Part shown: positions 1 to 64,000 of the stretch, piece after piece | How positions within the stretch are numbered: position 1 is the stretch's first letter | How the letters are laid out: the number at the start of each line of letters is the position of its first letter | From: Agilicoccus flavus | GTDB lineage: Bacteria; Actinomycetota; Actinomycetes; Actinomycetales; Dermatophilaceae | NCBI RefSeq assembly: GCF_014857905.1 | Contig: NZ_JACYXE010000014.1 | Span: 1-64,000, forward strand | Length of the DNA: 64,000 nt | Reading direction: 5' to 3' | Made by a program: the position numbers and the translations under genes | Notes under the pieces: model-generated | What the model was told of the DNA's origin: nothing | What the model saw: the letters and a program-made list of their open reading frames with translations, nothing else | The model's database searches: none

Positions 1-87
1 GGTAATCGCCGCCCGGTCGCGCCCAAGCTGCCCGAGGCGGCCTGGATCAACCAGCCATCACCGGAGGCCCTCATACAGACCGCGTAA
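1..87 (+). pseudogene. C-terminal tail of an unidentified CDS, probably an IS transposase
   Basis: Frame 1 is open from the window edge and reads 28 residues ending in AAWINQPSPEALIQTA before TAA at 85-87. The tail is too short to assign by family. Its position directly against an IS3-type left end and an ISL3 transposase fragment suggests it is the last part of an insertion-sequence transposase, but it could equally be an unrelated host gene disrupted by the elements. Confidence 0.35.
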
Positions 88-113
88 CGAGACGTGTCTC
101 AGACTGCTTGACA

Positions 114-253
114 TCTTCCGGATCGGCACGGATCTCCTCGAACATCCGCACCGCCCGAGCCTTCAGCTCAGGCGGGTACCTCGTGGACGTGTTTCCCGAC
201 ATGACTCCAACCTTCCCAAGATCTGGAGTCTCCCGACATCCCGGGGCGGTTCA
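114..253 (-). mobile_element. Left end of an IS3-family element with the 5' part of orfA
   Basis: Reading leftward from 253 the sequence begins TGAACCGCCCCGG, a typical IS3-type terminal inverted repeat. About 50 nt on, an ATG at 202 opens MSGNTSTRYPPELKARAVRM, the usual N-terminus of an IS3 orfA helix-turn-helix protein. Similarity to orfA seems to stop near residue 27 (about position 114-125); the frame then runs to a stop at 71. Only the left end and about 25 codons of the element survive. It sits inside the ISL3 transposase gene, so it inserted after that element and was later truncated. Confidence 0.65.
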
Positions 254-570
254 AGCTTCGCCCGCGGCTCCGCCGCCCGAGACATGTCCTGTCGCCACAC
301 GTACCCGCACCCCGTGCACCGGTAGCGGCGGACCATGACCAGCAGCGTCGTCGGCCGCCAACCCAGCGGCTCGTGCGCCAACTCCCGGGTGACGCTGTCA
401 CGCAGTGCGCCCTCGCAGCCGCATCGACGACACCAAGGGTCAGGATCGAGGACTCGACAGCCCAGCACCGCACGGTCAGGCTCGAGGCGTTGACCAGTGA
501 CCTCGAGGCCGAGCTCGTCGGGCCGGCAGAACGTGGTGAGGTCGGGGAAGGCGAAGGTAGCGTCAGACAT
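254..570 (-). pseudogene. ISL3-family transposase, N-terminal fragment
   Basis: The frame starts at ATG 570 and reads MSDATFAFPDLTTFCRPDEL, the familiar start of actinobacterial ISL3 transposases. Two zinc-ribbon Cys pairs are visible (WCRRCGCEG and YRCTGCGYVW), followed by the conserved SRAAEPRAKL. Right after AKL the sequence changes to the IS3 left end at 253, so the gene is interrupted after about 105 residues; full-length members are about 430. The catalytic DDE domain is missing. It is an inactive remnant. Confidence 0.75.
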
Positions 571-823
571 GTCGAAGTCTTGTGGGTGGGCAGCGTAGGA
601 ACTCCCATCATCAGGGGACCTCGACGCCTACCTAGACCCGGCCACCAGCCGTCACACCCTCATCTGTGATGAGCCACGAATCGTCAGCTTCGGCACGACA
701 TCGAGCCTGAACCCGACGTCGAGTGGCGGCGGCCTGCGCCGCTGTGGACCGCACGTCTGGTCCGCGCACGGTGGCGCGGCCCGACACTCGAAAGGGCGCG
801 AGGGCCGGCGGCGGCGACCGCCC
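571..823. other. Intergenic, no gene seen
   Basis: About 250 bases between the ISL3 fragment and the end of the sigma factor gene. It should contain the outer end of the ISL3 element, but I could not identify its terminal repeat with confidence, and I see no supportable coding frame. Confidence 0.5.
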
Positions 824-2037
824 TCACACGAGCTCGCCGCGCCGGCGGCTCAGGTAGGCGCGCTCGGCGCGGTTGTCGGTGGAGGCGATCGCGGCGTCGT
901 ACGCGGCCCGCGCCTCGGCGCTGCGGCCGAGCCGGCGCAGCAGGTCGGCGCGGGTGGCGTGCCACGCGTGGTACTCCGGCAGGGGGAGCCGATCCACGAT
1001 CGCGAGGGCGACCTCCGGGCCGTCGAGTTCGGCGACCGCGACCGCTCGGTTGATGCGACGATCGGGGACGGGTCGAGGCGCGTCAGCCGGTCGTACAGCG
1101 CGACGATCTGGCCCCAGTCGGTGTCCTCCGCGGCCGGGGCATCCGTGTGCACGGCGTTGATCGCCGCGAGGATCTGGAAGCGGCCGGGCCGATCGATGGC
1201 GAGGCACTCGCGGACGAGGCCGTGCCCCTCGCGGATCAGGGCGCGATCCCAGCCGGCGCGGTCCTGCTGGTCCAGCGGCACGAGTTGCTCGTGCCGCACC
1301 CGCGCCTCGCGCCGCGCCTCGATGAGGAGCAGGAGTCCGAGCAGGCCGGTCACCTCCGGCTCGTCGGGGAGCAGGTGGTGCAGGATCCGGGTCAGCCGGA
1401 TCGCCTCGCCGGTGAGCTCGGCGCGCACCGGGTGGCCCTCCCCGGTGGCGAGATACCCCTCGTTGAAGACGAGAATGAGCACGGTGAGCACCCCCCCGAG
1501 GCGCTCGGGCAGGTCGGCCGTCTCGGGCACGCGGTAGGGCACCCGCGCCGCCGCGATCTTCGTCTTCGCGCGCGTGATCCGGCGCGCCATCGTCGTCTCG
1601 GACACGAGGAACGCGTGCGCGATCTCGGCCACCGTCAGCCCGCCGAGCAACTTGAGGGTCAGGGCGATTCGCGCATCCGGCGCCAACGCCGGGTGGCAGC
1701 ACGTGAAGAGCAGGCGCAGCCGGTCGTCCTCGACCGCGCCCGTGGGCTCGTGGGGTGAGTCGTCGAAGGTCACGAGGGCCGCCTGATGCTTGCTGTCGCG
1801 TCGCTGCTCGCGGCGGATCCGGTCGATCGCGCGACGCGCGGCCGTCGTGGTGAGCCAGGCGCCGGGGTTGGGCGGCACGCCGTCCCTCGGCCACCGCTCC
1901 ACCGCGACGACCAGCGCCTCGCTCGCTGCCTCCTCGGCGAGGTCGATGTCGCCGAAGCGGCGGACGAGGGAGGCGACGAGGCGGCCGTACTCCTCGCGGA
2001 AGACCCGCTCGACGGCCGTGCTCTCACCCCGCGTCAT
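824..2037 (-). pseudogene. ECF sigma factor with C-terminal extension (ECF42 type), frameshifted
   Basis: An extracytoplasmic-function sigma factor with sigma-2 (residues about 10-75), sigma-4 (about 105-160, VAEIAHAFLVSETTMARRI) and the long DUF6596-type extension of ECF42 proteins. ATG 2037 is preferred because GGAG lies 6 nt before it; an in-frame GTG at 2055 is possible. Frame 1 runs well to LTRLDPSPIVA, then loses sense; the expected NRAVAVAELDGPEVALAIVD and the normal C-terminus ending RRRGELV continue in another frame to TGA 824-826. One base is missing near 1053-1057 (GTCGCATCAAC where GTCGCxCTCAAC is expected). It follows the DGPF partner by 21 nt, the usual ECF42 arrangement. Either a sequencing indel or a genuine loss of the C-terminal repeat. 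Confidence 0.8.
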
Positions 2038-2058
2038 CGGCATCTCCGGCGGCACAAC

Positions 2059-2421
2059 TCAGGCCGCGCCCTCGAAGGGGCGGACCTCGACCTTGCCGCC
2101 GCACGCCGTGGATCCCCGCGCGGCGAGGTCGAGCGCCACGTCGAGATCGGGGGCGTCGACGATCCAGAAGCCGCCGATGACCTCCTTCGTCTCCAGGTAG
2201 GGGCCGTCGGTGAGCACCGGGGACTCGCCCTGGCCGTCGACGACCGTGGCGGTCGAGGCCTCTTTCAGCCCACCCGCGAAGACCCAGTACCCGTCGGTCT
2301 TGAGCGTCTCGTTGAAGGCGTCGGTGGCCGCGAACGCCTTCTCCATCTCCTCGGTGGAGGCGTAACCGCCGAGTTCGCCGCGCTTGGCGGGGCCGTGGAC
2401 GGACAGCAGATAGAGCGCCAT
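2059..2421 (-). CDS. YCII-related DGPF-domain protein, partner of ECF sigma factor
   Basis: 120 residues of the YCII/DGPF family. The family motif appears here as VLTDGPYLETKEVIGGFWIV, followed by the typical DLDVALDLAARG and a C-terminal VEVRPFEGA. Such proteins are small ferredoxin-fold dimers with no proven reaction. In actinobacteria they are consistently encoded beside ECF42 sigma factors, as here, 21 nt upstream of the sigma gene on the same strand, so the pair is almost certainly one operon. A paralogous pair lies at 32.7-34.3 kb. Confidence 0.85.
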   Translation of the reverse strand: MALYLLSVHGPAKRGELGGYASTEEMEKAFAATDAFNETLKTDGYWVFAGGLKEASTATVVDGQGESPVLTDGPYLETKEVIGGFWIVDAPDLDVALDLAARGSTACGGKVEVRPFEGAA

Positions 2422-2619
2422 GTCGGTTCTCCTTCGTCGGGGTGGTCCTCGTGACCACCTTCCACCCTCACCACGAACGGGGGCGGCCCGATACGACAGT
2501 CCGGCGCAGGCCGATCCCGCGTCGTGTCGCGATCCGGTGTCCCGACGATCGCCACGGAGGCCGGCCGTCCGCCGAGGTGGTCTGCCGAAGGTCCGGTGTC
2601 CCTGCCGTCGGCGGACGGG
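2422..2619. other. Intergenic between DGPF and TetR genes
   Basis: About 200 bases upstream of the DGPF-sigma operon and downstream of the tetR-like gene, both leftward. It should hold the promoter of the DGPF-sigma operon; I could not place it reliably. Confidence 0.4.
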
Positions 2620-3282
2620 TCAGATCGACGGCGGCTCGGCCGCATCGGGGCGGCGAAGGACGGCCCCCGCGACACTCTCGACGTACCAGCGTCGGTAGGC
2701 CTGCGCGCTCCAGCCGCGCCGGCGCACGAGCCAGTCGTAGCCGGCGACGTCCATGGCGAGGAACAGCACGTCGACGAGCTCGTCGTGGGAGATGTCGGGG
2801 CGCACGTCGCCGCCGGCGCGCAGAGCGGCGGCGAACATCCCCATGCCGGCGCGGCGCTCGGCGTCGTTCTTGGCCCGGATGGCGGCGGCGTCGGCGTCGG
2901 CGGTCGCCGCGGCGCGCAGGGCGAGCTCGATGTCGGCGAGCCGCTCGTGCACGCCCACGAGGTGCTCCGCGTACCGCGCCAGCATGTCCCGCGCGTCGGT
3001 CATCGCCGAGATGTCGGCCGCGAAGTCCCGCTCGGCCAGGGGGACGGGCTCGTCGTCACCGGCGACGGTCACGTCGAGGAGCGCGGCGAGCACCCCCTTC
3101 TTCGACCCGAAGTGGGCGTGGATCGTCGGCACCGCGACGCCGGCCCGCTGCGCGAGGTCGGGCAGGCGCGTCGCGGCGTAGCCGGGCGAGACGAACAGGG
3201 AGGCGGCCGACTCGAGGATCGCCCCACGGGTGCGGCGGGCGGCGCGCCGCCGCGATTCGCCGTCGTATCGCCTCTTGACCAC
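2620..3282 (-). CDS. TetR-family transcriptional regulator
   Basis: 220 residues. The N-terminal helix-turn-helix is clear at about residues 14-60 (RGAILESAASLFVSPGYAAT, then LAQRAGVAVPTIHAHFGSKK), followed by an all-helical ligand and dimerisation domain without a recognisable subtype. It diverges from a methyltransferase gene with 57 bases between the start codons, and that gap holds a strong imperfect palindrome (3301-3327). The likely role is repression of itself and the methyltransferase, released by an unknown small molecule. Confidence 0.88.
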   Translation of the reverse strand: MVKRRYDGESRRRAARRTRGAILESAASLFVSPGYAATRLPDLAQRAGVAVPTIHAHFGSKKGVLAALLDVTVAGDDEPVPLAERDFAADISAMTDARDMLARYAEHLVGVHERLADIELALRAAATADADAAAIRAKNDAERRAGMGMFAAALRAGGDVRPDISHDELVDVLFLAMDVAGYDWLVRRRGWSAQAYRRWYVESVAGAVLRRPDAAEPPSI

Positions 3283-3300
3283 CCGGGCACGCTAGCGTAT

Positions 3301-3327
3301 TTTCGATATACAAACTACATATTGAAA
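3301..3327. promoter_or_regulatory. Probable TetR operator between divergent genes
   Basis: TTTCGATAT (3301-3309) and ATATTGAAA (3319-3327) form a 9-bp inverted repeat with one mismatch and a 9-nt spacer. The segment is conspicuously AT-rich for this genome. It lies 12 nt before the methyltransferase ATG and 18 nt before the tetR start, where repressor binding would block both promoters. Confidence 0.65.
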
Positions 3328-3339
3328 TCTGGTGTCGCC

Positions 3340-3933
3340 ATGAGGCAGTTCTTCGAAGAGGCCTACCGCGGGGGATTCACGCCCTGGGAGGACGCCGGGC
3401 GGCTCGGCCACGCGCAGCTCGACCGGCTGCTCGTACGCGAACTCGACGAACGGCCGACGCCCCCGGGTCGCGCCCTCGACGTCGGGTGCGGCCGAGGTGA
3501 ACACGCCCTCGCCCTCGCCGCCGTGGGGTGGCGGGTGTGCGGCGTCGACTACGTCGCGTCGGCGATCGAGCAGGCCCGGGCGCGTGAAGGGTCCGAGGCC
3601 GTCGAGTTCGTGCTCGGCGACGCGACCGATCTGCCCGCGCTGGTCGAGGGGCCGTTCGACCTCGTCCTCGACGTCGGCGCGATGCACGGGTTCACGCCGC
3701 AGGAGCGCGTCGCCTACGGGCGCGGGATCACGGCCGTGGCGGCGGCCGACGCCACGATGCTCATGCTCGTCTTCGCCCCGGGCGCCCCCGCCCCGCTCCC
3801 GGCGGGCATGACCCGCACCGACATCGAGGATGCCCTGCCGGCGTGGCGGGTGCTCGACGTCGAGGCGGTGGACACGACCGGCATGCCGTTCCCCGCCGTC
3901 CCCGTGCACTGGTACCGCCTGCGCCGGTCCTGA
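3340..3933 (+). CDS. Class I SAM-dependent methyltransferase
   Basis: 197 residues with a Rossmann-type SAM-binding fold. Motif I is ALDVGCGRGEHALALA (about residues 45-60), followed by the acidic post-I residue in VCGVDYVASAIEQAR and motif II-like FVLGDATDLPALV. The substrate cannot be told from sequence; the N-terminus (FFEEAYRGGFTPWEDAG) resembles small thiopurine or TehB-like methyltransferases that act on xenobiotics. The divergent TetR gene and shared operator suggest an inducible detoxification role. ATG 3340 is used; longer frames run back through the promoter region and are not credible. Confidence 0.85.
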   Translation: MRQFFEEAYRGGFTPWEDAGRLGHAQLDRLLVRELDERPTPPGRALDVGCGRGEHALALAAVGWRVCGVDYVASAIEQARAREGSEAVEFVLGDATDLPALVEGPFDLVLDVGAMHGFTPQERVAYGRGITAVAAADATMLMLVFAPGAPAPLPAGMTRTDIEDALPAWRVLDVEAVDTTGMPFPAVPVHWYRLRRS

Positions 3934-3982
3934 TGCGTGGACCACCGGCGCACAGTGCAGGTCGAGCCGGGTCGGCACCGCG

Positions 3983-4417
3983 CTAGGTCTGCGCTTCGGA
4001 CAACCCACGAGCGATCGCCGCGACGTAGGAGCGGTAGTCACGCAGGGCGAGGGGCACGGCCGCGGCGACCAGATCGAGGTCGGCGGACACATAGTCATGG
4101 ACGAGCACGTTGCGTAGGCCGATGGAGGGTGTGAGCGCTCGGGCCAGGTCGGGCGAGACGTAGCCGGCGCGCACCGCCAGCTCGAAGGATTCGCGTTGCG
4201 TCTGAGGCGCCCGCCCGACGACGCGGGCCGCGAGGTGCGCGTTGATGTCGACGGCCTGGTCGACCAATTGACAGAGGGCACGCTCGACGGCCAAGCGGAG
4301 CGCGATGACCTCGCGCAGCGCGTCGCCGCCCACCGGGCCCAGTCCGTCGAGGAACACCAAGAGGTCGTGCATCACGGCGAGCCGGGTCGACAGGACGCCG
4401 GCGTCGGGCGGCCTCAT
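3983..4417 (-). CDS. hepT: HepT-like HEPN ribonuclease toxin (DUF86)
   Basis: 144 residues, all helical. The HEPN active-site motif R-x4-H-x-Y is seen as RNVLVHDY near residue 108, preceded by SFELAVRAGYVSPDLARALT, typical of DUF86/HepT. Family members are RNases neutralised when the partner MntA adds AMP to the motif tyrosine. The ATG at 4417 overlaps the stop of the upstream nucleotidyltransferase gene by 4 nt (ATGA), so the two are translationally coupled as antitoxin then toxin. All the key residues are present, so it looks functional. Confidence 0.85.
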   Translation of the reverse strand: MRPPDAGVLSTRLAVMHDLLVFLDGLGPVGGDALREVIALRLAVERALCQLVDQAVDINAHLAARVVGRAPQTQRESFELAVRAGYVSPDLARALTPSIGLRNVLVHDYVSADLDLVAAAVPLALRDYRSYVAAIARGLSEAQT

Positions 4418-4824
4418 CGAGCGAGATCTCGCAGCAGGGCGGTGCGCAGGTAGGCCGTGTCGAGGTATTCACCCAGCGCACTCATCTCGCGCTCGGTGAA
4501 CGCGCCGGCCCTGCCCTCGTAGAGGATGCGGCACCCGACGAGGGCCTCGACCCGAGCCACCGGGCCGGCGCGATCCAGGTCCATGACGTCGAGGTGGTCA
4601 CCCGGCACGAGGTCGGCGAGCGCATCGATGGTGCCGAGCAGATCGCGCGCCGTCCCGTGGCCGAAGCCGACCGCGACGTCGACGTCGCGCGGATCGGGGC
4701 TGTGCAGGGCGCTGCCGAAGAGCACGAGGAGCTCGACGGCATGGGCCCGGCAGACCTGCTCGATCCGCCCGTCGTCGACCGCTGCATCCAACGCGGTCAA
4801 CGCGTCGGCGACGGTCATGGGCAT
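4414..4824 (-). CDS. mntA: MntA-like minimal nucleotidyltransferase antitoxin
   Basis: 136 residues from ATG 4824 (a second ATG lies 2 codons later; the frame is open back to 4980, but that extension looks non-coding). The MNT catalytic motif GS-x9-11-D-x-D is present as LFGSALHSPDPRDVDVAVGF. Known family members modify the tyrosine of the HEPN toxin with AMP and so silence it. The gene precedes and overlaps hepT by 4 nt. Slightly long C-terminal helices (EREMSALGEYLDTAYLRTAL) probably bind the toxin. Confidence 0.83.
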   Translation of the reverse strand: MPMTVADALTALDAAVDDGRIEQVCRAHAVELLVLFGSALHSPDPRDVDVAVGFGHGTARDLLGTIDALADLVPGDHLDVMDLDRAGPVARVEALVGCRILYEGRAGAFTEREMSALGEYLDTAYLRTALLRDLAR

Positions 4825-5046
4825 GAATCGAGCGTACGCGGAGCCGGGGTGGCGCCACGACCGAAGCAGCGCCGCCTCGCCGAATGACGCGCGGGGTAGG
4901 CCTCGCGGAGGGAACGCAGGTCGGCGACCGGGTCGGGCGTCGTCGTGGGCGAAGGCTGCGAGACGGGTCGCAATGCGCATCGGCTTGCGTCAGAAGGATC
5001 GGCACGACCGTCGAGACCCTGCGGCCCCGGAGGAGTGGACGGGGCG

Positions 5047-5403
5047 TCAGGATCCCGTTCGAGCTGCCGACGCGCAGACCGCGATGAAGTCCATGTCGTC
5101 GGCCCCGGCGCGCATGAGTCGGCGCGAGGGTTGCGACACCGCGAGAAACTGCCCGGGCCGGACCGGGACCTCCTGCCCGTCGACGACGAGCCACCCGCCG
5201 CGGAGCACGGCGTACATGTCCTCCGTGTCGTCGTCGAGGTGGTCGTGCTCGACGGTCTCGGCGTGTGCCGGCAGCTCCACCTGGTATGCCTCGAACGCCG
5301 TCAGCCCCAGGTACTCGCCGAGGCGCTTGTCGTAGGGGCCGGCCGCCGGGTGCGGTCCGTGCCCGGCGGGGACGACGGCGGCGTCGACGATCGAACAGCT
5401 CAC
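5047..5403 (-). CDS. Cupin-domain protein
   Basis: 118 residues. A single cupin barrel is evident from the metal-site histidines in VEHDHLDDDTEDMYAVLRGG and the second cupin motif VPVRPGQFLAVSQPSRR. Starts at GTG 5403, whose last two bases overlap the stop of the lipase gene (GTGA), so it is translated by coupling. It has no close functional match I can name; co-transcription with a carboxylesterase suggests a small-molecule binding or isomerase role in the same pathway. Confidence 0.75.
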   Translation of the reverse strand: MSCSIVDAAVVPAGHGPHPAAGPYDKRLGEYLGLTAFEAYQVELPAHAETVEHDHLDDDTEDMYAVLRGGWLVVDGQEVPVRPGQFLAVSQPSRRLMRAGADDMDFIAVCASAARTGS

Positions 5404-6494
5404 CGGTTCAGGCCGGTTCGCACGTCGGAGCCGACGGCTCGGCCGAGCGCGGCGACGAGGGCGGAGCGGAAGTCGCGCATGCTCGGCACCCATCCGAAGA
5501 CGTCCGCGGCGTGGGGCATGCCCTCGACGACGAGGAGCTCGACGTCGACGCCCGCGTCCTGCAGGCGCCGGGCATACTCGACGTCCTCGGCGTGGAAGAG
5601 GTCGATCGAACCCACCCCGATCCAGGCGGGCGGCAGGCCGCGCAGGTCCTGGCGCCGCGCGGCGCTCGCGTAGGCGAGCCCCTCCTCGAGCGTGGCGTCC
5701 CGGCCGTGGAACCAGCGCCACGCGTCCCGGTTCTTCTCCGGCGTCCACACGAGTCGCCCCACGTCCTCGCCGCGGTCGGTGAGCACGGTGCGGTCGTCGA
5801 GCATCGGGTAGACGAGGGCCTGGAAGGCCACCGGCAGGCCGCGGTCGTGCGCCATCTGCGCGACGATCGCGGCCAGGCCGCCGCCCGCGGAGGCGCCCCC
5901 GACGGCGATCCGGTCGCGGTCGAGGCCGAGGTCGTCCGCTCGGTCGTGCAGCCAGGCCAGGGCGGTGTAGCAGTCCTCCGGACCGGCCGGGAACGGGTGC
6001 TCGGGCGCGAGGCGGTAGTCGACGGAGAGGACGAGCACCCCGAGTTCGCGGGCGATGCGCGTGCACAGACCGTGATCCATCCAGGGGGCGCCGCCAATCA
6101 TGCCGCCCCCGTGGATCCACAGGAGCGCACCACTGCGCCGGGTGCGCCCGGGCGGGTCGTAGACGTAGGCGGGCACGTCGGGGTCGCCGTCCCGCCCGGG
6201 CAGCGTCTCCCGGCGACCCAGGCCGACGGGGATCGCGGCGCTGAGCACCCGCTCCGCCCGGGTGTCGCGGCGCGGCGGCGCCGGGTCGTAGCCCGTGAGG
6301 AAGGACGGCGGCAGTGCCGCGACCCAGGGCCGCAGCTCCGGGGCGACGTTGTCGACGATCGCCGCGTTGCGCCGCGTATTGCGCCGGATCGCCGACGCCG
6401 CTGCGCCGGCGGCGAGGACGAGCGCGCCGACACCGGCCGCGCCGGCCGTCGAGCGGGGACGGTGAGACGTCGCGGATGAGCCGCTCGGAGCCAT
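5400..6494 (-). CDS. Alpha/beta hydrolase, hormone-sensitive lipase family
   Basis: 364 residues with an N-terminal hydrophobic segment (about 19-36, AAGVGALVLAAGAAASA) that may anchor it in the membrane. HSL-family features are all present: oxyanion motif HGGGMIGG, nucleophile elbow GGASAGGGLA, the acid region GVGSIDLFHAED and the catalytic His in VEGMPHAADVFG. It should hydrolyse short acyl esters. ATG 6494 follows no strong RBS. The downstream cupin gene overlaps its stop codon, forming a two-gene unit. Confidence 0.87.
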   Translation of the reverse strand: MAPSGSSATSHRPRSTAGAAGVGALVLAAGAAASAIRRNTRRNAAIVDNVAPELRPWVAALPPSFLTGYDPAPPRRDTRAERVLSAAIPVGLGRRETLPGRDGDPDVPAYVYDPPGRTRRSGALLWIHGGGMIGGAPWMDHGLCTRIARELGVLVLSVDYRLAPEHPFPAGPEDCYTALAWLHDRADDLGLDRDRIAVGGASAGGGLAAIVAQMAHDRGLPVAFQALVYPMLDDRTVLTDRGEDVGRLVWTPEKNRDAWRWFHGRDATLEEGLAYASAARRQDLRGLPPAWIGVGSIDLFHAEDVEYARRLQDAGVDVELLVVEGMPHAADVFGWVPSMRDFRSALVAALGRAVGSDVRTGLNR

Positions 6495-6547
6495 CGGGGG
6501 TGTCCTCTCGTGGTCGGTAGGACGAGTGTGGCAAACGGGCGCGCCGG

Positions 6548-7478
6548 TCACCGTCCGGGTGTCGGCCCGCCCGCGCCGGGAGGCACGGCCCCCCAGGTCC
6601 GGGCCCACGCGGCCGCGAACATGACGATGCGTGAGAAGTAGGAGATCCAGACGAGCAGGATGAGCGCGATACCGAACGCCTGGAAGGCGGGCAGACGGGT
6701 CGTCGAGGCGAGCAGCCACGCCGAGGCCTGCTTGAGCAGCTCGAACCCCGCGCCACCGAGCAGCGCTCCGGACCACACCGCCGCCGCTCCGACCCGAGGC
6801 TCGGCGAGCAGGCGGAACATCGCGACGAAGAGCAGCGCGTTCGCCACCAGCCCCAGGGCCACCGACAGTCCCGTGAGCATCCACGCGAGCCCCGCCCCGA
6901 GGCCGATCAGCCCGGCGATCCGTTCCGAGAAGCCGGTGACGAGGCCCGTGACGACGACGCTGAGCACGAGCACCACGCCGATGACGAGGAGCGCGGCGAG
7001 GTCGCGGGCGTACCCGGCGACGAGGCCCGGACGGTCGGCGGTCGGCGTGTCGAACATCGACTGCAGCGCCGAGCGCATGCTGGAGATCCAACTCAGACCG
7101 GAGTAGAGGACCCCGAGGCCACCGAGTCCGGCGACCGGGCCGGCCGCGGCGGCCAGCGTCGACAGGGAGAGCTCGCCGGGCCCCTCGCCGACCATCCCCG
7201 GCAGCACGTCCTGCAGGCCCTGTTCGAGGGCGCGCTGCGCCTCCGGGGCGTAGGCGCTGATCGCCCGACGGCCGCGAAGCCCAGCGCGAGGACGGGGAAG
7301 AACGACAGGAACGCGTAGTAGGTGACGGCAGCGTCGAGCCCTGCCGGGCCTCGTAGTGCAGCCCGGCGCGCACGACGTGGTCGAACAGCGGCGAGTGGGC
7401 CCGGGCGGAGTCCACGCGCCGCAGCGCGCGGGCCCGCAGCACCGATACCCCCCTCGAGTCCCGGCGGCGATCGTGCAC
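6548..7478 (-). pseudogene. YihY/BrkB-family membrane protein, two frameshifts
   Basis: A polytopic inner-membrane protein of the YihY (formerly RNase BN) family. From GTG 7478 the N-terminal part reads to FDHVVRAGLHYEARQG; the family hallmark VTYYAFLSFFPVLALGF continues in a second frame, and ISAYAPEAQRALEQGLQDVL through five or six membrane segments to the end lies in a third. One base is missing near 7335 (a C) and one near 7265 (a G from a GGGG run). Both disruptions can be repaired by one base, so this may be assembly error rather than decay. It is divergent from the cardiolipin synthase gene; the 110-bp gap would hold both promoters. Confidence 0.75.
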
Positions 7479-7589
7479 GGGCGCAGTGTAGGCCGGGGCC
7501 GCGCGGTCGCCGCCCGGCCCGAGGCGCCGGCGCCTCGGCACGGGCTCGGCGCGCTAGGCTCCGGGCCTCTGCGTCCCACGGGAGGTGCG

Positions 7590-9079
7590 ATGGGTCCCTT
7601 CGTCGCCTGGCAGCGGGAGCCGGTCGGCGCCGTGCTCTCCGGTCTGCTGTTCGTCGTCCACCTGCTCGTCGTGTGCCGCGCGATCACGCGGCCCGACCGA
7701 TCCCCCGCCTCCCGGGCGGCCTGGGTCGCGGTCGTCATGTCGGTGCCGCTGCTCGGCGTCATCGCCTACGCCCTCTTCGGGGAGACGAGCATCGGCCGGA
7801 ACCGTGTGCGCAGCCTGCGCGCGGTCGTGCAGCGGATGCGCACGCCCGTGGCCGCCGGGCCGTCGCCGGAGGTGAGCGCGCCGGCCGTCGAGCTCTTCGA
7901 CCTCGGCAGGACGATCAACGGCTTCGACCCCGTCGGGGCAACCGCATCCGGCTGCTCGGCGACCCGGACGCCCCCGCCACGGACCCGATGCGGGACTCGG
8001 ACCTGTCGATCGACGCCCTCGCGGCCGACATCGAGCGGGCGCGCGAGAGCGTGCACATCAGCTTCTACATCTGGCTCGACGACGACAACGGCGGCAAGGT
8101 CGCCGACGCGGTCTGCGCGGCAGCGCGGCGGGGCGTGACCTGCCGGGTCATGGTGGACGCGCTCGGGTCCCGCGGCTTCACGCGCTCGCCGCGGTGGCGA
8201 CAGCTGCAGGAGGCCGGCGCGCACACCCTCGCCACCCTCGACGACATCCCTCGCCTCGGCCACTTCGCCGTCGGCCGCCTCGACCTGCGCAATCATCGCA
8301 AGATCGTCGTCATCGACAACCGCGTCTCCTACTGCGGCAGCCAGAACTGCGCCGATCCGCAGTTCCGGATCGCGGCGAAGTTCGCGCCGTGGGTGGACAT
8401 CTGGCTGCGGTGCGAGGGCCCCGTGGTCCGCCAGGAGCAGTACGTCTTCCTCACCGCCTGGATCGCCGAGACCGGGGAGTCCGTCGAGGGCCTCCCGACC
8501 GCGCAGCCCGAGCCCGAGGCCTTCCCCGACGGTGTCGTGGCCCAGATGTTCGGCACCGGACCCACGACGCAGGGCAACTCGATGTCGGACATGTTCGTCG
8601 CGACGATCTTCGCCGCGCAGCGCGAACTCGTCATCACGACCCCGTACTCCGTGCCCGACGAGGCCCTGCTGCGGGCGCTGTGCGCGGCCCCGCGACGCGG
8701 CGTCCGCACGACGATCGTCTTCCCCGAGCGCAACAACTCTCCCCTCGTGGGGGCGTCCTGCAGCAGCACGTACCCGGCCCTGCTCGGGGCGGGTGTCGAG
8801 GTCTACGAGTACCCCCTCGGGCTGTTGCACACGAAGTCGATGACGCTCGACGGCCGGATCGCCCTGGTCGGCTCGGCGAACATGGACCGCCGCAGCCTCC
8901 AGTTGAACTTCGAGAACAATCTGCTCGTCGACGACCCCGACCTCACCGCGTCGATCCGCCGACGCCAGGACTCCTACCTCTCGGTGTCGCGGCGCGTGGC
9001 CCCCGACGCGGTGCGGCGGTGGTCGTTCCCGAAGCGCCTGGTCCAGGACACCGTCGCCGTCCTCGCTCCGCTGCTGTAG
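7590..9079 (+). pseudogene. Cardiolipin synthase (phospholipase D family), one frameshift
   Basis: ATG 7590 with GGAGG 5 nt upstream. Two N-terminal membrane helices (about residues 10-30 and 45-65) and a basic linker precede two PLD domains. The HKD motifs are intact: NHRKIVVIDNRVSYCGS and LHTKSMTLDGRIALVGSAN. It would join phosphatidylglycerol units, or a CDP-linked donor, to make cardiolipin. The frame breaks after INGFDPVG near 7935, where GGGG is one G short of the GGGGG needed to continue as GNRIRLLGD; from there it is open to TAG 9079. A homopolymer deletion is the simplest reading, and an active gene is likely. Confidence 0.82.
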
Positions 9080-9190
9080 GGGTCGGGCCGGCCGGTGGGG
9101 TCGCCTTCTCGGCGGCGAGGGCTCGGCGCCATCGGGGGTTCTCGCCCCGGTGTACGGTGACCGCTCCAGACGACCGCACGGGAGGGCGGC

Positions 9191-9931
9191 ATGGCGATTT
9201 CTCCCGGCGGGACTCCGTCGGAACCCTCCGAGCTCTCGGCCCGCCACGCCCTCCTCGCGCTGCTGCGGGACCTGACCGACGGTCTCGCCGACGGGATGGA
9301 CAGCCTCGACATCGCCCACACTCTGTTCGACGGCTGCCTGGAGCACACGCCCACCCACGCCGCCGGGATCCTGCTCGTCGACGCAGGCGGCTCGCTGCGG
9401 GTCCTCGCCGCGTCGAACGAGGAGGCGCGCAGCCTCGAACTCCTCGAGCTCCAGTCGCACGAGGGACCGTCCCTCGACGCCTTCCGCGCCGGCCGGATCG
9501 TGTCCGCGCGGGACCTCCCGGCGGAGACCGTGCGGTGGCCGCGCCTCGCCCGCGCGGCGGCGGCGTTGGGCATCCGGGAGGTCCACTCCCTCCCCCTCCG
9601 GCTGCGCGACCGGACGATCGGTGCCCTCAACCTGTTCCTCGAGGACGGCGGCCGCCTCGACGACGAGGACCTCCTCCTCGCCGAGATCCTCGCGAGCGCG
9701 GCCGCCCTCGGCATCCTCACCCGCCGACGCATCCGTGAGGGCGCGGAACTCGCGGAGCAGCTCCAGAGTGCCCTGGACTCGCGGGTCGTCATCGAGCAGG
9801 CCAAGGGCATCCTCGCGGTCCGCGCGGACGTCGACCTGTCGCGTTCCTTCGACCTCCTCCGCCGGCAGGCCCGGCACGAGCGGCGGCCTCTGCGCGACGT
9901 CGCCCTCGACGTGGTCGCCCGCTACACCTGA
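9191..9931 (+). CDS. GAF-ANTAR domain RNA-binding regulator
   Basis: 246 residues. A GAF sensor domain spans about 25-175 (GILLVDAGGSLRVLAAS, IREVHSLPLRLRDRTIGALN). The C-terminal ANTAR three-helix domain follows (SRVVIEQAKGILAVRADVDL, then FDLLRRQARHERRPLRDVAL). ANTAR proteins bind paired hexaloop RNA hairpins and prevent transcription termination; actinobacteria have many with GAF or PAS sensors. ATG 9191 has a good GGAGGG site. Ligand and RNA targets are unknown; I saw no adjacent ANTAR target hairpin pair. Confidence 0.88.
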   Translation: MAISPGGTPSEPSELSARHALLALLRDLTDGLADGMDSLDIAHTLFDGCLEHTPTHAAGILLVDAGGSLRVLAASNEEARSLELLELQSHEGPSLDAFRAGRIVSARDLPAETVRWPRLARAAAALGIREVHSLPLRLRDRTIGALNLFLEDGGRLDDEDLLLAEILASAAALGILTRRRIREGAELAEQLQSALDSRVVIEQAKGILAVRADVDLSRSFDLLRRQARHERRPLRDVALDVVARYT

Positions 9932-10063
9932 CGCGCGTTCCGCGTCCTGCGTCCGGCTTCGGACCGATCGGACATATTGCGGGGGAACGAGGTCCGTGTG
10001 AGGATCTGCAGACGTGCCCAGGACCCCGGCACATCATGACGATGGTCGTGAGGAGTCCGCAGC

Positions 10064-11008
10064 GTGAACACTTTTCACCCTGGCGGGCGCGGAATGCGAG
10101 CGCTCGTGACCGGCTGGCCCGGCGTCGATGTGCGCACCGCCACCGCGGCCGACGCCCTGGCCATGAGCAGCGTCCGAGGCCGTCTGCTCGACGAGGGTCT
10201 TCCCTGCGACATCGGATGGGATCGGGCCGCGCGATCGCCGTCGGGCCCGGCCCTCGACGACGTCGATCCCGACCGCTACAGCCACCTCGTCTGGGTGCGT
10301 GGACCGTTGCGGGGGCGCCCGATCGAGCGGGTCCATCAGCGCTTCGCCGCCGCCCGCCGGATCGCCGTCGACGTCAGCGTCGTCGACGCGGCCGATCCGG
10401 CCGTCACGGGCTTCGACGCCGTCATCGCCCGCGATGCACCCGGCCAGGCGACCCACCGGGACATCTCCGCGATCGCCGACGTCGAGGCCACCTGGGTCGT
10501 CGGGGTCGTCCTCCCCGCGCGGGAGGGCGACGGCGGGCATGCCCGCCACCCCGACGTGGCGGCCGACGTCGAGCGATGGCTCACGGGCCTCGACGTCGCC
10601 CGCCTACCTCTCGACCCGCGCCTCGATCCGGGCGACTGGCGCCGTGCGGCCACGCCGGCCCAGCTCCACGCCGTACTCGGCCGACTCGACGCGGTCGTGA
10701 CGATGGGCGTCCAGGGGCTCGTGCTCGCGCTGCAGGCCGGGGTTCCGGCCGTCGCCGTCGACCCCGTCGCCGGTGGGGCCGACGTCGCGGCGCAGGCCGC
10801 GGCGTGGGACTGGCCGGCCGTCGTGGCCGCCGACGACCTGACCTTCCAGCGCCTGGACGAGCGCCTCGCGTGGTGCTGTTCCTCGGCCGGGCGCGCCGCG
10901 GCCCGGAGCCGATCTCAGTGGCCGGCCGATGACGGCCGGCAGCTCGACCGCCTCGTCGAGGCCCTCCACGCCCCGTCCCCGGCCGCGGCCGGCGGGACGG
11001 GGGTCTGA
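10064..11008 (+). CDS. Polysaccharide pyruvyl transferase-like protein
   Basis: 314 residues. The start MRALVTGWPGVDVRTATAAD resembles the N-terminal half of polysaccharide pyruvyl transferase-like proteins (a two-Rossmann fold), with later elements such as DAVVTMGVQGLVLALQAGVP matching the surface-sugar-binding C-terminal half. The true family transfers pyruvate from PEP to cell-wall sugars; many actinobacterial relatives are of unknown function. GTG 10064 is used (AGGAG 9 nt before); ATG 10094 is an alternative that removes 10 residues. A terminator-like hairpin follows. Confidence 0.6.
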   Translation: MNTFHPGGRGMRALVTGWPGVDVRTATAADALAMSSVRGRLLDEGLPCDIGWDRAARSPSGPALDDVDPDRYSHLVWVRGPLRGRPIERVHQRFAAARRIAVDVSVVDAADPAVTGFDAVIARDAPGQATHRDISAIADVEATWVVGVVLPAREGDGGHARHPDVAADVERWLTGLDVARLPLDPRLDPGDWRRAATPAQLHAVLGRLDAVVTMGVQGLVLALQAGVPAVAVDPVAGGADVAAQAAAWDWPAVVAADDLTFQRLDERLAWCCSSAGRAAARSRSQWPADDGRQLDRLVEALHAPSPAAAGGTGV

Positions 11009-11013
11009 ACGTC

Positions 11014-11053
11014 GCGGGCCGGCGTGTCTGTTTCGGGGGGCACGCCGACCCGC
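11014..11053 (+). terminator. Terminator-like hairpin
   Basis: GCGGGCCGGCGTG (11014-11026) and CACGCCGACCCGC (11041-11053) pair over 13 bp with one mismatch and a 14-nt loop. It sits just after the stop at 11008. There is no U tract, as is common in GC-rich actinobacteria. Confidence 0.55.
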
Positions 11054-11185
11054 GGCTCGTGTGGCCCGTGCCGAAGAACCGTACCGACGACATGGACGGA
11101 CGTGACGGGACCGACGACGTCGCGGGTCGATCTTCACCTCGCGAGACCGGCGGGGGCGTGACGCGGATCGGGCAGAGTGGGGCCC

Positions 11186-12163
11186 ATGCGCGCGGCCTGG
11201 TACGAGCGGACCGGCGACGCCGAGAGCGTCCTGACCGTCGGTGAGATGCCGACCCCGGAGCCCGGCGACGGCGAGGTGCGCGTCCGGGTCCACCTGCCCG
11301 GGGTCAACCCGGGGGACACGAAGAAGCGCCTCGGTTGGCAGGACGGCGCGATGCCGTATCCGCGGGTCGTCCCGCACAGTGACGCGGCCGGGGTGATCGA
11401 CGCGGTGGGGCCGGACGTCGATGCGGACCGGGTGGGCCGGCGCGTGTGGGTCCACGGCGCCCAGTCCTATCGGGCGTTCGGGACCGCGGCGGAGTACGTC
11501 GTCGTGCCGGACGACCTCGCGGTGGCGTTGCCCGACGAGGTCCCGGACGAGCTGGGGGCGTGCCTGGGCATCCCGGGGATCACGGCCCACCGGGCGGTCT
11601 TCGCCGACGGGCCGCTCGCCGATTCCGTCGTCCTCGTGCACGGCGTGCTCGGTGGGGTGGGCCGCCTGGCCGCCCAGCTCGCCCGCCGGGCCGGGGCGCT
11701 CGTCGTGGGGACCGTCCGCAGCAGCGGTGACGTCCCGGCGGCAGCGGAGATCGTCGATCACGTGGTCGCCCTCGACACCGACGATCCCGCGGGCGCCATC
11801 CGCCGCATCGCCCCCGAGGGCGTCGACCGGGTCGTCGAGGTCTCGCTGTCGGACAACGTCCGCCTCGACGCCGCCGTGACGGCCTTGGGCGGGGTCGTCG
11901 TCGCCTACGCGTCCCGCGACGGCGAGCCGTCGATCCCGTTCTGGCCGATGCTGTTCGCCAACCTGACGCTCCGACTCGTCGGCAGCGACGACGTCCCCGT
12001 CGAGGCGAAACGGGCCGCCGCCGCCGAGCTCACCCAGGCCGCGCGGGAGGGCGCGCTGCACGTTCCGGCCGTCGATCCCCTCCCGCTCGCCGACATCGCC
12101 CGCGCCCACGAACTCGTCGACGCGGGCTCGCGCCGTCGGGTACTGCTCGACCCGCGTCGGTGA
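11186..12163 (+). CDS. Zeta-crystallin-like NADPH:quinone oxidoreductase
   Basis: 325 residues of the medium-chain dehydrogenase/reductase superfamily, quinone oxidoreductase branch. The N-terminal GroES-like domain (VRVRVHLPGVNPGDTKKRLG) lacks the catalytic zinc ligands, and the Rossmann motif is VVLVHGVLGGVGRLAAQLAR. The predicted reaction is NADPH-dependent reduction of quinones or conjugated enones. ATG 11186 is preferred over an ATG 9 nt earlier because the alignment begins at MRAAWYERTG. Confidence 0.85.
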   Translation: MRAAWYERTGDAESVLTVGEMPTPEPGDGEVRVRVHLPGVNPGDTKKRLGWQDGAMPYPRVVPHSDAAGVIDAVGPDVDADRVGRRVWVHGAQSYRAFGTAAEYVVVPDDLAVALPDEVPDELGACLGIPGITAHRAVFADGPLADSVVLVHGVLGGVGRLAAQLARRAGALVVGTVRSSGDVPAAAEIVDHVVALDTDDPAGAIRRIAPEGVDRVVEVSLSDNVRLDAAVTALGGVVVAYASRDGEPSIPFWPMLFANLTLRLVGSDDVPVEAKRAAAAELTQAAREGALHVPAVDPLPLADIARAHELVDAGSRRRVLLDPRR

Positions 12164-12252
12164 GGCGACCGGCGGCACCCTGACCCAGGACCGGATTCGA
12201 CGGGGCCGGCACGGTGATCGCGGGCGCGTCCCGCTCCGGGCGTCGGACCGCC

Positions 12253-12846
12253 TCACATCTCGATGCGCACCACGGCCCGACGCGTCGAGGGCCGCGCGAC
12301 CTCGGTGAACCCGGCGGCGAGGTAGATCGCGAGGGGGCCGGGATGCTCCTCGCCCCACGTCGCGGACGCCACGGTGATCGGGTACGCCTCCAACGCCCGG
12401 GCCCCGCGCTCGCGGGCGTGGTCGACGGTGGACGCGACGAGCGCGGTCGCGATGCCAAGGCCCCGCCACCCCGCCCGGGTGAGCACGCACGTGACGGCCC
12501 AGATCCCGGGGTCGCCGCGGTCCTCCGTCCGCCCGCGCCACGCGGTCTGGTTCGCGTTGCGCACGAGGCCCGCGTAGTCGGCGCGGGGAGCCACCGCGCA
12601 CCAGCCGACCGGGTCGTCACCGAGGTAGGCGACCAGGCCGCTCGTCGCCGCCGCCCCCGCGTCACCGCATCCGGTCTGCTCCCGCAGCCGCTCTGCGCGT
12701 TCCTCGACCGGGGTGTTCGCGAACGACTCACCCCGGGCGAGGCGGTGACGCTGACACCGGCACTCGGCGGCGCCTCCCCGGTCGCCGAAGACGGCCTCGA
12801 GATCGAAGCAGGCGGCCAGGTCGGCCGTGACGACGCGCACGCTCAT
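12253..12846 (-). CDS. GNAT-family N-acetyltransferase
   Basis: 197 residues. The acetyl-CoA loop is visible as VLTRAGWRGLGIATALVAST, followed by the usual second helix and IYLAAGFTEVARP near the end. The N-terminal region has a Cys-rich stretch (GGAAECRCQRHRL) typical of a group of actinobacterial GNATs with unknown substrate. ATG 12846 has GGGAAG upstream. Divergent from the aldo/keto reductase gene with about 150 bases between. Confidence 0.85.
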   Translation of the reverse strand: MSVRVVTADLAACFDLEAVFGDRGGAAECRCQRHRLARGESFANTPVEERAERLREQTGCGDAGAAATSGLVAYLGDDPVGWCAVAPRADYAGLVRNANQTAWRGRTEDRGDPGIWAVTCVLTRAGWRGLGIATALVASTVDHARERGARALEAYPITVASATWGEEHPGPLAIYLAAGFTEVARPSTRRAVVRIEM

Positions 12847-12997
12847 GACGAGATCTTCCCGCGCGCACCCGGCCGGAGGCCACACCGTCGGGATCGCGGG
12901 GCGGCGCCTCCGGCGGCGCAGGTGGTCTCGTCCGGGCGGGCAAGGGGGCACCGACAGGGCCTCCTCGATCGCCGGAACCGCTCGTAATGTGAGGGCC

Positions 12998-13882
12998 ATG
13001 ACGATCCCCACTCTGACCCTGAACAACGGTGTGACGATGCCGGCGCTCGGCTTCGGCGTCTTCCAGGCCGCGCCCGACGAGACGACCGCGGCCGTGGCGG
13101 AGGCGTTGAAGGTGGGCTACCGGCACATCGACACGGCGGCGGCCTACGGCAACGAGCGCGAGGTCGGCCAGGCGGTGCGCGAGTCCGGTCTCGACCGCGA
13201 CGACGTCTTCCTCGAGACCAAGGTCTGGATCAGCGACTACGGGTACGACGAGACGCTGCACGCCTTCGACAAGTCCGCCGGCAAGCTCGGCGTCGACCGG
13301 ATCGACCTGTTCATCCTCCACCAGGCGCTGCCCGGCGAGTTCGAGCGCACGCTCGGCGCCTACCGGGCCCTGGAGAAGCTCCTCGCCGACGGCAAGGTGC
13401 GCGCGATCGGCGTCTCGAACTTCATGCCGGCCCACCTCGAGAAGCTCCTCGCCGAGACCGACGTCGTCCCGGCGGTCAACCAGATCGAGGTGCACCCCTA
13501 CTTCCGCCAGTCCGAGCTGCTCGCCTACGACGACGCCCACGACATCGTCAGCCAGGCCTGGTCACCGATCGGCGGCATCACCTTCTACCGGGACGGGTCG
13601 CAGGGCAGCACCCTGGAGGAGCCGGTCATCGCCGAGATCGCGCAGGCCCACGGGCGCACCCCGGCCCAGGTCATGCTGCGCTGGCACCTCCAGGGGGGCC
13701 GCCAGGTCATCCCCAAGTCGGTCACGCCGTCTCGCATCGCCGAGAACTTCGACGTCACCGGCTTCGAGCTGAGCGACGACGAGCTCGCCGCCATCGACGC
13801 CCTCGACACCGGAGTCCGCGGCGGGCCGGAGCCGGAGGAGGTCACGATGGAGGCCTTCGGCCGCGACATCCCGGAGGCCTGA
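12998..13882 (+). CDS. Aldo/keto reductase (2,5-diketogluconate reductase type)
   Basis: 294 residues forming a full TIM barrel. The catalytic tetrad is present: Asp and Tyr in HIDTAAAYGNE, Lys in LETKVWISDYG and His in DLFILHQALP. The nucleotide-binding end IPKSVTPSRIAENFDVTGFE is typical of AKR3/AKR5 enzymes. It should reduce aldehydes or ketones with NADPH. ATG 12998 follows GAGGG. A terminator-like hairpin follows the stop. Confidence 0.88.
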   Translation: MTIPTLTLNNGVTMPALGFGVFQAAPDETTAAVAEALKVGYRHIDTAAAYGNEREVGQAVRESGLDRDDVFLETKVWISDYGYDETLHAFDKSAGKLGVDRIDLFILHQALPGEFERTLGAYRALEKLLADGKVRAIGVSNFMPAHLEKLLAETDVVPAVNQIEVHPYFRQSELLAYDDAHDIVSQAWSPIGGITFYRDGSQGSTLEEPVIAEIAQAHGRTPAQVMLRWHLQGGRQVIPKSVTPSRIAENFDVTGFELSDDELAAIDALDTGVRGGPEPEEVTMEAFGRDIPEA

Positions 13883-13906
13883 GACCAGGAGGGTCCCGCC
13901 CCCGAC

Positions 13907-13927
13907 GCCCCCGACCGTCCCGGGGGC
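13907..13927 (+). terminator. Terminator-like hairpin after aldo/keto reductase
   Basis: GCCCCCG (13907-13913) and CGGGGGC (13921-13927) form a 7-bp perfect stem with a 7-nt loop, 25 nt after the stop codon. No U tract. Confidence 0.45.
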
Positions 13928-13966
13928 CGGGGTGCAGTGGAGTGGTCGAGCTCGAGCCGATCGCGT

Positions 13967-14005
13967 CGCATCAAGATGCGTCTGTCGGTGATGCTATGAT
14001 GCGTC
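13967..14005 (+). promoter_or_regulatory. vapBC promoter and operator, probably leaderless
   Basis: CGCATC-aa-GATGCG (13967-13980) is a perfect 14-nt interrupted palindrome, and the octamer GATGCGTC occurs twice (13975-13982 and 13998-14005). A good -10 box TATGAT lies at 13995-14000, only 5 nt before the ATG at 14006, so the transcript should start at or next to the start codon. The repeats flank and overlap this box, as expected for autoregulation by VapB or VapBC. Confidence 0.6.
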
Positions 14006-14260
14006 ATGCGCACGACCGTGACCCTGGACGATGACGTCGCCCGCCTCATCCGCGAGATCGAGCACCGGGAGAACAAGCCGTTCAAGCAGGTACTCAACGA
14101 GACGCTGCGTCGGGGTTTGAGCGAGGTCAGGCCCGACCTGCCGCCCTACCGCATCCGCGCCCACCGGTCGGCCGTCCGGCCCGGGGTCGACGTCACCGCG
14201 CTGAACCGCCTGGCCGACGAGATGGACGACGACGGACTTCTCTCCAGCGGCACCTCGTGA
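14006..14260 (+). CDS. vapB: VapB-type ribbon-helix-helix antitoxin
   Basis: 84 residues. The N-terminus MRTTVTLDDDVARLIREIE is a ribbon-helix-helix DNA-binding domain; the C-terminal part (RPGVDVTALNRLADEMDDDG) is the flexible toxin-binding arm. It neutralises the PIN toxin encoded immediately downstream and should repress the operon through the repeats at 13967-14005. The gene has no Shine-Dalgarno and the -10 box is 5 nt upstream, so translation is probably leaderless. Confidence 0.85.
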   Translation: MRTTVTLDDDVARLIREIEHRENKPFKQVLNETLRRGLSEVRPDLPPYRIRAHRSAVRPGVDVTALNRLADEMDDDGLLSSGTS

Positions 14261-14685
14261 TCATTCCCGACGTCAACCTGCTCGTGTACGCCGTCTTCGA
14301 CGGCTACGCGCAGCACGAGCGGGCCAGGTCGTGGCTCGAGGACGCGCTCAGCGGGTCGGAGCAGTTCGGACTGACAGCCCCGGCCGTCTTCGGGTTCGTC
14401 CGGCTCGGCACGAGTGCGCGCGTGCACGCCAACCCCTTGTCGGTGGCGCACGCAAGCGAATACGTGCACGAATGGCTCGACCGGCCCCAGACCCGATTCC
14501 TGGCCCCAGGCAGCGAACATGTCCGCATCGCCCTCGGGCTCCTGGCCGGCCTGGGCACCGGGGCGAACCTCACGACGGACGCTCAACTCGCTGCCCTCGC
14601 TATGGAGTTCGGCGGAACCATCCATTCCAACGACAGCGACTTCGGGCGGTTCCCCGGCATCCGATGGGCCGATCCCTTGGCCTGA
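14257..14685 (+). CDS. vapC: VapC-type PIN-domain ribonuclease toxin
   Basis: 142 residues, PIN fold. The first metal-binding Asp is in MIIPDVNLLVYAVF and the late acidic cluster is in TIHSNDSDFGRFPGIRW; a middle acidic residue lies in NLTTDAQLAALAME. Family members are Mg-dependent RNases that cut tRNA or rRNA. The GTG start at 14257 overlaps the vapB stop by 4 nt (GTGA). A strong hairpin terminates the operon at 14710-14749. Confidence 0.87.
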   Translation: MIIPDVNLLVYAVFDGYAQHERARSWLEDALSGSEQFGLTAPAVFGFVRLGTSARVHANPLSVAHASEYVHEWLDRPQTRFLAPGSEHVRIALGLLAGLGTGANLTTDAQLAALAMEFGGTIHSNDSDFGRFPGIRWADPLA

Positions 14686-14709
14686 CGGCTACCCGGCGAC
14701 GAGCGCGAA

Positions 14710-14749
14710 CGCCCGGCGCGGGCGGACCTCGGTCCACCCGCGCCGGGCG
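14710..14749. terminator. Strong bidirectional hairpin between vapC and katG
   Basis: Arms of 19 nt (14710-14728 and 14731-14749) are complementary except at one position and are joined by only 2 nt, so the inner pair opens to a 4-nt loop. It lies between converging genes, 24 nt past vapC and 15 nt past katG, and can serve both. Confidence 0.75.
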
Positions 14750-14764
14750 CTGCTCACCCGTGGA

Positions 14765-17546
<2,782 letters not shown>

Positions 17547-17615
17547 GAGTGTCGGCCCGCCCCGGTGGGCACCACAGGCCCTCGACAGGCCCCTGACCTG
17601 CTCTACCGTAGATGA

Positions 17616-18278
17616 ATGTTGATCTGCGAGGAACTCTTCCTGCTGCTGACCCGCGACGACGGCAAGCCCGAGAGCGCCTTCACGTCCCCCGGTTACGGGT
17701 ACGCGGCGGCCGCGATCACCGATCTCGTGCTCGCCGGTCGGGTCGATCTCAGCGACGACGACGACCCGCGCGTGACCGTCGTCGACCCGTCCCCGACCGA
17801 CAACCGGCTGCTCGACGAGGCGCTCGCCCGTGTCCGCGAGAAGGACGGCAAGAAGCTGTCCTCTCTCGTGACCGACGGCAAGGTCGCGCCCGAGAAGCGG
17901 ATCGCCGAGTCCCTCGAGCGCGCGGGCGTCGTCCGCGTCGAGGAGGGCCGCATGCTCGGCCTCGTGCCCGACCGCCGCCCGGCGGTCGACCCGGCCCCGG
18001 AGCGTCACCTGCGCGAGCGCCTGCGTGTCGCCCTGCAGGGTCGCGAGGTCACCCCGCACGAGGCGACCCTGCTGTCGATCCTCTCCGCGCTCGATGTCGC
18101 GCCCAAGGTGTTGGAGGAGGAGACCGCGGGCATGAGCAAGAAGGAGGTCAAGGCCCGGATCAAGGAGGTCACCGCCGAGGTCGAGGCCGGCGACGCGGTG
18201 CGCAAGGCCGTGGCCACGATGAACACCGTCATCCTGACGGCCGTCATCCTCCCGGCGGCGATGGGCGGCTCCAACTGA
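17616..18278 (+). CDS. GPP34 (Golgi phosphoprotein 3) family protein
   Basis: 220 residues. The N-terminus LICEELFLLLTRDDGKPES and the later AAITDLVLAGRVDLSDDDD are hallmarks of bacterial GPP34 proteins, which are common in actinobacteria. The eukaryotic homologue binds phosphatidylinositol-4-phosphate and keeps glycosyltransferases in the Golgi; the bacterial role is not established. The C-terminus ends in a hydrophobic segment (NTVILTAVILPAAMGG), consistent with membrane association. ATG 17616 diverges from furA with 104 bases between. Confidence 0.85.
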   Translation: MLICEELFLLLTRDDGKPESAFTSPGYGYAAAAITDLVLAGRVDLSDDDDPRVTVVDPSPTDNRLLDEALARVREKDGKKLSSLVTDGKVAPEKRIAESLERAGVVRVEEGRMLGLVPDRRPAVDPAPERHLRERLRVALQGREVTPHEATLLSILSALDVAPKVLEEETAGMSKKEVKARIKEVTAEVEAGDAVRKAVATMNTVILTAVILPAAMGGSN

Positions 18279-18314
18279 GCCCCGGCCCCGGCGGACGACA
18301 GCACCGGAAATACT

Positions 18315-18324
18315 TGAAGCTTCA
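18315..18324. promoter_or_regulatory. Palindromic operator candidate upstream of LLM oxidoreductase
   Basis: TGAAGCTTCA is a perfect 10-bp palindrome in an AT-rich segment (TACTTGAAGCTTCATATATG), 17 nt before the start codon at 18342. Similar TTGAA-x-TTCAA sites are bound by MarR-type regulators in other actinobacteria. No regulator gene is adjacent. Confidence 0.45.
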
Positions 18325-18341
18325 TATATGTTGACCCGCCC

Positions 18342-19394
18342 ATGAAGGCCTTCGGATTCCTCAGCTTCGGGCACTACGGCACGGGCCGCGGACCGGGTGA
18401 CCCCGACGCGGGCGCCATGCTGCGCGACGCCGTCGAGATCGCCCAGGGCGCCGACGAGCTCGGCGTCAACGGGGCGTACGTCCGCGTGCACCACTTCGCG
18501 CGGCAGGCCGCCTCGCCCATGCCGTTGCTGTCGGCGATGGCGGCCCGCACGTCCCGGATCGAGGTCGGCACCGGCGTCATCGACATGCGCTACGAAAACC
18601 CGCTGTACCTCGCGGAGGAGGCGGGCGCGCTCGACCTCCTCTCGGGCGGCCGGGTCGCGCTCGGCGTGAGCCGCGGCTCACCCGAGCCCGCCCTGCGGGG
18701 ATGGGAGGCGTTCGGCTACACCGGCTCGACCGACCCGCGCGGCGCCGACCTCGCTCGCGACAAGTTCGACACGTTCCTGCGCGCCGTCGCCGGCGAGCGG
18801 CTGGTCGACGCGGACCCGGCGCAGTTCGGGCCGGGCACGCGCCTGCGGGTCGAGCCGCACTCACCGGGTCTGACCGACCGGATCTGGTGGGGTGCGGGCA
18901 CCCGCGACACCGCCGCGTGGGCCGGCCAGGTCGGCGTCAACCTCATGAGCTCGACGCTCATCACCGAGGCCACGGGTGAGGCGTTCGGTGACCTGCAGCG
19001 TGAGCAGATCGATCGCTACCGCGAGGCCTTCGCCGCCGCCGGGCACGCCCGCGTCCCGCGGGTCTCGGTGAGCCGCAGCGTGTTCCCCGTCGTCGACGGA
19101 CGCGACGCGATGTGGCTGCAGATGGGCCGGGAGGGTCGCGACCAGATCGGCGTCATCGACGGGTTCACGTCGACCTTCGGCCGCACGTACGTGGGCGAAC
19201 CCGACGCGCTCATCGCCGAACTCCGCGCCGACGCGGCGGTGCAGGCCGCCGACACCCTCATGCTGACGATCCCCTCCCAGCTCGGCGTCGAGCCCAACCT
19301 GCGCATCCTCGAGAACGTCGCGCGCCACGTCGCCCCGGCTCTCGGCTGGGTGCCCAACACGGAAGGGCCGGTGACCGGGTACCCCACGGTGTGA
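18342..19394 (+). CDS. LLM-class flavin-dependent oxidoreductase (luciferase-like)
   Basis: 350 residues of the bacterial luciferase-like monooxygenase superfamily. Features include FGFLSFGHYG at the start, VRVHHFARQAASPMPLLSAM, the FMN-binding ENPLYLAEEAGALDLLSGGR and VALGVSRGSPEPALRGWEAF. It should use FMNH2 or F420 to oxidise an unknown substrate. The promoter region has a palindrome at 18315-18324, so expression is probably inducible. Confidence 0.86.
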   Translation: MKAFGFLSFGHYGTGRGPGDPDAGAMLRDAVEIAQGADELGVNGAYVRVHHFARQAASPMPLLSAMAARTSRIEVGTGVIDMRYENPLYLAEEAGALDLLSGGRVALGVSRGSPEPALRGWEAFGYTGSTDPRGADLARDKFDTFLRAVAGERLVDADPAQFGPGTRLRVEPHSPGLTDRIWWGAGTRDTAAWAGQVGVNLMSSTLITEATGEAFGDLQREQIDRYREAFAAAGHARVPRVSVSRSVFPVVDGRDAMWLQMGREGRDQIGVIDGFTSTFGRTYVGEPDALIAELRADAAVQAADTLMLTIPSQLGVEPNLRILENVARHVAPALGWVPNTEGPVTGYPTV

Positions 19395-19590
19395 GCGTGC
19401 GGCCCGCCGTCGGCCCGTCCCGCTCGCCGAGGTCACGCCGGCGCCGGCCCTCGCCGCCCGCGCGGTTCACAGTTCCCTCACGGATCGGCCGGGTCGGTGT
19501 GCGTGCCCCCCTTTCCTGCCGATCATGAGGACACGGCCGTCGGTCCTCGCGTCAGGGCGAACCGGGCCGTGACGTCAGGGGGACAGGGAC

Positions 19591-22203
<2,613 letters not shown>

Positions 22204-22210
22204 CCCGGAC

Positions 22211-22240
22211 GCCACGCCTGACCGGAAGGTCAGGCGTGGC
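22211..22240 (+). terminator. Perfect hairpin terminator after aldo/keto reductase
   Basis: GCCACGCCTGACC (22211-22223) and GGTCAGGCGTGGC (22228-22240) are fully complementary over 13 bp with a GGAA loop, 8 nt after the stop codon. No U tract follows. Confidence 0.8.
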
Positions 22241-22270
22241 GGGAGGGTTCGCCGGCGGAGCAAAGAAAAA

Positions 22271-22307
22271 GCCCCGGGCGCGTGCAGAGCAGAGGCGACA
22301 CCGGGGC
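22271..22307 (-). terminator. Terminator for leftward transcription, with U tract
   Basis: GCCCCGG (22271-22277) and CCGGGGC (22301-22307) pair across a 23-nt loop. Read leftward, the stem is followed by TTTTTCTTTG, the only good U tract seen near a hairpin here. No leftward gene lies immediately upstream of it, so it may be inherited from a former neighbour or block antisense transcription from the Abi gene. Confidence 0.45.
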
Positions 22308-22334
22308 GTTCGTCCATCAGGATAGCATCGGGTC

Positions 22335-23423
22335 ATGGTACCCGGCTATACGGCCTCGATCATCGGACAAGCACTTTCGCCGCCGAGGTTCGCGACGTAC
22401 CTGCACGCAGCGAAGGGTGATGCCGACGCTGCCTTGCGTCTCTACGAGTGGAGCGCACGCATGTCCTCCGCAGCATTCGAGTTGATAGCGCATGTCGAAG
22501 TCATCATGCGTAACGCCATCGACCGGGAACTCTCGGCCCACTATCGCGACCACGATAGGGGGATTCCGTGGTTTCTCAGTGAGCCTCCTCTCGACCCGGA
22601 GTCCTCCCGACGGATCGCGGAGGTTCGCAACCGCCTGCGGCCCCAGGGGCGTGACTCACGACCTCAGTTGATCGCCGGACTCTCGTTCGGATTCTGGGTC
22701 GGGATGCTCGGGACGAAGTACGAAGAGCTGTGGCGATCCGCCCTTCGGCACGCCTTTCCTGCCGGTGACGGCACCCGAAAGCAGGTCGCTGTTCTGGCCG
22801 AGGGGGTGCGCAAGTTTCGTAATCGGCTCGCCCACCACGATTCGGTGCTCGGGTTGGACATCCCGTTCGAGGTCGCCCGCGTTCATTCATTGGCCGCACT
22901 CTTCGGCCCGGAGGTCGCGTCCTGGCTTCGATCCCTGGATCGGACCGACGACATCTACCGTCAACGTCCGGTTGCGGCCATGGACACCGTGGTGATCGCG
23001 GCTCGGTACGCGTGGCCTCTGTACGAGAGGCAGTTCGCCTACGTCTGCCAGTCCGGTCGATGGTTCCGACCGATCGAGCGCATCGCGTTCTACGCGGACC
23101 GGGAGGTGAAGGGCGAAGTACCGCGGGTGGTCCACCGCCGGGACAACGTGCCGTGGACCGAACAGCATGCGGCCCTGCTGGCGGCGTCCGCAGACCGAAA
23201 TGACCGCAAGGTCTCGGCGGTCATCCGAGCGTCACGGGGATCCAGATGGAACGAGGGCAGTTATCAGGTCTTCTTGCTCACCCAACCGCGGTCCCCGGAT
23301 CATCGTTCGCTGCGTGGCCCTATTCCGCATCGGCTCAGCGGACGAGGTTCGGCCTTCACGCAGCGGCAGCGTTACGTGTCTCTGCACTCCCTGGAGACGG
23401 CGACGACAACCGACGACCTTTGA
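22335..23423 (+). CDS. Abi-like protein (Abi_2/AbiD-F family, HEPN)
   Basis: 362 residues. N-terminal helices LYEWSARMSSAAFELIAHVE and VIMRNAIDRELSAHYRDHD match the Abi-like family. The RNase-type HEPN motif R-x4-H is present as KFRNRLAHHDSVLG (about residues 162-175). Family members cause abortive infection when expressed in lactococci. It is alone, not in an operon. Base composition is less GC-rich than the flanks and codon use looks different, pointing to horizontal acquisition. ATG 22335 has TAGCAT 6 nt before it and no Shine-Dalgarno, so it may be leaderless. Confidence 0.75.
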   Translation: MVPGYTASIIGQALSPPRFATYLHAAKGDADAALRLYEWSARMSSAAFELIAHVEVIMRNAIDRELSAHYRDHDRGIPWFLSEPPLDPESSRRIAEVRNRLRPQGRDSRPQLIAGLSFGFWVGMLGTKYEELWRSALRHAFPAGDGTRKQVAVLAEGVRKFRNRLAHHDSVLGLDIPFEVARVHSLAALFGPEVASWLRSLDRTDDIYRQRPVAAMDTVVIAARYAWPLYERQFAYVCQSGRWFRPIERIAFYADREVKGEVPRVVHRRDNVPWTEQHAALLAASADRNDRKVSAVIRASRGSRWNEGSYQVFLLTQPRSPDHRSLRGPIPHRLSGRGSAFTQRQRYVSLHSLETATTTDDL

Positions 23424-23494
23424 GTTCGGGCCGGCTCAGGTAGGTCCGGTCGTGAGCCCTCAAAGCACGCCCCGCGATCTATTGGTTTCCGACG

Positions 23495-24121
23495 TCAGGA
23501 AGGCGACCCTATGGCGGCGGGACCGGCCCGGGCGACGACGGCGAGGTGCGGGCGGCGCTCGCCCTCGGCGGGGCGGGCCCACCGGTGGGTCGGGGTGAAG
23601 TCGGCGGCGCGCAACCGGGCCTCGAACTGGTGGACCGGCCAGCGGTAGGCGGGGTGGACGCGGTGGGCGAACTCCTCCACCCGGTCCCCGTCGAAGAGGC
23701 CCACGACGAGCACCCCACCCGGGCGCAGGGCCCGCCTCAGGACGGCGAGGGCGGCGGGGATCGCACCCGGCGTCACGTGGATGAGCGAGTACCAGGCGAG
23801 AACGCCCGCCAGTGATCCGTCGGGGACGTCGAGGTCGTCGATCGCGCCGACCCGGAACGGGACGCCCGCGTGCGCGGCGACGGCGTGCGCGACGAACTCC
23901 GGGACGGGGTCGACGCCGGTCACGTCGACGCCGAGGGCGGCCAGGTGGGCCGTGAGATGGCCCGGCCCGCACCCGACGTCGAGCACGGGGCCGTCCAGTC
24001 CGCCGAGGTGTCGCGCGATGAGGCGACGGTCCTGCGCGGCGACGGTGTCGATGGTGCCGAGCACCTCGATGTACGTCGGGGCGATCGCCGCGTAGGCGCG
24101 AGCGGTGGCGTCGGCGGGCAT
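23495..24121 (-). CDS. Class I SAM-dependent methyltransferase
   Basis: 208 residues. SAM motif I is PVLDVGCGPGHLTAHLAALG, motif post-I VTGVDPVPEFVAHA and motif II-III region VLAWYSLIHVTPGAIPAAL with RRALRPGGVLVVGLFDG. The last 40 residues differ from common UbiE-like enzymes. Substrate unknown. It is convergent with the Abi-like gene (71-bp gap). ATG 24121. Confidence 0.85.
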   Translation of the reverse strand: MPADATARAYAAIAPTYIEVLGTIDTVAAQDRRLIARHLGGLDGPVLDVGCGPGHLTAHLAALGVDVTGVDPVPEFVAHAVAAHAGVPFRVGAIDDLDVPDGSLAGVLAWYSLIHVTPGAIPAALAVLRRALRPGGVLVVGLFDGDRVEEFAHRVHPAYRWPVHQFEARLRAADFTPTHRWARPAEGERRPHLAVVARAGPAAIGSPS

Positions 24122-24240
24122 CGCGCCACGCTACCCGCGCTCGCCGACGACATCCGGCAGCTCGAGGTTCTGCCCGCGCGGTGAGGCGCTGCGCGGCGGC
24201 CGCGTCGCCGTCGTCGGAAGACACCGATCGTCGGTCTCCT

Positions 24241-24271
24241 CGGACATGACCCGGACATGACCTCGGACATC
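24241..24271. repeat. Short tandem repeat
   Basis: The 11-mer CGGACATGACC occurs twice in direct succession (24241-24251, 24252-24262) and a third partial copy CGGACAT follows one base later. It lies in the 175-base gap between the methyltransferase and VOC genes, both leftward, where no other feature was seen. Confidence 0.7.
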
Positions 24272-24296
24272 CCGGCGCCCGGCGGACAGCGACGGA

Positions 24297-24701
24297 TCAG
24301 GCCACGTCGCCGAGCAGGTCCCAGAGATTCCCCCACGGGTCATCGAAGACGGCGACTCTGCCGTACGGCTCGACGCGGGGCGGTCGGACGAGCTCGCATC
24401 CGGCCCGTTCGAGCCGACGCAGGACGTCGTCGACGTCCCGGACGCGGAGGAACAGGCCGACCCGGCCGGCGAACTGTCGACCCACGGCCGAGGCCTGCTG
24501 CGGACCGTCCGCGCGAGCGAGGAGCAGACAGGGGCCCCCGTCCGGGGGCCGGACGACGACCCAGCGCTTCGAGCGGCCGTCGGTCGTGGTGGAGGGGCGA
24601 TCCTCCACCAGATCGAAGCCCAGCGTGTCGGTGAAGAATCCGACGGCCGCGTCGTAGTCGTCGACGATGAGGGAGAACAACTCCAGAGTCGCACCGCACA
24701 C
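24297..24701 (-). CDS. VOC (glyoxalase/dioxygenase-fold) protein
   Basis: 134 residues. Paired beta-alpha-beta-beta-beta modules are evident: ELFSLIVDDYDAAVGFFTDT at the start and VAVFDDPWGNLWDLLGDVA at the end, which carries the typical DPWGN turn. Metal ligands are not the classical His/Glu set, so it may bind rather than transform its ligand. Starts at GTG 24701; there is no upstream ATG in a plausible position. Confidence 0.78.
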   Translation of the reverse strand: MCGATLELFSLIVDDYDAAVGFFTDTLGFDLVEDRPSTTTDGRSKRWVVVRPPDGGPCLLLARADGPQQASAVGRQFAGRVGLFLRVRDVDDVLRRLERAGCELVRPPRVEPYGRVAVFDDPWGNLWDLLGDVA

Positions 24702-24791
24702 CCTAGGACGCCCGAGAGTCTTGCCGACCCTCCGCGCCACCGGGGCCACCCCGCGACATCTCCCGGTTCCGGTCGGAGGCACAGTGTCTCG

Positions 24792-25262
24792 ATGGACGAG
24801 GCTCTCCCTGCCGGCGCCGTTCTCGTCGGCGGACCCGCGAGCGGGACGGTGCACTGGCTCCTGCCGGTCGACCCGGCGGCCCATCCCGAGCACCTGCCGC
24901 ACGACTGGCGCACCCGTCGCGACGCCGGCGCGGTGTGGGCCGCGATCGGGCGTTCCCAGCCCCTCCGGCGGTGGTGTCTCCGCACGGGCTACCGGACGAT
25001 GCAGGCCGGGGACACGATCTGGGCCTACCTGTCCCGGCGGCAGGAGCTGTGCGCGGTCGGGACGGTCGACGCCGTGGTCGAGACGGGTGGGTCGTGGTTC
25101 GTCGACGTCGACTGGGACGCCGACCGAACCGCGGACCTGGGCCGCGATCCGCTGCCGCGCAGCGCGTTCGGTCAGGTGCCGATGTCGACGTGCCGCGCCG
25201 GCGCCGCGGCGGCGCAGGTGCTCGACGCGCGCCTCGTTCGAGGGGCCGCGAAGCCGAGGTGA
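24792..25262 (+). CDS. Small PUA/EVE-like domain protein
   Basis: 156 residues. The central part, IGRSQPLRRWCLRTGYRTMQ followed by AGDTIWAYLSRRQELCAVG and VDAVVE, resembles the EVE/PUA-like fold (a basic patch, a Gly-Asp turn and a WAY strand). EVE proteins bind modified bases in RNA or DNA. The match is by eye and weak, and the product is otherwise a hypothetical protein. It is divergent from the VOC gene with 90 bases between. Confidence 0.5.
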   Translation: MDEALPAGAVLVGGPASGTVHWLLPVDPAAHPEHLPHDWRTRRDAGAVWAAIGRSQPLRRWCLRTGYRTMQAGDTIWAYLSRRQELCAVGTVDAVVETGGSWFVDVDWDADRTADLGRDPLPRSAFGQVPMSTCRAGAAAAQVLDARLVRGAAKPR

Positions 25263-25425
25263 CGACGACCGCCTCGGACCGATCTCGCCTCGACCGGCGG
25301 GCCCGGTGCATCGCCCCGCCGGCGAGCGCATGCGCAACGTCGACGCGCTCCGAGGGAATCCCGGCGCAGGTCAGACGGTTGTCGACGGACGTATCCCTCG
25401 TCGTCGACCTCCGTCTGGAGTTCCC

Positions 25426-25968
25426 ATGCACGTGCTCGTCTTCGTCGGCAGCCTGCGCGCCGACTCGGCCAACCGTCGCCTCGCGCGGGCCGCGGCCGCC
25501 CACCTCCCCGCCGACGCCACCGCCGAGTTCTACGACGGCCTCGAGGCCCTGCCGTTCTACTCCGAGGAGCTCGACGTCCCCGGCGCGCTGCCCGACGCCG
25601 TCGAGGCGCTGCGCGCAGCCGTGGCCCGCGCGGACGCGCTGATCGTCGTCACGCCCGAGTACAACGGGTCGATGGCACCGGTCGTGCACAACGCCATCGA
25701 CTGGGCGTCCCGCCCCCGGGGTTCCGCCGCCCTCGCCGGGCTGCCGACGGCCGTCCTCGCGGCGTCCGGGTCGCCCCGCGGCGCGCAGTGGGCCCGCGAG
25801 AGCGCGGTGCGGGTCCTCGGCGTCGCCGGCGCGGACGTCCTGCCGGACCACGTGGGCATCCCCTCGGCGCACGCGGCCTTCGAGGACGACCGCATCGTCG
25901 ACGCGGACCTCGACGCGGCCGTGGCCGGCCTCGTCGCCGCGCTCAGGTCGCGCCGAGCGGCGGCCTGA
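25426..25968 (+). CDS. NADPH-dependent FMN reductase
   Basis: 180 residues, flavodoxin-like fold. The phosphate-binding loop is VFVGSLRADSANRRLARAAA, and the family signature VVTPEYNGSMAPVVHNAIDW is exact. The enzyme should reduce FMN or quinones with NADPH (azoreductase/ChrR-like group). GGAG lies 6 nt before ATG 25426. The 160 bases upstream hold nothing else I can support. Confidence 0.9.
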   Translation: MHVLVFVGSLRADSANRRLARAAAAHLPADATAEFYDGLEALPFYSEELDVPGALPDAVEALRAAVARADALIVVTPEYNGSMAPVVHNAIDWASRPRGSAALAGLPTAVLAASGSPRGAQWARESAVRVLGVAGADVLPDHVGIPSAHAAFEDDRIVDADLDAAVAGLVAALRSRRAAA

Positions 25969-26039
25969 CCGATCGGTCCGTCGCGTCACTCTCGCCCGCG
26001 CCGGCGGACCGACGGGCGCGTCGCGGCGCCCGCCCCGTC

Positions 26040-26067
26040 CCCTCCCTGGCCGATTGGTCAGGGAGGG
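26040..26067. terminator. Bidirectional terminator hairpin
   Basis: CCCTCCCTGGCC (26040-26051) pairs with GGTCAGGGAGGG (26056-26067) over 12 positions with one G-U wobble and a GATT loop. It lies between the converging FMN reductase and cupin genes. A separate palindrome GACCGATCGGTC overlaps the reductase stop codon at 25967-25978. Confidence 0.75.
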
Positions 26068-26076
26068 TGACGTGCG

Positions 26077-26484
26077 TCAGGCCACGTACTCGTCGTCGGT
26101 GACGTGCTCGAGCCACGTGACGACCTCGCCGTCGGCGTCGGCCTCCTGGATGGCGACGTGCGACATGAACCGCTCCGCGGTGGCGCCGTGCCAGTGCTCC
26201 TCGCCCGGCTCGATGTACACGACGTCGCCGGGGCGGATCTCCTGCACCTGCCCGCCGCGGAGGCACACGTACCCGATGCCGTCGGTGACGTACAGCGTCT
26301 GGCCCTTGGGGTGGGTGTGCCAGGCCGTGCGCGCCCCGGGCGTGAAGCGCACGTGGGCGGCGCCGACGGCCGACTGCTCGTCGGGACCGCGGATCGCGTC
26401 GACGAACACGGCGCCGGTGAATGATTCCGCGGGTCCGGGGCCGCTGCCGCCCCCGCTGCGGGTGAACTTCATGGTGTCTCCCAT
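26077..26484 (-). CDS. Cupin protein of the manganese hydroxynitrile-lyase-like group
   Basis: 135 residues. One cupin barrel with metal ligands in TAWHTHPKGQTLYVTDGIGY and EPGEEHWHGATAERFMSHVA; the ending WLEHVTDDEYV is also characteristic. This pattern matches the small cupins reported as (R)-selective hydroxynitrile lyases, although most relatives have unknown function. ATG 26484 is preferred (AGGAGG 6 nt upstream); ATG 26472 with GGGAG 5 nt upstream is almost as good. Confidence 0.8.
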   Translation of the reverse strand: MGDTMKFTRSGGGSGPGPAESFTGAVFVDAIRGPDEQSAVGAAHVRFTPGARTAWHTHPKGQTLYVTDGIGYVCLRGGQVQEIRPGDVVYIEPGEEHWHGATAERFMSHVAIQEADADGEVVTWLEHVTDDEYVA

Positions 26485-26627
26485 CCGTGGCCTCCTCACG
26501 CCGGAGCGGGCACCCCGGCCGCGAGCGGCCACCACGTCGTGGTGTGGCCTCCTCCGTCCTACACCCGCGAGCCGGGGCGCGGCGCGGGGACGACCCCCGT
26601 CGTCGCGCCGACGCCTACCGTGAGGGG

Positions 26628-27338
26628 ATGTCGCCGCGCCCGCTGCTCGTCCTGCTCCACGGCACCCGGTTCGACGCGAGCGAGTGGGACGGGTACGCCG
26701 AGCTGATCCCCGAGGCCGACGTCGTCTGCGTCGACCTGCCCGGCCACGGCACCCGCGCCGGCCATGAGTGGACGGCCGACGGCGTCGCCGAGGCGACCGA
26801 CGAGGCGATTCGCGAGATCGCCGACGGGCGACCCGTGATCCTCGCCGGGCACAGCCTCGGCGGGTACGTGGCGGCGAGGGTGGCGGCCGCCGACCCGCAC
26901 CGGTTCGCGGCCCTCGTCCTCATCGGCGCGTCGGCGGATCCGGCCGCCCACCCCCTCCTCGTCCGCACCTACACCGGGTTCGCGCGGCTGCTGCCGGTCG
27001 TCGGGCCGGCCCGGATGGCGCGCCTCGCCAACGGCGTCATCGCCCGGCTGGGCGCCGATCCGCACAGCCTCCCCGGCGACACGGGGTACGCCGTCCTGCC
27101 CGCGGCCTGGGCCGACGTCGTCGCGCAGGCCGGGGTCCACGACGTGGCCGGGTTGCCCTGTCCGGTGTGGGTGGTCGCCGGGCAGTTCGATCAGCTCGGC
27201 ATCGACGCGCGCGCCTACGCGGCCGCGGCCCCCGACGGTCGGCGCCGGATCATCCCCCGCGCGAGCCACCTCGCCCCGCTCACGCATCGCCCGCAGGTGG
27301 CGGCCGTCCTGCGCGAGGCCGTCCTCCACGCGTCCTGA
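26628..27338 (+). CDS. Alpha/beta-fold hydrolase
   Basis: 236 residues. The oxyanion region LLVLLHGTRFDASEWDGYAE, nucleophile elbow LAGHSLGGYVAARVA, acid in VVAGQFDQLGID and catalytic His in IIPRASHLAPLTHRP are all present. No signal peptide. Substrate unknown. ATG 26628 follows GAGGGG. The cystathionine gamma-synthase-like gene starts 45 nt downstream on the same strand, so co-transcription is possible. Confidence 0.86.
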   Translation: MSPRPLLVLLHGTRFDASEWDGYAELIPEADVVCVDLPGHGTRAGHEWTADGVAEATDEAIREIADGRPVILAGHSLGGYVAARVAAADPHRFAALVLIGASADPAAHPLLVRTYTGFARLLPVVGPARMARLANGVIARLGADPHSLPGDTGYAVLPAAWADVVAQAGVHDVAGLPCPVWVVAGQFDQLGIDARAYAAAAPDGRRRIIPRASHLAPLTHRPQVAAVLREAVLHAS

Positions 27339-27383
27339 GCGCCCGAGCTGCACGCCGGCGCCGCCGCCGGGCAGAGTGAGGCC

Positions 27384-28469
27384 ATGACGTCGCCCGATCC
27401 CCGGCCCCTGACCCCCGCCACCCGCTGCGTCGCCCTGGGGCGGCCGCCGCACGAGCCGGGGGCGCCGGTCAACCCTCCGATCGTCCTGTCCTCGACCTTC
27501 GTCCACGGCGGCGACCACGTGTACGGGCGCGACAGCACCCCGACGTGGGAGCCGTTCGAGGCGGCCGTGGGCGACCTCGAGGGCGGGCGGGCGCTCACCT
27601 TCGCGTCGGGGATGGCGGCGGCGGCGGCGGTGTTGTCGCTGGTGCCGCACGGCGGGGTCGTCGTCGCGCCGCCGAGCGTGTACATGGGGGTGCTCACCCT
27701 GCTCCGCGAGGCGGCCGAGGCGGGCGGCATCGTCCTGCGCGAGGTGGACCTCACCGACGCCGCCGCCGTCGAGGGCGCGCTGCCCGGGGCCGACCTCGCG
27801 TGGTTCGAGTCGCCGAGCAACCCCCTCATGACGGTCTGCGACCTGCCGCGGCTGCTCGCCGCGGCCCGGGCGGCCGGGGTGACCAGCGTGGTCGACAGCA
27901 CGTTCGCGACCCCGATCCTCGCCCGCCCCCTGGCCGACGGCGCCGACATCGTCCTGCACTCGGCGACGAAGTACCTGTCCGGCCACAGCGACCTGCTCCT
28001 CGGGGTCCTCGTCACCCCGGACGACCCGCGGGGCGCCGACCTGCACGAGCGACTCCACCACCACCGACACCTGCACGGCGCGGTGGCCGGACCGTTCGAG
28101 ACGTGGCTCGCGCTGCGAGGGCTGCGCACCCTGGCGCTGCGCGTCGAGCGGGCGGGCGCGTCGGCCGCCACCCTCGCCGCACGGCTCGAGGCCCATCCCG
28201 CCATCGAGCGCGTGCGCTACCCGGGCCGGGGCGCGATGCTCGCCGTCGAGGTGGCCGGCGGGGCCGAGGCGGCGGAACGGGTCTGCGAGTCGACCCGGCT
28301 GTGGACCCACTCCACGAGCCTGGGCGGCGTCGAGTCCCAGCTCGAGCGTCGCCGCCGCTACGACAGCGAACCCGACGTCGTCCCCGACGCGCTCGTCCGC
28401 CTCTCCGTCGGCATCGAGGACGTCGACGACCTGTGGGTCGACCTCGAGCAGGCGCTCGGCGCGGCCTGA
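27384..28469 (+). CDS. Cystathionine gamma-synthase/lyase-like PLP enzyme
   Basis: 361 residues of the trans-sulfuration family. Features are PPIVLSSTFVHGGDHVYGRD, the cofactor-stacking region ALTFASGMAAAAAVLSLVPH and the PLP lysine in IVLHSATKYLSGHSDLLLG, with SLGGVESQLERRRRYD near the end. It would form or split cystathionine from an activated homoserine and cysteine. The usual C-terminal PGTM..-type stretch is shorter than in classical MetB (about 380-390 residues), so the exact reaction (MetB, MetC or MGL) is uncertain. Confidence 0.82.
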   Translation: MTSPDPRPLTPATRCVALGRPPHEPGAPVNPPIVLSSTFVHGGDHVYGRDSTPTWEPFEAAVGDLEGGRALTFASGMAAAAAVLSLVPHGGVVVAPPSVYMGVLTLLREAAEAGGIVLREVDLTDAAAVEGALPGADLAWFESPSNPLMTVCDLPRLLAAARAAGVTSVVDSTFATPILARPLADGADIVLHSATKYLSGHSDLLLGVLVTPDDPRGADLHERLHHHRHLHGAVAGPFETWLALRGLRTLALRVERAGASAATLAARLEAHPAIERVRYPGRGAMLAVEVAGGAEAAERVCESTRLWTHSTSLGGVESQLERRRRYDSEPDVVPDALVRLSVGIEDVDDLWVDLEQALGAA

Positions 28470-28495
28470 GTCACCGCTCGCGCGCTCCGAGGCGG

Positions 28496-28912
28496 TCAGG
28501 CGATCGAGGCGACGACGATCGCGCTCACGGCCAGTTGGGCGGCGGCGGCCACGATCGCGGCGGGGTGCAGCCCGTGCGACACGGCGATCTCGCGCAGGCT
28601 GCCCGGGGTCACGGCGTCGAGGATGACGAAGCTCACCGCCTGCAGGGCGATGCCGAGGAGGCCGAACGCGGCCGTCCACCCGAGCGCCGGGCCGAACCCG
28701 GCGTCCGCGTTCGTCCAGATGGTCGTGAAGACGATGGCCCCGACCCCGAGGAACTCCGCGGCGACGACGAGGCCGGCGTTGATCGAGCCGGTCTCGGTCA
28801 GGTGGGAACCGAGCCGCCCCGGCGTGAGCGCGTCGATGACGTAGAACCCGACGACGAGCAGGGCGATGCCGAGCAGGCTGTAGGCGGCGCCGAACAGCAG
28901 GGCGGTGGTCAC
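28496..28912 (-). CDS. DUF350-family membrane protein (YjfL-like)
   Basis: 138 residues with four predicted membrane helices arranged as two similar halves: GIALLVVGFYVIDALTPG and GIALQAVSFVILDAVTPG mark the internal duplication typical of DUF350. It starts at GTG 28912 overlapping the stop of the ATP-grasp gene by 4 nt. E. coli yjfL is the reference member, encoded with yjfM and yjfC as here. Probable membrane component of the three-gene system; the reaction is unknown. Confidence 0.8.
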   Translation of the reverse strand: MTTALLFGAAYSLLGIALLVVGFYVIDALTPGRLGSHLTETGSINAGLVVAAEFLGVGAIVFTTIWTNADAGFGPALGWTAAFGLLGIALQAVSFVILDAVTPGSLREIAVSHGLHPAAIVAAAAQLAVSAIVVASIA

Positions 28913-30288
28913 GGGGTGTCCTTTCGGGGGCGGTCCTGCAGCGGCGGCACGTCCTGGACGTCACCGGTTCCGGCGCTGCCGGGGATGAGCGGTAGCGATT
29001 CGGGACGCCGCCCGCTGCGGGGGGCCGACGTGGGCACGGCGCCGTGCACCGTGTCCTGGATGTCGGCGCGGCGGGCGTCGTCGAGCCACTCCGCGCGCTC
29101 GGCGTCGTCGGGGGCCGCTGCGGCGATGAGGTGCGGCACGAAGCGGGAGTGATAGTCCGTCACCCAGCCGTCGGACTCCCGGATGCCGAGACCGGCGGCG
29201 TTCCCGTCGACGACCCACGCGCCGAGGACCGCCTTGTTGCCGTCGAACTCCGGCAGAGGGCACCACTGCTGATAGACGTGGCCCTCGGCGCCGTAGTCGC
29301 CGCCCTGCTCGAGCTCGATGCCGTCGGCGGGGGCGTGGATGCGGATGTTGTCGCCCTCGCGGCCGTGCAGCGGCTTGGCGACCCACGCGTCGAGGTCGTG
29401 CGGCCAGTCGAGGTAGGCGGGCAGCAGGTTGGGGTGGCCCGGATGCAGCGCCCACAGGGCCGCGAGCAGGGCCTTGTTGCTCAGCACGACCTTCCACGGC
29501 GGCTCGATCCACGTGGTCGACAGGACCCCGCGGGGCACGGACTCGACGTGCGCCCCGAAGTCCTCGGCGAACATCGCCTCCCACGGGTAGAGCTTGAGGC
29601 ACGTCCGCATCGGCTCCTCCCCGGCGGCGACGAAGCAGCGCCGGCGCGGGTCGTACCCGATCCCCCCCATGGTGATCGAGCCCGTCGGCAGGCCCGCCTG
29701 CTCGCAGGTGTCACGCAGGTACGTGCACGTCATCAGCTCCTCGCCCGTCTGCTCGCCCTCGTGGTGGGCGAACCAGACCGGCGCGTCGGGCAGCCGCGTG
29801 CGCAGCCCCTGCCACGCGAGGACGAGGCGTTCGTGCAGCGAGTTCCACTGGTCGAGGTCGGGGTGGGTGTCGGCCAGCCAGTACCACTGGGCGATGGACG
29901 CCTCGAGGAGACCCGTGGGGGTGTCGGCGTTGTACTCGAGCAGCTTGGCCGGGCCGCTCCCGTCCCAGCGCAGGTCGAAGCGGCCGAGGAGGCTGGGTGG
30001 GTCGATCTCGAGGCTCCAACGGGCGACCTCCAGCGCGCCGGGCGGCAGGCCGAGGTCGCCGAACTCGCCGGCGCACAGGTGGTGCGCCGCCTCGACGCAC
30101 ATCGCGTGCAGCGTCTCCGTGGTCTCTTCGAGTTCCTCCACTTCGGCGAGGGTGAGCTCGTAGTAGGCGCCCTCGTACCAGTAGGGGATCTCGCGCCCCG
30201 AGGGCAGTCGGGTGGTCGGGAAGACGAGCCCCTGGGACTCCACCCGCGCCCGCCAGTCGGGGCGTGGGTCCGCGGTGACTCGCCGCAT
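28909..30288 (-). CDS. Glutathionylspermidine synthase-like ATP-grasp amidoligase (YgiC/YjfC family)
   Basis: 459 residues. The C-terminal ATP-grasp domain of the glutathionylspermidine synthase family is seen in LRWDGSGPAKLLEYNADTPT (metal and Mg-ATP ligands), LKLYPWEAMFAEDFGAHVES and WVAKPLHGREGDNIRIHAP. The amidase domain of true GspS is absent, so it should only form amide bonds. The C-terminal 45 residues are Pro/Arg-rich. Start ATG 30288 shares one base with the stop of the DUF1190 gene (TGATG), and its stop overlaps the DUF350 start: a fully coupled three-gene operon. In published comparative analysis of YgiC/YjfC proteins, peptide tagging of an extracytoplasmic or membrane substrate was proposed. 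Confidence 0.85.
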   Translation of the reverse strand: MRRVTADPRPDWRARVESQGLVFPTTRLPSGREIPYWYEGAYYELTLAEVEELEETTETLHAMCVEAAHHLCAGEFGDLGLPPGALEVARWSLEIDPPSLLGRFDLRWDGSGPAKLLEYNADTPTGLLEASIAQWYWLADTHPDLDQWNSLHERLVLAWQGLRTRLPDAPVWFAHHEGEQTGEELMTCTYLRDTCEQAGLPTGSITMGGIGYDPRRRCFVAAGEEPMRTCLKLYPWEAMFAEDFGAHVESVPRGVLSTTWIEPPWKVVLSNKALLAALWALHPGHPNLLPAYLDWPHDLDAWVAKPLHGREGDNIRIHAPADGIELEQGGDYGAEGHVYQQWCPLPEFDGNKAVLGAWVVDGNAAGLGIRESDGWVTDYHSRFVPHLIAAAAPDDAERAEWLDDARRADIQDTVHGAVPTSAPRSGRRPESLPLIPGSAGTGDVQDVPPLQDRPRKDTP

Positions 30289-30683
30289 CAGCTCCCGCCC
30301 CCGCCGGCCTTGCTCCCGAAGCCGCCGCGGACCGTCGTGGACTTGCTCGTGTCGATGCTCGAGGGGTTGATGGCCCCGCCGGCGCGGGGGACGCCCCCGG
30401 TGACGTAGGTCGTGCCGCCCGGGGCGTTGAACGACCCGCCGCGGACGGGCGCGCCGATCCGGGGGGCGATGATGCCGAACGGGATGAAGTACCAGCCGTG
30501 GTTGTAGGAACGCGACTCGTCCTGGCACTGCTCGTCATCGACCCGGGCGTTCGTCGTGCGGTCGACGCAGACCCCGGCCTGCGTGGGCTCGTCGTCGTCC
30601 CCGTCGACGACGGCGATCCCGACCAGTCCGATCGCGGCGACCCCGGCGGTGAGGCCCAGTGTCACCTTCGAGGACTTCTTCAT
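30288..30683 (-). CDS. DUF1190/YgiB-YjfM-like secreted or membrane-anchored protein
   Basis: 131 residues. MKKSSKVTLGLTAGVAAIGL is an N-terminal signal or anchor; no lipobox Cys follows at the normal place. A Cys pair (QAGVCVDRTTNARVDDEQCQ) and the YgiB-like YFIPFGIIAPRIGAPVRGGS region come next, ending in a Gly/Ser-rich tail (VRGGFGSKAGGGGS). Such Gly-rich tails could be the acceptor of a peptide added by the partner ATP-grasp enzyme. GAGGGGG lies 7 nt before ATG 30683. First gene of the operon. Confidence 0.78.
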   Translation of the reverse strand: MKKSSKVTLGLTAGVAAIGLVGIAVVDGDDDEPTQAGVCVDRTTNARVDDEQCQDESRSYNHGWYFIPFGIIAPRIGAPVRGGSFNAPGGTTYVTGGVPRAGGAINPSSIDTSKSTTVRGGFGSKAGGGGS

Positions 30684-30907
30684 CGACGGACCCCCTCGGT
30701 GTCGTCGGTCGTCGCCGGCCGGTGGGCCGATTCCGGCGTATCCCCCGAGTGTACGGGCGGGCCGCGGACCCGACCCGTCCAGGTGGTGGACCGGCCGAGG
30801 GTCACCGTCCAGGCGGCTGACCTGCGACGACGTGGCGCGACCGGCCCGGACCGGGCCGTCGTGGGGGACTGTGCCGGCCCCGGACTGGGCGGCGAGCCGC
30901 TCGTGTC
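30684..30907. other. Intergenic, divergent promoter region
   Basis: About 220 bases between the divergent DUF1190 operon and the cold-shock gene leader. TACACT on the minus strand near 30750 could be a -10 box for the operon. I see no further gene. Confidence 0.35.
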
Positions 30908-31061
30908 GTAGAGTGGTCAGCGTTGTTGAGGTTGTTGGAAAGCATGGGTTGTGCCGTCCGAACCCGGGCGGCCTGCTTTTTGAGCCGACGTGTGACAAGC
31001 ATCATCAGCATCCCCGAGCATCCGAACGTCGGGTGTTCTTCGCTCAGAAGGCAGGGTTTTC
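30908..31061 (+). promoter_or_regulatory. Promoter and long 5' leader of the cold-shock gene
   Basis: TAGAGT near 30910 is a plausible -10 box, which would give a leader of about 145 nt before the ATG at 31062. Long structured leaders are usual for bacterial csp mRNAs and act in temperature-dependent translation. The leader contains pyrimidine-rich CTTTTTGAGCC and the RBS region AAGGCAGGG. The transcription start is inferred only. Confidence 0.4.
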
Positions 31062-31268
31062 ATGGCTACCGGTACCGTCAAGTGGTTCAACGCCGACAAG
31101 GGCTTCGGCTTCATCGCCCCCGACGACGGCTCGGCCGACGTCTTCGCGCACTTCAGCGCGATCAACTCGAGCGGCTTCCGTTCGCTCGACGAGGGCGCCA
31201 AGGTCGAGTTCGACACGACGCAGGGCCAGAAGGGCCTCCAGGCGTCCAACATCACGGTCCTCAACTGA
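31062..31268 (+). CDS. Cold-shock protein (CspA family)
   Basis: 68 residues, the normal length. RNP1 and RNP2 RNA-binding motifs are intact: [13 protein letters not shown] and DVFAHFSAI. It binds single-stranded RNA and DNA and acts as an RNA chaperone. The long leader and strong terminator (31304-31337) make it a single-gene unit. Confidence 0.95.
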
Positions 31269-31303
31269 CCTGATCTTCGCGTCACCCACGGGTGAACGCC
31301 TCG

Positions 31304-31337
31304 CTGCGGCCCCGACGGTTCTCCGTCGGGGCCGCAG
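31304..31337 (+). terminator. Strong csp terminator
   Basis: Arms 31304-31318 and 31323-31337 are perfectly complementary over 15 bp with a TTCT loop, 35 nt after the csp stop. No U tract. Confidence 0.85.
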
Positions 31338-31413
31338 TCGCGTCCGGACGACGTCGCCGTGGTGGCACCGGCCGGACGACGCCGAAGGCCGGACCACGTG
31401 CTGGAATGGCGGG

Positions 31414-31776
31414 ATGACCGGTGACCGACCCGTGTTCGTGCTGCACGACCACGAGGTGCCCCGACGCCACCTCGATCTTCGGCTCGAGGAGGGCGGCGTG
31501 CTGCGCTCGTGGGCGGTGCCCAAGGGCATGCCCACGCGGCCAGGCCAGCATCGGCTGGCGGTGCCCGTCCCCGACCACGGCCTGGACCACGCGACCTACA
31601 CCGACGAGCACAAGTCCATCGCCGACACCGGCTGGTGGGAGCTCGAGGACCGCGACGCGCGCCGGTCCGTCTTCGTCCTCCACGGCCGGGAGGGCGCCCA
31701 CCGCTACGCGCTCATCGACACCGGCGACAACGCGCTGCTGCACCTGACGAAGGACCAGCCGGACGAGTCGCGATGA
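31414..31776 (+). CDS. Stand-alone LigD-type DNA 3'-phosphoesterase domain protein
   Basis: 120 residues, equal to the PE domain of LigD with no polymerase or ligase part. The metal and phosphate-binding signature is VLHDHEVPRRHLDLRLEEGG, followed by SWAVPKGMPTRPGQHRLAVP and YTDEHKSIADTGWWELEDRD. The PE domain trims 3'-phosphate and ribonucleotide ends before non-homologous end joining. Neither ku nor ligD appears in this window. ATG 31414 with GGCGGG upstream. Confidence 0.83.
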   Translation: MTGDRPVFVLHDHEVPRRHLDLRLEEGGVLRSWAVPKGMPTRPGQHRLAVPVPDHGLDHATYTDEHKSIADTGWWELEDRDARRSVFVLHGREGAHRYALIDTGDNALLHLTKDQPDESR

Positions 31777-31852
31777 CGGGTCTCTGGGCACACGACACAC
31801 CGCCGACCCCGGGCGGACCCGGAGCCGGCGGCGTGCGGAGGTGCGTCTGCCC

Positions 31853-32398
31853 TCAGCGCGAGGCGACCTTGGTCAGCAGGGCCTCGTTGAAGGCGGGCAG
31901 GTCGCCGGGGTTGCGGCTGGTGATGAGGTTGCCGTCGACGACGACCTCCTCGTCCTTCCACGTCGCCCCGGCGTTCTTGAGGTCGATGGCCACGGACGTG
32001 TACGACGTCATCGTCCGGCCCGAGGCGACGCCGGCGTCGATGAGGATCCACGGGGCGTGGCAGATCGCGGCGACCGGCTTGTCGGCGGTGAAGAACGCCG
32101 TGACGAACGCCTGGACGTCCTTCTCCCCGCGCATGGTGTCGGCGTTGAGGGTGCCGCCGGGCAGCACGAGGGCGGCGTAGTCGTCGGGCTTCGCATCGGC
32201 GACGGTGGCGTCCACGTCGAAGCTGTCGGCGTGGTCCCAGTCGCCCTTCATGGCGGTGATCTTCCCGCTCTCGAGCGAGATGAGCACGGGCTCGCCGCCC
32301 GCGTCCTTCACGGCCTGCCACGGCTGGGTGAGCTCGGGCTGCTCGACGCCGTTCGTGAGCAGGAAGGCGACCTTGGCTCCGGAGATGTCGGTGGGCAT
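31853..32398 (-). CDS. DJ-1/PfpI-family protein
   Basis: 181 residues. The nucleophile elbow AAICHAPWILIDAG holds Cys and His, with the supporting Glu in LLTNGVEQPELTQPW; the C-terminal SRNPGDLPAFNEALL is standard for the YhbO/PfpI group. Such proteins have been described as proteases, glyoxalases or protein/DNA deglycases and respond to stress. ATG 32398 chosen. A GAAATG-gt-CATTTC palindrome lies 77 nt upstream. Confidence 0.87.
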   Translation of the reverse strand: MPTDISGAKVAFLLTNGVEQPELTQPWQAVKDAGGEPVLISLESGKITAMKGDWDHADSFDVDATVADAKPDDYAALVLPGGTLNADTMRGEKDVQAFVTAFFTADKPVAAICHAPWILIDAGVASGRTMTSYTSVAIDLKNAGATWKDEEVVVDGNLITSRNPGDLPAFNEALLTKVASR

Positions 32399-32694
32399 GT
32401 CATTCCCCTTCAGGTCTTGTCGAGACGCGCCCCCGGTGGTCTCGTGGGAGCAGACGAGGGCGGTGTCGACGGGCGAAATGGTCATTTCACCGCTACCCGT
32501 GAACCGCCGCCATGACACGTGGCCCGAGGGGGCCGGAGACTTCGGCGAAGCAGGCCGGGGCGGCGATGCCGGGGCCGGCGTCGATCGCGCAGGTGGCGAC
32601 CCGACGTCGGTCGGCCACCTCGGCCGCCCTGAGCAGACGTGCCGAGTGCCCTCTGAGCGAGTCTCGCGGCTTCGGCGCGTCGAGGTGGGGATGC
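32399..32694. other. Intergenic with a small palindrome
   Basis: About 300 bases between the DJ-1-like gene and the sigma factor gene. GAAATG-gt-CATTTC at 32475-32488 is a perfect 6+6 palindrome in an AT-rich patch and may be an operator for the DJ-1-like gene. Nothing else is supportable. Confidence 0.4.
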
Positions 32695-32799
32695 TCACGG
32701 TAGGCGCGACCGTCGGCTCATCAGGTAGGTCCGTTCCGCCGGGTCGTGGGTGAGGTCGATGGCCCGGTCCAGAGCAAGGGCTGCCTCGGCCCAGCGTGC

Positions 32800-33975
32800 C
32801 TATCGGGCGAGGAGGTGCGCCCGCGTCGCCCACGCGGGTTGGAACCGGGCGGCCGCCGCTTCGAAGACATCGCCGAGCTCGTCGAGGAGAAGAAGGCCTG
32901 CTTCCGGGCCCTCGACCTGACCGACCACGGCGGCCAGCGCCACCGAGTTGCCCAGACTCGGCGCGATCCGATGCATGGTCAGGTGCAGTCGCGCCAGGGC
33001 CGCTAGATCACTCGGCCGGTCGGTGGCGCGGGCGCAGTGCACCGCCTGGATGGCCGCTTCGAGCTGAAAGCGCCCCAGGGTGTGCTGCGCGTGTGCTGCC
33101 CGAAGGTGCATATGGGCCCGCTCGACGAGACGGGCGTCCCACCGGGCCGGGTCCTGCTCGTCGAGTGGCACGAACCGGCCGGCGTCGTCGGTCCGGGCGT
33201 GGCGCCGGGCCGCGGACAGCTCGACGAGCGCCGCCAGGCCGCGGGCCTCCGCGTCGTCGGGCACGAGGCCGGCGAGGATCTCGGCCAGTTCGATCGCCTG
33301 TGGCGGGAGGTCGCGCTCCTGCCGGCCCGTCGTCGACCAGTCGATGACGTAGGCGGCGTAGACGGCTTCGAGGACCGCGTGAAGTCGGGCCGGGAGCACG
33401 GATCGATCCGGGATCTCGAACGGGATTCGACCGACCTTGATCCGCCGCTTGACCCGGGTCAGGCGGGTGCCCATCGTCGTCGCGGGGATCGCGAAGCTAT
33501 GCCCGATCTGGGCGGCGGTGAACCCCAGCACCGTGTTGAGCATGAGCGGCGCCCGCATCGCGGGATCGATTGCCGGATGCCCGCAGACGAGCATCAGTTC
33601 GAGGCGCCGGTCGGGGAGGGCATCCAGGTCCGTCTCGTGCAGGACGGCGGGGGCGTGCCGCAGCGGCTCCAAGGACACGGTGCGGCTCACCTCCCCGGAC
33701 CGCCAGTGGTCCCGGAGCCGATGTCGTGCGACCGTGAGCAGCCAGGCGTCGGGGTTGGCCGGGATGCCGCGCTCCGGCCACGTCCGCAGCGCTCTCTCGA
33801 AGGCGTCTGCGATCGCATCCTCGGCTGCCGTGATGTCGCAGGTGCGCGCCGCGAGCAGAGCGAGGAGACGCCCGTAGCTCGTGCGGGCGATGACGTCCGC
33901 CCGCGCGGCGACGACGCCGGGGCGGGCGCCGCGATTGCACGCGCCACCCGCCCCCGAGGCCGAGGAATCGCTCAC
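32800..33975 (-). CDS. ECF sigma factor with C-terminal extension (ECF42 type), truncated by in-frame TAG
   Basis: 391 residues to the first stop. Sigma-2 (RTSYGRLLALLAARTCDITA and AIADAFERALRTWPERGIPA) and sigma-4 (TAAQIGHSFAIPATTMGTRL) are intact, followed by the DUF6596-type extension (VLEAVYAAYVIDWSTTG). After FQPAWATRAHLLAR there is TAG at 32802-32800, yet the same frame continues ARWAEAALALDRAIDLTHDP and ends RSRLP at TGA 32695-32697, matching the normal C-terminus of the paralogue at 0.8-2 kb. So a sense codon, perhaps Leu TTG, became amber. GTG start 33975 overlaps the DGPF stop by 4 nt. Confidence 0.85.
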   Translation of the reverse strand: MSDSSASGAGGACNRGARPGVVAARADVIARTSYGRLLALLAARTCDITAAEDAIADAFERALRTWPERGIPANPDAWLLTVARHRLRDHWRSGEVSRTVSLEPLRHAPAVLHETDLDALPDRRLELMLVCGHPAIDPAMRAPLMLNTVLGFTAAQIGHSFAIPATTMGTRLTRVKRRIKVGRIPFEIPDRSVLPARLHAVLEAVYAAYVIDWSTTGRQERDLPPQAIELAEILAGLVPDDAEARGLAALVELSAARRHARTDDAGRFVPLDEQDPARWDARLVERAHMHLRAAHAQHTLGRFQLEAAIQAVHCARATDRPSDLAALARLHLTMHRIAPSLGNSVALAAVVGQVEGPEAGLLLLDELGDVFEAAAARFQPAWATRAHLLAR

Positions 33976-34343
33976 CGCGTCCAGGCTCCGTCGACGAACG
34001 ACGTCGCGGCCGCCCGCACCTCCACCGACCCGTACTGCGCGCCGGGACACTTCTCCGCCCAGCCGATGGCGGCATCCCGATCGGGAACGTCGACGACGAA
34101 GATCCCTGCGAGGGCCTCCTTCGTCGACGCGAACGGTCCGTCCTGCACCTGGGCACTCCCCATCCGCAGCGTGACCGTCGTCGTCTCCGGGCTCTGGGCG
34201 AGCACCTCCGCCGCGACGAGCACGCCCGCCGACTCCAGTGCCCTGCCGTAGGCGCCGAACGCCTCCTGCATCTCCTGGATCAGGTCCGGCGAGATCTCGC
34301 CCTCGCTCGGCTCGTCGCTGTGCAGCAGCAGTGCGAAGCGCAT
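33972..34343 (-). CDS. YCII-related DGPF-domain protein, partner of ECF sigma factor
   Basis: 123 residues. The DGPF motif appears as VQDGPFASTKEALAGIFVVD, and the C-terminus is VEVRAAATSFVDGAWTR. It is the second DGPF protein here, diverged from the one at 2.1-2.4 kb (which has DGPY). It precedes the sigma gene and shares the GTGA overlap, so sigma translation depends on it. ATG 34343. Confidence 0.85.
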   Translation of the reverse strand: MRFALLLHSDEPSEGEISPDLIQEMQEAFGAYGRALESAGVLVAAEVLAQSPETTTVTLRMGSAQVQDGPFASTKEALAGIFVVDVPDRDAAIGWAEKCPGAQYGSVEVRAAATSFVDGAWTR

Positions 34344-34654
34344 GTCGTTCTCCTTCGTTCCGGGCCGCCTCGTGCGACCGCTGCTTCGATGACGATCCAG
34401 TCGTCCCCATTTCGTCACGTCGGTCCGGTGGGTGCCCCGTAGACGTGCCCCCACTTCCGCGCTCCCGCCGGCAGGGAACACCGTCGATCGCGCCGACACC
34501 CGCTGCCGTCTGCGGCCGTCGATCGTCGGCATGTACCGGAGCACGTGTCCGGCCGGGCCGCCGACGGAACCGGGCAGAGGCCTGAACTCACACGGCGCGA
34601 TTCGCCACCGGCGTTCGTCACGCCGCCCCCGGAAGTGCTCGCGTTCCGGCCCGC
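34344..34654. other. Intergenic, no gene seen
   Basis: About 310 bases between the SMP-30-like gene and the second DGPF-sigma operon. It must contain the DGPF promoter. I saw no convincing coding frame, hairpin or operator. Confidence 0.4.
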
Positions 34655-35587
34655 TCAGCCGCGCGAGCGGAGGACCTGGGCGGCGTCGCGGACGCGGGTG
34701 CGCACCGCGTACAGCGAGTCCGAGGCAAGGACGAACAGGGTGGTGCCGTCGTCGCCGCCGAAGCACAGGTTGCCGACCTTGCGCGGGGTGGGCACGACGC
34801 CGATCTCGCGGCCGTCCGGGGTGAACACGTGGACGCCGTCGCCGGCGGAGGACCACAGGTGACCGTGCTCGTCGACGCGGAAGCCGTCGGGGACGCCGTC
34901 CTGGATCGTCACGACCGTGCGACCGTGCATGCACCTGCGCCCGTCGCGCACGTCGTAGGCGCGGATGTGGTGGCCGCCCGAGGGGTTCGGCTCCCCGCTC
35001 GGGAGGTCGGTCGAGGTGTCGGAGACGTAGAGGATCGACTCGTCGGGGGAGAAGGCGAGGCCGTTCGGCTGCTCGAGGTCGGTGACGACCGGGGTGGCCT
35101 CGCCCGTGGCCGGGTCGAACCGGAACACCCAGCGCCCGCCGTACTCGAGCTCGCCCGGGTGCCCCTCGCCCTCCTTCTCGATGCCGTACGAGGGGTCGGT
35201 GAACCACACCGCGCCGTCCGAGGCGACGACCACGTCGTTGGGTGAGTTGAACCGCGCCCCCCGGTAGGTCGAGACCAGCTCCGTGACGTCCCCTCCCCGG
35301 TCGACCTCGACGCGTCGCCGCCCGTGAGAGCACTGGACGACCTCCCCCCGCAGGCCCAGGGTGCGGCCGTTCGTGAACTCCACACCCTCCGCGTAGACCG
35401 TGAGCCCTTCCTGCTCGCACCAGCTCAGGATGCGGTCGCCCGGAATGTCACTGAAGCGCAGCGTCCGGGACTCGGGGATCCACACCGGCCCCTCCGCCCA
35501 CGTGGCGCCGCTCGCGAGGAGCTCGGCGGTGGGCTCGGACTCGAACAGGTCGGGGTGCACGGCGCCTCCAGGGACGGTCGGGATCAT
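34655..35587 (-). CDS. SMP-30/gluconolactonase-family protein
   Basis: 310 residues, six-bladed beta-propeller. The metal-binding Glu is in ATWAEGPVWIPESRTLRFSD, the first Asn in FNSPNDVVVASDGAVWFTDP and the Asn-Gly pair in EQPNGLAFSPDESILYVSDT. These are the residues that hold the catalytic divalent ion in lactonases and senescence marker protein 30. It should open a sugar lactone. Divergent from the UvrA-like gene; 92 bases between starts. Confidence 0.88.
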   Translation of the reverse strand: MIPTVPGGAVHPDLFESEPTAELLASGATWAEGPVWIPESRTLRFSDIPGDRILSWCEQEGLTVYAEGVEFTNGRTLGLRGEVVQCSHGRRRVEVDRGGDVTELVSTYRGARFNSPNDVVVASDGAVWFTDPSYGIEKEGEGHPGELEYGGRWVFRFDPATGEATPVVTDLEQPNGLAFSPDESILYVSDTSTDLPSGEPNPSGGHHIRAYDVRDGRRCMHGRTVVTIQDGVPDGFRVDEHGHLWSSAGDGVHVFTPDGREIGVVPTPRKVGNLCFGGDDGTTLFVLASDSLYAVRTRVRDAAQVLRSRG

Positions 35588-35679
35588 CTGGTCGGACCAC
35601 CCTAGGGACCCAAGCCGGCAGCGCCGGGTCGGAGCGTGTCGGACACTGGACCCACCGCCCGATCCGAGGAGACCCGAGC

Positions 35680-38049
35680 ATGGCCCAGCCCAGCGCCGCG
35701 CACACCGCCGACCGCCACGACCTCATCCACGTGCAGGGTGCGCGGGAGAACAACCTCAAGGACGTCAGCGTCGACCTGCCCAAGCGCCGGCTCACGGTCT
35801 TCACGGGGGTGTCCGGCTCGGGGAAGAGCTCACTCGTCTTCGCGACGATCGCCGCCGAGTCGCAGCGGATGATCAACGAGACGTACAGCGCGTTCGTGCA
35901 GGGCTTCATGCCGTCCCTGGCGCGTCCCGACGTCGACCACCTCGACGGGTTGACGACCGCGATCATCGTCGACCAGGAGCGGATGGGCGCGAACGCGCGC
36001 TCGACCGTCGGCACCGCGACCGACGCGAACGCGATGCTCCGCATCCTCTTCTCCCGCATCGGGCAGCCGCACATCGGTTCGCCGCAGGCGTTCGCGTTCA
36101 ACGTGCCGTCGGTGAGCGGGGCCGGCGCCATCCGCGTCGACAAGGGGCCGAACAAGGGGGCGATGCAGAAGAAGACGTACACGGTCACCGGGGGCATGTG
36201 CCCCCGCTGCGAGGGGATGGGTCGGGTCTCCGACTTCGACCTCACCGCCCTCTTCGACGGGGAGAAGTCGCTGGCCGACGGCGCGCTCATGGCGCCCGGC
36301 TATTCGATGGACGGCTGGTACGGCCGCATCTTCGCCGGCTTCGGCTTCGACATGGACAAGCCGCTCGAGAAGTACACGAAGAAGGAGATGGCGGACCTTC
36401 TGTACAAGGAGCCGACGAAGATCAAGGTCGAGGGCATCAACCTCACCTACGAGGGCGTCATCCCGCGCATCCAGAAGTCGATGCTCAGCAAGGACCGCGA
36501 GGCGATGCAGCCGCACGTCCGCGCGTTCGTCGACCGCGTCGTCGTGTTCGGCACGTGCCCCGAGTGCGACGGCACCCGCCTCGCCGAGGGCGCGCGCAGC
36601 AGCAAGATCGCGGGCGTGAGCATCGCCGACTGCTGCGCGATGCAGATCACCGACCTCGCCCGGTGGGTGCGCGGCCTCGACGAACCGTCGGTCGGTCCCC
36701 TGCTCGCGGGCCTGTCGCACCTGCTCGACAGCTTCGTCGAGATCGGCCTCGGCTACCTCTCCCTCGACCGCCCCGCCGGGACGCTCTCGGGCGGGGAGGC
36801 CCAGCGCACGAAGATGATCCGGCACCTCGGTTCGTCGCTCACGGACGTGACGTACGTCTTCGACGAGCCGACGGTCGGGCTGCACCCGCACGACATCGAG
36901 CGGATGAACGACCTCTTGCGCCGACTGCGCGACAAGGGGAACACGGTGCTCGTCGTCGAACACAAGCCGGAGACGATCGCCATCGCCGACCACGTCGTCG
37001 ACCTCGGACCCGGCGCGGGCCGCGAGGGCGGCACGATCTGCTTCGAGGGGAGCGTCGAGGACCTGCGCGCCAGCGGCACCCTGACCGGCCGACACCTCGA
37101 CGACCGGGCCCGGCTCAAGGAGACGGTGCGAGAGCCCGCGGGGCGCTGGGAGATCCGCGGGGCGGACACGCACAACCTGCGCGACGTCGACGTCGACGTC
37201 CCCCTCGGGGTGCTGTGCGTCGTCACGGGGGTGGCGGGCTCGGGCAAGAGCAGCCTCGTCCATGGCGCGGCCGCATGCCGGGACGACGTCGTCGAGGTGG
37301 ACCAGGCCGCGATCCGCGGCACGCGGCGCTCGAGCCCGGCGACGTACACCGGGCTGCTCGACCCGATCCGCAAGGCCTTCGCGAAGGCGAACGGCGTGAA
37401 GCCGGCCCTGTTCAGCGCCAACTCGGAGGGGGCGTGCCCGACGTGCAAGGGCGCCGGCGTCATCGTCACCGACCTCGGGATGATGGCGACCGTCCAGTCC
37501 CCGTGCGAGGTGTGCGACTCCAAGGGCTTCCTCGCGGAGGTCCTCGAGTTCACCCTCGGGGGGAGGGACATCAGCGAGGTGCTCGCCATGTCGGTCGCGC
37601 AGGCGGAGGAGTTCTTCGGTGCGGGCGAGGCCCGGACCCCGGCGGCGCACGCGATCCTCGCGCGGCTCGTCGACGTCGGGCTCGGGTACCTGACGATCGG
37701 CCAGCCCCTGACCACCCTGTCCGGCGGCGAGCGGCAACGGCTCAAGCTCGCGACCCACATGGGCGAGAAGGGCGGGGTCTACGTCCTCGACGAGCCGACG
37801 AGCGGCCTGCATCTCGCGGACGTCGACAACCTCCTCGCGCTGCTCGACCGCCTCGTCGATGCAGGCAAGTCCGTCGTCGTCATCGAGCACCATCAGGCCG
37901 TCATGGCCCACGCCGACTGGATCATCGACCTCGGCCCGGGTGCGGGCCACGACGGCGGGACCGTCGTCTTCGAGGGGACCCCCGCCGACCTCGTGGCCGA
38001 CGCGTCCACCCTGACCGGCCGCCACCTCGCGCAGTACGTGGGCGCCTGA
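35680..38049 (+). CDS. UvrA-like ABC ATPase (short UvrA paralogue)
   Basis: 789 residues against about 950 for housekeeping UvrA. Two ATPase modules are complete: Walker A GVSGSGKSSLVFATIA and GVAGSGKSSLVHGAAA, signatures TLSGGEAQRTKMI and TLSGGERQRLKLA, Walker B VFDEPTVGLHP and VLDEPTSGLHL. Zinc Cys pairs remain (CPRCEGMG, CPECDGT, CPTCKGAG). Reduced insertion domains place it in the UvrA2/DrrC-like group, which is linked to drug or DNA-adduct tolerance. No uvrB or uvrC is nearby. ATG 35680 after GAGGAG. Confidence 0.88.
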   Translation: MAQPSAAHTADRHDLIHVQGARENNLKDVSVDLPKRRLTVFTGVSGSGKSSLVFATIAAESQRMINETYSAFVQGFMPSLARPDVDHLDGLTTAIIVDQERMGANARSTVGTATDANAMLRILFSRIGQPHIGSPQAFAFNVPSVSGAGAIRVDKGPNKGAMQKKTYTVTGGMCPRCEGMGRVSDFDLTALFDGEKSLADGALMAPGYSMDGWYGRIFAGFGFDMDKPLEKYTKKEMADLLYKEPTKIKVEGINLTYEGVIPRIQKSMLSKDREAMQPHVRAFVDRVVVFGTCPECDGTRLAEGARSSKIAGVSIADCCAMQITDLARWVRGLDEPSVGPLLAGLSHLLDSFVEIGLGYLSLDRPAGTLSGGEAQRTKMIRHLGSSLTDVTYVFDEPTVGLHPHDIERMNDLLRRLRDKGNTVLVVEHKPETIAIADHVVDLGPGAGREGGTICFEGSVEDLRASGTLTGRHLDDRARLKETVREPAGRWEIRGADTHNLRDVDVDVPLGVLCVVTGVAGSGKSSLVHGAAACRDDVVEVDQAAIRGTRRSSPATYTGLLDPIRKAFAKANGVKPALFSANSEGACPTCKGAGVIVTDLGMMATVQSPCEVCDSKGFLAEVLEFTLGGRDISEVLAMSVAQAEEFFGAGEARTPAAHAILARLVDVGLGYLTIGQPLTTLSGGERQRLKLATHMGEKGGVYVLDEPTSGLHLADVDNLLALLDRLVDAGKSVVVIEHHQAVMAHADWIIDLGPGAGHDGGTVVFEGTPADLVADASTLTGRHLAQYVGA

Positions 38050-38172
38050 CGTCGGACGTCGAGGCGGCCGGTCGGGCGAGGGCGCAGCACCGGCCGGGCA
38101 GCCGCACGACTCGGGACGCCGACCGACGGAAACGGGTGTCGCCGCCGGGGTCGGGCGTGGTCTGCTGGGACG

Positions 38173-39342
38173 ATGAGCAGCGCTGACGCCGTGACGTTCC
38201 CCCAGTGCGTGCCCGTGCTCACCGACGGCGTGGTCCGGTTGCGCGCCCACCGGTCGGAGGACTCCGACGCGATCGTCGAACAGTGCGGCGACCCCGAGAG
38301 CGTGCGCTGGACGACGGCGCCGCGCCCGTACACGCACGAAAATGCACGCGAGCTCCTCGGGCTGATCGCCGACGGGTGGGGCCGCTGGGACGCCGGTGTC
38401 GCTCGCTGCGGCCCGCAGGATCCCTGTCCTGCGCAGGTCGCGGACGGCCACTGCTCCTGGGCCGTCGAGTGGCTCGCCGACCCCGCAGGCCCCCGGTTCG
38501 CCGGAACGGTCGACCTCCGGCCGCGCGGCCAGGGCAGTGCCGAGATCGGGTACGCCCTCCACCCGCGCGCCCGCGGGCACGGCCTGATGACGGCGGCGGT
38601 GCGGCTGGTGTGCGAATGGTGGTTCGACGGCGGCGGGCGGCGGGTCACGTGGTTCGCGAACGCCGGGAACGAGGCGTCGTGGCGCGTCGCCCGCGCGTGC
38701 GGGTTCACCCGCCACGGTGACCTGCCCGAGTACCTGCCCCACCCTGACGGGCTCGCCGACGCGTGGACGGCGTCGCTCGGAGCCGGCGACGACCTGAGGC
38801 GCTCGGTCACGTCGGAGCCGGTCGTCGCCGAGCGTGAGGACACCCGCACCGACGGACCCATGACCGGCGCCGAGCGCGAGCTGCTCGAGCACTGGCTCGA
38901 CCTCTATCGCGAGACCGTGCTGCTCAAGATCGCGGGTCTCGACGCGGAGCAGCTCGCGCGACGGTCGGTGCCGCCGTCGACGCTGAGCCTGCTCGGGCTG
39001 GTCCGCCACCTCACCGAGGTCGAGGCGTACTGGCTGCGGCAGGTCCTTCTCGGCCAGGAGGTGTCCGACCCCTACTGCACCCCCGAGAGCCCTGACGGCG
39101 ACATCGAGGACGCGCGTCCCGGCGGCGCCGCGGCCGACGTCGCGGCCTACGAGGCGGAGGTCGCGCGCACCCGCGAGTTCGTGGCGGCCTGGACCGACCT
39201 GGACGGCCCCGTGCGTGGCCTGCGCCGGGGTCGGCCGGTCAACCTGCGCTGGATCCTCACGCACCTCATCGAGGAGTACGCCCGCCACCTCGGGCACATG
39301 GACCTGCTGCGCGAAACCGTCGACGGCCGCACCGGCTATTGA
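38173..39342 (+). CDS. GNAT acetyltransferase fused to a DinB/DUF664 domain
   Basis: 389 residues. The first 200 are a RimJ/RimL-like GNAT (LTDGVVRLRAHRSEDSDAIV, EIGYALHPRARGHGLMTAAV, NEASWRVARACGFTRHGDLP). Residues about 230-389 are a complete DinB four-helix bundle (MTGAERELLEHWLDLYRETV, LLGLVRHLTEVEAYWLRQVL, LTHLIEEYARHLGHMDLLRE) with the three-His metal site positions. These are normally separate proteins. An internal ATG at 38860 would give the stand-alone DinB start, so either a real fusion or a lost stop codon between two genes explains it. DinB proteins are often thiol transferases. Confidence 0.8.
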   Translation: MSSADAVTFPQCVPVLTDGVVRLRAHRSEDSDAIVEQCGDPESVRWTTAPRPYTHENARELLGLIADGWGRWDAGVARCGPQDPCPAQVADGHCSWAVEWLADPAGPRFAGTVDLRPRGQGSAEIGYALHPRARGHGLMTAAVRLVCEWWFDGGGRRVTWFANAGNEASWRVARACGFTRHGDLPEYLPHPDGLADAWTASLGAGDDLRRSVTSEPVVAEREDTRTDGPMTGAERELLEHWLDLYRETVLLKIAGLDAEQLARRSVPPSTLSLLGLVRHLTEVEAYWLRQVLLGQEVSDPYCTPESPDGDIEDARPGGAAADVAAYEAEVARTREFVAAWTDLDGPVRGLRRGRPVNLRWILTHLIEEYARHLGHMDLLRETVDGRTGY

Positions 39343-39674
39343 CCGGACGACGTCGGACCTCGTCGGCCGGCACGTCCGACGCCGTCCTCGAAGAACCATT
39401 CGGGCCGGGTCGATCCCGCCTCCCCAGGTGGGGCAACTCTCTGACCTGCACCTTCGCGTCGACGCCCGTTCCGGGAGAGCGGTCGACCCGGCCGAAATGG
39501 TTCGTCGATCAGGGAGCCCGCCGAACACGGGCACGGTCGGTGCGGCGCCGATGGAAGGGTCGGGAGGCGCGCGGCGTTGACGTGGTGGGCCTGCCGCGGC
39601 GCGGTCGCGGCGTCCCGGCGCCATCCCGGACGACCCCGTCCCCGATCACGACCCCGACGAGAGCGACGACACGA
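39343..39674. other. Intergenic containing an inverted-repeat element
   Basis: About 330 bases before the ABC exporter. Apart from the inverted repeat at 39393-39503 described separately, no gene is seen. The exporter's promoter must be here or inside the repeat. Confidence 0.4.
39393..39503. repeat. Imperfect long inverted repeat, possibly MITE-like
   Basis: The 21-nt arms 39393-39413 (starting GAACCATTCGG) and 39483-39503 (ending GAAATGGTTC) are reverse complements with two mismatches and enclose 69 nt. The outer flanks CGA/TCG extend the match. No open frame lies inside. It could be a miniature inverted-repeat element, or a hairpin or two binding sites upstream of the ABC exporter. Confidence 0.6.
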
Positions 39675-41579
39675 GTGACCCTGCTGCGGCCCCGCCCCAC
39701 CCGCACCCGCGACGACGACGCGGCGCGCGGCGCCCGCGCGCCCCAGGTTCCCGCGGAGACGGCGCCGTCGGCGCTGCGGCCGCTGCGCCGCATGGCCCAC
39801 TTCACGCGCCATCTGTGGCCGTACTACCTCGGGATCGTCGCCTGCGGGCTCGTCACCTCGGCGGCGACGATCGCGGTGCCGTTCGTCATCGGGCGCGCGA
39901 CCGACGTCGTCGTCGGCGTCGCGCGCGGCGGGCCCGCCGACGACCTCACCCGCACGGGGTTCGCGCTGGGCGCCGCGCTGCTCCTCGCGACCGTCGCGAC
40001 GACGGTCGTCGGCAACGTGGGCGGGTATCTCGGCGACGTCATGAGTTCGCGCATGCGCAGCAGCCTGTCCCAGCGCTACTACGAGCGCCTTCTCGCGCTG
40101 CCGCAGCGGTACTTCGACGACGAGCTGACCGGCACGATCATCAACCGGCTGTCCCGGTCGATCACGTCGGTCACCGACTTCGTCAAGTCCTTCTCCAACT
40201 CGTTCTTCCCCATGCTCGTGACGACGGTGGCGGTCCTCGCCATCAGCGCCTGGTACTTCTGGCCGCTCACGGTGCTGCTCGCCGTGATGTTCCCGCTGTA
40301 CTTCTGGCTGACGACCCTGACGAGCGCCCGCTGGCAGGTCCTCGAGCACCGCAAGAACGCCGACCTCGACGAGGCGAGCGGCCGGTTCGCGGAGGTCGTC
40401 GGGCAGGTGCGGGTCGTCCGCTCCTTCGTCCGCGAGGTCGCCGAGCTGCGCCGGTTCTCGACGCGATTCGACGCGACGATCGACACGACCCGCGCCCAGT
40501 CGCGGCACTGGCACCGCATGGACGTCCTGCGCGGCGCCATCCTCGACGTGATCTTCGTCGCCGGTCTGGCGATGGTGTTCGTGCTCACGGCGCGCGGGGA
40601 GTTCTCCGTCGGGGACATGGTCATCCTCGTGCAGCTCATGACGATGGCGCGGCAGCCGGTGAGCATGCTCAGCTACATCGTCGACTCGGGCCAGCGCGCC
40701 CTCACGGGCAGCGTCGACTACGTGCGCGTCATGGACGAGCCGCTCGACCGGACCGGACCGGTCACCGACGTCGTCCCGGCGCGCCGCGAGCGTCGGCCGG
40801 GCGCGCCGATGATCCGCTTCGACCACGTCCGGTTCGGCTACACCGACACCGACGTCCTCCACGACGTGAGCTTCGACGTCGCCCCCGGCGAGCGTGTGGC
40901 GCTCGTGTCGGAGAGCGGCGGCGGCAAGACGACGCTGGTCAACCTCCTGCTCGGCCTGTACACGCCGCGCGGCGGGCGGATCGACGTCGCCGGCCACGAC
41001 ATCGCGGGCCTGGGCGCGGTGCAGCTGCGCTCCGACATCGGCGTCGTTTTCCAGGATGCGTCGCTGTTCTCGGGCACGGTGCGCGAGAACATCGCCTACG
41101 GCCGGCCCGACGCCACCGACGCCGACATCGCGCAGGCGGCGCGGCGCGCCAACGCGGCCGACTTCATCGCGCGGCTGCCCGGCGGCTACGACGCCGTCAT
41201 CGGCGAGCGTGGCCTCAAGCTCTCGGGCGGTCAGAAGCAGCGCATCGCGGTCGCGAGGGCCCTGCTCAAGGACGCGCCGATCCTCGTGCTCGACGAGGCG
41301 ACGAGCGCTCTAGACACGAAGTCGGAACGGCTCGTCCAGGCGGGCCTCGACGAGCTCATGGCGGGCCGCACGAGCCTCGTCATCGCCCACCGGCTGTCGA
41401 CCATCGCCGCCGTCGACCGGATCGTCACCCTGCGCGACGGCCGCGTCGACGAGATCGGCACGCCCGCGGAGCTCGCCGTCTCCGGCGGCATCTACGCCGA
41501 GCTGCTCGCGCTGCAGAACTCGACCGACGCCGCGGCGCGCAAGCACCTGCGCGACCGGTTCGCCCTGCGGACCGACTGA
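39675..41579 (+). CDS. ABC exporter, fused permease and ATPase
   Basis: 634 residues. An N-terminal six-helix ABC_membrane domain (about 50-330: WPYYLGIVACGLVTSAATIA, then later FWPLTVLLAVMFPLYFWLTT) precedes the nucleotide-binding domain: VALVSESGGGKTTLVNLLLG is the Walker A (ESGGGKTT instead of the usual GxSGxGKT), GLKLSGGQKQRIAVARA the signature and ILVLDEATSALD Walker B. It works as a homodimer or with an unseen partner to export lipid, drug or peptide. Substrate unknown. GTG 39675 is a plausible start; the basic leader RPRPTRTRDDD precedes the first helix. Confidence 0.87.
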   Translation: MTLLRPRPTRTRDDDAARGARAPQVPAETAPSALRPLRRMAHFTRHLWPYYLGIVACGLVTSAATIAVPFVIGRATDVVVGVARGGPADDLTRTGFALGAALLLATVATTVVGNVGGYLGDVMSSRMRSSLSQRYYERLLALPQRYFDDELTGTIINRLSRSITSVTDFVKSFSNSFFPMLVTTVAVLAISAWYFWPLTVLLAVMFPLYFWLTTLTSARWQVLEHRKNADLDEASGRFAEVVGQVRVVRSFVREVAELRRFSTRFDATIDTTRAQSRHWHRMDVLRGAILDVIFVAGLAMVFVLTARGEFSVGDMVILVQLMTMARQPVSMLSYIVDSGQRALTGSVDYVRVMDEPLDRTGPVTDVVPARRERRPGAPMIRFDHVRFGYTDTDVLHDVSFDVAPGERVALVSESGGGKTTLVNLLLGLYTPRGGRIDVAGHDIAGLGAVQLRSDIGVVFQDASLFSGTVRENIAYGRPDATDADIAQAARRANAADFIARLPGGYDAVIGERGLKLSGGQKQRIAVARALLKDAPILVLDEATSALDTKSERLVQAGLDELMAGRTSLVIAHRLSTIAAVDRIVTLRDGRVDEIGTPAELAVSGGIYAELLALQNSTDAAARKHLRDRFALRTD

Positions 41580-41586
41580 TCCCCGC

Positions 41587-42567
41587 TCAGGCCTGCACGA
41601 GCAGGAGGACCGCGGTGAGGCTGACTACGGAGCACAGGGTGCACAGGAAGGCGGCCGCGCTCATCGTGTCGGCCTCGCCGTGGCGGGCGGCGAGGATCGG
41701 GAAGATCGAGATCGTCGGCGCGGCGGCCGAGACGATCGCGGCCGCGCGCAGGGTCGGGTCCAGAGGCGGCAGGCCGACGTGGGGCGCAACCGCCGTGACG
41801 CCGTACGCGAGGGCGGCGACCAGTGCCGGGTGGACGAGGAGTTTGCCGACGACGAGCGGGCTCAGCGCCGCCAGCCGCCCCCGGGCCTGCTGGCCGACGA
41901 GCGTCCCGCCGATGGTGAACAGGGCCAACGCGGTCGTCGCGTTCGCGAACATCGTCACGGTGCGCTCGGCCACGGCCGGCACCCCGAGGCCGAGCAGTGA
42001 GGTGGCGACGCCCGCGGCGATGGCGAGGATCATCGGCGTCTTGACCAGGCGCCACGCCGTGCCGCGGACGAGCGCGCCGACGGAGGCGTGGCCGCCGGCC
42101 GCCCGCTCGGCGAGGGCCATGCCGAGCGGGATCGTCAGGAGGTTCTCGACGAGGACGTTCATCCCGAACACCGTGGGCGCGACCTGCGGCATCGCGCCCT
42201 GCAGGACCGGGAAACCCACGTAGCCGCTGTTGGAGGTGCCGGCCCCCATCGCGGTGTACGCCGAGCGCAGGCGCACGACCCGGGAGGGCAGGCCGGCCCG
42301 CCGCGACACGGCTCGGGAGGCGTAGAACCCGACGGCCATGGCCGCCACTGACCCGATCGCGTACGTGAGCAGGTAGGTGGGCGCGAGGACGTCGGCGATG
42401 TGCCGCGTCGCGAGCGCTCCGAACAGCAGGGCCGGCAGCGCGATCTTGACGACGAACTCCCCAAGGACCGGGAGCGCCGCCCTGCCGAGGAAGCCGGTGC
42501 GCACCGCCACGTAGCCCACCGCGACGGCCACGTAGATGGGCGCGATGACGCCGAGCACCCCCGTCAT
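41587..42567 (-). CDS. AEC-family transporter (auxin efflux carrier-like)
   Basis: 326 residues with about ten membrane helices in two halves (VIAPIYVAVAVGYVAVRTGF at the start; FLCTLCSVVSLTAVLLLVQA at the end). The crossover signature NSGYVGFPVLQGAMP is typical of AEC carriers, which move organic acids such as malate or auxin-like compounds. GGAGGGG lies before ATG 42567. A perfect 16-bp palindrome 137 nt upstream suggests GntR-type control. Convergent with the ABC exporter (7-bp gap). Confidence 0.87.
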   Translation of the reverse strand: MTGVLGVIAPIYVAVAVGYVAVRTGFLGRAALPVLGEFVVKIALPALLFGALATRHIADVLAPTYLLTYAIGSVAAMAVGFYASRAVSRRAGLPSRVVRLRSAYTAMGAGTSNSGYVGFPVLQGAMPQVAPTVFGMNVLVENLLTIPLGMALAERAAGGHASVGALVRGTAWRLVKTPMILAIAAGVATSLLGLGVPAVAERTVTMFANATTALALFTIGGTLVGQQARGRLAALSPLVVGKLLVHPALVAALAYGVTAVAPHVGLPPLDPTLRAAAIVSAAAPTISIFPILAARHGEADTMSAAAFLCTLCSVVSLTAVLLLVQA

Positions 42568-42703
42568 GTGCGCCCCTCCTCGTTCGCCGTCGTCCGCCCC
42601 GATTCTCCCCGCGACACGCGCAGACTCGGCGGCAGGGGTACCAGGGCGCGATCCCGGCCCGGACGGGCCGGATTCGAGTCGCTGCGGCGCAACGGATTCC
42701 GAG

Positions 42704-42719
42704 CTGTTGTCGACAACAG
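42704..42719. promoter_or_regulatory. Perfect palindrome, GntR/FadR-type operator candidate
   Basis: CTGTTGTCGACAACAG is a perfect 16-bp palindrome. Its core TTGTCGACAA fits the T-x-GT...AC-x-A pattern recognised by FadR/VanR-type GntR regulators. It lies 137 nt upstream of the AEC carrier gene. No regulator is encoded nearby. Confidence 0.55.
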
Positions 42720-42743
42720 GCCCCTCGGATCAGGTCACTCGTC

Positions 42744-42773
42744 TTGAACACCGACTTGGACGGTCGATACAGT
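42744..42773 (+). promoter_or_regulatory. Promoter-like -35/-10 pair
   Basis: TTGAAC (42744-42749) and TACAGT (42768-42773) are separated by 18 nt. It points right into about 470 bases that carry no clear gene before the DUF72 start at 43245, so it may drive a long leader or a small RNA. Confidence 0.35.
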
Positions 42774-43244
42774 GGGTGTCAGGCCGATGGGGATCGGCCG
42801 AAACGGGCAGGCTTGATAGGGATCGGGTCGGCCCACCGCCGGTGGGGGCCGGCATCAGGGGAACGAAAGAACGCGGCCGGGGGGCTGCGCAGGGGAATGC
42901 ACGACGGGGGACGCACGAGGCAGGACATGGCTTGACGCGAGTGTGACCGGTGGGGGCCGGGCGCAGCGCGGGATGCGGTGGTGGCCGGGCACGCCGAGGG
43001 CGACGAGGATGACGGGGACGACGGGGGAGGTCCTGCGGATCCGAGCAAGGACACCGCCGGTGGTCGATGGGGAGGCGCCGGCACGGGAGGGACGCACCGC
43101 CGGCCCGCCCGGTCTCCCGCGCGCACCCCGCGCCGGGGAGATCGGGCCGGCCGGCCGTGCGCGTTTCGCCGCGACGTCCGCGGGTCCACTCGCCGGTCCC
43201 GGGCGCGGCGGATCGAGCGTCGGCACCGGCCGTAGGCTCGCCGG

Positions 43245-44066
43245 GTGGAGCGGATCAGGGTGGGGACGTCGGGCTGGACCTACTCGTACTGGCGCGGTGA
43301 CTTCTACCCGAAGGGGCTCCCGCAGCGCGCCGAGCTCACCTACAACCTCGAGCACTTCGACACCGTCGAGCTCAACGGGTCGTTCTACTCGCTGCAGCGG
43401 CCGAGCTCGTACCGGGCGTGGGCGGAGCAGGCCGCCGCGGCGCGCGACGATGCGGTCTTCGCCGTCAAGGGGAGCCGGTACGTCACGCACATGAAGCGGC
43501 TGCGCGACGTCCGGGGCGCGCTCGCGAACTTCTTCGCCTCCGGGGTGCTCGCCCTGGGTGCGCACACCGGGCCGTTCCTGTGGCAGCTCCCCGAGCGGCA
43601 CGTCTTCGACGCCGACGTGCTCGCCGCGTTCTTCGACCTGCTGCCCCGCACAACGGGGCAGGCCGCGGCGCTCGCCGCCGAGCACGACGACAAGATCTCC
43701 GGCGACCGGGTGCTCCTCGAGCCGGCCGCCGACCTGCCGCTGCGGCACGCCCTGGAGCCGCGGCACGCCTCGTTCGAGACCGCCGCCGCCGCCGACCTCC
43801 TGCGCCGCCACGACATCGCGGCCGTCATCGCCGACACCGGGGGCAGGTTCGTCCGCCTCGACGCGGTGACCAGCGACTTCGTCTACGCGCGGCTCCACGG
43901 GCCCGAGGGGCTGTACGACAGCGGCTACTCGCCCGAGCAGCTCGACGACTGGGCCCGGCGGTTCCGGGCGCACCGCGACGCCGGCCTCGACGTCTACGCC
44001 TACTTCGACAACGACGGTCACTGCCACGCGCCCTACGACGCGCAGGCCCTGCTCGAGCGGGTATGA
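43245..44066 (+). CDS. DUF72-family protein
   Basis: 273 residues, TIM-barrel DUF72 family. IRVGTSGWTYSYWRGDFYPK at the start, TVELNGSFYSLQRPSSYRAW and FVYARLHGPEGLYDSGYSPE are all signature elements, and it ends DVYAYFDNDGHCHAPYDAQA. The family is widespread with no proven reaction. GTG 43245 is the only start that precedes the conserved N-terminus. Confidence 0.88.
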   Translation: MERIRVGTSGWTYSYWRGDFYPKGLPQRAELTYNLEHFDTVELNGSFYSLQRPSSYRAWAEQAAAARDDAVFAVKGSRYVTHMKRLRDVRGALANFFASGVLALGAHTGPFLWQLPERHVFDADVLAAFFDLLPRTTGQAAALAAEHDDKISGDRVLLEPAADLPLRHALEPRHASFETAAAADLLRRHDIAAVIADTGGRFVRLDAVTSDFVYARLHGPEGLYDSGYSPEQLDDWARRFRAHRDAGLDVYAYFDNDGHCHAPYDAQALLERV

Positions 44067-44230
44067 GCCTCGGTCGGCGAGCGAGGCGGCCGCCGGCCCG
44101 GAAGACTCGGGGGAGAACGCGGACACGGGCATCGAGAGCCGGTGCGTCGGGCGTCGGCTCGGCGCGGTCGACGCGCATCCCCCGGTCCGACGGCGGCGCC
44201 GCCGGTCCACGCCGTGGTGAGGAGGACGCG

Positions 44231-44797
44231 ATGGGCGCGGTCGACGATCGGGTGGCGGACGCGATGCGTCGGGCGGCCCGGAAGAACTTCCTGCCGCCGG
44301 ACCAGCGCCCGTCGGCCGGTGCGGACCGGCCGCTCCCCTTGTCGCACGGTCAGACGAACAGCCAGCCGTCGACGGTGGCCGAGATGCTGCGCCTGCTCGA
44401 CGTGCCGGAGGGCGCGAGCGCGCTCGATGTCGGCGCCGGCTCCGGGTGGACGACGGTCCTCCTCGCGCACCTCGTGGGCCCGTCGGGGAGCGTGCTCGGT
44501 CTGGAGCTCGTGCCGGAGCTCGTCGACTTCGGGGGCGCCAACGTCGCCGCCGCCGGGGTGCCCTGGGCCCGCGTCGAGGCGGCGGAGGCCGGCGCCCTCG
44601 GCCGACCCGCGCAGGCCCCCTTCGACCGGATCCTTGTGTCCGCGATGGCCCGCGAGCTGCCCGACGAGCTCGTCGCCCAGCTCGCCGACCCGGGAGTGCT
44701 CGTCATCCCCGTCGCCGGCCGGATGCTCCGCGTCACCCGCGGCGGCGGCGTCGAGGTCCGACGCCTCGGCTACTACCGCTTCGTGCCGTTGCGCTGA
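44231..44797 (+). CDS. PIMT-like protein-L-isoaspartate O-methyltransferase
   Basis: 188 residues. The PCMT-family start DDRVADAMRRAARKNFLPPD and LPLSHGQTNSQPSTVAEMLR (substrate-binding QTxSQP) are clear, followed by SAM motif I ALDVGAGSGWTTVLLAHLVG. It would methylate L-isoaspartyl residues in damaged proteins. It is shorter than E. coli Pcm (208) but contains all core motifs. ATG 44231 after GAGGA. Convergent with the sugar importer operon, 16 bases between. Confidence 0.84.
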   Translation: MGAVDDRVADAMRRAARKNFLPPDQRPSAGADRPLPLSHGQTNSQPSTVAEMLRLLDVPEGASALDVGAGSGWTTVLLAHLVGPSGSVLGLELVPELVDFGGANVAAAGVPWARVEAAEAGALGRPAQAPFDRILVSAMARELPDELVAQLADPGVLVIPVAGRMLRVTRGGGVEVRRLGYYRFVPLR

Positions 44798-44813
44798 GGC
44801 AGCGTCCGCCGGG

Positions 44814-45662
44814 TCACCGCAACCCGGTCGTGGCGATGCCGCGCACGAGGAAGCGCTGCCCGACGAGGAACACCACGAACATCGGCAGGAGCGAGAGGAC
44901 GGACATGGCGAACATGGGCCCCCATTCCGAGGATCCCTCGGCGTCGAGGAACGCCCGCAGGGCCAGGGGGACCGTGAAGGTCTCTGGACTCGTCAGATAG
45001 ATCAGCGATGCGAAGAAGTCGTTCCACATCCAGATGGTCGTGAAGACCACCGTCGTGGCGAGGGCCGGTGTCATGAGGGGCAGCAGGATACGGACGAAGA
45101 TCCCGACGTGCCCGCAGCCGTCGATGCGGGCCGCCTCGTCCAACTCCCGCGGGATTCCGCGGATGAACTGCACCATGAGAAAGACGAAGAAGGCGTCGGT
45201 CGCGAGGAACTTCGGCAGGACGAGCGGCACCATCGTGTTCACCCACCCGGTCTGCGAGAACAGGATGTACTGCGGCACGATCACGACGTGGACGGGCAGC
45301 ATGATCGTTCCCAGCATGATCGCGAAGCAGACCTGCCGGCCCCAGAACCGCATCCGCGCGAACGCGTAGGCCGTGAGAGAGCAGGACACGAGGTTGCCGA
45401 CGACGCAGCCGACGACCAGCAACGTCGAGTTGAGCAGGTACGTCGAGAACGGCCGGCTCAGCGCCGTCCACCCCTGTACGTAGTTGCCGATCTCCCGGCC
45501 CGGGGGCAGCAATTCGGGAAGGTCGAAGATGTCGTCGGACGGGCGTAGCGACGACGCGATCATCCACAGCAGCGGATAGATCATGACGATCGCGACGGCG
45601 ATGAGTACCAGGTGACGCGCAACGCGGGCGGCGCCACGGAGAGGGCGGGAGATGTCAGTCAT
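44814..45662 (-). CDS. Carbohydrate ABC transporter permease (MalG-like)
   Basis: 282 residues, six membrane helices. The EAA loop that contacts the ATPase is RELDEAARIDGCGHVGIFVR, and MIYPLLWMIASSLRPSDDIF near the start is the MalG-type periplasmic entry. It forms the channel with the permease encoded just upstream, whose stop lies 8 nt inside this gene. The ATPase is not encoded here; actinobacteria often use a shared MsiK-like ATPase. Confidence 0.88.
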   Translation of the reverse strand: MTDISRPLRGAARVARHLVLIAVAIVMIYPLLWMIASSLRPSDDIFDLPELLPPGREIGNYVQGWTALSRPFSTYLLNSTLLVVGCVVGNLVSCSLTAYAFARMRFWGRQVCFAIMLGTIMLPVHVVIVPQYILFSQTGWVNTMVPLVLPKFLATDAFFVFLMVQFIRGIPRELDEAARIDGCGHVGIFVRILLPLMTPALATTVVFTTIWMWNDFFASLIYLTSPETFTVPLALRAFLDAEGSSEWGPMFAMSVLSLLPMFVVFLVGQRFLVRGIATTGLR

Positions 45663-46551
45663 CGTAGAAGACCCACCGTCGGGACAGCGCGAAATTCAGG
45701 GAGGTGAACGCCGCGACGATGAGCAGCAGCACCCATCCCATGGCGGAGGCGTAACCCATGTCGAAATCGCCGAAACCGCGTTGGTAGAGGTAGAGGGTGA
45801 AGAAGAGGGTGGAATCCGAGGGCCCACCCGTCCCGCCCGAGACCACGAAGGCCTGCGTGAAGGACTGGAACGCGTTGATGGTCTGTAGTACGAGGTTGAA
45901 GAAGATGATCGGGGTGAGCAGCGGCAGCGTGATGTGGACGAAGCGGGCCCGGCGGGAGGCCCCGTCGACGGCCGCGGCCTCGTAGTACTGGGTCGGGATC
46001 TGTCGCAGACCGGCGAGGAAGATCACCATGGGCGCCCCGAAGGTCCACACGTGCAGCAGCACGATGGTCCACAGGGCCGAACGAGGATCCGACACCCAGC
46101 CGGGCAGGTCGGTGAACCCGATCCGGCCGAGGATCTCGTTGACGAGTCCCCGCGCACCGAACATCTGCCGCCACAGGATGGCGATGGCCACGGAGGCCCC
46201 GATGAGCGACGGCAGGTAGAAGATCGACCGGTAGAGGGCGAGCCCGCGCATCCCGGTGTTGAGCACGAGCGCGACGGCCAACGCCAGCGCGAGCTGCAGG
46301 GGCGTGGAGACGGCCACGTAGGCGAGGGTGACGAGCAGCGAGTGGTGCAGTCGCGCGTCCTCCATGATCCGCCGGGCGTTGTCGAGTCCGCTCCATCGGG
46401 GCGCTGCGATGAGGCTGTAGTCCGTGAACGACAAGGCCAACGACGCGAGCATCGGGACCGTTGTGATGAGGACGAGCCCGAGGACCCACGGCGTGAGGAA
46501 CACCGCGGCCATGCGGTTGTCCGGGTGACGACGGCGGACCGGCCTGCTCAT
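45655..46551 (-). CDS. Carbohydrate ABC transporter permease (MalF-like)
   Basis: 298 residues, six membrane helices. The EAA loop is PTQYYEAAAVDGASRRARFV, and VFLTPWVLGLVLITTVPMLA is the first helix. Starts at ATG 46551, overlapping the binding-protein stop (ATGA), and its own stop overlaps the next permease by 8 nt, so all three are made from one mRNA in fixed ratio. Confidence 0.88.
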   Translation of the reverse strand: MSRPVRRRHPDNRMAAVFLTPWVLGLVLITTVPMLASLALSFTDYSLIAAPRWSGLDNARRIMEDARLHHSLLVTLAYVAVSTPLQLALALAVALVLNTGMRGLALYRSIFYLPSLIGASVAIAILWRQMFGARGLVNEILGRIGFTDLPGWVSDPRSALWTIVLLHVWTFGAPMVIFLAGLRQIPTQYYEAAAVDGASRRARFVHITLPLLTPIIFFNLVLQTINAFQSFTQAFVVSGGTGGPSDSTLFFTLYLYQRGFGDFDMGYASAMGWVLLLIVAAFTSLNFALSRRWVFYDD

Positions 46552-47849
46552 CCGATGGCGGCGGTCATGTCGGCCACGAAAGCGGCGCCCGCGGCCTCGG
46601 GGGTGGCGCGTCCGAACAAGACGTCCTGGCCGTGGCGGATGAGGACGTCCTCGAACGAGGACGCGCCCTTGGGGGTCAGCGGGGGCGTCGGGGCGACGTG
46701 CGGCTCGATCGCGTCGAGGTAGGCGATCGCCTTCTTGTCCGACGCGGACAGGCTGCCTTGGATCGCGGCGAGCACCGTGGTGTCGGCGGGTACCCCCCGC
46801 TCGGTGAGCAGGAGCTTGCTGGCGCGCTGGTCGGTGACGAGGAAATCGACGAGTCGGCGGGCGGCCGCTGCCGCCTTCGACTCCGCCGTGATGACCCAGT
46901 ACATCGACGCCTGGTAGGCGACCTTGGCGCCGGCCGGGGTGCCGTCGACGCTCGGCAGCCGAAGCAACCTGAGGTCCTTCTTCGTGGCGGCGTCGAAAGC
47001 GGTGATCTGGTTGGAGGAGTAGATCGCCATCGCGGTCCGGCCCGTGGAGAACAGGCGCTCGGCGACCGCGGCCGAGACGTCCTCGGCGGACTGGCTGGCC
47101 GGCGGTGTCGCCTCGGCCGTCTGCAGCTTCTTGGCTAGGGCGAAAAAGCTGCTCGCGATGCCCGCGTCGAAGCCGAGCTTCCCGTTCGTGAACGTGTCGG
47201 CGCCCTGCTGCCGGATCCAGACGCGGAAAGCGGCGTCGCGGCCGCTGAAGTCGGTGAGTCCGTAGGTGCCGTCGGGGAGCTTCTTGGTGAGCTCGGTGGC
47301 GAGCTCGGCCATCTCGTCCCAGGTCCAGGTCGTGTCGTCGGGGAGGGCGAGCTTCGCCCGGGCGAACAGCCCCGGGTCGACCATGACGACCGGGGCGATA
47401 GTGCCGGCGTTGACGGCGTACAGCGTGCCGTCCACCTCGCCCAGCTCCGCCGTGCCCGGGGCGAACGAGGCTGTGTCGACGGCGCCCTCGAGGGAGGCGA
47501 GGGCGCCGCGCTGGACGTACTCGAGGAGGTACTTTTCGTCCATCTGCACGAGGTCGGGGGCATCGTGCGCAGCGAGTTGGGTGGCGAGTTTGTCCCAGTA
47601 GCCGCCCCACTCGGTCGGCTCCGACGCGACGGTCGTCCCGGGGTTCGCGGCCGCGAACGCGGCGAGGGCCTGCTGGGTGGACGTCGTGCGCTGGGCGTTG
47701 CCCCACCACACCGCCCGCAGCGCGGTGCCACCCTCGGAGGTACCGCCGGGGCGGTTGGGCCCGCACCCGGCGATCGCAGCGAGCGCGGGCACGGCGGCGG
47801 AGGCGAACAGAAGACTGCGCCGCGACACGGGCGCGGAGAACGTGGGCAT
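46548..47849 (-). CDS. Sugar-binding lipoprotein of ABC transporter
   Basis: 433 residues, SBP_bac_1 family. Twin-arginine-like SRRSLLFASAAVPALAAIAG ends in a lipobox with Cys (AIAGC), so it is a lipid-anchored receptor, possibly Tat-exported. NAQRTTSTQQALAAFAAANP and WTWDEMAELATELTKKLPDG are typical of oligosaccharide receptors. The specific sugar cannot be inferred. No regulator or glycosidase gene accompanies the operon and I saw no LacI operator upstream. Confidence 0.88.
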   Translation of the reverse strand: MPTFSAPVSRRSLLFASAAVPALAAIAGCGPNRPGGTSEGGTALRAVWWGNAQRTTSTQQALAAFAAANPGTTVASEPTEWGGYWDKLATQLAAHDAPDLVQMDEKYLLEYVQRGALASLEGAVDTASFAPGTAELGEVDGTLYAVNAGTIAPVVMVDPGLFARAKLALPDDTTWTWDEMAELATELTKKLPDGTYGLTDFSGRDAAFRVWIRQQGADTFTNGKLGFDAGIASSFFALAKKLQTAEATPPASQSAEDVSAAVAERLFSTGRTAMAIYSSNQITAFDAATKKDLRLLRLPSVDGTPAGAKVAYQASMYWVITAESKAAAAARRLVDFLVTDQRASKLLLTERGVPADTTVLAAIQGSLSASDKKAIAYLDAIEPHVAPTPPLTPKGASSFEDVLIRHGQDVLFGRATPEAAGAAFVADMTAAIG

Positions 47850-47990
47850 GAGGGGGCCTGACTGGCTCGCGCGGCGCGCGGGGCCGCGTCCGGGGTGTCC
47901 TTCGATGATGGAAGGAAGCTAGCAGGTCCCACACAGTGCCGGGCGACCGCGACGTCGTCGAACCGCTGGACGGGTCGCGTCGATCCCCGT

Positions 47991-48374
47991 TCAGTCCCGA
48001 AGCAGGCGCCGTAGGGCGAGGGCGGCGAGGGGTGGGTAGGCCAGCGCAACCGGAGCGGGGCCGTCGACGGTCAGCCCCGCGACGGTGCCGTCGGCACCGG
48101 CGGTGAGGTCGTGGCGCATCCGGACGTTCACGCCGAGGGCGGTCACCGTCCACGCCCACGTGTGGATCGCGGGGTCGACGGCGTCGACCCGGAAGCGGAC
48201 GGCGACACCGGGCGGGCCGTGGACCACGCCGGTCAGGCCGGGCCGGAGGCGCTCCTGCTCGACGTCGACCGACCGGATCTGCGGCGCCCAGTCCGGCCAG
48301 CGGTGGGGGAACAGGTATCGCTCCCAGGCGGTCTCGACGTCGACCGGTCCGGTGACGCTCAGGGCTCGGCGCAT
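47991..48374 (-). CDS. SRPBCC-family (START-like) protein
   Basis: 127 residues. The single polyketide-cyclase/dehydrase-like fold is suggested by VETAWERYLFPHRWPDWAPQ and VDAVDPAIHTWAWTVTALGV. It binds a hydrophobic ligand; the role is unknown. ATG 48374 has GAGGAG 5 nt upstream and overlaps the 3' end of the preceding gene by 16 nt, so both are co-transcribed. Confidence 0.8.
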   Translation of the reverse strand: MRRALSVTGPVDVETAWERYLFPHRWPDWAPQIRSVDVEQERLRPGLTGVVHGPPGVAVRFRVDAVDPAIHTWAWTVTALGVNVRMRHDLTAGADGTVAGLTVDGPAPVALAYPPLAALALRRLLRD

Positions 48375-48973
48375 GTCGGCTCCTCGTCGGGGGTGGATGT
48401 CGTCGAACCGGTGTGATCGTTCGCGTCGCGGGAGGGGCGAGGCAACCCCGGGTGCTCGGGGCCGTGCCCCGCGAGCATCCGCGCGGCCCCCGCGTCGGGG
48501 TCCCAGCGGCGCAACCCGGTGGCGACGACGGACCGGGCGACGGCCGGACCCGTGGCGACGGCGGCGAGCGCGCTCCCGACCTGCGCCGTCGGCAGCCGCC
48601 GGGCGAGGGTGAGGTGGGCCGTCCACCCCGCCGAGTGCGGGTCCCCGACGCGGCGCCGCACGGCCCGCCCCGCGTCCTGCAGATCCGGTGCGGGGGCCAG
48701 GAGCCGCGCGAACGCGTAGGGCCCTCGTCCCAGGAGAACCACCCCGGCGAGGTCGATCCGCGCGGGCAGCAGACGCCCGATCGTCGCAGTCGCATGCGCC
48801 TCGGCGCCGGCGTCGATGACAGCCGCCGAGGCGAGCGTCACGTGCGGCGCGTTCGTCGCCCCTCGATGACGAGCCTGGGACGGCAGTCCCGCCTCGGCCA
48901 GGGCCCGCCAGTCCGCGCGGACGAGCGCGTCGGAGGCGGCGTCGAGGACCAGCTCGAGCGCGTGCAACGCCAT
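48359..48973 (-). CDS. 2'-5' RNA ligase family (2H phosphoesterase)
   Basis: 204 residues. The two H-x-T motifs of the 2H superfamily are NAPHVTLASAAVIDAG and TAHLTLARRLPTAQ. Members open 2',3'-cyclic phosphates or act on 2'-5' linked RNA. The ~40-residue C-terminal tail is disordered (DANDHTGSTTSTPDEEP). ATG 48973. Overlaps the downstream SRPBCC gene by 16 nt. Confidence 0.84.
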   Translation of the reverse strand: MALHALELVLDAASDALVRADWRALAEAGLPSQARHRGATNAPHVTLASAAVIDAGAEAHATATIGRLLPARIDLAGVVLLGRGPYAFARLLAPAPDLQDAGRAVRRRVGDPHSAGWTAHLTLARRLPTAQVGSALAAVATGPAVARSVVATGLRRWDPDAGAARMLAGHGPEHPGLPRPSRDANDHTGSTTSTPDEEPTCAEP

Positions 48974-49057
48974 CAGGTGGGCCACCGTTGCGCACCGGGC
49001 ATGGGGGCAGCGTAGGCGCGGGAGGCGCCGCCCCGCCGCCGGGCTCGTCGTGGCACG

Positions 49058-50164
49058 GTGTCCTCGATGTCCGAACACTCCGTTCTTCCCCGCTGGGGCG
49101 CGTGGGTCGACCGCCACCCGACGCTCGTCACCGACGCCGCCCAGATCTCCAAGACCGTGGTGGCCACCGTCCTCGCCTGGTGGGTCGCCGAGAGCGTCCT
49201 CGGGTCCGCCCAGCCGTTCCTCGCGCCGTGGACGGCGCTCATGACGGTGCACGCGACGGTCCGCGAGTCGGCCCTGCGTGCCGGCGAGACGACCCTCGCC
49301 ACCCTGGGGGGCGTCGTCCTCGCGTTCGCCCTCGGCGTGACGCTCGGGGTCGACGTCGTCTCGCTGGGGCTCGCGATGGCCATCGGCCTCGTGGTGGCCC
49401 GGGCCAAGCCGTTGCGGCGGGAGGGGGTGGCGGTGGCGACGACCGCGCTGTTCGTCCTGGCGGGGCACGACCAGTACGACACCCAGCTGCTCGTCGCGCG
49501 GGTCGTCGACGTCGTCGTCGGCGCCGGCATCGGTCTCGCCGTCAACGTCCTCCTCCTGCCGCCGCTGCGGGATCGCCAGGCGCAGCACGGCGTCGACCAG
49601 GTGCGCCTCGCCCTCGGGCACCTGCTCGTGGGCATGGCCGGCGAACTGGGCGGACGGTGGGACACCCACCGGGCGCAGGTCTGGGTGCGCCGCACGGTGG
49701 AGATGGACGGCCTGCTCGACCGGGCGCGCGGCCAGGTCCGGCTCGCCGGCGACAGCGCCAGCTGGAACCCCCGCGCCCGGCGCCGCGCCGCGGGCGGGGC
49801 CGCCCGACATTCCCTCGACCGCCTGCGCGAGGCGGTGTCCCACCTGAGACACCTCGTCCGGGTCCTCGACGACGCCACCTACGCCGAGAGTCGTTGGGAC
49901 GAGGAGTTCCGCCGACGCTGGGTCGCTCTCGTCGACGAGTGCGGCCGCCGCCTGCTCGACCCGGCCGGCGATCACCACGGGATCCCCATGTCCCTCGACG
50001 AGCTCGCCGTGAGCCTCTCGCGCTCCGACCTGCCGACGATGCACTGGCCCGTGTACGGCTCGCTCATCACGAGTCTGCGCCAGATCGCCGTCGTCGCCGA
50101 CGACGTCGCCCACGATCTGGCGGAGCGGGAACCGCCGTCGGGGCGCGACGTCATCGGCCGCTGA
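49058..50164 (+). CDS. FUSC-family/aromatic acid exporter-like membrane protein
   Basis: 368 residues. Four to six N-terminal helices (KTVVATVLAWWVAESVLGSA, TTLATLGGVVLAFALGVTLG, VVDVVVGAGIGLAVNVLLLP) are followed by a cytoplasmic helical domain with long charged helices (HSLDRLREAVSHLRHLVRVL). This matches half-size FUSC (DUF939) proteins related to AaeB efflux pumps. Probable exporter of small aromatic acids, or stress-associated. ATG 49058. Confidence 0.83.
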   Translation: MSSMSEHSVLPRWGAWVDRHPTLVTDAAQISKTVVATVLAWWVAESVLGSAQPFLAPWTALMTVHATVRESALRAGETTLATLGGVVLAFALGVTLGVDVVSLGLAMAIGLVVARAKPLRREGVAVATTALFVLAGHDQYDTQLLVARVVDVVVGAGIGLAVNVLLLPPLRDRQAQHGVDQVRLALGHLLVGMAGELGGRWDTHRAQVWVRRTVEMDGLLDRARGQVRLAGDSASWNPRARRRAAGGAARHSLDRLREAVSHLRHLVRVLDDATYAESRWDEEFRRRWVALVDECGRRLLDPAGDHHGIPMSLDELAVSLSRSDLPTMHWPVYGSLITSLRQIAVVADDVAHDLAEREPPSGRDVIGR

Positions 50165-50175
50165 GCCCCGGTCGA

Positions 50176-51651
50176 TCAGCCCAGCCACCCCGCGGCCCGC
50201 TCGAGATGGCCGCGCCGCTTCGCGTCGTCGAACCCGTCCCACAGGGCGGGGATGCGGCGGGATCGGTGGTTGGCCTCGAAGACGTCGCGGTGGTCGTGCA
50301 CGAACGCCCAGTAGAGGGCGTCCCAGTCGGCGCGCCACTCTCCCGGCGGCAGGTCGGACATCGTGCGCAGGTAGTTGCTGCCGGAGACGTACGGCTTCGT
50401 CGTCATCGCCTCGCCCACGGCGAACTGGCTCATCGCGTAGACGTTCGGCACCATCACCCAGTCGTAGGCGTCGACGAACATCTCCATGAACCACTCGTAC
50501 GCGGCGCTCGGGTGGGTGCGCAGCAGGCACATTGCGTTGCCGAGGACCATGAGTCGCTCGATGTGGTGGGCGTAGCCGGTGTCGAGCACGCGGCGGATCA
50601 CGAGGTCGACGGGGTCGAGGCCGGTGCTCGCGTCCCACCAGCCGTCGGCGAGCGGCCGGGCGTGGTGCAGCGCGTTCGACGTGCGCATCTCCCGCCCGTG
50701 CAGGTGGTACGTGGCGCGCATGTACTCGCGCCATCCGATGACCTGGCGCACGAACCCCTCGAGGGACGGCAGCGGCACGTTCCCGTCGTCCGCCGCGTCC
50801 AGCGCGGCGTCGAGGACCTCGCGCGGGGTGAGCAGGCCCGTGTTGAGCAGCGGTGACAGCAGGCCGTGGTGGACGAACGGCGACGTCGTGCTGATCGCGT
50901 CCTCGTACGGCCCGAACAGCTCGAACCGGTCGGTCAGGAAGGCGGTGAGGTGGGCGCGTGCCTCGGCCGAGGTCGTCGGCCACGCGAACGCCGCCGGGTC
51001 GCCCGGTGCGTCGGGGAACTCCGCGGCCACCCACGCGATCGCCGCCGAGACGTCGGCGCCGTGCTCGCGGGGGAGGTCGACCGGTGGCGGCACGTGCCCC
51101 TTCGGCAGCTTCTTGCGGTTCTCGGTGTCGAAGGACCACCGGCCGCCCACGGGTGCATCGCCGTCCAGCAGGACGTCGAGACGCCGGCGCTGCCACGTGT
51201 AGAAGTGCTGCATCCGCGCCGGGTGCGCCTCGAACCAGTCGGTGAACTCGGCGCGGGACGTGAGGAACCCCGGCGACTCGAGGACGTCCTCACGTCGCAG
51301 CCGGTACCCGCCGTCGGACAGCGCGCGGGTGATGTCGCGCGAGAGCCAGTCGTCGACGACGTCGTAGACCTCGACGCGGTCGGGGCGGGCGTCGCGGACG
51401 AACGCGGCGAGTCGGGCGGCGGTGGGCTCGGCCGCGCGCGACTCGATCGTCTCCACGGCGAAGCCGGCGCCGCGCAGGCGCTTCGCGAACCGCAGCGCCG
51501 ACGCCCGGTGCAGGACGAGTTTGTGGGCGTGGCAGGCGAACCTGCGCATGAGCAGGTCGTCCTCGACGAGGACGAACCGGGTGCCCGGCTCCGCGCGCAG
51601 GTGGGCGTCGAAGAGCTGGTGCGGGTAGACGAGTCGCAGGACACCGGGCAT
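50176..51651 (-). CDS. FeS-type photolyase/cryptochrome-like protein (PhrB group)
   Basis: 491 residues. N-terminal photolyase-related domain (RLVYPHQLFDAHLRAEPGTR, VEVYDVVDDWLSRDITRALS) and FAD-binding domain (LFGPYEDAISTTSPFVHHGL, ATYHLHGREMRTSNALHHAR, TGYAHHIERLMVLGNAMCLL). The His-His in GYAHHIERLMVLGN and later MEMFVDAYDWVMVPN are conserved in bacterial (6-4) photolyases with a [4Fe-4S] cluster; Cys ligands were not fully traced. Repairs UV (6-4) lesions with blue light. ATG 51651. Confidence 0.85.
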   Translation of the reverse strand: MPGVLRLVYPHQLFDAHLRAEPGTRFVLVEDDLLMRRFACHAHKLVLHRASALRFAKRLRGAGFAVETIESRAAEPTAARLAAFVRDARPDRVEVYDVVDDWLSRDITRALSDGGYRLRREDVLESPGFLTSRAEFTDWFEAHPARMQHFYTWQRRRLDVLLDGDAPVGGRWSFDTENRKKLPKGHVPPPVDLPREHGADVSAAIAWVAAEFPDAPGDPAAFAWPTTSAEARAHLTAFLTDRFELFGPYEDAISTTSPFVHHGLLSPLLNTGLLTPREVLDAALDAADDGNVPLPSLEGFVRQVIGWREYMRATYHLHGREMRTSNALHHARPLADGWWDASTGLDPVDLVIRRVLDTGYAHHIERLMVLGNAMCLLRTHPSAAYEWFMEMFVDAYDWVMVPNVYAMSQFAVGEAMTTKPYVSGSNYLRTMSDLPPGEWRADWDALYWAFVHDHRDVFEANHRSRRIPALWDGFDDAKRRGHLERAAGWLG

Positions 51652-51705
51652 CCGCCCACGCTAGGGGGCGGGATCGTCGCCGCGCCCGGCGGCCGCTCCA
51701 CGATC

Positions 51706-51735
51706 CGACCTGTGGCAGCCCGACCTGTGGCAGCC
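51706..51735. repeat. 15-bp tandem duplication
   Basis: CGACCTGTGGCAGCC occurs twice head to tail (51706-51720 and 51721-51735) between the divergent photolyase and alcohol dehydrogenase starts. It may double a promoter element or be simple replication slippage. Confidence 0.8.
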
Positions 51736-51785
51736 CGCCCCCGGCCGGGCTACGTTCGGCGCATCACCGAACGCAGGAGGATCCG

Positions 51786-52892
51786 ATGCAGACCACCGCG
51801 GCCATCGCCACCGGACCGGGACGACCCTTCGAGATCACGGAGGTCGACGTCGACGACCCACGCCCCGGCGAGGTGCAGGTGCGGATGGTCGCGTGCGGCG
51901 TCTGCCACACCGACGCCATCGTGCGCGACCAGTGGTATCCGACGCCGCTGCCGGCGGTGCTCGGCCACGAGGGCGCGGGGGTCGTCGAAGCCGTCGGCCC
52001 GGGGGTCGACGACGTCGCCGTCGGCGACCACGTGCTGCTCAGCTTCGCGAGCTGCGGCTCGTGCCGGAACTGCCAGGCGGGGCGCCCGGCGTACTGCCTC
52101 GACTTCTTCGCCCGGAACTTCGGCGGGCGACGCGCGGACGGGTCGACGGCGTTCACGCGCGGCGCGGAGCCGATCTCCTCGCACTTCTTCGGGCAGTCGT
52201 CGTTCGCGGCGGTGACGAACGTCGCGCGCCGCAGCGTCGTCGTCGTGCCGCCGGAGGCTCCGCTCGAGCTGCTGGCCCCCCTCGGCTGCGGCCTGCAGAC
52301 CGGCGCCGGCGCCGTCCTCAACCGGCTCCAGGTGCGGGAGGGCTCGAGCTTCGTGGTCTTCGGCGCCGGCGCCGTCGGGATGGCCGCGCTGCTCGCCGCC
52401 GTGGTGGCCAACGCGGGCACGATCGTCGCCGTCGACCTCGTGGCCGACCGCCTCACGCGGGCCACGGAGCTCGGCGCCACGCATACGGTCGACGGGAGCG
52501 CCCTCGGCGCCCCCGGGGTCGTCGCCGCGGTCCGTGAGGCCACCGGTGGGGGCGCGGACTACGCGCTCGACACCACCGGCAGCACGGCGGCCTTCCGGCA
52601 GATGACCGACTGCCTGGGCAGCCTCGGGCACGGCGCGCTCGTCGGCGCCTCGGCGATCGGGACGGAGGCGAGCATCGACATCGGCACGATCATGCTGTCG
52701 GGCGCGACGATCAGCATGTGCATCGAGGGGGACTCGGTCCCGTCGTTGTTCATCCCCCGACTCATCGACCTGCACGCCCGTGGACTCTTCCCCATCGAGA
52801 AGCTCGTGCGGACGTACCCGTTCGGGCAGCTCGACCAGGCCTTCGAGGACAGTCACACCGGCGCGACCCTCAAGCCGGTCGTCGTCTTCTGA
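51786..52892 (+). CDS. Zinc-dependent alcohol dehydrogenase (aryl-alcohol type)
   Basis: 368 residues of the class III/benzyl-alcohol branch of MDR. Catalytic zinc ligands are in ACGVCHTDAIVRDQWYPTPL and LGHEGAGVVEAVGPGV; structural zinc Cys are in SCGSCRNCQAGRPAYCLDFF. Cofactor loop VVFGAGAVGMAALLAAVVAN. It should oxidise primary or aromatic alcohols with NAD. AGGAGG lies 6 nt before ATG 51786, a strong site. Convergent with the metallothionein-like gene across a terminator. Confidence 0.9.
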   Translation: MQTTAAIATGPGRPFEITEVDVDDPRPGEVQVRMVACGVCHTDAIVRDQWYPTPLPAVLGHEGAGVVEAVGPGVDDVAVGDHVLLSFASCGSCRNCQAGRPAYCLDFFARNFGGRRADGSTAFTRGAEPISSHFFGQSSFAAVTNVARRSVVVVPPEAPLELLAPLGCGLQTGAGAVLNRLQVREGSSFVVFGAGAVGMAALLAAVVANAGTIVAVDLVADRLTRATELGATHTVDGSALGAPGVVAAVREATGGGADYALDTTGSTAAFRQMTDCLGSLGHGALVGASAIGTEASIDIGTIMLSGATISMCIEGDSVPSLFIPRLIDLHARGLFPIEKLVRTYPFGQLDQAFEDSHTGATLKPVVVF

Positions 52893-52924
52893 CCGACCCT
52901 CCGACCGGGGCCGTCCCGGACACG

Positions 52925-52960
52925 GCCGAGGCCGGCCCCACGTGCGAGGCCGGCCTCGGC
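52925..52960. terminator. Bidirectional terminator
   Basis: GCCGAGGCCGGCC (52925-52937) and GGCCGGCCTCGGC (52948-52960) are perfect 13-bp reverse complements with a 10-nt loop, between the converging alcohol dehydrogenase and Cys-rich peptide genes. Confidence 0.8.
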
Positions 52961-52969
52961 GGTCGGTGC

Positions 52970-53089
52970 CTACGCGTGCTGACAGCGGCCGCAGGTGCAG
53001 TCCGCGCACGTGCAGCTCGCGCACTCGCACGAGGCGCCGCACTTGTCGCAGTCGCAGCTCTGGGTCGGCTGGGGGACCGGATCGGCCAT
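52970..53089 (-). CDS. Small metallothionein-like Cys-rich peptide
   Basis: 39 residues with ten Cys between positions 12 and 36: C-x-C, C-x3-C-x-C and C-x2-C patterns (SCDCDKCGASCECASCTC, then ADCTCGRC), ending QHA with a His. Such short peptides bind Zn, Cu or Cd clusters. ATG 53089 has AAGGAG 6 nt upstream. The frame is open further upstream to 53236, but that part is Arg-rich and lacks an RBS. It is easily missed by gene callers. Confidence 0.75.
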   Translation of the reverse strand: MADPVPQPTQSCDCDKCGASCECASCTCADCTCGRCQHA

Positions 53090-53227
53090 GTCGGACTCCT
53101 TCGTCTCGATCGCTGGTGTCGGACTCCCGCGGTCCGGCCGCTCGCCCGCGGGGGCGCGCCGACGGGCCGCGTGCGTTCCATGATCCCGCGCGGCCGGGCT
53201 CAGCGCCCCGCGACACGTGCGCATAAG

Positions 53228-53252
53228 AGTGCGCACTGATGTGATGTATGGT
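53228..53252 (+). promoter_or_regulatory. Promoter and palindrome upstream of VOC-XRE operon
   Basis: AGTGCGCACT (53228-53237) is a perfect 10-bp palindrome, and TATGGT (53247-53252) is a possible -10 box 7 nt before ATG 53260, implying a leaderless transcript. The palindrome occupies the promoter and may be bound by the XRE regulator of the same operon. Confidence 0.45.
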
Positions 53253-53259
53253 GCTCATC

Positions 53260-53691
53260 ATGACCCAGCAGACGCTTCCCCCCTTCCACCTCGCCATCCC
53301 GGTCCACGACATCGAGGCGGCCCGCCACTTCTACGGCGACGTCCTCGGCTTCGGCCGCGGCCGCTCCGACGTGCGCTGGACCGACTGGAACATGGAAGGC
53401 CACCAGGTGGTCACCCACCAGGTCGACGACCACCACAACGCTGTCGCCGGCACCAACCCCGTCGACGGCCACCAGGTCCCCGTCCCGCACTTCGGGCTCG
53501 TCCTGCCCGTCGAGCGGTTCCAGGAACTCGCGGCCCGCCTGACCGACGCCGGCACCGACTTTGTCATCGAGCCCTACGTGCGGTTCGAGGGCGAGACGGG
53601 CGAGCAGTGGACGATGTTCTTCCTCGACCCCTCCGGCAACGCCCTCGAGTTCAAGGCGTTCAAGGACCTCGGGCAGCTCTTCGCGGTCTGA
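53260..53691 (+). CDS. VOC-family protein (glyoxalase/extradiol-dioxygenase fold)
   Basis: 143 residues. Two modules are visible: FHLAIPVHDIEAARHFYGDV with the first His, and TMFFLDPSGNALEFKAFKDL with Glu near the end; VPHFGLVLPVERFQELA provides the second His. The three-ligand set His/His/Glu is complete, so it is a probable metalloenzyme acting on a lactone, thiol adduct or aromatic compound. ATG 53260 is preferred to ATG 53248 because of the -10 position. Its stop overlaps the XRE start (TGATG). Confidence 0.82.
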   Translation: MTQQTLPPFHLAIPVHDIEAARHFYGDVLGFGRGRSDVRWTDWNMEGHQVVTHQVDDHHNAVAGTNPVDGHQVPVPHFGLVLPVERFQELAARLTDAGTDFVIEPYVRFEGETGEQWTMFFLDPSGNALEFKAFKDLGQLFAV

Positions 53692-54299
53692 TGGCCGGCG
53701 ACGAACGGCCCGACGAGCTCACCGACGAGGGCGCGCTCACGGCGCGCTTCCTCGCGCGGATCGGGGAGCGGGTGCGCGAGCTGCGCACCGAGAAGGCCCT
53801 GACCGTCCAGCAGCTCGCCGACCGCGCGGGCGTGAGTCGGCGGCTGCTCACGCAGATCGAGCACGGGCAGGCCAACCCCAGCCTCGTCACCGTCACGCGC
53901 CTCGCCCGGGCGCTCGGCACCGAGTTCACCGCACTCCTCGACGACGCGGCGCCGGCGGCTCCGATCACCGTCCGCGGCCCCGACGAGCACGTGCTCGTGT
54001 GGAGCAGCGACGCCGGGAGCACCGCGCACCTGCTCGCGTCGACGTCGCGGGACCGCTCCGCCGACCTGTGGCGCTGGCGCCTCGCCCCCGGGGACCGGTA
54101 TCAGGGTCACGCCGACCCGGCCCGGTCGCAGGAGCTCTTCCACGTCCTGTCGGGGACGCTCACCCTGAACGCCGACGAGCAGTGGGCGGAGGTCGGCGCG
54201 GGCGAGTCGGCCCGCCTCGACAGCGACCGGCGGTACTCCTACGCCAACGAGGGCGACGAGGAGTGCGTCTTCGTCCGGGTGGTCTCGCTCACGTCTTGA
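53691..54299 (+). CDS. XRE-family regulator with C-terminal cupin domain
   Basis: 202 residues. An HTH_XRE domain at about 20-75 (LTVQQLADRAGVSRRLLTQI, EHGQANPSLVTVTRLARALG) is followed by a cupin sensor (LAPGDRYQGHADPARSQELF, HVLSGTLTLNADEQWAEVGA). This architecture regulates catabolic or detoxification genes in response to a small ligand. ATG 53691 shares a base with the VOC stop codon, tying the regulator to the VOC enzyme it probably controls. Confidence 0.86.
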   Translation: MAGDERPDELTDEGALTARFLARIGERVRELRTEKALTVQQLADRAGVSRRLLTQIEHGQANPSLVTVTRLARALGTEFTALLDDAAPAAPITVRGPDEHVLVWSSDAGSTAHLLASTSRDRSADLWRWRLAPGDRYQGHADPARSQELFHVLSGTLTLNADEQWAEVGAGESARLDSDRRYSYANEGDEECVFVRVVSLTS

Positions 54300-54342
54300 C
54301 CGATCGGTCCGGTCGCCGGCGGGCGGGGTGGACCGATCGGTC
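54298..54342. terminator. Double-palindrome terminator
   Basis: GACCGATCGGTCC (54298-54310) and GGACCGATCGGTC (54330-54342) are perfect 13-bp reverse complements across a 19-nt loop, and each arm also contains the self-palindrome GACCGATCGGTC. It overlaps the XRE stop codon and lies before the converging SDR stop. The same 12-mer is found at the FMN reductase stop (25967-25978). Confidence 0.6.
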
Positions 54343-54357
54343 GAGTCGGGCCGTCGT

Positions 54358-55086
54358 TCACTGCATGCTGAATCCGCCGTCGATGGGCAGCGTGACGCCG
54401 GAGATCATCGACGCGTCCTCCGAGAGGAGGAAGCAGATGGGCCCGGCGATCTCGTCCTCGGTGGCGTACCGCCCGAGCGGCATCTTGCGGATGAGCTCCC
54501 CGCCGGTCTCGGGGCGGTCCCAGTACCAGGCCGACATGGGCGTCATGACGACGGTGGGGTTGACCGCGTTGACGCGGATGCCGTGCGGACCGAGCTCCAG
54601 CGCCGACACCCGGGTGATGTTGTCGACGGCGGCCTTCGACGAGCCGTACGAGATGTGGCCGTGCAGCGCGACGAGCGACGCCTGACTCGAAACGTTGACG
54701 ATGGCCCCGCGGCCGGCCTCGATCATCCCGGGCGCGGCGAACTTCGTCACGAGCATGGTCCCCCGGGCGTTGATGGCCATGACCCGGTCGAAGACGTCCA
54801 TGTCGGTGTCCTGCGGGGTCGCGATCTCGCCGCCGTCGCCGCCGCAGTTGACGATGCCGGTCCACGTGTGGGCGCCGACCGCCTGGGCCACCTCGTCGTC
54901 CTTCGTGAGGTCGAACGGCAGCGGGGTGGCGCCGGTCTCTTCCGCCAGCGCGGCGAGCTTGTCGCGGTCGCGCCCGCTCGCGAAGACCTCGAGGCCCTCC
55001 TGGGCGACGAGGCGGCGCACCGTGGCCGCCCCGATTCCGCCGCTCGCGCCGGTGACGAGGTACGTGCCGGGGGTGAAGGTGGTCAT
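54358..55086 (-). CDS. Short-chain dehydrogenase/reductase
   Basis: 242 residues. Cofactor motif LVTGASGGIGAATVRRLVAQ, NAG-like region GIVNCGGDGGEIATPQDTDM, catalytic Ser in VNVSSQASLVALHGHISYGS and Tyr-x3-Lys as SYGSSKAAVDNIT. The C-terminal PICFLLSEDASMISGVTLPI with DGGF is standard. An NAD(P)-dependent alcohol/ketone oxidoreductase; the unusual CGG instead of NAG may alter the active-site water network. ATG 55086. Confidence 0.88.
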   Translation of the reverse strand: MTTFTPGTYLVTGASGGIGAATVRRLVAQEGLEVFASGRDRDKLAALAEETGATPLPFDLTKDDEVAQAVGAHTWTGIVNCGGDGGEIATPQDTDMDVFDRVMAINARGTMLVTKFAAPGMIEAGRGAIVNVSSQASLVALHGHISYGSSKAAVDNITRVSALELGPHGIRVNAVNPTVVMTPMSAWYWDRPETGGELIRKMPLGRYATEDEIAGPICFLLSEDASMISGVTLPIDGGFSMQ

Positions 55087-55172
55087 GTGTCTCTCCTGCC
55101 TGGGCGGGTCGCGTGCGCCTCACGCTCGCCGCGCCGCCGGGCGCGCCGGGGGCCGCGCGACCCCCCGATCGC

Positions 55173-56413
55173 TCAGGCCCGTGTGCCGGGTTCCAGCCGA
55201 CTGCCCGCCGGCAGGTCCGCCCCGGGGGCGACGTGGGCGTCGCGGCCCACGAGCGTCAGCTCGCTCTCGGTGAGGTCGCCGCCCCGGGCCGACCGGCCGA
55301 CGCGCGCGCCCGCCCCGACGACGCACGACGCGTCGATCACGCTCGTGGCCACGTGCGCCTCGGCCTCGACGCGGGTGTGGGCGAAGACGACGCTGTCCTC
55401 GACGATCGCGCCCGCCTCGACGACCACGCCGGGTCCGAGGACGGCGCGCCGGACCGTCCCGCGCACGTCGCAGCCCGCGGTGAGCAGCGCGTCCTCGACG
55501 AGGGCCCCGGCGCGCACGCGGGCGGGCGGCAGCTTCGGGAACCGGCTGACGACGGCCGGTCGGGGTGGTCCAGGGCGTCGACGCGCCCGTCGAGCAGGTC
55601 GCGGTGGCCCACGAGGTAGTCCACCGGGGTGCCCATGTCGCGCCAGTACCCCTGCATCGGGAAGGCGTGGACCCGGCCGCCCTCGACGAGGTGCGGGAGC
55701 AACGTCTCCCCGAAGTCGCCGAGCCCCGTGTGCTCCTCGTCCTGCGCCGTCTCGTTGTGCCGCCGCCGCAGCTCCTCGAGCGCCTCGACGAGCTCCGCCG
55801 GGTCGTAGACGAAGATCTCGGCGGCGATGGTCGTGCTCGACGGGTTCTCGGCCTTGTACTCCACGCGCGTCACGACCCCGTCCTCGACCGTGAGGGCGGC
55901 CTTGGCCGCCGCCTGCTCCGCCGTCCCCTCGACGGTGACGACGGTGCAGGAGGCGCCCGAGTCGAGGTGGGCGTCCACGAGCTCGCGCACGTCGAGCGAG
56001 AACACCGAATCGGCGCTGAGCACGACGACGGCGTCCGCGCCGGCCCGTCGGATGTCGTCGGCGCGCCCGGCGAGGTCGTCGGCGTTGCCGGCCGAGAACC
56101 CCGTGAGCGCCGCCGGGCCACCGCCTTGCTCGGGCATGAGCCACTGCAGGCCGCCCTGCGTGCGGTCGAGGTCCCAGGGGCGGCCGCCCGCGACGTGCCG
56201 CGCGAGGCTCGTCGCCTGGTACTGGACGCCGAGCCACACGTCGGAGACGCCGCCGTGCGACAGGGCGGAGAGGGCGAAGTCGATGAGCTGGTACTCGCCG
56301 GCGAACGGCAGGGCGGGCTTGGCGCGCTCCCGCGTGAGCACGTCCATCCGGGACCCCTCGCCGCCGGCCTGGACGATGGCGAGGATGCGGGAGCGGTGTG
56401 AAGCGCGCAGCAT
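55173..56413 (-). pseudogene. glgC: Glucose-1-phosphate adenylyltransferase (GlgC), one frameshift
   Basis: About 410 residues in two frames. The catalytic nucleotidyltransferase part is ILAIVQAGGEGSRMDVLTRE, with RAKPALPFAGEYQLIDFALS, AVVVLSADSVFSLDVRELVD and MQGYWRDMGTPVDYLVGHRD. After LLDGRVDALDHPD sense moves to another frame near 55557-55566 (VVSRFPKLPPARVRAGALVE) and continues through the left-handed beta-helix (VGAGARVGRSARGGDLTESE) to LEPGTRA at 55173. A one-base indel in CCCCGACC would restore it. It makes ADP-glucose for glycogen. ATG 56413. Confidence 0.82.
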
Positions 56414-56489
56414 CCCGACATTGTGACCCCCCGGAGGTGGCTGTCGGCTCGACTGGCACGGGCCGCCCCGGATCGGTCAGGCTTGATCC

Positions 56490-56765
56490 ATGGCCGAGAA
56501 GAAGCGCGAGAGCGACAGCTCGAGCATCAAGGACCCCGAGATGTACGAGGCGCTGCGGGAGCAGGGGAACAGCAAGGCCAAGGCCGCGGCGATCTCCAAC
56601 GCCGCGGCGAACTCCTCGCGGGAGAAGGTCGGCGCCAAGGGCGGGCACAGCCCGAGCTACGAGGACTGGACCGTGGACGACCTGCGCGAACGGGCCGCCG
56701 AGCTCGACGTGCACGGCCGGTCCACCATGACCAAGGACGAGCTCATCAAGGCCCTCCGCGGCTGA
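56490..56765 (+). CDS. Small DUF7218/Rho-N domain protein
   Basis: 91 residues. The N-terminal half (SIKDPEMYEALREQGNSKAK, AAAISNAAANSSREKVGAKG) is a conserved small actinobacterial domain; the C-terminal half (DLRERAAELDVHGRSTMTKD, ELIKALRG) is a Rho N-terminal/SAP-like helix-turn that binds nucleic acid. Highly charged, soluble. Exact role unknown. ATG 56490. Confidence 0.82.
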   Translation: MAEKKRESDSSSIKDPEMYEALREQGNSKAKAAAISNAAANSSREKVGAKGGHSPSYEDWTVDDLRERAAELDVHGRSTMTKDELIKALRG

Positions 56766-56799
56766 CGGGCCGGCGCCCCCGGCCGCTACCGTCGGGGCC

Positions 56800-57086
56800 A
56801 TGCCCGCCGACGAGCCTGCCCTACGCCAACGGGGTGCACTACGACACCGAGGAGCGGCGGCGACCGCTCGTGCACTCCCTCGTGGCCGACGGGGTGTTCG
56901 ACGAGGTGCACTGCACCGACGACGGCGTCGTAGGTGCACTGCACCGACGACGGCGTCGGCATCGTCTACCGCGGCACGACGTGACAGGACACCGTCTCCG
57001 AGACGCCCGGCGCGGCCGCCTACGTCGTCACCCGCGGCGCCGGCGGCGAGGTCGAGGAGGCCCGGGTCGAGCCGCGCCTGCTGTGA
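56800..57086 (+). pseudogene. Decayed small hypothetical gene, three lesions
   Basis: From ATG 56800 the first codons MPADEP soon leave the sensible frame; the meaning resumes one frame over as LPYANGVHYDTEERRRPLVH and SLVADGVFDEVHCTDDGV. A 28-nt duplication follows (56905-56958), then GIVYRGTT, an in-frame TGA at 56981-56983 where TGG (Trp) is likely, and QDTVSETPGAAAYVVTRGAG to EARVEPRLL at TGA 57086. An ancestral protein of about 85 residues can be rebuilt but I do not recognise its family. Confidence 0.6.
56905..56958 (+). repeat. 26-bp direct repeat inside the decayed gene
   Basis: The 26-mer at 56905-56930 (beginning GGTGCACTGCACC) is repeated exactly at 56933-56958 with 2 nt (TA) between. 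The unit is 28 nt, not a multiple of three, so it shifts the reading frame. The perfect identity points to a recent slippage event. Confidence 0.9.
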
Positions 57087-57140
57087 CGCCCGCGGTCACG
57101 CCGATCCGGCCCGTCTCGTGACCCTGCCTAGGGTGGAGGC

Positions 57141-58097
57141 ATGAAGTACGTCGTGGAGAACAAGGTCGTGCTCATCGGGACCGGTGCGGTGGGGGTCGCG
57201 TACGCCTTCGCGGTCGTCAACCAGGGCATCTGTGACGAGCTGGTGCTCATCGACCTCGACGAGACCCGGTCGCGGGCCGACGTGCTCGACCTCAACCACG
57301 GGGAGGCGTGGGCGCCCAACCCCGTGAGCGTCAGCTTCGGCGACTACGCCGAGTGCGCCGACGCGGCGATGGTCGTCGTCTGCGCGGGCGTGGCGCAGAA
57401 GCCCGGGCAGACCCGCCTCGACCTCCTGCAGACCAACCTCGCCGTCTTCGAGGACATCGTCGGCCGCGTCATGGCCACGGGTTTCGACGGGATCTTCCTC
57501 GTCGCGACCAACCCCGTCGACGTCCTCACGTACGCGACGTGGCGTTTCTCGGGCCTGCCGTCGGCGCAGGTCATCGGTTCGGGAACCTCGCTCGACACCG
57601 CACGTCTCCGCTTCAACCTCGCCCGGTACTTCGAGGTGGCGACGACGAACGTCCACGCCATGGTCATCGGCGAGCACGGCGACTCCGAGCTGCCCGTGTG
57701 GAGCGCGGCGTCGGTGGCGGGCCGCTCCCTCGCCCGCCGCATCGCCGCCCGCCCCGAGATCCGCGTCGACATCGACGACATCTTCGTCCGGACCCGGGAC
57801 GCGGCCTACGAGATCATCGGCGCCAAGGGCTCGACGAGCTACGGCATCGGGATGGCGCTCGCCCGGATCACCCGCGCCGTCATGTCCAACCAGAAGGTGA
57901 CACTGCCCGTGTCGGCGTTGCTCCAGGGCGAGTACGGGCACGGGGACCTCTACATCGGGGTGCCGGCGAGCATCGGCCGCCGCGGCATCCGCGAGGTGTT
58001 CGAACTCGACCTCGACGAGGACGAGCAGGCGAAGTTCGACGCCTCCGTCGCGAGCCTGCGCGCCGTCCAGGACCCGGCGTTCGCGCGCCGCGCCTGA
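57141..58097 (+). CDS. ldh: L-lactate dehydrogenase
   Basis: 318 residues. NAD-binding motif VVLIGTGAVGVAYAFAVVNQ, catalytic Arg-Asp region QTRLDLLQTNLAVF and VATNPVDVLTYATW, and the proton-donor His in HAMVIGEHGDSELPVW. Malate dehydrogenase differs at the Gln of GQTR, so lactate is the substrate. It interconverts pyruvate and lactate and may be allosterically controlled by fructose bisphosphate. GGTGGAGG lies just before ATG 57141. Confidence 0.93.
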   Translation: MKYVVENKVVLIGTGAVGVAYAFAVVNQGICDELVLIDLDETRSRADVLDLNHGEAWAPNPVSVSFGDYAECADAAMVVVCAGVAQKPGQTRLDLLQTNLAVFEDIVGRVMATGFDGIFLVATNPVDVLTYATWRFSGLPSAQVIGSGTSLDTARLRFNLARYFEVATTNVHAMVIGEHGDSELPVWSAASVAGRSLARRIAARPEIRVDIDDIFVRTRDAAYEIIGAKGSTSYGIGMALARITRAVMSNQKVTLPVSALLQGEYGHGDLYIGVPASIGRRGIREVFELDLDEDEQAKFDASVASLRAVQDPAFARRA

Positions 58098-58128
58098 CCC
58101 GGCACCGGGCCACGCCTACGCTCGGGCG

Positions 58129-58848
58129 ATGGCGAGCGTCGAGCAGGTGTGGCGGTATCCGGTGAAGTCGATGGGCGGGGAACGCGTCGCGTCGGCGGCG
58201 ATCGACGACAGGGGCCTGCTCGGTGACCGCCGGTTCGCGGTCGTCGACGACGAGGGCCGGCTCGCCTCGGGGAAGACCTCGCGGCGGTTCCGGCGGCGCG
58301 ACGCCGTCTTCGGGTTCGTCGCCCGCGTCGAGCGCGAGCGTGTCGTCGTCGAAGACGCCGCCGACGTCGCGGGCTCGTGGGACGCCGGCGATCCCGCGCT
58401 CGACGGCCACCTCTCGAAGGTCATGGGCGCCGCGGTGCGCGTGCTCGCCGAGGCGCAGACGCCCCACTTCGACCAGGAGGCCGTGTCGATCATCGGGACG
58501 GCGACGCTCGCGTGGTGTACGCGGGAGTTCGGCATCGACGCCGACGCGCGGCGCCTGCGGCCCAACCTCGTGGTGACCACCGACGCCCCCTTCGAGGAGG
58601 AGACCTGGGTCGGGCGTGACCTCGCCGTCGGCTCGGCGACGCTCCACGTGGTCGAGCGCGTCCCCCGGTGCCGCATGGTCGACGTCGAGCAGGTCGGGGT
58701 GCCGGCCGAGGGCGACTGGCTCAAGCCGCTCGCCGCCCGGCGGGAGGGGTGCGTCGCCGTCTACGCGAGCGTCGCGCGGGCGGGCGAGGTCCACGTCGGC
58801 GACGAGGTCCACGTCGGCGACGCGATCCGCGTCGGCGAGGCCCGATGA
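58129..58848 (+). CDS. MOSC-domain protein
   Basis: 239 residues. MOSC_N region VEQVWRYPVKSMGGERVASA with DDRGLLGDRRFAVVDDEG, and MOSC core ERVPRCRMVDVEQVG, including a Cys that could bind a sulfur or molybdenum cofactor. It may reduce hydroxylated N-compounds or carry sulfur. The C-terminus is a short repeat, GEVHVGDEVHVGDAIRVGEA, coded by 18-nt tandem units. Confidence 0.84.
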   Translation: MASVEQVWRYPVKSMGGERVASAAIDDRGLLGDRRFAVVDDEGRLASGKTSRRFRRRDAVFGFVARVERERVVVEDAADVAGSWDAGDPALDGHLSKVMGAAVRVLAEAQTPHFDQEAVSIIGTATLAWCTREFGIDADARRLRPNLVVTTDAPFEEETWVGRDLAVGSATLHVVERVPRCRMVDVEQVGVPAEGDWLKPLAARREGCVAVYASVARAGEVHVGDEVHVGDAIRVGEAR

Positions 58849-58854
58849 CGGTCG

Positions 58855-59526
58855 TCAGGCAGCCCGGCCGAGCTCCTCGAACATCGCCGTGTTGAGCCGG
58901 AACGCCTCGACCGCCTCCGCGGCGGCGACCTCGCGACCGGTCGCGTCGAGCGGAAGGGCGTCGAGGGCGGCGCGGTAGGCGTCCTTGTACGGCTTGGTCT
59001 TCTCGATCCCGTCGAAGCGGTAGAAGTCGACACCGTCGGTGAGGCCGTAGTGCCGCGCGAGGAGCGGGGGGATCACCTGCCCGCCCGACAGATCCCCGAG
59101 GTAGCGCGTGTAGTGGTGCGCGACGAGCCGGGCGGGTTCGTCGGCGCAGTCGCGGATCCGGCGGGCGTACTCCCCGGTCGCGGATCGGGCCGCGAGACCG
59201 GCCCGCCACGCGTCGCCGCGCAGGCTGCGCAGGTCACGCTCGAGCGCGCCCCGGCGCCGGAGCCGCGGGTCGTGCAGGGGCGCGAGGAGCGGATGATCGG
59301 CGCGGGCGTCGACGGTCTCCTCGAGTGCCGAGTAGACGAACCACAGCTGCTCCGTCAGGGCGACGAACGCCTCGCGTCCCGAACGCCCGCCGAGCAGGTC
59401 GGCCATGAACGTCGAGTGCTCGGCCTCCTCGTGCACCCGGGCCGTCGCCTCCCGGAGGTGGCGGCTCAGCAGTGGGATGTCGCCGGACGCGGGGGTCTGA
59501 TCGGTCGTGGACGTCGCCGCGTTCAT
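58855..59526 (-). CDS. Biliverdin-producing heme oxygenase
   Basis: 223 residues, all helical. The proximal heme ligand is the His in REATARVHEEAEHSTFMADL, the distal helix is YTRYLGDLSGGQVIPPLLAR (Gly-rich kink), and the C-terminal EAFRLNTAMFEELGR is typical. It opens heme to biliverdin, CO and Fe for iron recovery. Convergent with the MOSC gene (6-bp gap). ATG 59526. Confidence 0.9.
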   Translation of the reverse strand: MNAATSTTDQTPASGDIPLLSRHLREATARVHEEAEHSTFMADLLGGRSGREAFVALTEQLWFVYSALEETVDARADHPLLAPLHDPRLRRRGALERDLRSLRGDAWRAGLAARSATGEYARRIRDCADEPARLVAHHYTRYLGDLSGGQVIPPLLARHYGLTDGVDFYRFDGIEKTKPYKDAYRAALDALPLDATGREVAAAEAVEAFRLNTAMFEELGRAA

Positions 59527-59856
59527 GGCCGTGACGCTACGGACACCGACCGCGCCGCAGCATCCATCGAAGGATGGAACCGGCCCCCGGCCGCGGCTGC
59601 ATCACCGCCGTCCCGAGGCCCTCGACGCGACTCACGACGTGACCCACATCGGCCGACCAACCACTCTCGCACCGCCCCTGAGCTGGGCTGATACGATGTG
59701 GACAACCGCCCTGGACGACCGTACTGGACGCCCGTATCGTCGTCGATGTCCCTTTCGGGGACGGCCGGACAGGCGCGGACGCTGGGGGGCGACGCGCCGG
59801 GGTGAGCGCGCGCGCTCGCCCGTCCGGATCAGCGGACCAGGGGGGCACGTCTCGTC
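59527..59856. other. Intergenic upstream of the glycan operon
   Basis: About 330 bases between the divergent heme oxygenase gene and the glycan operon. TACGAT near 59692 is a possible -10 box for a leader of about 150 nt, and GTCCC-TTTCG-GGGAC near 59748 can form a small hairpin. I found no DasR-like GlcNAc operator and no known riboswitch. Confidence 0.35.
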
Positions 59857-62283
59857 ATGTCGGGGTCAGGGATCCACGAAGTCTTCGCCGACCCGCGGGG
59901 TCGGCGGCGCCGCGCGTTCCGCGCCACGGTCGCCACACTCGCCGTCGGTGCGATCGCGGCGCTCGGACTCGCGGTGCCGTACGCGTTCTCGTCGTCGGCG
60001 GCCACGTCGGTGTCCGACCGGCCGACCGTGACGATCCGCGACGTGGGGCCGGACGCCCCGATCGTCGGCGCCGGACCGCTGGAGCGGGTCGTCGAGCTCC
60101 GGCCGGAGGGCGCGGGCGTCCGCGGCGTCGAGCCGTTCACCGGCGCCGACCTCGGGCTGCTGCCCGGCGTCACGGCGGCGGGCGTCACCGGGCACCGCTA
60201 CGCGATCCAGCGCTACGGGTACGCGGCCACGGGGCGCAAGACCATCTCGCTCACCTTCGACGACGGGCCCGACCCGGTCGTCACGCCCAAGCTCCTCGAC
60301 GTGCTCGCCCGCCACCACGTGCCCGCCACGTTCTTCGTCATCGGCCGCGCCGCGGTGCGCCACCCCGAGATCGTCACGCGCATGGCGCGCGAGGGACACG
60401 CCGTCGGTGGGCACACGATGACCCACCCCGACGTCGCGCACCAGCCCGACTGGCGCGAGCAGGAGGAGGTCGTCGGCGCCGCCCGCGTGCTGCGCGCGCT
60501 CACCGGCCGCGACGCCGCGATCTGGCGGATGCCGTACACGGCCGCGGACCCCGACCTCGAGCGGCACACCGTCGACGGACTGCTGCGGGCGCAGCGGCTC
60601 GGCTACGTCCACGCGTCCTACGACTTCGACACCCTCGACTGGGAGCACGACGCCCGGCCGTCCGAGTCGGTCCTCGACATCCCGCTGCCCGACTTCGACC
60701 AGGACCACATCACGGTGCTCCTGCACGACGCCGGCGGTCCGAACCGCGAGCGCAGCGTGGCCTACGTCGAGCGCCTCGTCGTCGAGGCGCGTGCCCGCGG
60801 GTACACGTTCACGACGATGCCGCAGGCCGTCCCCGCCGTCGCGGCGGCGAACACGCCCGTCACCCCGACCCCGGCCGACCGCGCCGTCCTCGCGTGGGCG
60901 ACGGTTGTGCACACGTGGCCGCGCACCCTCATGATCGTCCTCTTCGCGTTCGCGCTGCTGTGCTCGGTGGGCACGGGCCTGGTCCACGCGGTTCTCGCCC
61001 TGATCCGTCGGCGCCGACGCGACCGGGTCGTGTGGCCGAGCGGGACGGGCTCGCGGACCTCGGTCGTGCTCGCCGCGTTCGACGAGGAGGTCGTCATCGA
61101 GCGGACGGTCCGCTCGATCCTCGACTCCGAGCATCCCGTCGACGAGGTCGTCGTCGTCGACGACGGCTCGCGCGACCGGACCGCCGAGATCGTCGCCCGT
61201 CTCGGCCTCGCCGACCCGCGCGTCCAGCTAGTCGTGCAGGAGAACGCCGGAAAGTCGGCCGCCCTCAACCGCGGCATCGCCCGCGCGGTCGGCGACATCG
61301 TCGTCACCCTCGACGCCGACACGATCCTCACGCCCAGCACGATCGGCAACCTCGTGCGGCACTTCGACGCCGACGACGAGGCCCGCCGCGCCGACCCCGG
61401 CCGGGCCCCGCTCGGCGCCGTCGCCGGCACCGTCCGCGTCGGCAACCGCCGGACCAACCTGCTCACGCGCTGGCAGGCCCTCGAGTACGTGACGCAGATC
61501 GGGCTCGACCGGGCGGCGCAGGACCAGCTTGGCGCGATCTCGATCGTCCCCGGCGCGTGCGCCGCGTGGCGCCGCGAGGCCATCCTCGCGGCCGGCGGCT
61601 ACTCGACCGACACCCTCGCCGAGGACTGCGACCTCGCGTTGAGCATGCACCGTCTCGGGTGGCGGCTCACGCAGGAGGACCACGCCGTCGCCTACACCGA
61701 GGCCCCCGAGACCGTCGACGACCTGCTCAAGCAGCGCAGCCGGTGGACGTTCGGCACCCTGCAGGCCACGTTCAAGCACCGCCGGCTCCTCTTCGGCCGA
61801 CGCACCGGCTTCCTCGGCTGGTACGTGCTGCCGAACTACGTGCTCTCGCTCGTGCTGCCGCTGTTCTTCCTGCCGTTCGTCGCCGTCATGGCCTACGTGT
61901 CGGTGCGGCAGGAGGGGCCGGGCCTGCTGCTCGGCTACTTCGCCCTCTTCCTCGCGCTGCACGTCGCGCTGGCGGCCCTGACCGTCCGGCTCATGGGCGA
62001 GCGGTGGTCGCACCTGCTCTCCGTGCCGCTCTACCGGATCGTCCACGAACCGCTGCGCGCCTACCTGCTCTACACGTCCGTACACCTGGCGATCATCGGC
62101 GGACGCATGGGCTGGCAGAAGCTCGACCGCACCGGGACCGTGCAGGAGGACGGCGGGTCCACCGCCGTGCCCCGGCCCCGGGCCGGCGTGCATGTACTCC
62201 CATCGGGCGACGCCGGACCCGCCGTCACGGCTCCGTCCAGCGACTCCACCGTCTCCGACCACGACAGCGAGGTGCGGGCATGA
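59857..62283 (+). CDS. NodB polysaccharide deacetylase fused to a GT2 glycosyltransferase (MatB/PNAG-like)
   Basis: 808 residues. An N-terminal helix (about 20-45) leads to a NodB deacetylase domain at about 125-320 (metal motifs ISLTFDDGPDPVVTPKLLDV and AVGGHTMTHPDVAHQ; catalytic-side His in TVLLHDAGGPNRERSVAYVE). A helix (RTLMIVLFAFALLCSVGTGL) links to a processive GT2 domain at about 400-650 (EVVVVDDGSRDRTAEIVARL, IVVTLDADTILTPSTIGNLV, TLAEDCDLALSMHRLGWRLT, and LLKQRSRWTFGTLQATF, the QxxRW-type motif) and C-terminal helices. It should polymerise and de-N-acetylate beta-linked GlcNAc at the membrane. The same domain order is reported for Streptomyces MatB. First gene of a coupled operon. 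Confidence 0.88.
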   Translation: MSGSGIHEVFADPRGRRRRAFRATVATLAVGAIAALGLAVPYAFSSSAATSVSDRPTVTIRDVGPDAPIVGAGPLERVVELRPEGAGVRGVEPFTGADLGLLPGVTAAGVTGHRYAIQRYGYAATGRKTISLTFDDGPDPVVTPKLLDVLARHHVPATFFVIGRAAVRHPEIVTRMAREGHAVGGHTMTHPDVAHQPDWREQEEVVGAARVLRALTGRDAAIWRMPYTAADPDLERHTVDGLLRAQRLGYVHASYDFDTLDWEHDARPSESVLDIPLPDFDQDHITVLLHDAGGPNRERSVAYVERLVVEARARGYTFTTMPQAVPAVAAANTPVTPTPADRAVLAWATVVHTWPRTLMIVLFAFALLCSVGTGLVHAVLALIRRRRRDRVVWPSGTGSRTSVVLAAFDEEVVIERTVRSILDSEHPVDEVVVVDDGSRDRTAEIVARLGLADPRVQLVVQENAGKSAALNRGIARAVGDIVVTLDADTILTPSTIGNLVRHFDADDEARRADPGRAPLGAVAGTVRVGNRRTNLLTRWQALEYVTQIGLDRAAQDQLGAISIVPGACAAWRREAILAAGGYSTDTLAEDCDLALSMHRLGWRLTQEDHAVAYTEAPETVDDLLKQRSRWTFGTLQATFKHRRLLFGRRTGFLGWYVLPNYVLSLVLPLFFLPFVAVMAYVSVRQEGPGLLLGYFALFLALHVALAALTVRLMGERWSHLLSVPLYRIVHEPLRAYLLYTSVHLAIIGGRMGWQKLDRTGTVQEDGGSTAVPRPRAGVHVLPSGDAGPAVTAPSSDSTVSDHDSEVRA

Positions 62284-63662
62284 GCGCCACCGTCCACCGG
62301 CCCGTCGGACTCCGGGCGCCGCGACGCGGTACGACGTCCGGCCGCGGCACGATGTTCGGCCGCGGTGCCGCCGACCCGGTCGCCGGCCCCGTCGTCGTGG
62401 GCCCGGCGCCCACCATCGCGCCGGAGCGGCCCGCGACCGACGACGCGGTACGGCGGGAGGCGAGCCCCGAGGCGACGCCGCACGACGGGACGACCGCCGA
62501 GGCCCCGTCCCGGATCGACGTCCGCCGGGAGCACGCGCTGCGCGGCCGTGACCGCTACATCGACTCGCTGCGCGTCCTGGCCCTGGTCCGCGTCGTCGCC
62601 TACCACCTCTTCGGCTGGGCGTGGCTGCCGCTGCTGTTCCCGTCGATGGGCGTCATGTTCGCCCTCGCCGGGTCGCTCGTCGCCGCCTCCCTCGACCGCA
62701 GCCCGCACCGCGCCGGCACGGTGGTCCGGCGGCGCCTGCGGCGGCTGCTGCCCTCGTACTGGGCGTTCATCGCCGTGACGCTGCCCGCCATGGTGCTGCT
62801 CGGGTGGACGTCGTCGGAGGACGCGACGCCCCTGGGCTGGGACACCGCGCTCGCGTGGGTCGTCCCCTACGTCACGCCGCCGAGCAGCGAGCTCGGGCAG
62901 AGCTGGTACCTGCCGCTGTGGTACATCGCGACGTACCTGTGGCTGGTGCTCCTGTCGCCGGCCCTGCTCTGGCTCTACCGCCGGTGGCCGGTGCGGATGG
63001 TCGCCCTCCCGCTGCTCCTCGTGCTCGCCCTCGCCAACGGGGTCCTCGAGACCGGGGGTGGCCCCGTGGGTGACATCCTGCTCGACGTGGCCACCTTCGC
63101 CGCCTGCTGGATGCTCGGGTTTGCCCACCACGACGGGGCCATCCGCCGCCTCGCGCTGTGGAAGGTCGCCGCGCTCGCAGGGGCGTGCCTCGCGTTCGGA
63201 TACACGTGGGCGCAGCGCTTCCCGACGCCGGAGGGGCTCGTCAACATCTCCGACATCCCCGTGGCCGACGCGTTCTACGGGTTCGGGTTCGTGCTGCTGC
63301 TCCTGCGCCTGTACGTCGACATGTCCTGGATGTGGCGGGTGCGGCTGCTCGACCGGTTCGTCGCCGCCGTCAACCGGCGCGCCCTGACGATCTACCTGTG
63401 GGGCAACCTGTCGATCACCCTCGCGCTGATCGGGCTCGACCGGTGGGCGCCGCAGTGGACCGGCGGTGACCCGGTCTCGCACGCCGTCGCGTTCGGCACC
63501 TCGTGGCTCGTCATCGGCGTCGCGGTCCTGGCGTTCGGCTGGGTCGAGGACCTCGCCGCCCGGCGGCCACGCCGCGGGGTCGGCGCGGGCCGGGAGGCCG
63601 CGCGCATCGTGCCCCGCCCGGCCCGGGACGGCTCCCCGTCGGTGGCCCCGAGCCGCCCGTGA
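62280..63662 (+). CDS. Membrane acyltransferase family 3 (OafA-like) protein
   Basis: 460 residues. A disordered cytoplasmic N-terminus of about 90 residues precedes ten or so helices. The family's His-containing entry DSLRVLALVRVVAYHLFGW and LPSYWAFIAVTLPAMVLLGW, LWYIATYLWLVLLSPALLWL are typical of acyltransferase 3, which O-acetylates or acylates surface sugars. ATG 62280 overlaps the stop of the deacetylase-GT2 gene (ATGA), so it probably modifies that polymer. The stop overlaps the next GTG start. Confidence 0.87.
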   Translation: MSATVHRPVGLRAPRRGTTSGRGTMFGRGAADPVAGPVVVGPAPTIAPERPATDDAVRREASPEATPHDGTTAEAPSRIDVRREHALRGRDRYIDSLRVLALVRVVAYHLFGWAWLPLLFPSMGVMFALAGSLVAASLDRSPHRAGTVVRRRLRRLLPSYWAFIAVTLPAMVLLGWTSSEDATPLGWDTALAWVVPYVTPPSSELGQSWYLPLWYIATYLWLVLLSPALLWLYRRWPVRMVALPLLLVLALANGVLETGGGPVGDILLDVATFAACWMLGFAHHDGAIRRLALWKVAALAGACLAFGYTWAQRFPTPEGLVNISDIPVADAFYGFGFVLLLLRLYVDMSWMWRVRLLDRFVAAVNRRALTIYLWGNLSITLALIGLDRWAPQWTGGDPVSHAVAFGTSWLVIGVAVLAFGWVEDLAARRPRRGVGAGREAARIVPRPARDGSPSVAPSRP

Positions 63663-64000
63663 GGCGGGCGGTCGGGATGTGGCTCGCCGCGGTCCTCGTG
63701 CTCGGTGGGGGCGCGGCGTGCGGGTCCGCCGACGGCGACGATCCGGCCGGGTCGACGCCGTCGAGGTCGACGGGCTCGACGGGTCACGTGGCGCGACGGT
63801 GCGTCGCCGAGCCGGCGGGCGACGACCTCACCGACCCGGTCCGAGCGGACGTCGCGCGGATGATCGTCGCGTCCGCCGAGAACAGCACGCTCGTGTGGGA
63901 GAGCCGGTACGGCTACATCGAGTACGACGTCGAGGGCGACCCGGCCGAGAACCGCGGATACACCGGCGGCATCGTCGGGTTCACGTCGAAGACGCACGAC
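63659..64000 (+). CDS. GH46 chitosanase lipoprotein, N-terminal part (cut by window end)
   Basis: 114 codons visible. GTG 63659 overlaps the acyltransferase stop (GTGA). WLAAVLVLGGGAAC is a lipoprotein signal with the lipobox Cys at residue 21, followed by a Ser/Thr-rich linker. ARMIVASAENSTLVWESRYG, YIEYDVEGDPAENRGYTGGI and VGFTSKTHD match the N-terminal core of GH46 chitosanases, with the catalytic Glu in SAENS. It cuts beta-1,4-linked glucosamine (de-N-acetylated) polymers. Together with the upstream enzymes, it would trim or release the secreted polymer. Confidence 0.82.
   Translation, partial: MRRAVGMWLAAVLVLGGGAACGSADGDDPAGSTPSRSTGSTGHVARRCVAEPAGDDLTDPVRADVARMIVASAENSTLVWESRYGYIEYDVEGDPAENRGYTGGIVGFTSKTHD

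Follow-up and report, generated by a model that had tools for sequence, protein, structure and literature searches.

Polymer operons related to the locus

Exopolysaccharide operons of Gram-negative bacteria often contain a hydrolase of debated role. Synthase-dependent exopolysaccharide operons, several of them Gram-negative, usually encode such an enzyme, and the second domain of PgaB cleaves de-acetylated PNAG (PMC5933820). In Streptomyces, MatB unites a GT2 domain and an extracellular CE4 domain, and an IcaC orthologue, SCO2961, is encoded directly 3' of matB (Van Dissel and colleagues, PMC5972031). The MatAB product is PNAG-like, sensitive to dispersin B and resistant to chitinase, and it mediates aggregation and adhesion; the best-studied one is reported as beta-1,6 (PMC5972031). 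For the acyltransferase-3 (AT3) of the ica system, the assumed role is O-succinylation of PNAG, a matter that is unsettled (PMC9558356). In the literature searched, neither a hydrolase partner for an actinobacterial mat-type system nor a paper that joins a chitosanase to mat was found.

Organisation of the locus

The window, that is the whole stretch of 64,000 nucleotides analysed (G000:C5:1-64000), belongs to a contig running to 69884 in a 4.23-Mb genome. Near its end lies a unit of three genes, for a NodB-GT2 protein, an AT3 and a GH46-family protein, the last of them ending past the window. The features are as follows:

59857-62283, + strand: MatA-MatB-like fusion with a short MatA-like N-terminus, a NodB/CE4 deacetylase and a processive GT2 (Pfam, homologues, NCBIfam)
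59878-59991, + strand: MatA-like N-terminal segment, VFADPRGRRRRAFR and a hydrophobic stretch (by inspection)
60226-60840, + strand: NodB/CE4 domain with motifs TFDD, HTMTHP, RMPY and LLHD (Pfam)
61057-61971, + strand: GT2 domain; motifs DAD, AEDCD and QRSRW, as in processive synthases (Pfam, NCBIfam)
62280-62283, + strand: ATGA overlap of the NodB-GT2 stop and the AT3 start (sequence)
62280-63662, + strand: acyltransferase-3 in IcaC-like position (PF01757, 1.3e-21, 77.5 bits, cut-off 31)
63659-63662, + strand: GTGA overlap of the AT3 stop and the GH46 start (sequence; same 4-nt arrangement in G809)
63659-64000, + strand: 5' part of the GH46-family gene (297 aa in full), which continues to G000:C5:64552 (PF01374)
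63878-63880, + strand: codon of Glu74, equivalent of the general acid Glu22 of CsnN174 (alignments)
63920-63964, + strand: remodelled loop EYDVEGDPAENRGYT, five residues longer, with Glu97 aligned to the general base Asp40 (alignments)

Both 4-nt overlaps named in the initial annotation are present in the sequence, and its domain calls (NodB, GT2, Acyl_transf_3 and GH46) were all confirmed by profile searches. The fusion matched Polysacc_deac_1 (PF01522) at 8.9e-33 and GT2 at 1e-29 (PF00535), with another GT2 match at 1.1e-31. The frame opening at 63659 is GH46 by profile, with 6.1e-11 for the part inside the window and 1e-74 (251 bits, profile positions 2-210 of 210) at full length. GTG at 63659 is its natural start, and an alternative ATG at 63674 would abolish the GTGA overlap. 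Extension beyond 64 kb yielded the rest of this gene and no further genes of the unit, of which it is the last; the next gene lies convergently on the - strand and reads as intradiol-dioxygenase-like. On the 5' side, NodB-GT2 adjoins a heme oxygenase gene on the opposite strand. Promoter and terminator scanning of the locus, which is uninformative in such DNA, gave no site.

The core of the unit agrees with the Streptomyces mat locus (matA SCO2963, matB SCO2962, icaC-like SCO2961), where a CE4-GT2 fusion is likewise followed by an IcaC-like AT3; the window differs in that a MatA-like segment is fused to MatB and a GH46 gene is added at the end. A motif of the VFADPRGRRRRAFR type also opens the separate MatA-like proteins of L068, L075, L143 and L165, and the window protein is therefore read by us as a putative MatA-MatB fusion. 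As no separate matA lies upstream, where the heme oxygenase gene is found, the locus is a mat variant and does not have the canonical gene order. The staphylococcal icaADBC operon also gathers GT2, deacetylase and AT3 functions, but its deacetylase is not fused to the synthase and it has no hydrolase-family gene. The Gram-negative pgaABCD system shares with the window a synthase, a deacetylase and a hydrolase-family partner (PgaB carries a deacetylase and a GH153-type hydrolase domain), whereas the window uses a GH46 fold in place of the C-terminal TIM-barrel domain of PgaB, and its host has a single membrane and no outer-membrane porin. The earlier statement that no described system has this exact set holds in part: a pairing of MatB with an IcaC-type AT3 has already been published for Streptomyces (PMC5972031), and the new element is the GH46.

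Synthase and acyltransferase

Homologues of the NodB-GT2 protein are 60, 53 and 51% identical to it, and the catalytic motif residues of CE4 and GT2 are invariant across four homologues. The identity to the Streptomyces-type MatB of L143, which has an adjoining AT3, is 40%. Both domains lie in a single protein (Pfam) with a membrane segment between them, seen on inspection as a hydrophobic stretch lying between residues 344 and 380. The AT3 gene stands directly 3' of the MatB-type gene, an order common to L143, L165 and L178, and the AT3 proteins of the Piscicoccus and Arsenicicoccus loci are 54-55% identical to that of the window. In Arsenicicoccus piscis (L063:10722-13079) the AT3 bears a Pro/Thr/Ala-rich tail of >300 residues, and in three other genomes the contigs break off within an AT3 gene like this one.

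The best NCBIfam match of the GT2 is PgaC_IcaA (TIGR03937), with 174 bits against an equivalog cut-off of 422, and the domain is far from NodC and chitin synthase. A chitosan-like exopolymer or a Nod-factor-like oligomer, as originally suggested, is not favoured by these scores, NodC reaching 101 bits, also below its cut-off. An acylated chitooligomer of the Nod-factor kind would account for the NodB-like and NodC-like matches of the fusion, but these lie far below the curated cut-offs (NodC 101 of 550, NodB 115 of 240 bits), the AT3 is not of the N-acylating NodA family, and the closest characterised locus produces a matrix polymer. This reading was rejected on the NCBIfam scores and is regarded as extremely improbable.

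The GH46-family protein

The predicted structure of the window protein has the GH46 group A fold, with Z 30.6 to 4olt and 29.3 to 1chk, and membership of the family stands on this modelled fold together with the profile match. Most homologues carry an N-terminal export signal. The lipobox initially assigned to the protein is weak (GGGAAC), and it was dropped as a conserved GH46 feature because its cysteine is not kept among the homologues.

In CsnN174, Glu22 is the catalytic acid and Asp40 the base; Arg42 stands beside the base, and Arg205, Asp145 and Arg190 support the acid (PMC3848431). The arginine of the FLDAR motif corresponds to Arg190 in 1chk numbering. Catalytic positions were compared over 82 distinct GH46 sequences. 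The mat-linked proteins of the Dermatophilaceae type keep the equivalents of Glu22, Arg42, Thr45, Asp57, Asp145 and Arg190, and have five extra residues before RGYT with Glu in place of Asp40. The placing of Glu97 at the Asp40 position is uncertain, the structure model being of low confidence at residues 102-107, beside the loop. Outside this type the insertion combined with the Glu was seen in just one of the compared sequences, from a Phycisphaerales MAG (L062:2885-3670), whose 4.6-kb contig is without mat genes; on the GH46 tree this sequence branches as outgroup to the Dermatophilaceae proteins. Thus the window protein resembles the group A chitosanases CsnN174, OU01 and SirexAA-E in predicted fold (Z 29-31) and in most catalytic and substrate-binding positions, but departs from them in the five-residue insertion and the exchanged general base. 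Further differences from these enzymes are the biosynthetic gene context of mat-linked copies and, in the mat-linked copies that we label Streptomyces-type from our reading of the GH46 and mat genes, the missing Glu22.

These Streptomyces-type copies number three (G672, G827 and G809); in them position 22 is occupied by Val, Val and Met and position 190 by His, His and Cys, and the G809 protein has lost Arg42 and Thr45 as well. The clade to which they belong lies mostly away from mat loci, and since Arg42 is replaced in most members, mat-linked or unlinked, the whole clade is unusual. Its members have a hydrophobic N-terminus, and the lost arginine is essential in CsnN174. Two of them (L212:8129-9037 and L169:6644-7558) have what we read as a rhomboid-like gene on one side and glutamate synthase genes on the other. 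Loss of Glu22 could not be kept as a strict sign that a protein is linked to mat, because G819, the only unlinked clade protein without this residue, has no mat neighbour on its contig. The probability of all three linked proteins falling among the four that lost Glu22 is 0.002 for 24 clade members, with relatedness ignored; the tree shows 23 members, which gives the same value to one figure, and G672 and G827 share one event. The GH46 genes of these two genomes are intact with a dN/dS of about 0.43, and they are therefore probably still used.

Recurrence of the gene set

The family of the window, Dermatophilaceae, includes Piscicoccus intestinalis, with the same genes in G006 and NZ_BCNQ01000060.1, where MatB, AT3 and GH46 are accompanied by a second, divergent GH46. 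In Arsenicicoccus piscis, of this family too, the GH46 is convergent to MatB-AT3, and in a Micrococcales MAG an AT3 is followed by three tandem GH46 genes, MatB, if there is any, being off the contig. Two peptide patterns of the window-type GH46, searched for across 84,980 species, returned only Piscicoccus, Arsenicicoccus, the Micrococcales MAG and one Phycisphaerales MAG contig. The link extends to a second taxonomic order: among Streptomyces-type loci, G809 has matA, matB, AT3 and GH46 with 4-nt overlaps among the last three, and G672 and G827 have a GH46 divergent from matA-matB-AT3; a locus similar to that of G809 in G609 is without GH46. Among Piscicoccus, Arsenicicoccus and the Micrococcales MAG, the GH46 layouts comprise same-strand, divergent, convergent and tandem ones. 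At two related MatB-type loci its place is taken by a GH18-family gene: in G042 with a PF00704 match of 6.8e-12 and a 4-nt overlap, and in G218 with a weak GH18 match and 27% identity to the G042 protein.

With regard to conservation of the gene order, the set recurs in other genera but most MatB-type loci are without GH46. It was found absent from most such loci in the family, the order and the class, and it was consequently rejected as a general partner of MatB. The contigs of G118, G160 and G226 stop inside AT3, and the order-wide GH46 screen gave no GH46 there.

The mat-linked proteins fall into three separate groups on the GH46 tree, which speaks for repeated recruitment to mat loci, at least twice and probably three times. 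Among the 26 genomes of the class sample holding both genes, a GH46 gene lies <=5 kb from a MatB-type gene in 2 (0.07 expected, P 0.002), and chance adjacency was discarded on this count; one of the two cases is the window itself, and when it is left out 1 is seen (P 0.06) and the excess is weak. Such adjacency is rare outside the family of the window. What argues for a link between GH46 and mat is that the adjacency recurs in separate lineages, and not how frequent it is.

It could be supposed that the host secretes the GH46 as a chitosanase to feed on chitosan from its surroundings, and that the place of the gene behind AT3 is incidental. Other actinobacterial GH46 genes do have neighbours for the uptake of glucosamine oligosaccharides, controlled by CsnR (PMC5635096), and most of the GH46 genes sampled are away from mat. 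The neighbouring genes of the window unit, however, include no such uptake genes, the GH46 start codon overlaps AT3, the adjacency is repeated across several genera and distinct branches of the GH46 tree, and the catalytic residues of the linked copies are altered. A catabolic role is for these reasons judged quite improbable.

Proposed function of the unit

We favour, with moderate confidence, the reading of the unit as a mat/ica-type operon whose product is a poly-GlcNAc exopolysaccharide, de-acetylated in part, with a GH46 that acts on the operon's own polymer. The GT2 domain would polymerise UDP-GlcNAc and extrude the chain, from which the fused NodB/CE4 domain, extracellular in the presumed topology, would take off some of the N-acetyl groups. 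The AT3 would then O-acylate the chain in the manner of IcaC. The GH46-fold protein, presumably exported, would meet de-acetylated stretches of this polymer, its likely substrate, and might trim or release chains or, where the catalytic acid is gone, bind or tether them. By analogy, such a role may be likened to those of the PgaB hydrolase domain, PslG and BcsZ in Gram-negative systems. The GH46 is accordingly proposed, from sequence comparison and analogy, as a recurrently recruited accessory whose specificity may have shifted from chitosan. The initial view of a single unit for synthesis, de-N-acetylation, O-acylation and trimming agrees with the domains, the overlaps and the recurrence in other genera of the set with a hydrolase-family protein; trimming by a chitosanase is the unproven part of it, the catalytic positions being altered. 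Since such alterations occur in all mat-linked GH46 proteins, no chitosanase activity is claimed for the window protein.

Against the favoured reading stands the fact that the known activity of GH46 is that of a beta-1,4 chitosanase, whereas the MatAB product studied most is reported as beta-1,6. According to an earlier reading the polymer is beta-1,4-linked and chitosan-like, and the GH46 is an ordinary chitosanase trimming it. All characterised GH46 enzymes are chitosanases, the window protein keeps the six equivalents listed above, the G042 replacement gene belongs to a chitinase-type family, and the CE4 enzymes homologous to MatB have 1,4-linked substrates (PMC5972031). These points are opposed by the nearness of the GT2 to PgaC_IcaA, by the enzyme sensitivities of the MatAB product (PMC5972031), by the exchange of the base Asp40 for Glu in a lengthened loop and by the missing acid of Streptomyces-type mat-linked copies, and the chitosan reading is considered unlikely. 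In the reading preferred here, the specificity of the mat-linked forms has probably moved away from plain chitosan; a shift of this kind would explain both a beta-1,4 chitosan fold beside a synthase nearest to a beta-1,6 family and the changed catalytic positions. A more far-reaching version can be put forward tentatively, as a possibility we hold to be doubtful: Actinobacteria may have repeatedly drafted a chitosanase-fold protein into PNAG (mat) loci, where in one lineage a remodelled base loop gave an enzyme for de-acetylated or acylated PNAG and in another the loss of the acid led to polymer binding.

If this more far-reaching version is true, a Gram-positive PNAG-type operon would have a hydrolase-family partner, and the GH46 fold a new specificity. 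The partner would offer a handle on the identity of MatAB-type polymers (1,4 or 1,6 linkage, extent of de-acetylation, acylation) and on whether a chitosanase fold can be redirected towards PNAG or become a matrix-binding protein. Mat-linked GH46 proteins could also yield enzymes against PNAG biofilms.

GH46 domains in phages and plasmids

Hydrolase domains of this kind in phage tails often serve as depolymerases, and GH46 domains there would therefore suggest that glycans sensitive to or bound by GH46 are present on the hosts. In 30 Streptomyces phage records a tail-module gene with a GH46 domain, annotated as chitosanase or glycoside hydrolase, precedes the tape measure gene or follows minor tail genes, for example in DrGrey (gp21, L235:4029-5822) and in Ponzi (L238:2939-5422), whose host is S. 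lividans. A Piscicoccus locus (L033:4017-8441 on G006:C1, also IMGVR_UViG_2681812969) encodes a 1474-aa protein with GH16, GH46, BSP peptidase and alginate lyase 2 in one frame. It lies in a prophage-like region with endolysin and minor tail protein matches nearby, and from its domains it is possibly a multi-enzyme tail depolymerase.

One may ask whether the mat-linked GH46 shields or remodels the coat against phages with GH46 tails, or attacks the coats of competitors. The tail-module domains of the 30 phage records (one phage on S. lividans) and of the Piscicoccus prophage, and the GH46-sensitive glycans that seem to be present on such hosts, fit with this thought, but there is no direct link, the phage GH46 proteins show no particular closeness to the mat-linked proteins, and the prophage copy has the canonical DIGDGRGYT loop. 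A role in surface protection or warfare is thus very improbable.

A staphylococcal plasmid GH46 was considered as an ica partner and rejected, as it does not adjoin ica. In the plasmids of Staphylococcus epidermidis and S. capitis (L236:7752-10028 and L237:7752-10019) the chitosanase gene is followed by a gene for a cellulase-family hydrolase.
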